From assembly GCA_946480245.1 (NCBI GenBank), contig CAMLIZ010000065.1:1-22797 (forward strand): 22,797 nt of DNA. The letters run 5' to 3'. Made by a program: the position numbers and the translations under genes. The notes under the pieces were generated by a model, which was not told where the DNA came from, ran no database searches, and was given only the letters and a program-made list of their open reading frames with translations. This stretch comes from an uncultured Pseudomonadota bacterium (GTDB lineage Bacteria > Pseudomonadota > Gammaproteobacteria > Burkholderiales > Burkholderiaceae). Shown here piece by piece: positions 1 through 22,797 of this stretch. Numbering within the stretch: the stretch's first letter is position 1; each line of letters opens with the position of its first letter.

Positions 1-481
1 CGAGGATGAAGCCCAGGCCGAACACCGCGCCCAGCATGCCGAAGCGCTTGGCGCGTTCGTCGGGGGCGGTGATGTCGGCCACGTACGCGTTGGCCACAGT
101 GACGTTCGACATCGTGGCGCCGCTCACCAGCCGCACCACCACCAGCATCCACAGCGCATTGGCCATCGCGGTGACGAAGAAGCTGATGGCCAGGCCGCTG
201 AAGCCGAGCAGCAGTGCCGGGCGCCGGCCATATCGGTCCGACAGCGCGCCGATGATCGGCGAGCCGAAGAAGTTGGCGATGCCGAAGGCTGCCGAGACGA
301 TCAGGTTCCAGTGCGCCAGCTCGGTCTGCGAGTGCGTGAACGTGCCGATCAGGTGCGGTAGCACCGGGATGATCAGGCCGATCGACACCATGTCGATCAG
401 CACCGTCAACATGATGAAGCGCATCGCGGCCTGGCGCCGTGCAGGTACGGTGGGAGTAGGCGATGTGTCGTCTGTGCGCAT
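1..481 (-). CDS. MFS transporter, Tet/TCR-type drug exporter (N-terminal part, cut by window edge)
   Basis: Reading leftward from an ATG at 479-481 gives 160 residues with no stop before the window edge, so this is the N-terminal part of a roughly 400-residue major facilitator protein. About five membrane segments are visible. The first carries GLIIPVLP, the TetA-like TM1 signature, and the loop between TM2 and TM3 carries the MFS motif A as GALSDRYGRRP. These features fit a proton-driven exporter of the tetracycline-resistance-protein type in the inner membrane; the substrate cannot be read from sequence. An AGGGA Shine-Dalgarno sits a few bases upstream of the start. The gene follows guaB on the same strand across 71 bases holding a GC-rich hairpin, so read-through from guaB is possible. 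Confidence 0.88.
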   Translation of the reverse strand, partial: MRTDDTSPTPTVPARRQAAMRFIMLTVLIDMVSIGLIIPVLPHLIGTFTHSQTELAHWNLIVSAAFGIANFFGSPIIGALSDRYGRRPALLLGFSGLAISFFVTAMANALWMLVVVRLVSGATMSNVTVANAYVADITAPDERAKRFGMLGAVFGLGFIL

Positions 482-500
482 GCGATCCCTGTAAACACCA

Positions 501-523
501 CCGCCCGGCTCGGGACCGGGCGG
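501..523 (-). terminator. GC-rich hairpin between guaB and the MFS gene (weak terminator or attenuator)
   Basis: Perfect 8-bp inverted repeat CCGCCCGG / CCGGGCGG with a 7-base loop, in the 71-base gap after guaB. In the leftward transcript it is followed by TGGTGTTTAC, which is only a weak U-tract. It could partly terminate guaB transcription or protect the mRNA end. Function is inferred from position only. Confidence 0.45.
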
Positions 524-552
524 CTGGCTTCAATGTTCGTGCGTTTGCCCTG

Positions 553-2054
<1,502 letters not shown>

Positions 2055-2092
2055 CGGAGGGGTAGTTCGTGCGGAATTCACGGGGACTGCTT

Positions 2093-2120
2093 CTGACGGC
2101 CGGATACCCCGACCTACACT
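2093..2120 (+). promoter_or_regulatory. Possible sigma-70 promoter for the DUF4124 gene
   Basis: CTGACG (2093-2098) and TACACT (2115-2120) form a -35/-10 pair with 16-base spacing, each matching four of six consensus bases, about 36 bases before the ATG at 2157. It lies in the 134-base divergent gap with guaB. Weak, sequence-only prediction. Confidence 0.3.
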
Positions 2121-2156
2121 GCCGGGCAAAGGGCGGTTTCCCAGAACGTGAAGCAC

Positions 2157-2642
2157 ATGAAACGTCGTCTGACTGGCATCGTGGTGGTAGGTGTGCTGGC
2201 TGCACTGTGCAGCCCGGCCGCACATGCGCAATGGAAGTGGCACGACAAGAGCGGCCAGTTGCATGTGAGCGACCTGCCGCCCCCGGCCGACGTGCCGGAC
2301 AAGGACGTCCTTCAACGCCCCAGCCTCGCCACACATGTGGCAGCGCCCGCAGCAGCCGGGTCGGCAGCAAGCGCTGCCAAGCCCGCTATCGACCCCGAAC
2401 TGCAGGCCCGCATGCGGCTGGCCGACGACCAGCGCAAGGCACAGCAGAAGCAGCAGGAAGAAAAGGCCGCCGCGGCGCGGGCCGACAACTGCGCGCGGGC
2501 GCAGCAATATATGCGCACCATAGACAGCGGTGTGCGCATGACGCGCACCAACGACAAAGGCGAGAGCGAGTTCCTCGACGACAAGCAGCGCGCGGCAGAA
2601 GCGGAGCGCACCCGCGCCGTCATCGCGTCCGACTGCCGCTAA
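2157..2642 (+). CDS. Exported DUF4124 domain-containing protein
   Basis: 161 residues. The N-terminus MKRRLTGIVVVGVL followed by a hydrophobic stretch and AHA is a clear Sec signal peptide. Directly after it comes QWKWHDKSGQLHVSDLPPP, the typical DUF4124 pattern: a short aromatic 'W/Y-x-W-x-D-x-x-G' segment at the mature N-terminus of many proteobacterial periplasmic proteins. The middle (about residues 85-110) is Lys/Gln/Glu/Ala-rich and likely helical or coiled-coil. Function is unknown for the family; an envelope role is inferred from export. I prefer the ATG at 2157 over an in-frame GTG at 2148, because the ATG gives a compact signal peptide. Its stop overlaps the stop of convergent rnfH by 4 bases. 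Confidence 0.85.
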   Translation: MKRRLTGIVVVGVLAALCSPAAHAQWKWHDKSGQLHVSDLPPPADVPDKDVLQRPSLATHVAAPAAAGSAASAAKPAIDPELQARMRLADDQRKAQQKQQEEKAAAARADNCARAQQYMRTIDSGVRMTRTNDKGESEFLDDKQRAAEAERTRAVIASDCR

Positions 2643-2920
2643 CGGCCGCCACGCTGGCCGCGATAGCGCTGCCGGCGCGCCTCCTTCGGATCCACCTTCA
2701 GGCCACGGTACAACTCGACGCGGTCACGGTCGCGCAGCGGCGTGTCCAGTGGCTGCCGGCGACCCCAGATGCCCACGTTCTCGCTGCTCGCCAGCTGCGG
2801 AAAGCGCTGCAGCAGGCCTGAAGCGTGAAGCGCCTGCTGCAAGGTGCTGCCGGTCGGCAGATCGAGCTGGCACACCTCCACCTGCCCCGGCGCCGGGCTG
2901 AAGCACACCTCGACGCGCAT
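2639..2920 (-). CDS. rnfH: RnfH / RatB family ubiquitin-fold protein
   Basis: 93 residues of the RnfH (UPF0125, RatB) family, a small beta-grasp protein conserved next to ratA in proteobacteria; the molecular role is not settled. The sequence shows the family pattern: an opening MRVEVCFSP strand, an LPTGSTLQQAL segment, VGIWGRRQPLDTPLRDRDRVELYRGL, and a basic tail (KEARRQRYRGQ). The start at 2920 is chosen because AAGGTG lies 8 bases upstream. An upstream ATG at 2947 would overlap ratA and adds nine non-conserved residues. It follows ratA by 13 bases on the same strand, so the two are almost certainly co-transcribed. Its 3' end overlaps the DUF4124 gene tail to tail. Confidence 0.9.
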   Translation of the reverse strand: MRVEVCFSPAPGQVEVCQLDLPTGSTLQQALHASGLLQRFPQLASSENVGIWGRRQPLDTPLRDRDRVELYRGLKVDPKEARRQRYRGQRGGR

Positions 2921-2933
2921 CGTCGCGTCACCT

Positions 2934-3374
2934 TCAGCGCGGGCCATACACGTGCTCGGCGCGCTTGACGAACGAATCCACCAGTGTGTCGGCGACACGG
3001 TCGAACACGGGGCTGATGACCGCCTCGAGAGGCCGGCTCGCGAAGGCGTAGCACAGGTCGAACTCGATCTTGCAGGCCGACGCGTCGCCAAGCGGCAGGA
3101 ACTCCCAGGTGCCGTCGAGGCGCGAGAACGGGCCATCGACCAGGCGCACCATCACCGAACGGCCGGGCACGTGCTCGTTGCGCGTGGTGAATGCATGGCG
3201 CACGGCGGCATAGTGCATCGTCATGCGGGCGGTCATGCTGTGGGCATCTTCAGCCAGCACCTCGGTGCGCTCGCACCAGGGCAGGAACTTCGGATAGTCC
3301 TGCACCGCGGTGACCAGGTGGTACATCTCCAGCGGCGAGTACCACAGCAGGACGGACTTCTTCACGTGCTTCAT
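2934..3374 (-). CDS. ratA: RatA family START-like protein (Coq10-type lipid-binding fold)
   Basis: 146 residues, full length for the RatA/Coq10 family of START-like domains. In E. coli RatA has been described as binding the 50S subunit, while the eukaryotic homologue Coq10 binds ubiquinone. Family marks are the N-terminal [19 protein letters not shown], the [15 protein letters not shown] segment and [16 protein letters not shown] in the middle, ending in the long C-terminal helix ([22 protein letters not shown]). It heads the ratA-rnfH pair and diverges from smpB, with only 14 bases between the two start codons. No convincing Shine-Dalgarno precedes the ATG, so the mRNA may have a very short leader. 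Confidence 0.93.
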
Positions 3375-3391
3375 ACAATGGACGAATTATG
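3374..3391. promoter_or_regulatory. Face-to-face -10-like boxes between ratA and smpB
   Basis: TACAAT on the plus strand (3374-3379) would start an smpB transcript only a few bases before its ATG at 3389. On the minus strand, CATAAT (complement of 3386-3391) would start ratA about 5 bases before its ATG at 3374. Each box differs from TATAAT at one position and each overlaps the other gene's start codon. The -35 regions are poor on both strands, so use of these boxes is tentative. Confidence 0.35.
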
Positions 3392-3856
3392 TCGTCGTCC
3401 CTGATCGCAGAGAACCGCCGTGCCCGCTTCGAGTACGCCATCGAGGAGCAGTACGAGGCCGGCGTCGTGCTCACCGGCTGGGAGATCAAGGCCATCCGCG
3501 CTGGCCAGGTGCAGCTGACCGATGGCTACGTGGTGATCCGCGACGGTGAGTTGCAGTTGATCGGCTGCCGCATCAACGCCCTGCGCAGTGCTTCCACTCA
3601 CGTCAAGCCCGAGGCCGACCGCACCAAGAAGCTGCTGATGCACAAGGAAGAGATCCGGCGCCTCATCGGCAAGGTGGAACAGAAGGGCTTCACCCTGGTG
3701 CCGCTGAACCTGCATTACAAGGGCGGCCGTGTGAAGGCCGAGATCGCGCTCGCCAAGGGCAAGGCTCAGCACGACAAGCGCGAGACCGAGAAGAAGCGGG
3801 ACTGGGAGCGCGAGAAGGGCCGCCTGATGCGGCACAAGGTGTCAACCAAGGCGTGA
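3389..3856 (+). CDS. smpB: SsrA (tmRNA)-binding protein SmpB
   Basis: 155 residues, the usual size. SmpB binds tmRNA and brings it to stalled ribosomes for trans-translation. The conserved core is visible: [18 protein letters not shown] then [10 protein letters not shown] (residues about 21-50), and the [17 protein letters not shown] block, followed by the basic C-terminal tail [17 protein letters not shown] that enters the decoding centre in this family. The start at 3389 matches the family N-terminus ([11 protein letters not shown]). Only a weak GGA lies 6 bases upstream. It is divergent from ratA and convergent with the metC-like gene, overlapping the latter by 15 bases. No tmRNA gene is seen in the window. 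Confidence 0.97.
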
Positions 3857-5020
3857 GAGCGCCTGCTGCAGGTCGGCCATCAAGTCCCGCGGATCCTCGA
3901 AGCCGATCGAGAAGCGCACCACCGTGCCGCGATACGGCACCGGCTGCGATCGCATGGCCCTGATCTGGTAAGGCACCACGAGGCTCACGGGCCCGCCCCA
4001 CGAGTAGCCGATGCGAAAGAGCTCGAGCGCGTCGATGAACGCATCGACTTTCGCGCCCGTGTATCGCTCGTCGATCACCACGGAGAACAGGCCGGCGGCA
4101 GCGCTGCACAGGCTCTGCCAGTGCGGGTGACCGGGCGAGCCCTCGAACGCCGGATGCAGCAACTGCGACACCTGTGGCTGCCGGCGCAGCCAGTCGGCCA
4201 CCATGCGCGCGGCCGCGTCCTGCGCCTGATAGCGCAGTTCGATGGTGGGCAGCGAGCGAAGCACGCTCTCGGCGTCGTTGGCGCCCACGCCCCAGCCCCA
4301 ATGCATGTGGGCCTGCTTGAGCCGCAGGTGCAAGGCTTCGTCGCGCGTGGTCACCGCGCCCATCAGCACGTCGCCACCGCCCGAGGGGTACTTGGTGAGA
4401 GCCTGCATCGAGATATCCACCGCCAGACCGCCACCGAGTTCGAACGGGTTGAAGGCGATACCCGCGCCCCACGTGTTGTCGAGCACCGTCGTCACGCCCT
4501 TCGCACGCGCGATGCGCAGCAGTGCACGCAGGTCCGGGAACTCCATCGTCACGGAGCCTGCCGCCTCCAGCCATACCAGGCGGGTGGCCGGGCCAATGGC
4601 CTGCTCAAAGGCTGCTGTATCCAGCGCGTCGTAGAAGCGATGCGCAATACCCCAGCGTGACAACTCCTCGCGCGCCAGATCCTTGCCGGGGCCGTAGCCG
4701 TTGTCGGGGATCAGCACCTCGTCGCCAGCGCTCAGCAGCGCAGCATCCACCAGCGCCACAGCCGCCAGCCCGCTGGGCGTAAGAAGCGTATGAAGACCCC
4801 CTTCGAGCGTGGCAATGCGCTCCTCGAGCGCAAACGTGGTCGGAGTTCCGTGCAGCCCGTAGGTGTAGCCCTGCTTGCTGCGCCAGTCGCGCGCGCGCAG
4901 CGCGGCCACGTTGGGGAAGATCACCGTCGAGGCCTTGAACACGCCGGCCTGCGGCGCCTCGAAGCCGGCGGGCGCCACATACGGGTGGTGGATGAGCCCG
5001 GTGCTGGTTCGATGCGTCAT
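3842..5020 (-). CDS. metC: Cystathionine beta-lyase-like PLP enzyme (Cys/Met metabolism family)
   Basis: 392 residues of the Cys/Met-metabolism PLP-dependent family (fold type I). It is most likely cystathionine beta-lyase, which cleaves cystathionine to homocysteine, pyruvate and ammonia in methionine synthesis. Seen: [19 protein letters not shown] near the N-terminus, the PLP-phosphate region [10 protein letters not shown], the cofactor-ring aspartate in VLDNTWGAG (Asp181), and the Schiff-base lysine in [13 protein letters not shown] (Lys210). The 'YxxHGTPT' and '[13 protein letters not shown]' wording fits the proteobacterial MetC type better than MetB/MetZ, but sequence alone does not fix the substrate. 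The ATG at 5020 has AAAGGGG about 8 bases upstream. It follows rimO by 13 bases, so it is probably the last gene of phaR-rimO-metC. The 3' end overlaps smpB by 15 bases. Confidence 0.88.
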
Positions 5021-5033
5021 GCGGCAGCCCCTT

Positions 5034-6443
5034 TCAGACTGGCAGGCCAATCAGGTCGTGGCCTTGCGCGCCGACGATGCGCGCCTTCGTGAACTCGCCC
5101 ACCTTCAGCGTCTTGGAGGCCTTCTCCGGCGGCAACAGCTTGACGCTGCCATCGATCTCCGGTGCGTCCGCATAGGTGCGGCCCACGCCGCCTTTGCGCC
5201 CTAGCGCGGGGGCCGAATCGACCAGCACCTGCATCGTGGCGCCCACGCGGCGCTGCAGGCGCGCCACCGACGCGCGCTCCGCGGCGGCCATGAAGCGCGC
5301 GCGGCGTTCCTCGCGCAGCGCCTGCGGCAGCATGCCCGGCAGCTCGTTGGCTGCCGCGCCCTCCACGGGCGAATAAGCGAAACAGCCGGCGCGGTCGATC
5401 TGGGCTTCGTCCACGAAATCGAGCAGCGTCTGGAACTCGGCCTCGGTCTCGCCGGGAAAGCCGGCAATAAAGGTGCTGCGGATCACCAGTTCAGGACAAA
5501 GCTCGCGCCATCTTGCGATGCGCTCCAGGTTGCGCTCGCCGCTGGCCGGCCGCTTCATGCGCTTGAGCACGTCCGGGTGGGCATGCTGGAACGGCACATC
5601 CAGGTAGGGCAGCACCCGGCCGGCCGCCATCAAGGGAATCACCTCGTCGACGTGCGGATACGGGTAGACGTAGTGCAGGCGCACCCAGGCGCCATGCGCT
5701 TCCGCCAGCGCCCCCAGTTGCTCGCACAGCTCGAACATGCGCGTCTTCACCGGCTTGCCGTCCCAGAAGCCGGTGCGGTACTTCACGTCCACGCCGTAGG
5801 CCGAGGTGTCCTGGCTGACGACGAGCAGCTCCTTCACCCCGGCTTCGAACAGTGCCCTCGCCTCGCCCAGCACGTCGCCGATGGGGCGCGACACCAAGTC
5901 GCCTCGCATGCTGGGGATGATGCAGAAGGTGCAGCGGTGGTTGCAGCCCTCGCTGATCTTCAGGTAGGCGTAGTGCCTGGGCGTGAGCTTCACGCCTTGC
6001 GGCGGCACGAGGTCCACGAACGGGTCGTGCGGCTTGGGCACGTGCAGATGCACGGCATCCATCACCTCCTGCGTAGCATGCGGGCCGGTGACGGCGAGCA
6101 CCTTGGGGTGCACTTCCTGCACGAGGTTGCCGCCTGCCGTGCCCGTCTTCGCACCCAGGCAGCCGGTGACGATGACCCGGCCGTTGTCGGCCAGCGCCTC
6201 GCCGATCGTGTCCAGGCTCTCCTTCACCGCGTCGTCGATGAAGCCGCAGGTGTTGACGATCACCAGGTCGGCGCCGGCAAAGCTCTTGGCAGTGTCGTAG
6301 CCCTCGGCCCGCAGCTGAGTGAGGATCAACTCGGAATCGGTGAGGGCCTTGGGGCAACCGAGGGACACGAAGCCGATCTTGGGCGGCTTGGCGTCTGCGG
6401 CAGGGGCAAGGGGAGAGGCAGTGGGGGAGGCGAGGTCGCTCAT
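5034..6443 (-). CDS. rimO: Ribosomal protein S12 methylthiotransferase RimO
   Basis: 469 residues. RimO is a radical-SAM enzyme with two 4Fe-4S clusters that adds a methylthio group to the conserved aspartate of ribosomal protein S12. All landmarks are present: the UPF0004 domain cysteines in [12 protein letters not shown] (Cys30), VNTCGFI (Cys66) and VTGCLGA (Cys95); the radical-SAM motif CNHRCTFC (Cys167, 171, 174) followed by IIPSMRG; and a C-terminal TRAM domain beginning near residue 400. '[12 protein letters not shown]' and 'IIPSMRG' separate RimO from the tRNA enzyme MiaB. An N-terminal Ala/Pro-rich extension of about 20 residues precedes the domain. It lies 46 bases after phaR and 13 bases before the metC-like gene, all leftward. 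Confidence 0.97.
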
Positions 6444-6489
6444 CGCTCGATTGTCCCAAATGCGCCCTGCCCTGCGGCGCCGGCCGGCT

Positions 6490-7068
6490 TTACTTCTTGG
6501 GCGGCGCCCCGAAGCCCGGCATGCCGGGGAACAGCGCCCCCGCCTGCTTGGACATCTGCTCCTGCATCTGCACGAACAGGTTCTTCGACTGCTCCAGGTA
6601 GTTGCCCATCAGCCCCTGCACCATCGGTGCCTGGCCGTTGAGGAACTGGCCCCACATCTCCGGCGTGAAGTTCTGCGCGTCGTACAGGCCCTTGGCCTGG
6701 TCGGCAAAGCGCTTCTGGATGTCGACGAAGGTCTGCAGGTTCTTCTCGAGGTACGCGCCCATCATGCCCTGCATCGCATGGCCGTAGAACCGGATGACGT
6801 TGGACAGCATGTCGGTACTGAACATCGGCACGCCGCCGGTTTCCTCCTCCAGGATGATCTGCAGCAGGATGCTGCGCGTGAGTTCTTCGCCGCTCTTGGC
6901 ATCGCGCACCTCGAACTCCTGGCCCTCGAGCACCATCTTCTTGACATCGGCCAAGGTGATGTAGCTGCTGGTTCGGGTGTCGTAGAGGCGGCGGTTCGGG
7001 TACTTCTTGAGTACGCGCACGCCGGCGGCGTCGCCTTCGGCCGCGCTGCCGCGGCGGTTGGAAGCCAT
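6490..7068 (-). CDS. phaR: Polyhydroxyalkanoate synthesis repressor PhaR
   Basis: 192 residues. PhaR represses phasin and PHA-synthesis genes and is titrated away by binding to PHA granules. The PHB/PHA accumulation regulator DNA-binding domain is at about residues 17-80 ([27 protein letters not shown]). It is followed by two copies of the helical PHB_acc segment: [18 protein letters not shown], then [19 protein letters not shown]. The ATG at 7068 is set by a GGAG 8 bases upstream; longer in-frame extensions to 7260 are not family-like. Presence of PhaR implies the host makes polyhydroxyalkanoate granules. It diverges from the first glycosyltransferase gene across 136 bases and leads a leftward unit with rimO and the metC-like gene. 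Confidence 0.95.
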
Positions 7069-7169
7069 GCAAGAAACTCCTGGGGTACGGATGCGAGGGG
7101 ATTCTAGGAGCGGGGGCCGCGCAGCGGCGAGGGGTGTTTCCCGGAGGCGTTTTCGCCCATGCATGGACG

Positions 7170-7190
7170 CCGGGCATGCGGACTGCCCGG
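7170..7190 (+). other. Hairpin just upstream of the first glycosyltransferase gene
   Basis: Inverted repeat CCGGGCA / TGCCCGG (7-bp stem, 7-base loop) in the 136-base divergent gap between phaR and the glycosyltransferase, ending about 15 bases before the ATG and abutting the GGGGTGA Shine-Dalgarno. It could influence translation or be a protein-binding dyad. No further support. Confidence 0.3.
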
Positions 7191-7204
7191 GGTGAGCCGC
7201 CATC

Positions 7205-8356
7205 ATGTCCGCCTCTGCACCGATCCGACTCGTCGACGCCACGATGCTGTGGAGCGCCACCGGTGGCGGCGTGCGGCGCTACCTCGAGGCCAAGCGGGAC
7301 TGGCTGGCGCGCCAGCCCGGCTGGTCGCACACGCTGCTCGTGCCGGGGTCGCGCGCCACGCCGCCGCGGCCTGACTGCGCAGAGGTGCACTGCGCCGCCC
7401 CGCGGCTGCCGGCCAGCGGTGGCTATCGCATGCCCTGGCGCCGCCGCGCGATAGCCGAGCAACTCATGGCGCTGCAGCCGCAGTTGATCGAGGTGGGCGA
7501 TCCGTACCGCATCGCCTGGTCGGCGCTCGATGCCGCGCAGCGCTGCGCGGTACCGGCACTGCTCTACTGCCATTCCGACCTGGAGGCGATGGCGCAACTG
7601 GCCGGCGGCCGCCTGCTGGCCGGCGCGGCGCGACGCTACGCACGCCGGCTCTACGCGCGCTTCGACCGGGTGCTTGCTGGCAGCCGCAGCATGTGCGAAC
7701 GGCTGCACGACCTCGGGCTCGCCAACGTGGCATGGCAGCCGCTGGGCGTGGACACGCGGGTGTTCCACCCCTCGCGCGGCAGTGCGGCCTGGCGTCAGGC
7801 GCTCGGGTTGCCGCACGACAGCCGCGTGCTGCTCTATGCGGGCCGCTTTGCACCCGAGAAGCACCTGGACGTGCTGGCGGCCGCAGTCGACCGCCTCGGG
7901 CCGCCGCATGTGCTGGTGGCTCTGGGCGCCGGGCCGGCGCCACCGCGCGGGCGCCAGGTGCGCTGCCTGCCCTTCGATCGCGCGCCCCACGCGGTCGCGT
8001 CGGCGCTGGCCAGCGCCGACGCGTTCGTGCATGCCGGCGACCAGGAGACCTTCGGGTTGTCGGCGCTGGAGGCGCTGGCCTGCGGCACGCCGCTGGTCGT
8101 GCGCCGCGCGGCCGGGCTGGCGGAACTGGTGGACGATGCCGTGGGCGTCGGCGTGGAGCGGGGGTCGCCGGCCGACTTCGCCGATGCGATCGAGGCCTTG
8201 TTCGCGCGCGAGCCGGTGTCGCTGCGCCGGGCTGCACGCCGGCGTGCCGAAGCCCAGTCCTGGGAGCGCGTGCTGCCCGCGCTGATGGCGCACTACCGGG
8301 CGCTGCTCGGCATCGCCGCCCCAGCCAGCGCTGCCGAGAGCGCGTTGACACGATGA
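7205..8356 (+). CDS. GT4-family glycosyltransferase (first of two)
   Basis: 383 residues with the GT-B fold layout of glycosyltransferase family 4, cytosolic or membrane-peripheral. The N-terminal glycine-rich acceptor loop reads SATGGGVRRYLE (residues 17-28). The nucleotide-sugar site shows GRFAPEKH (Arg213, Lys219) and the EX7E motif as ETFGLSALE (Glu281, Glu289) followed by ALACGTPLV. Donor and acceptor cannot be read from sequence. It resembles the second GT4 protein of the window across the C-terminal half, for example GVDTRVFHPSR here and GVDTARFHPSR there. Its stop overlaps the ATG of the next gene (ATGA), indicating translational coupling with the DUF2334 protein. A role in making a glycolipid or surface glycan is inferred from the locus. 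Confidence 0.88.
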   Translation: MSASAPIRLVDATMLWSATGGGVRRYLEAKRDWLARQPGWSHTLLVPGSRATPPRPDCAEVHCAAPRLPASGGYRMPWRRRAIAEQLMALQPQLIEVGDPYRIAWSALDAAQRCAVPALLYCHSDLEAMAQLAGGRLLAGAARRYARRLYARFDRVLAGSRSMCERLHDLGLANVAWQPLGVDTRVFHPSRGSAAWRQALGLPHDSRVLLYAGRFAPEKHLDVLAAAVDRLGPPHVLVALGAGPAPPRGRQVRCLPFDRAPHAVASALASADAFVHAGDQETFGLSALEALACGTPLVVRRAAGLAELVDDAVGVGVERGSPADFADAIEALFAREPVSLRRAARRRAEAQSWERVLPALMAHYRALLGIAAPASAAESALTR

Positions 8357-9120
8357 ATGCCGCTGCGCAGGGCACCGAGCCGCCACGCCCAGCGTTGTGC
8401 ATCGTGCTGCACGACGTGGCAGACGCGACGCTACCGCACTGCGAGCAGCTGCTGGCTGCGATCAACGAGGTGGACAGCGTGCCAGTGACACTGCTGGCCG
8501 TGCCGCGCTACCACGGCGAGCCGCCCAGCCGGCTGCTGGAACAGTGGCTCGACGCGCGACGGCAACACGGCGACGAGATCGCACTGCATGGCTTCACGCA
8601 CCACGATGACGGCACGCCGCGCAATGCGTGGGACTGGCTGCGCCGTCGCGTCTATACGCGCGGTGAAGGCGAGTTCTGGGCGCTCGACGAGCCCGAGGCC
8701 GCCGCCCGCCTGCAGGCCGGTCGCGCATGGTTTGCGCGGTGCGGCTGGCCCTTGCATGGCTTCGTCGCGCCGGCCTGGCTGATGGGGCCGGCGGCATGGC
8801 GCGCGCTGCGCGCAGCACAGACCTTCGACTACACCGCCACGCTGAGCCACCTGCACTTGCTGCGGGGGACGGGCCGCCTGCGCGCGCAGGGCATCGTCTA
8901 CAGCACGGCCAACGGTTGGCGCCGCAGCAGTTCGGTGGCCTGGGCGGCACTGGCAGCGCGCATGCAGCAGCAGGCGCCCCTGCTGCGACTGGAGCTGCAC
9001 CCGCGCGACGCGCTGTTCCCCGCGGTGCGCCGCTCGTGGCAGCACCTGCTGGCGCGCGCGCTGCACGAGCGCCGGGCGCTCACGATGGCGCGCTTCGCGG
9101 CGAGCATTCAGAGGAACTGA
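8353..9120 (+). CDS. DUF2334 / polysaccharide-deacetylase-like protein
   Basis: 255 residues. The N-terminus CIVLHDVADAT (Asp21) and the motif HGFTHHD (His79, His83) correspond to the Asp-His-His metal site of the carbohydrate-esterase-4/NodB fold, in the form used by DUF2334 proteins. There is no signal peptide, so it should act in the cytosol or at the inner face of the membrane, perhaps removing an acyl group from a glycolipid intermediate. The substrate is unknown. The start overlaps the stop of the GT4 gene by 4 bases (ATGA), so the pair is translationally coupled. The 3' end overlaps the convergent PAP2 gene by 13 bases. Confidence 0.82.
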   Translation: MNAAAQGTEPPRPALCIVLHDVADATLPHCEQLLAAINEVDSVPVTLLAVPRYHGEPPSRLLEQWLDARRQHGDEIALHGFTHHDDGTPRNAWDWLRRRVYTRGEGEFWALDEPEAAARLQAGRAWFARCGWPLHGFVAPAWLMGPAAWRALRAAQTFDYTATLSHLHLLRGTGRLRAQGIVYSTANGWRRSSSVAWAALAARMQQQAPLLRLELHPRDALFPAVRRSWQHLLARALHERRALTMARFAASIQRN

Positions 9121-9668
9121 AAGCTCACGCCCGCAGTCAGGGCGCCGACGGCTGCACCCACCAGCACGTCGCTCGGGTAGTGCAAGCCCAGCACCACGCG
9201 CGACGCAGCCACCAGCAGCGTGAACGGCCACAACACAAAACCCAGGCGGGGGTGGTAGGTGCACAGGATCAGGCTGAACGCCACCGCATGCATCGTGTGT
9301 CCGCTGGGAAAGCTGAACTCGTCCAGCGCCGGCGCACAGGGCCGGATGCCCGCGCAGCCGTGGTACGGCCGAGGCCGCGCGACGAAGCGCTTGACGATCA
9401 GGTACAGCAGCAGGTTCACGGCGCCCACCGCCACCATGCGCACCACGCAGGCGGTGCCGCGATGCGGATCGAGCCAGGGTAGCGCCAGGCCGATCGCCAG
9501 CCAGGCCCAGCCGTCACTCATGCGGCTCACCATCCGCAGGCTGTGGAGCACCGAGCCACGTGCCGACGCGCCGTACATCCACAGCGCCAGCACGCGCTCG
9601 CGCTCGGCCCAGGCCAGCACGCGCTCAGGCGCGGGCCGCAGCCGCAGTGGCCTGCGCACGGGGCGCAT
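9108..9668 (-). CDS. PAP2-family membrane phosphatase
   Basis: 186 residues with several membrane segments and all three motifs of the type-2 phosphatidic acid phosphatase superfamily. These are KRFVARPRP (Lys93, Arg98, Pro101), FPSGHTMH (Ser122-His124) and SRVVLGLHYPSD (Arg157, His163 nucleophile, Asp167). Such enzymes dephosphorylate lipid phosphates such as phosphatidate, undecaprenyl pyrophosphate or other polyprenyl phosphates on the periplasmic face; which one is not decidable here. I choose the ATG at 9668 because AAGGTG lies 7 bases upstream. This start sits inside the 3' end of the second GT4 gene (44-base overlap), consistent with coupled translation. It is the last gene of the AI-2E/GT4/PAP2 unit. 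Confidence 0.9.
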   Translation of the reverse strand: MRPVRRPLRLRPAPERVLAWAERERVLALWMYGASARGSVLHSLRMVSRMSDGWAWLAIGLALPWLDPHRGTACVVRMVAVGAVNLLLYLIVKRFVARPRPYHGCAGIRPCAPALDEFSFPSGHTMHAVAFSLILCTYHPRLGFVLWPFTLLVAASRVVLGLHYPSDVLVGAAVGALTAGVSFQFL

Positions 9669-10782
9669 CTGCAATCACCTTCAGCCGGTGCTCGAAACGT
9701 GCCAGCACCTGATCCCAGCGCGCCCGTGAGGCGGCCTGCGCCGCTTCGATGCCCATCGCGCGCCGTGCCATGGCGTCGCCGGCCAGCGCCAGCACGGCGT
9801 CGACGAAGCCCGCACTGTCGCCGGGCGGCACCAGCAGGCCGCTGGCTTGATGCTCCACATGCTCGGCCGCCGCCGCGGCGCGGAAAGCCACCGGCGGCAA
9901 GCCGCTGGCCATTGCCTCCAGCACCACGTTGCCGAAGGTCTCGGACAGGCTGGGAAACGCAAACAGGTCGGCCGACGCATAGCAGGCGGCCAGCGCCTCG
10001 CCGCACAGCATGCCGACAAAGCGCGCCTGCGGATGCGCAGCCTGCAGCGCCCGGCGCGCCGGCCCGTCGCCCACCAGCACGAGGTGCACGTCGCCGCGCT
10101 CGCGCCGCAGCCGCTCGAATGCGGCCAGGGCCAGCGGCACATTCTTCTCGGCAGCCAGCCGGCCGACGTACAACAACACCGTGTCGCCGGGTGCCGCACC
10201 CCAGCTGTCGCGCAGTGCCTCGCTTCGACGCGACGGATGGAAGCGCGCGGTGTCCACGCCGCGCCCCACGACCACCAGGCGCGAGAAGCCCTGCCGGCCC
10301 AGCTCGCGATAGGCCTGCAAGGTGGGCACGAAGGTGCAGTCGGTCAGGTTGTGGAAGCGGCGCAGTGCGCCGAACACCAGCGGCGCGAACAGGCCCAGGC
10401 CGTAGTAGCGGCTGTACTGGTGGAAGTTGGTGCGAAAGTCGGAGCTGGTGGGCAAGCCGAGCGTGCGGGCGGCGCGCAGGCCGGCCCAGGCCAGCGGGCC
10501 GGGCGTGGCAATGTGCAGCACCTGCACTTGCCGCGCCGCGAGCCGCTGTCGCAGAGCGACCGGGCCCGCCAACCCGAAGCGCAGGTCCGGGTACATGGGG
10601 ATCGGGCTGCCGGCGGTGAGCCACTCATCGGCATCGTCGCGCGGCGCCTCACCGGCCTGGCGTGGGCGCACCAGGAACACCTGGTGTCCACGCTCGCGCA
10701 GATGCTGCACGGCACGCGCCACGGTCAGCGATACGCCGTTCACTTCCGGCGGGAAGGTTTCGGTGAGATAGGCGATTCGCAT
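9625..10782 (-). CDS. GT4-family glycosyltransferase (second), MgtA/mannosyltransferase-like
   Basis: 385 residues. The N-terminus MRIAYLTETFPPEVNGVSLT is typical of GT4 enzymes of the MgtA/PimB/SqdX type, and TNFHQYSRYYG (residues 118-128) recalls glycosyltransferases acting on membrane-lipid acceptors. The donor site is intact: GRLAAEKN (Arg208, Lys213) and the EX7E motif ETFGNVVLE (Glu281, Glu289). It is probably a glycolipid glycosyltransferase; donor and acceptor are not known. The ATG at 10782 is fixed by family N-terminus, because no clear Shine-Dalgarno is present and longer in-frame extensions run antisense-like through the upstream gene. It lies 56 bases after the AI-2E gene and overlaps the start of the PAP2 gene. 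Confidence 0.9.
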   Translation of the reverse strand: MRIAYLTETFPPEVNGVSLTVARAVQHLRERGHQVFLVRPRQAGEAPRDDADEWLTAGSPIPMYPDLRFGLAGPVALRQRLAARQVQVLHIATPGPLAWAGLRAARTLGLPTSSDFRTNFHQYSRYYGLGLFAPLVFGALRRFHNLTDCTFVPTLQAYRELGRQGFSRLVVVGRGVDTARFHPSRRSEALRDSWGAAPGDTVLLYVGRLAAEKNVPLALAAFERLRRERGDVHLVLVGDGPARRALQAAHPQARFVGMLCGEALAACYASADLFAFPSLSETFGNVVLEAMASGLPPVAFRAAAAAEHVEHQASGLLVPPGDSAGFVDAVLALAGDAMARRAMGIEAAQAASRARWDQVLARFEHRLKVIADAPRAQATAAAARA

Positions 10783-10838
10783 GGAGGGAGCGCGCGTGTT
10801 GCGCTGCCCTCGGACGGCAAGCCCCGTACCTGCCGCGC

Positions 10839-11945
10839 TCAGCGCACGCGTGGGCGCAGCAGTGCGCGCAGGCTGGGCAACTGCACGCCGCCCTCCAGGT
10901 ACAGGCGCAGCACGGCCAACCGCCGCACGCGGTGGCAGGTGGCGCGCAACCCCAGCAGCAACGGCACCGCCACGAAGGCCCCGGCGATGCCCCACAGCCA
11001 ACTCCACAGCAGCACCGACAGGAACACGAACACCGGGCTGATGCGCAGTCGGCTGCCCATCACGAAGGGGCTCAGGAAGTTGCCTTCGATGAAATGCAGC
11101 CCGAGGAAAACCGCGGCCGGCAGCAGCAGGCCCAGCCCCGCCCCGTACACGGCGCTGCCGGCCAGCACCAGCGCCACCGTGACCAGTGCGGGGCCGATGT
11201 AGGGCACGAAGGTGAGCACGGCCGTCACGCCGCTCCACAGCACGGCGTTGGGGAATCCGATGGCCGCCAGCGCCAACCCGGTGGCGGCACCGAGCAGCAG
11301 GCTCATCAAGCCCATCGTGGTGACGAACAGGCCGATCTCGCGCTGCGCCTGGCGCAGGCCGCCGAGCAGCAAGGCGCGGCTGCGCGGCCGCGAGAGGGCC
11401 TGCGCGGTGCGCACCACCAGCCAGTGTTCCGAGATCAGCAGGAAGTACAGCAGGAACACGGTGGCGGCAGCCGACACCGCGAACGACAGCGTGTGCCCGA
11501 GCACCTCGCGCGTGATCTGCAGGCCTTCCGAGGCCAGCCCGGCCGACAGCAGGTCACGCCGCGCCGCATCCGCTGCCGGCCCCGCCGGCTGCGCGCCGTG
11601 CGACGGCGGCGGCAGTGCGCTCCAGCCCACGCGCTGGACTTCGTCGAGCAAGCGCTGTGCGACGGCCGGCGCGCGCGCCCACATCGCCGCGGCCGGCGCC
11701 GCCAGCACCGAGGCGAGCAGCACCACCAGGGCCAGCACCGACAGGATCATCAACGCGGCGCCCACGAACTCGGGCACTCCGATGCGCCGCAACGCGCGAA
11801 CGGCGGGCGCCAGCACGAAGGCAAACACCACCGCCACCACCACGGGCAACAGCAGCGGCTTGGCCTGCTGCAACAGGAACAGCAGCGCCACGCCCAGCAC
11901 GCCGCGGCCCACCCAGCGCTCGGAGGAGATGCGGATCGTGTTCAC
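10839..11945 (-). CDS. AI-2E family membrane transporter
   Basis: 368 residues, about eight membrane segments, matching the AI-2E (PerM/TqsA) permease family. Seen: an N-terminal hydrophobic pair (LLFLLQQAKPLLLPVVVAVV, then VGAALMILSVLALVVLLAS), a soluble middle at about 85-150, and the conserved C-terminal half with IGFPNAVLWSGVTAVL, FVPYIGP and LLWSWLWGIAGAFVAVPLLL. Members export small molecules or act as Na+/Li+-proton antiporters. The substrate is unknown, and a link to autoinducer-2 should not be assumed. The start is a GTG at 11943-11945 with no strong Shine-Dalgarno. It leads the leftward unit with the GT4 and PAP2 genes and diverges from the creatininase-like gene across 114 bases. 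Confidence 0.9.
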   Translation of the reverse strand: MNTIRISSERWVGRGVLGVALLFLLQQAKPLLLPVVVAVVFAFVLAPAVRALRRIGVPEFVGAALMILSVLALVVLLASVLAAPAAAMWARAPAVAQRLLDEVQRVGWSALPPPSHGAQPAGPAADAARRDLLSAGLASEGLQITREVLGHTLSFAVSAAATVFLLYFLLISEHWLVVRTAQALSRPRSRALLLGGLRQAQREIGLFVTTMGLMSLLLGAATGLALAAIGFPNAVLWSGVTAVLTFVPYIGPALVTVALVLAGSAVYGAGLGLLLPAAVFLGLHFIEGNFLSPFVMGSRLRISPVFVFLSVLLWSWLWGIAGAFVAVPLLLGLRATCHRVRRLAVLRLYLEGGVQLPSLRALLRPRVR

Positions 11946-12044
11946 AGCACCATCGTCAGCACATCAGACCATTGAGCACCGCAGCCAACACCAGCAGGTG
12001 CGCTGTAAGCGATCGTCGTGCCCGGGGGTGGCGCGCGGCGCCTG

Positions 12045-12057
12045 GGGGAAAATCCCC
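12045..12057 (+). promoter_or_regulatory. Short hairpin that overlaps the Shine-Dalgarno of the creatininase-like gene
   Basis: GGGGA and TCCCC form a 5-bp perfect stem around AAA immediately before the ATG at 12060, with the G-rich arm being the only Shine-Dalgarno candidate. If it forms, it would hide the ribosome-binding site. A 3-base loop makes it only marginally stable. Confidence 0.25.
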
Positions 12058-12059
12058 GG

Positions 12060-12881
12060 ATGCCCTCGCTCCCACCGCTCCGCCGCCTGCTGCTCGCCGC
12101 CGCCGCGGTGCTCGCCGCGCTCGCGCCAGCCGCCGCGCACGCCGCCAGCGTGTACATCGAGCAACTCACCTGGACGGAGCTGCGCGACCGGCTGGCCGCC
12201 GGTGCCACCACCGTGCTGGTGCCAATCGGCGGCACCGAGCAGAGCGGGCCGCAGATCGCACTGGGCAAGCACAACGTGCGCGCACAGGTGCTGGCCGGGC
12301 AGATCGCCGAGCGCCTGGGCAACGCGGTGGTGGCCCCGGTCATCGCCTACGTGCCCGAGGGCGCCATCCACCCGCCGCAGGCCCACATGCGCTTCACCGG
12401 CACCATCTCCATCCCCGAGTCCACCTTCGAATCACTGCTGGAGGCCACGGCCCGCAGCTTCAAGCAGCACGGCTTTCGAGACGTGGTGTTCCTGGGCGAC
12501 CATGGTGGCTACCAGAAGAACGAGGAGCGCGTGGCCGCCCGGCTCGACCACGAATGGGCGCGCGACCCATCGTGCCGTGTGCACGCTTTGGCCGAGTACT
12601 ACCGCATCACCCAGACGGCCTATGTCGACGCGTTGAAGGCGCGCGGCGTTAGCAGCCGGGAGATCGGCACACACGCCGGGCTGGCCGACACCGCGCTGAC
12701 GTTGGCGGTCGACCCGTCGCTGGTGCGGCCGGATCGCTATGCCGAGGCCGCGCAGGCGGGCGCCCGCGACGGCGTGCACGGCGACCCCCGACGCGCCACC
12801 GTGGAGCTGGGTCAAGTCGGCACCCGGCTGATCGTGGAATCATCGGTGGCAGCGATCCGCGACGCGCTGCGTTCGCGCTGA
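12060..12881 (+). CDS. Exported creatininase-like protein with altered metal ligands
   Basis: 273 residues. A Sec signal peptide (RRLLLAAAAVLAALAPAAAHA) is followed by a creatininase-family domain. Creatininases are binuclear-metal amidohydrolases; relatives open cyclic amides or trim peptides, as MftE does. The first metal motif, normally EQHGPHLPL..D, reads EQSGPQIALGKHN. The glutamate is kept, the His is Ser, and the Asp position is His. The second motif, usually NGHGGN, reads GDHGGY. FTGTISIPESTFESLLEATARSF-type text matches the family around the substrate pocket. So metal binding may differ from textbook enzymes; the altered set may be normal for a subfamily. The ATG at 12060 gives the signal peptide. 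It is 32 bases upstream of the beta-propeller gene and heads a three-gene unit. Confidence 0.82.
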   Translation: MPSLPPLRRLLLAAAAVLAALAPAAAHAASVYIEQLTWTELRDRLAAGATTVLVPIGGTEQSGPQIALGKHNVRAQVLAGQIAERLGNAVVAPVIAYVPEGAIHPPQAHMRFTGTISIPESTFESLLEATARSFKQHGFRDVVFLGDHGGYQKNEERVAARLDHEWARDPSCRVHALAEYYRITQTAYVDALKARGVSSREIGTHAGLADTALTLAVDPSLVRPDRYAEAAQAGARDGVHGDPRRATVELGQVGTRLIVESSVAAIRDALRSR

Positions 12882-12913
12882 CACCTCTTTCGACTCAGGA
12901 TCCCCTCCCCACC

Positions 12914-14188
12914 ATGCGCAAGAAGTTCCGATTCACCCTGACCCTCGCCGCGCTGGCGACCGCCGGCTTGCTGCTCGGCGCCGCCGGCGGCCCGACGCCT
13001 GCCGCCGCACCGGGCGCCCTGCCGGCGGGCAAGGCCGCCGGGATCGCCACGGTGCCCGGCATGCCGCCTGTGGTCGACCCGAGCAACCTCTACAGCGAAA
13101 TCGGCGCCGGCCATCTCAGTGCCGCGGTGCAGGGCGACCTGGAGCGCGTGTATGTGCCCAACCTGCGCTCGAACGACGTCTACGTGATCGACCCGGCCAC
13201 GCTGAAGGTCGTGGACCGCTTCAAGGTCGGCCGTGGGCCGCAGCACGTGGTGCCGTCGTGGGATCTGCGCACCTTGTGGGTGGCCAACAACGCCGAGCGC
13301 CACGCAGACGGCAGCCTGACACCGATCGACCCCCGCACCGGCAAGCCCGGTGCCGCCGTGGCGGTGGACGACCCGTACAACATGTACTTCACGCCCGACG
13401 GCAAGTCGGCGATCGTGGTGGCCGAGGCCATGCACCGCCTCGACTTCCGCGATCCGAAGAGCATGCAGTTGCAGTACTCGATCGATGCGCCCAAGTGCGG
13501 CGGCATCAATCACGCCGAGTTCTCCATCGACGGCCGCTACGCGCTGTTCACCTGCGAGTTCGACGGCAGCCTGGCCAAGGTGGATCTCGTGAACCGCCAA
13601 GTCACGGGCTACCTGAAACTGAAGATGCCGCGCACGCGCTTCAAGGACGCTGCGGTGCAGCCGGCCGATGCGCCGGCCAGCGAGATCTGCACGTCCACCA
13701 AGGGCATGCCGCAGGACATCCGCGTGTCGCCCGACGGCAAGCGCTTCTACGTGGCCGACATGGAGGCCGACGGCGTGCACATCGTCGACGGCGATTCCTT
13801 CGTGGAGACCGGCTTCATCGCCACCGGAGTGGCCTCGCACGGGCTGTACCCCAGCCGCGACGGCAAGCGGCTGTACGTGGCCAACCGCGGCTCGCACAAG
13901 ATCCACGGCCCGCGCCACGGCCCGGGCAGCGTGACCGTGATCGACTTCGCCAGCGACCAGATCGTGGCCAAGTGGCCGGTGCCGGGCGGCGGCAGCCCCG
14001 ACATGGGCAACGTGAGCGCCGACGGCAAGTGGCTGTGGCTGTCGGGCCGCTTCGACGACGTGGTGTACCGCTTCGACACCACCACCGGCGCGGTCAGCAC
14101 TGTCAAGGTGGGCCAGGAGCCGCATGGCCTCACGGTGTGGCCGCAACCCGGCCGCTACTCGCTGGGCCACACCGGCAACCTGCGCTGA
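12914..14188 (+). CDS. Exported YncE-type beta-propeller protein
   Basis: 424 residues. The N-terminus (RKKFRFTLTLAALATAGLLLGAAGG) is a signal peptide, so the protein acts in the periplasm or outside. The rest is a seven-bladed beta-propeller of the YncE/YVTN/cytochrome-d1-like type. Repeated strand pairs are visible, such as ERVYVPNLRSNDVYVIDPAT, then GKRFYVADMEADGVHIVDG, then GKRLYVANRGSHKI, then DGKWLWLSGRFDDVVYRFD. No CxxCH haem motif and no typical PQQ-dehydrogenase tryptophan-docking motif is seen, so it is probably a binding or lactonase-like scaffold, not a redox enzyme. The reaction is unknown. A weak Shine-Dalgarno (AGGA, rather far) precedes the ATG. Its stop is 5 bases before the GTG of the fusion gene, indicating coupling. 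Confidence 0.85.
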   Translation: MRKKFRFTLTLAALATAGLLLGAAGGPTPAAAPGALPAGKAAGIATVPGMPPVVDPSNLYSEIGAGHLSAAVQGDLERVYVPNLRSNDVYVIDPATLKVVDRFKVGRGPQHVVPSWDLRTLWVANNAERHADGSLTPIDPRTGKPGAAVAVDDPYNMYFTPDGKSAIVVAEAMHRLDFRDPKSMQLQYSIDAPKCGGINHAEFSIDGRYALFTCEFDGSLAKVDLVNRQVTGYLKLKMPRTRFKDAAVQPADAPASEICTSTKGMPQDIRVSPDGKRFYVADMEADGVHIVDGDSFVETGFIATGVASHGLYPSRDGKRLYVANRGSHKIHGPRHGPGSVTVIDFASDQIVAKWPVPGGGSPDMGNVSADGKWLWLSGRFDDVVYRFDTTTGAVSTVKVGQEPHGLTVWPQPGRYSLGHTGNLR

Positions 14189-14193
14189 GCCCG

Positions 14194-16464
14194 GTGGCGG
14201 CCACGCCCGACACCGCCGAGCCTCGGCACGTTCACTTCCTGCTGCTGGGCGGCGGCCTGGCCAGCGCCACCGCCGCCGAGACGCTGCGCGCCGAAGGCGC
14301 CGAGGGCCTCATCGCGCTGGTGTGCGCGGAGCCGCACGCGCCCTATCACCGGCCGCCGCTGTCCGCACGCCTGCTGCTGGCGGAGACCGAGCGCGACCCG
14401 CCGCCGGTGCTGGCCGAGGCCTACTACCGCGAACACGACGTCGAGTTGCTGCTCGGCACCCGCGCCACGGCCGTCGACACCGAGCGCCGGCACGTCCACA
14501 CCGACCACGCCGGCACCCTGCACTACGACAAGCTGCTGGTCGCCACCGGTGCGCGTCCGCTGCAGCTGGACTTGCCCGGCGCCCAGCTCCCCGGCATCCA
14601 CACGCTGCGCACCCTCGAGGACAGCCACGCCATCCGCGCTGCGGCCCAGCGCGGGCGCCATGCGGTGGTGATCGGCAGCGGCTTCATCGGCATGGAGGTG
14701 AGCTCGGCGCTGGCGCAGCGCGGCGTGCACGTGACGCTGCTGGCCAAGGAGACCTTGCTGTTCGACCGCCTGCAGGACGCCGAACTGAGCAGCTTCTTCG
14801 CCTCGATGTACGCCGGCCACGGCGTGCAGCTGGTGCACGACCAGCCGGCGGCGTTCGAGGGCAGCAAGCGCGTGAGCAGTGTGCGCACCCGCGGCGGCCG
14901 AACGCTGCGTTGCGACTTCGTGGTGCTGGGCGTCGGCGTGGCGCCGGAGACGGCGTTTCTGCAAGGCAGCGGCATCGAGCTGGACGATGGCGTGCTGGTG
15001 GACCGCCGCCTGCAAAGCAACAACGCCCACGTGTTCGCCGCTGGCGACGTGGCGCGCTTCTTCGACCCGGTGTTCAACCAGCGCCGCCGCGTGGAGCACT
15101 GGGATAACGCCATCAAGCAGGGCCGGCTGGCGGCGCGCAACATGCTGGGCGCCGGGCTGCCGTACGACGAGGTGTCGTCTTACTTCTGCGACCTGTTCGA
15201 CCTGAGCTTCCAGTTCATCGGCGAGCCGCACGGCGCGCCACAGCGCGCGCGCATCGGCAGCCTGGCCGACCGCTCGTGCGCCCTGCTCTACCTGCGCGAG
15301 GAGGTGCCGCGCGCGCTGTTCACCACCGGACGTCCGGCGCGCGAGACGCATGCCATCCAGTCGCTGATTCGCTATCGCACCAATGTGGCCGACCTGCGTG
15401 CGCAGATGACGGAGCCGGGCTTCACGCTGCAGCGCATACCGCAGCAGACGGTGCTGATCCTGCAGGGCGGCGGCGCGATGGGTGCGTTCGAAAGCGGCGT
15501 GGTGCAGGCGATGGAGCAGCGCGGCCTGTACCCGGACATCGTGGCCGGCGTGTCGATCGGTGCGCTCAACGGCGCCATCGTGGCCTCGCACCCGCGCCAT
15601 GCCGCCGAGGCGCTGCGCGCGTTCTGGTCCGATCTGGCGGTGGACACGCTGGCGCTGCCCGGCGAGCCGGCGCGGCAGCTGGCGGCCGCCTCCCAGATCC
15701 TGCTGTGGGGCGTGCCCAGCTTCTTCCGCCCACGCTGGGCGGCACTGCCGCTGCAGCCGGTGCCGATGTGGACCTCGTTCTACGACCCCACGCCCGTCAA
15801 GGCGCTGCTGCGCAAGCACGTGGATTTCGAAGCGCTGAAGCACAGCCCCGTGCGCCTGCTGGTGAGCGCGGTCAACGTGGAGACGGCGGCGCTGGAGGTC
15901 TTCGACAGCTACGTGCAGACGCTGACACCCGAGCACCTGCTGGCCAGCGGCAGCCTGCCACCCGGCTTCCCGTGGACCACGATTGCCGGCAAACACTACT
16001 GGGACGGTGGCATCGTGAGCAACTCGCCGCTGGAGCAGGTGGTCGAGCGCTGCGGCGCCTCGGGCAAGCACGCGATCGTGGTAGACCTGTTCGCCAACAG
16101 CCGGCCGCTGCCCGCCAACATGATGGAAGTGCTGAGCCGCCGCGACGAGATCGTGTATGCCGAGCGCGTGCGGCGCGACGGCGCGGCGCAGCTGCTGCTG
16201 GGCGACTTCCGCAAGCTGGTGCTCGATGCGGTGGACGCGATGCCGCCGGCCGCCGCCGAGCAATTCAAGCAGCGGCCGCGCTACATCCAGCTGATGGGCG
16301 ACGACGCCGCAATGACGGTGACGCGCATCGTGCGCGAGGGCGCCGAGCGCGAACCCGCCTCGCGCGACTACGACTTCTCCCGGCCGTCCATCGAACAGCA
16401 GCAGCTCGACGGACACGCCGCGGCGCTGCGCGTGCTGGGCCCCGGCAAGGCGCCAGGCGGCTGA
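14194..16464 (+). CDS. Fusion of FAD/NAD(P)H oxidoreductase with patatin-like phospholipase
   Basis: 756 residues without signal peptide. Residues 1-400 form an AIF/ferredoxin-reductase-like flavoenzyme: FAD Rossmann motif LLGGGLASATAAE (glycines from 19), a short ATGARPL, NAD(P)-binding VIGSGFIGMEVSSAL (from Gly161), and FAD-binding FAAGDVARF (Asp285), then HWDNAIKQGRLAARNM and a C-terminal module. From about 418 a complete patatin begins: oxyanion loop LQGGGAMGAFESG (from Gly425), nucleophile elbow GVSIGALNG (Ser454) and catalytic Asp in WDGGIVSN (Asp604), then a DUF3734-like tail (YDFSRPSIEQQQLDG). Patatins hydrolyse acyl lipids. The start is a GTG, the first sensible one after the preceding stop; no Shine-Dalgarno is visible. 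Met405 (15406) could be an internal start for a free patatin. Redox control of lipid hydrolysis is inference. Confidence 0.88.
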   Translation: MAATPDTAEPRHVHFLLLGGGLASATAAETLRAEGAEGLIALVCAEPHAPYHRPPLSARLLLAETERDPPPVLAEAYYREHDVELLLGTRATAVDTERRHVHTDHAGTLHYDKLLVATGARPLQLDLPGAQLPGIHTLRTLEDSHAIRAAAQRGRHAVVIGSGFIGMEVSSALAQRGVHVTLLAKETLLFDRLQDAELSSFFASMYAGHGVQLVHDQPAAFEGSKRVSSVRTRGGRTLRCDFVVLGVGVAPETAFLQGSGIELDDGVLVDRRLQSNNAHVFAAGDVARFFDPVFNQRRRVEHWDNAIKQGRLAARNMLGAGLPYDEVSSYFCDLFDLSFQFIGEPHGAPQRARIGSLADRSCALLYLREEVPRALFTTGRPARETHAIQSLIRYRTNVADLRAQMTEPGFTLQRIPQQTVLILQGGGAMGAFESGVVQAMEQRGLYPDIVAGVSIGALNGAIVASHPRHAAEALRAFWSDLAVDTLALPGEPARQLAAASQILLWGVPSFFRPRWAALPLQPVPMWTSFYDPTPVKALLRKHVDFEALKHSPVRLLVSAVNVETAALEVFDSYVQTLTPEHLLASGSLPPGFPWTTIAGKHYWDGGIVSNSPLEQVVERCGASGKHAIVVDLFANSRPLPANMMEVLSRRDEIVYAERVRRDGAAQLLLGDFRKLVLDAVDAMPPAAAEQFKQRPRYIQLMGDDAAMTVTRIVREGAEREPASRDYDFSRPSIEQQQLDGHAAALRVLGPGKAPGG

Positions 16465-16470
16465 ACGCCG

Positions 16471-18066
16471 CTACAGCAGCTCCTCCGGCACCAGCGGCGA
16501 TAGCAGCCACTGCTGCAGGCGCAGCCAGGGCGAGCTATCCGGCTCGGTGTCGAGCACTATCTCGCTGTCCTCGCCCTCGGCGATCCACTCCAGCCCGCCG
16601 CCGCCCGGCTTCAGGCGCACCTTGTAGGCACTCTGCAAACGGTCGATGTCGATCACGCGCAGCAGCTCGCGCGCCAGCTGCGGGCTGTGGATCACCGCCC
16701 CGAGTTCGGTGTTGATGTTGGCCGAGCGCGGATCGAGGTTCATCGAGCCGATGAAGCAGGTTTCGCGGTCGATCACCACCAGCTTGGCATGCAGCCGGCC
16801 CAGCGACTGGTTGAACAGGAACAGGTGCTTGTTCTTCTTCACCCGCGTAGTGCTCAGCTCGTACAGCTGCACCCCCATGCGCAGCATCGCCTCGCGATAG
16901 CGGCTGTAGCCCAGGTGCACGGCCGGCTCGTCGGTGGAGGCAAGCGAGTTGGTGAGCACCGTCACCTCCACGCCGCGCTCGCGCAGCTCCTTCATCAGCG
17001 CCATGCCGCCCGGCCCGGGCACGAAGTACGGCGATGAGGCCACGAGGCTCTTCTTCGCCTTGCGCATCGCCTCGAACACGTTGTAGGTGACGCTGGTTTC
17101 GAGCAGCTGGCCACCCGCCACACCTTCGAAGGGCTTGTCCGGATGGTCGGCGAACACATAGGCGTCGCCCCAGATGAGCCCGAGGCGGCCGCCGTCCAGG
17201 TCGTCGGCGATCGGGCCATAGCCCAGCACGTCGTTGGCGGGCAGCGGATCGGGCGCCGGCGTGTGCGCCGGGCCGGTGATCTCGTCGAAGTAGGCGCGCA
17301 GCGCAGCCGGATCGTCCTGTGTGTGGGCCACCGCCTGCAGCGGGTACACCGGGTCGCTGTTCCAGTAGCGGTCGAACAGGCCCTGAAGCGGCGGCACGAT
17401 CCAGCCCGCGACGAACGCGTCCAGGTCCACGAAGTTGTCGGAGGGGCCGCGCAGGTAGTAACCGTTGGCCACGTTGCGCCCGCCGATCACCGCCATCGCA
17501 CCATCGGCGATGAACAGCTTGTTGTGCATGCGATGGTTCACGCGGCCGAACTCGCTCAGCGAGGCCAGGAAGCGTGCGTTCTGGCCCCGGTCGCGCGCGC
17601 AGCAGAACGGGTTGAACAGCCGCACCTCCACGTTCTTGTGCGCCGCGAAGCCGAGGAACAGCTCGTCGTTGCCGTTGGTGTAGAAGTCGTCGAGCAACAG
17701 GCGCACGCGCACGCCCCGGTCCGCTGCGTCGGCCAGCGCGCGCAATAGCCAGCGGCCGGTCTCGTCGTTCTCGAAGTCGTAGTACTGCAGGTCCAGCGTC
17801 GCCTCGGCGCGCCGCGCCAGCTGTATGCGCGCGTCGAGCGAGAACGAGCCGAGCGGCATCAGGCGGAAGCCGGAGAGCGCCGGGTCGGGCTGCGAGTCGT
17901 GCGCAATGCGGCCGAGCGTCGTGCTGGTGGACAGCGGCACCGCGCTGCTGGCGATCGCGCCGCGGTCGATGGTAGGCAGCCGTGTGGCGCAGCCGCCCAG
18001 CAGGCCGAGCATGGCAAGGCCGGCGCACGCCAGGCGGCGCAGGCCGAGAAGAACCGGCAGTGTCAT
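16471..18066 (-). CDS. Phospholipase D / cardiolipin-synthase-like lipoprotein
   Basis: 531 residues. The N-terminus ends in a lipobox, LLGGC (Cys26), so it should be a lipid-anchored envelope protein. Two intact HKD motifs mark the PLD superfamily: HNKLFIAD (His181, Lys183, Asp188) followed by GGRN, and HAKLVVID (His426, Lys428, Asp433) followed by GSMNLDPRS. This layout fits cardiolipin-synthase-type or other phosphatidyltransferases that swap phosphatidyl groups through a His intermediate. Most cardiolipin synthases have membrane helices, so the lipoprotein form is a distinct type. The ATG at 18066 has GGAG 8 bases upstream. It follows the FtsH-like gene by 73 bases on the same strand, so they are probably co-transcribed. 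Its end is 6 bases from the stop of the convergent fusion gene. Confidence 0.9.
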   Translation of the reverse strand: MTLPVLLGLRRLACAGLAMLGLLGGCATRLPTIDRGAIASSAVPLSTSTTLGRIAHDSQPDPALSGFRLMPLGSFSLDARIQLARRAEATLDLQYYDFENDETGRWLLRALADAADRGVRVRLLLDDFYTNGNDELFLGFAAHKNVEVRLFNPFCCARDRGQNARFLASLSEFGRVNHRMHNKLFIADGAMAVIGGRNVANGYYLRGPSDNFVDLDAFVAGWIVPPLQGLFDRYWNSDPVYPLQAVAHTQDDPAALRAYFDEITGPAHTPAPDPLPANDVLGYGPIADDLDGGRLGLIWGDAYVFADHPDKPFEGVAGGQLLETSVTYNVFEAMRKAKKSLVASSPYFVPGPGGMALMKELRERGVEVTVLTNSLASTDEPAVHLGYSRYREAMLRMGVQLYELSTTRVKKNKHLFLFNQSLGRLHAKLVVIDRETCFIGSMNLDPRSANINTELGAVIHSPQLARELLRVIDIDRLQSAYKVRLKPGGGGLEWIAEGEDSEIVLDTEPDSSPWLRLQQWLLSPLVPEELL

Positions 18067-18139
18067 TCGGGCAGCTCCCTCCGCTTGGCGCCTCGCATGG
18101 TAGCGAGAGCCGGCGGCGGCGTGGCCCGGGTTCAGCCCG

Positions 18140-20074
18140 TCAGACCGACAGCGCTTCGCTGCTGGTAGCAGCGCGCAGCATCGGTACCTGCGGCGGCAGT
18201 GCCTCGTCGTCGTCCTCGTCCAGCGGCACCAGCTCGCGCAGCAGCGCACCGGAGACGGTTTCGTCCTTGAGCAAGGCGGCAGCCAGTGCCTGCAGCACGT
18301 CGCGATGGCGCTCCAGGACTGCACGGCATTCGCGCTGCGCACGCTCGAGCAGCGCACGCGCCTCGGCCAGCACGCGGTCCTGGATGTGCGGACCGACCAG
18401 GCCTTCCGGCACGCCATGCAGGCTGAGCAGGCCGAACTCCTTGGAGAAGCCCATCGCGCTGACCATTTCGATGGCCAGCTCGGATGCGCGCTTCAGGTCG
18501 TCCGACGCGCCCGACGTGGTGTTGCCGAAGGTCAGCAGCTCGGCCTCGCGGCCGGCCAGCAGCATGCCGATGCGCGCGTTCAGCTCCTGCTCGCCATACA
18601 GCGGCACCTCGTCGGCGCGCGTGACGAACGTGACGCCCAGCGCCTGCCCACGAGGCTCGATGCTGATGCGCTCCACGGTGCCGGCGCCCATCACATGCGC
18701 CACCACCGCGTGGCCGCCCTCATGCACGGCGATGCGATGCCGGTGCTCCGGCGTGAACATGGTCTTCAGGCTGGACACCTCGCCACCGAGCTGGTGCGAC
18801 TCGAGCGCACGGTGCACGAACTCCTGCGTCACCCATTCGCTGCCCGCCTCGGCCGCCATCACGGTGGCCCGGTTCACCACGTTGGTGATGTCGGCATGCG
18901 ACAAACCGCTGCTGGCGCGGCCCAGCGCCTCCACGTCGATGGCGCCGGGCGCGGATTTCACGCGATCCAGGCACAGCCGGAACAGGTCGCGGCGATCGTG
19001 CACCGACGGCAGCGTCACGCGCGCCACCAGGTCGAAGCGGCCCGGGCGCTTGAGCGCGTCGTCCACGTTGCCCACGTGGTTGGTGGCGCCGATCACGACG
19101 ATGTTGTCGGACGGGCTGAAGCCGTCCATCTCGACCAGCAGCTTGTTGATGATGCGGTTCTCTTCCGACTGTCCGCCCTGCACCTTGTTGCCGCTGGCGC
19201 GCTTGCCGATGCCGTCGAACTCGTCGATGAACACGATGCACGGCGCGTTCTTGCGAGCGGTGGCGAAGAGCTCCTTCACCTTGGTAATGCCCGCGCCGTA
19301 GAACATGCTGGAGAAGTGCGAGCCGTCGACCGCGATGAAGTTGGCCTTGCATTCGCCGGCCAGCGCACGCGCCAGCAGCGTCTTGCCGGTGCCCGGCGGG
19401 CCTTCGAGCAGCACGCCGCGCGGCGGCTTGGCGCCAAGCGCCAGATACTTCTCGGGGCTGCGCATGAAGGCCGTCACCTGCTGCAGCGCCGACTTCGCCT
19501 CGGAGGCGCCGATCACGGCGTCGAAGTCGGTCTCGGGCTTTTCGGCCAACTCGAGCTTGTTGCCACCGATGCCACCGGCCTGACGGATCAGGTAGAAGCC
19601 GAGCAGCAGCATCGCCAGGATGGTGACGATGCCCATGCCTCGGTCAAACACATTGCCCACCGCAGCGGCGAGCTTCTCACGCGGCGTGCGCGGGTCGACC
19701 GCGATGCGTGTGAGCGCAAAGCCCTGGTCGCGGCTGAGCGCTTCCAGCCGCGACTGCAGGCCGCTGCCGCCGCCCACCAGCTCGGTGCTGTAGTGCTGGC
19801 CGGCCTTGGTGGTCACGAACACGCGGCGCTCGTCCACACCCAGCGCAGCGACGTCACCGGCCGCCAGGGCGCGCTCGAACTCGGAAACGTCCTTCGGGTG
19901 GTCCAGCCATTGCCGCGGCGCGGCCTCGAAGGTCTGGGCCAGGCTGGTCTTGCCCACCTGTTGAGGGGTGAGCGAACGGTATTCGAGGGCCACTCCGGCG
20001 CACAGGGCGGCAGCGAGGGCGGCGACGGCGGCCAGGGCTTGCGCCCAGCGCGGCCAGGAGGAAACGGACTTCAT
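18140..20074 (-). CDS. Divergent FtsH-type membrane AAA metalloprotease
   Basis: 644 residues with FtsH architecture: TM1 at about 11-30, a periplasmic segment, TM2 at about 147-165, an AAA module and an M41 peptidase. Walker A is GPPGTGKT (225-232), Walker B IVFIDEFD (280-287), arginine fingers RPGRFD, zinc motif HEGGH (451-455) and probable third ligand in SGASDDLKRA (Asp525/526). It should be an ATP-driven protease of the inner membrane. Differences from housekeeping FtsH: HEGGH for HEAGH, pore loop MFYGAG for the usual MFVGVG, and ATNHVGNVDDALKRPG for ATNRPDVLDPALLRPG. So it is a specialised paralogue; its targets are unknown. AGGGA precedes the ATG. It sits before the PLD lipoprotein gene and diverges from the TetR gene. 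Confidence 0.9.
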   Translation of the reverse strand: MKSVSSWPRWAQALAAVAALAAALCAGVALEYRSLTPQQVGKTSLAQTFEAAPRQWLDHPKDVSEFERALAAGDVAALGVDERRVFVTTKAGQHYSTELVGGGSGLQSRLEALSRDQGFALTRIAVDPRTPREKLAAAVGNVFDRGMGIVTILAMLLLGFYLIRQAGGIGGNKLELAEKPETDFDAVIGASEAKSALQQVTAFMRSPEKYLALGAKPPRGVLLEGPPGTGKTLLARALAGECKANFIAVDGSHFSSMFYGAGITKVKELFATARKNAPCIVFIDEFDGIGKRASGNKVQGGQSEENRIINKLLVEMDGFSPSDNIVVIGATNHVGNVDDALKRPGRFDLVARVTLPSVHDRRDLFRLCLDRVKSAPGAIDVEALGRASSGLSHADITNVVNRATVMAAEAGSEWVTQEFVHRALESHQLGGEVSSLKTMFTPEHRHRIAVHEGGHAVVAHVMGAGTVERISIEPRGQALGVTFVTRADEVPLYGEQELNARIGMLLAGREAELLTFGNTTSGASDDLKRASELAIEMVSAMGFSKEFGLLSLHGVPEGLVGPHIQDRVLAEARALLERAQRECRAVLERHRDVLQALAAALLKDETVSGALLRELVPLDEDDDEALPPQVPMLRAATSSEALSV

Positions 20075-20237
20075 GGAGTTCCCTGGAGACAGCTCCCAGC
20101 ATCAGACCGCAGAACGGCTGGGGGAAGCGAAAGCAACAACAGCGGCAAAGCGGGGTTGTTCTGCGCTTCGCGAACCGCTGGTTACAGCCGTCGGGGCGAG
20201 GCGCCATGAACGCCGCAAAACGGCGAACCCGCAATTG

Positions 20238-20253
20238 TACCGATCGTTCGGTA
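20238..20253. promoter_or_regulatory. Perfect inverted repeat, probable TetR operator
   Basis: TACCGA-TCGT-TCGGTA is a perfect 6-4-6 dyad in the 221-base divergent gap between the FtsH-like and TetR genes, 42 bases before the TetR ATG. ACCGA/TCGGT half-sites are typical of TetR-family operators. The dyad abuts a possible rightward -10, TATAGT (20252-20257), and overlaps a leftward TACAAT (complement of 20234-20239), so a bound regulator could block both directions. Confidence 0.6.
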
Positions 20254-20257
20254 TAGT
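20252..20257 (+). promoter_or_regulatory. Possible -10 box of the TetR/amylase unit
   Basis: TATAGT, one mismatch from consensus, 38 bases before the TetR ATG and overlapping the right half-site of the dyad. The expected -35 position (about 20229-20234) reads CCGCAA, which is poor, so this is tentative. Confidence 0.35.
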
Positions 20258-20295
20258 GCGCACCCGCACACCATTCACAAGAGGGAAAGAGGGAA

Positions 20296-20907
20296 ATGAG
20301 CAAAGCATTGCTCACCAAAGACGCGCTGGTGGACCGCCTGGTTGACGTGGTTTACGACTTTGGCTACGACGGCGCCACCTTGGCCGTGATTTCCGAGGTC
20401 ACCGGGCTGGGCAAGGCCAGCCTTTACCACCACTTCCCGGGCGGCAAGGAGCAGATGGCCAGCGAGGTGCTGGCGCATTCCGACCGCTGGGGAGCGCAGC
20501 ACATCGGCGCCCTGCTGGCAGGCCCCTTGTCGCCCGAGGCCAAGGTGCGTGGCATCTTCCGCGCGCTCGACCAGGTGCACACGCGCGCGCACCAGCTCAC
20601 GCTGATGAACGTGTTCACCTACGGCGCGGCCCGCGAGGTGTTCGGCCGCCAGGTGGGCGAGCGCGTGCGCGCCGGCCTGGAGGTCCTGGCCGACCTGCTG
20701 CGCCAGTGCGGCGTGCCGGCCGCCGATGCCGAGGCGCGGGCGCTGGACGCCTACATCCAGATCGAAGGGGCGATGGTGCTGGCGCGCACGCTGGACGACC
20801 TGGAGGTGTTTCGCCGGGTGGTACGCCGCCTGCCGGACCAATTGCTGGGCACCGCCGGCACCGAGCGCCTGACGATCGCTGCGATGACGGCACCACCCGC
20901 TCACTGA
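20296..20907 (+). CDS. TetR-family transcriptional regulator (LmrA/YxaF-like)
   Basis: 203 residues. An N-terminal helix-turn-helix at about 8-55 shows the TetR pattern: AVISEVTGLGKASLYHHFPGGKEQM. The C-terminal ligand and dimer part, with AYIQIEGAMVLARTLDD near residue 155, fits the LmrA/YxaF-type effector domain. These regulators usually repress adjacent genes and are released by a small hydrophobic ligand, which is unknown here. GAGGG ribosome-binding bases lie about 10 bases before the ATG. Likely targets are its own operon with the GH13 gene 18 bases downstream, and the divergent FtsH-like/PLD unit, both through the dyad at 20238-20253. Confidence 0.92.
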   Translation: MSKALLTKDALVDRLVDVVYDFGYDGATLAVISEVTGLGKASLYHHFPGGKEQMASEVLAHSDRWGAQHIGALLAGPLSPEAKVRGIFRALDQVHTRAHQLTLMNVFTYGAAREVFGRQVGERVRAGLEVLADLLRQCGVPAADAEARALDAYIQIEGAMVLARTLDDLEVFRRVVRRLPDQLLGTAGTERLTIAAMTAPPAH

Positions 20908-20925
20908 CGCGCCCAACGAGCTGCC

Positions 20926-22668
20926 ATGCAACTGCTGCACCCGCCCATCGCTCCCTGGTTCCAGCGCCGTCCCGGCGGCTGCCAGGTCGTGCTGCTGGTG
21001 CGCCGCGCATCACCGCGCGGTGTGTGGCTGCGCCACCTGCCGAACAACGAGGAAGAGTTGCTCGAGCTGCGCCCGGCCGGCGAGCAGGCAGGCTGGCAGC
21101 GCTACGAGGCGCTGCTCCCCTGGGACCCGGGGAGCGAAGTCACGCGCTACTGCTTCAAGCTGCTGGCCGACGACACGCAGCACTGGCTGGCGGCCGACGG
21201 GCCGTGGCCGCGCGTACCACCGGAGCATGTGCACTTTCGTGCGCACCGCACCCAGCGGCCTCCGCTGTGGGTGCGCGACCAGGTGTTCTATCAGGTGTTC
21301 CCCGACCGCTTTGCACGCGTCGGCCAAGGGCCCGTGCCGCTGCCGCCGGACGTGCCAGGCCAGCGCCCGAACGAAGCTCGTGCCTGGGGCGAGCCCGTGC
21401 CGAGAGACCGCCCCACCACGGTGTTCTACGGCGGCGACCTGCCGGGCATCGAACAGCGGCTCGACTATCTGCACGGCGAGCTCGGCGCCACCGCGCTCTA
21501 CCTCAACCCGATCTTCCGCTCCCGCAGCAACCACAAATACGACACCGAAAGCTACGACGAGGTGGACCGTGGCCTTGGTGGGAACGCGGCATTGCAGAGC
21601 CTGCGCGCGGCCACCCGGAGCCGGGGCATGCGGCTGGTGCTGGACGCCGTGGTCAACCACACCGGCGCGCAGCACCCATGGTTCCAGCCGGGGTCGCCTC
21701 GGCGCAGCTGGTACGGCCAGGACGCGCACGGCCAGCCGTACGGCTGGAAGGGCTACGACTCGCTGCCGGTGCTCGACTACGCGCAGCCGGCGGTGAAGCA
21801 GGCAATGTTCGCGGCCCCAGACTCGGTAATGCGCCGCTGGATGCAGCCGCCTTACTCGATCGACGGCTGGCGGCTCGATGCCGTGCACATGCTGGGCGAA
21901 GGCATCGGGGCGGGCAACAACGCCGCGCTCCTGCGCGAGATGCGCCACGCCGTGAAGCAGCAGGACGGCGAGGCCTACCTTGTCGGCGAGCACTTCTTCG
22001 AGGCCGGCCGCTGGCTGCAGGGAGATCAGGAAGACGGCGCGATGAACTACTACGGCTTCGCGCATCCCCTGTGGGCGTGGCTGGCAGGGCAGGACGTCGC
22101 CTGCCACCCGATCGCGCTCAGCACCACCGCCTTCGCGGCCTGGCTACGCGAGGCGATGGCCGCAGTGCCCTACGACAACCAGCTCGCACAACTGAACCTG
22201 CTGGACAGTCACGACACGCCGCGCTTTCTCACGCTGGTGGGCGGCGACGTCCGTGCGATGCAGATGGCTGTGACACTGCTGATGAGCTTCCCCGGAACGC
22301 CCTGCGTCTACTACGGCGACGAGATCGGGCTCGAAGGGGCCAACGATCCCGACTGCAGGCGCTGTTTCGACTGGGATCGGACCCACTGGAACACGGCCTT
22401 GTTCGAGCACTACCGTGCCGCGATCACGCGCCGGCAGGCGCGCAAGGAACTGCGCGAGGGCGCGTTTCTCGAACTGGCTGCGGCCGGCGACGTGTACGCG
22501 TTCGCGCGCTTCACGGCGGACGCCGCTACCGTGGTGGCACTGAACCGAGCCGACGCCGGCAGCACGCTCGCCGTCGACCTGTCGCGCCTGCCGCTCGGCC
22601 TGTCCGGCCAGCTCTCGCTGCAGTTGCCGGCGCGCGGCACGGCGGTGTGGAGTTCCCCCTTGGCCTGA
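20926..22668 (+). CDS. malZ: GH13 alpha-amylase family enzyme, maltodextrin-glucosidase (MalZ)-like
   Basis: 580 residues, no signal peptide, so cytoplasmic. An N-terminal beta-sandwich (about 1-110) precedes a GH13 TIM barrel. The conserved regions are DAVVNH (240-245), GWRLDAVH with nucleophile Asp318, the general acid in VGEHFF (Glu355) and LLDSHD with Asp430, plus a short C-terminal beta domain. FYQVFPDRF (residues 121-129) and HKYDTESY are typical of maltodextrin glucosidase / neopullulanase / cyclomaltodextrinase members. It probably trims glucose or maltose from short maltodextrins derived from glycogen or uptake. The MalZ label is tentative, because these relatives cannot be separated by eye. 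It follows the TetR gene by 18 bases and shares its promoter. A strong terminator lies just after the stop. Confidence 0.85.
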   Translation: MQLLHPPIAPWFQRRPGGCQVVLLVRRASPRGVWLRHLPNNEEELLELRPAGEQAGWQRYEALLPWDPGSEVTRYCFKLLADDTQHWLAADGPWPRVPPEHVHFRAHRTQRPPLWVRDQVFYQVFPDRFARVGQGPVPLPPDVPGQRPNEARAWGEPVPRDRPTTVFYGGDLPGIEQRLDYLHGELGATALYLNPIFRSRSNHKYDTESYDEVDRGLGGNAALQSLRAATRSRGMRLVLDAVVNHTGAQHPWFQPGSPRRSWYGQDAHGQPYGWKGYDSLPVLDYAQPAVKQAMFAAPDSVMRRWMQPPYSIDGWRLDAVHMLGEGIGAGNNAALLREMRHAVKQQDGEAYLVGEHFFEAGRWLQGDQEDGAMNYYGFAHPLWAWLAGQDVACHPIALSTTAFAAWLREAMAAVPYDNQLAQLNLLDSHDTPRFLTLVGGDVRAMQMAVTLLMSFPGTPCVYYGDEIGLEGANDPDCRRCFDWDRTHWNTALFEHYRAAITRRQARKELREGAFLELAAAGDVYAFARFTADAATVVALNRADAGSTLAVDLSRLPLGLSGQLSLQLPARGTAVWSSPLA

Positions 22669-22682
22669 CGACCTGAACGAAA

Positions 22683-22709
22683 AAAGGGCGCTTCAACGAA
22701 GCGCCCTTT
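22683..22709. terminator. Strong intrinsic terminator, bidirectional
   Basis: Perfect 12-bp stem AAAGGGCGCTTC / GAAGCGCCCTTT with a 3-base loop. Six As (22680-22685) on the left become a U6 tract for the leftward transcript, making it a good terminator for the leftward gene ending at 22730. For the rightward amylase transcript only TTT lies on the exit side, so it works less well that way. Confidence 0.85.
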
Positions 22710-22729
22710 CTGCTGGAGGAGCCGGCTGA

Positions 22730-22797
22730 TCAGTTCAGCGGCACCTTCTTGCCGTCCTTGTACTCGTACAGCGAGATGGCCGGGTTCTTCAGTTCGC
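22730..22797 (-). CDS. 3' end of a probable ABC-transporter substrate-binding protein (cut by window edge)
   Basis: Reading leftward into the window, 22 codons end at TGA (complement of 22730-22732), giving ELKNPAISLYEYKDGKKVPLN. The pattern 'I-S-L-Y-x-Y-K-D-G-K-K' resembles the last beta-strand of LivK-type branched-chain amino acid binding proteins common in Burkholderiales. The evidence is only this tail, so the family call is tentative. The terminator hairpin at 22683-22709 lies 20 bases after its stop. Confidence 0.5.
   Translation of the reverse strand, partial: ELKNPAISLYEYKDGKKVPLN

Follow-up and report, generated by a model that had tools for sequence, protein, structure and literature searches.

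Does a single frame of a burkholderialean contig really join a flavin oxidoreductase to a patatin hydrolase, and, if it does, what could the combined protein be for? The stretch analysed, 22,797 nucleotides from an uncultured member of the Burkholderiaceae and referred to below as the window, carries this fusion gene at 14194..16464 on the plus strand (756 aa, GTG start, no internal stop). The gene lies within a mechanical ORF at 13258-16464, open for 1068 codons, which is longer than the gene because the GC-rich frame is open further upstream. All motifs named in a preliminary description of the locus were found in this one frame: GGG 19-21, GSGFIGME 161-168 and AAGDVARF 282-289 in the flavoprotein part, and GGGAMG 425-430, GVSIG 452-456 (with Ser454) and DGG 604-606 (with Asp604) in the patatin part. 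Pfam searches assigned Pyr_redox_2 to residues 16-310 (2e-57), Pyr_redox to 156-233 (2.5e-11), Patatin to 421-616 (2.7e-31; 15454..16041, +; oxyanion loop GGGAMG) and DUF3734 (PF12536) to 653-748 (3.2e-15; 16150..16437, +); at these E-values, the domains of both parts are not chance matches.

The flavoprotein module (residues ~10-417; 14221..15444, +) consists of an FAD domain, an NAD(P) domain and a Reductase_C-like domain. Its fold match begins near residue 10, and residues ~12-417 adopt the ferredoxin-reductase/monodehydroascorbate-reductase/AIF fold, with two Rossmann FAD/NAD domains and a C-terminal domain, in agreement with the earlier assignment to the AIF/ferredoxin-reductase kind. The hydrolase part folds as a patatin, its close fold matches including PlpD, patatin and CapV/CapE, and combines the Pfam match to PF01734 with the GxSxG serine, the DG[GA] aspartate and the GGGxG oxyanion loop. 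The fusion is a variant of known parts and brings no new fold or chemistry. Inspection of the protein by eye gave no signal peptide, and a scan of 11800-18500 gave no sigma-70 promoter. An antisense frame of 753 codons (14155-16416, -) spans the whole gene and is most likely a by-product of the high GC content.

A search of 5.8 billion proteins returned 1586 homologues, and among the 120 listed all 119 other than the window's own protein carry Pyr_redox_2, Patatin and DUF3734. In a genome search with one genome per species, 25 loci were matched; in 19 the match covers almost the entire fusion and in 6 just the reductase part, the fused ones coming from Curvibacter, Sphingobium, Rhodoferax, Pseudomonas, Variovorax, Acidocella, a Dadabacteria MAG and others. 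The architecture is thus kept in many taxa, as answered by the very search that the preliminary description had proposed. For residue-level comparison, an alignment of 105 fusions (A1) was built from P0001 and 104 of the 120 matches listed among the 1586; P0002 (the record of the window itself) was excluded, as were 15 sequences taken for look-alikes. At 15406-15460, where an indel or missing stop had been considered, there is no frame break: the junction (residues 396-420; 15379..15453, +) is variable in sequence and conserved in length, with 24 residues in 103 of the 105 fusions and 25 in the other 2, and a mean identity to the window protein of 37.5% over residues 399-419. A sequencing error that joined two genes would be a local artefact, and nothing was found in its support, the GC-rich frame being open over a long distance; the 119 of 119 other listed matches, the 19 of 25 loci and the trees described below, which fit one origin, rule it out, and we give it a negligible probability.

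The DUF3734 domain was detected in 12/274, 70/399 (one below the cut-off) and 33/289 genomes of three taxon samples, mostly in frames of ~400 aa, each sample including its centre genome, which had been chosen because the gene was present. In a further taxon sample of this kind, P0001-like matches (E 1e-100) occurred in 4/392 genomes, one of them partial. The fusion family is conserved but sparse and goes by generic names in the databases ('FAD-dependent oxidoreductase', 'NTE family protein'); it is older and wider than could be seen from the single sequence first described. A literature search, most subscription papers being outside its coverage, returned no published description of a flavoprotein-patatin fusion, as the preliminary description had likewise known of none, and no work on patatin and DUF3734 together; on the patatin side, the available text of the papers within this coverage yielded only studies of Haloferax, Synechocystis and Methylorubrum that bear on the fusion.

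The origin of the fusion was addressed with separate trees of the two parts. The fused set comprised 94 proteins, namely 63 A1 rows (out of 105, after a 78% identity cut) and 31 locus proteins. Among the fused loci, L131 and L012 also stand for their duplicates L014 and L140, L139 was transferred to the unfused set, L137, L185 and L186 took the place of L181-L183, and the partial L184 was left out. Stand-alone reductases were represented by 38 proteins picked by length among the 120 matches listed of 3135, and by 8 from loci (one of AndAa type, L029); after omission of P0155, P0159 and P0164 as truncated or frame-shifted fusions, a status that is clear for P0159 and inferred for the others, 43 remained, among which L020 and P0152 are apparently the same protein. 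The patatin tree unites all 94 fused proteins in one clade against 21 unfused ones (1 change), and identity to the window's patatin part is about 45-63% for fused and about 30-38% for unfused DUF3734 patatins. In the reductase tree, a quick search nested three stand-alone proteins among the fused ones (2 changes); a tree with all 94 fused rows kept together fits better (log-likelihood +51.6, p-AU 0.896). The trees fit a single origin, which is their simplest reading.

Three stand-alone reductases of 409-412 aa (P0129, P0133, P0137) sit near or inside the fused clade and have a linker-like C-terminus; they possibly lost the patatin, or are the closest unfused relatives. A split-gene state, with a reductase match near an unfused DUF3734 patatin, was not seen in the 21 unfused loci. 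On a plasmid of Nocardioides sp. JS614 (L027, 9953-12092), a separate reductase gene precedes a patatin gene, and folE lies upstream. This pair was not counted as a pre-fusion state, since its patatin has no DUF3734 in Pfam and no tblastn match in the actinobacterial reductase loci L021-L025.

Within A1, the FAD-motif residues Gly19-21, Glu46, Arg53, Gly284 and Asp285 are invariant (105/105), as is Glu168 (FdR9 Glu148; codon 14695..14697, +), while His302 and Trp303 are kept in 104/105. Judged by these residues, the fusion probably still binds FAD. From the motif, we take K177 and E314 of AIF to be the same positions as FdR9 Lys47 and Glu148. In the available text of the respective papers, FdR9 of Thermobifida is described with a PYxRPPLSK motif whose Lys47 bonds Glu148 and flavin N5/O4, Glu175 of BphA4 (FdR9 Glu164) is described as reading the NADH ribose (PMC7397466), and the corresponding pair of AIF is given as K177 and E314 (PMC7617965). 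The window protein reads PYHRPPLSA, and alignment places Ala58 (codon 14365..14367, +) at the lysine and Ala184 (14743..14745, +) at the NADH-reading acid. As both residues are absent, efficient NADH-driven electron transfer is doubtful in this protein, even though its fold is that of the reductases.

Among the 105 near-relative fusions, position 58 is K in 27, T in 50, G in 15, A in 9 and S in 4, and position 184 is Glu in 2. The 31 genome-locus fusions, which are further from the window, mostly retain the lysine (29/31) and an acidic residue at position 184 (24/31), so that the loss is concentrated in the tree surroundings of the window. Over the tree set, the lysine is present in 43/43 stand-alone reductases and in 48/94 fusions, and absent from 46/94, the window's included; this distribution takes at least 7 changes on the tree, and 45 of the 46 lysine-less fusions also lack the NADH acid. 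The reductase fold thus repeatedly loses its flavin-site lysine once joined to the hydrolase, whose dyad, Ser454 (nucleophile; 15553..15555, +) and Asp604 (16003..16005, +), is invariant together with the oxyanion-loop GGG (105/105). NADH-driven chemistry was probably weakened several times among fusions with the dyad intact. The fold matches of the flavoprotein part include BphA4 structures with E175 replaced, which were reportedly made to study NADPH use, and the Ala184-Lys185 pair of the window protein could confer a preference for NADPH.

A pathway context was sought in the gene neighbourhoods of relatives. Genes for 3-hydroxybutyrate dehydrogenase (HBDH), acetoacetate decarboxylase (AAD) or PHB depolymerase (phaZ) lie near 12/34 fused loci versus 0/20 control stretches (Fisher p = 0.0019, for loci related by descent and controls from other genomes), and near 11/21 stand-alone DUF3734 patatin loci. 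Controls were taken 60-100 kb from the patatin gene in the genomes of the unfused set, not in fused genomes, and 20 stretches of the unfused set were picked for long contigs. HBDH is beside the fusion in 10/34 fused loci, the window not among them, and in the unfused loci it was found in 11/21 by clustering and in 10/21 by thresholded search. Clustering of all ORFs without prior choice returned HBDH and AAD as recurrent partners; the remaining recurrent clusters were judged to be frames overlapping the HBDH/AAD genes, or to stem from the near-identical loci L004-L006.

In every case HBDH and AAD run in the same direction as the fusion or patatin, and where HBDH accompanies the fusion (10 loci) the gap between the fusion and its nearest HBDH/AAD partner is -26 to 140 nt. 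The order AAD-HBDH-fusion occurs in 5/10 fused loci and AAD-HBDH-patatin in 3/11 unfused ones, while X-AAD-HBDH, X being the fusion or a plain patatin, occurs in 1 fused and 2 unfused loci; these orders were derived from ORFs at the first possible start, which partly accounts for the overlaps (as far as -466, among unfused loci). The shared orders support the view of the fusion as a substitute for a plain patatin within a single pathway, in the operon position that a stand-alone DUF3734 patatin occupies elsewhere. Two annotated sphingomonad plasmids have the arrangement AAD - fusion - HBDH with a phasin gene close by, and on a Cupriavidus plasmid, as at L138, phaZ is beside and divergent from the fusion.

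No HBDH, AAD or phaZ was present in 22/34 fused loci within the stretch examined, some stretches being short. Among the five lysine-lost loci with context (the window, L137, L031, L185 and L186) there is one such neighbour in all, the phaZ at L031, and the genes scanned around the HBDH-less loci L028, L137, L185, L005 and L007 were mixed, with no common theme. Rough motif scans were also made for redox partners. Ferredoxin was not enriched beside the fusion (two patterns, 3/32 and 4/32 fused loci versus 2/20 and 3/20 controls), and neither was P450, whose sole pattern match overlaps the fusion frame itself. Rieske proteins were detected in 4/32 fused loci versus 1/20 controls; L029 and L030, both annotated as dioxygenase clusters, account for two of the four.

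The window itself differs from the HBDH/AAD loci of relatives. Its operon would consist of a creatininase-family hydrolase gene (12018..12881, +), a YVTN/YNCE-type beta-propeller gene 32 nt further on (12914..14188, +) and the fusion, the 5-nt gap between the propeller stop and the fusion start codon making co-transcription likely; HBDH, AAD and phaZ had no match in the window. The propeller protein also matches a PQQ-catabolism-associated propeller model, below that model's cut-off. Directly downstream and convergent is a PLD/cardiolipin-synthase-like gene (16471-18417, -), past which an AAA + M41 (FtsH-like) protease frame is located at 18140-20074. The propeller, creatininase and PLD genes were rejected as conserved partners of the fusion, having matched only the window among 31 loci by tblastn. 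About 7 kb upstream of the fusion lies a gene for a PhaR-type PHB accumulation regulator (6490..7260, -; PF05233, PF07879), which suggests that the host lineage probably makes PHB. It adjoins a gene at 5034-6443 (-) with radical-SAM, UPF0004 and TRAM domains, which we take to encode RimO. Genes for SmpB, RnfH and IMP dehydrogenase are found further up, and the set as a whole presumably reflects a beta-proteobacterial chromosome, which it resembles.

From the fusion, its conservation, its residues and the neighbourhoods of its relatives we infer hydrolysis, substrate, FAD binding and gating as follows. The protein would act in the cytoplasm as a patatin/DUF3734-type serine ester hydrolase of 3-hydroxybutyrate/PHB mobilisation, in which the patatin part releases 3-hydroxybutyrate or short 3HB esters that HBDH and AAD would then process. 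The N-terminal flavoprotein, of the NADH:ferredoxin-reductase/AIF family, would hold FAD and sense NAD(P)H, with the redox or cofactor state passing to the hydrolase through the fixed-length linker. In the sub-group of the window, where the flavin site has lost the lysine and the acid on which efficient NADH oxidation depends, it may be a sensor or scaffold more than a reductase. We put this forward tentatively, at somewhat less than even confidence: the hydrolase would belong to PHB/3-hydroxybutyrate metabolism, and its flavin/NAD(P)H module would here be a sensor or scaffold and not an efficient reductase. The mechanistically explicit form, a flavin-gated polyester or 3HB-ester hydrolase in which a former NADH:ferredoxin reductase has become the redox/cofactor sensor of a patatin and PHB carbon release follows the NAD(P)H state, we regard as rather doubtful.

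Patatin-type PHA depolymerases are the precedent that favours 3HB esters or PHB as substrate, and the PhaR-type gene of the window also counts for it. PhaZh1 of Haloferax mediterranei, whose gene is a neighbour of bdhA, is described in the available text as degrading PHA in vitro (PMC11205408, PMC4823750), and Slr0060 of Synechocystis as a suspected, unproven enzyme of this type (PMC7203880). Against a role in PHB metabolism stand the lack of an HBDH, AAD or phaZ match in the window and in the other fused loci that make up the 22/34, the single such neighbour among the five lysine-lost loci, the unproven standing of Slr0060 and the report, as far as its available text goes, that deletion of PhaZh1 did not significantly affect PHA mobilisation in vivo (PMC11205408, PMC4823750). 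The reading of the flavoprotein as sensor or scaffold draws on the lack of an enriched ferredoxin partner, the fixed linker length and the repeatedly altered flavin site. Coupling of the NAD(P)H state to acyl hydrolysis, as proposed in the preliminary description, stays plausible, but with the lysine and acid missing a sensor or scaffold role fits this member better than efficient NADH-driven transfer.

A bifunctional enzyme would use the same parts differently: the reductase would re-oxidise the NADH of HBDH with a quinone, ferredoxin or other acceptor, the patatin would supply the substrate, and tethering would only co-locate the steps. The lysine kept in 48/94 fusions and in 29/31 locus fusions means that these members could be true reductases; the lysine-less 46/94, ferredoxin-like ORFs no commoner than in controls, and a fixed linker length that suggests more than a loose tether make a bifunctional enzyme doubtful. 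A redox-linked phospholipase acting on membrane lipids, in remodelling or repair under stress, is a further reading, in line with the redox-linked lipid acyl hydrolysis first suggested for the locus. The closeness of its fold to PlpD, patatin and CapV/CapE, the convergent PLD-type gene and a phospholipase A gene near the fusion at one plasmid locus agree with it, but it is HBDH and AAD genes that recur as neighbours, the PLD gene has no tblastn match in relatives among the 31 loci, and no signal peptide was apparent; we consider it unlikely. A lipid-derived substrate, be it membrane lipid or quinone, has so far found no support, some relatives' neighbourhoods pointing to 3-hydroxybutyrate/PHB instead.

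The residue losses may also be plain decay of the reductase part. The flavoprotein would then be a passenger of an ancient fusion, drifting in the sub-group of the window, and the hydrolase alone would matter. Besides the absent lysine and acid, the low mean identity of the NAD segment to the window protein (47.5%, the least conserved of the four flavoprotein segments as cut here, versus 66.3% for the patatin) speaks for it. The near-invariance of Glu168, His302 and Trp303, an FAD2 segment that at 70.3% exceeds the patatin while DUF3734 reaches just 50.9%, and Pyr_redox_2 in all 119 other listed homologues speak against it, and decay appears improbable. An anti-phage effector was also tried and rejected, PADLOC matches being weak only (30.5 bits for the effector match of the fusion), and no CD-NTase/cyclase family member was present among the window ORFs scanned.

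PHB serves as a sink for reducing power. Gating of the hydrolase by the flavin part, if true, would tie redox state directly, at the molecular level, to the release of stored carbon, and would offer a defined protein with which an old question of PHB physiology could be tested; even without gating, a large, generically named family gains a possible pathway context, and the fusion carries a testable pathway hint. What is new is the HBDH/AAD/phaZ neighbourhood of some fused loci, and the contrast between an invariant dyad and a repeatedly lost flavin-site lysine.

CapV and CapE of CBASS are patatins gated by a nucleotide ligand, to which a flavin-gated hydrolase, if true, would be the flavin counterpart. 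The likeness is an analogy only, and the possible ligand of the fusion, flavin or NAD(P)H, would sit in a separate domain. With the NADH:ferredoxin reductases TodA, BphA4, putidaredoxin reductase and FdR9, and with AIF and MDHAR, the fusion shares the fold over residues ~12-417, the FAD motifs and Glu168. Unlike them it has a C-terminal patatin and, in the window, neither the lysine that contacts the flavin nor the acid that reads NADH; no consistent ferredoxin partner was seen nearby. PhaZh1, likened here by description, shares the patatin domain and, with some fusion relatives, a 3HB dehydrogenase gene as neighbour; it is described in the available text without a flavoprotein part, and PHA activity of the fusion is putative. 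Stand-alone DUF3734 patatins share both hydrolase domains and, in relatives, the operon place beside HBDH/AAD, but carry no flavoprotein and fall outside the clade of the 94 fused patatins. One genome, of Acidocella aminolytica (G012, also the source of L014), has three DUF3734 genes (L131, L132 and L035), two of them fused and one with a 421-aa frame.
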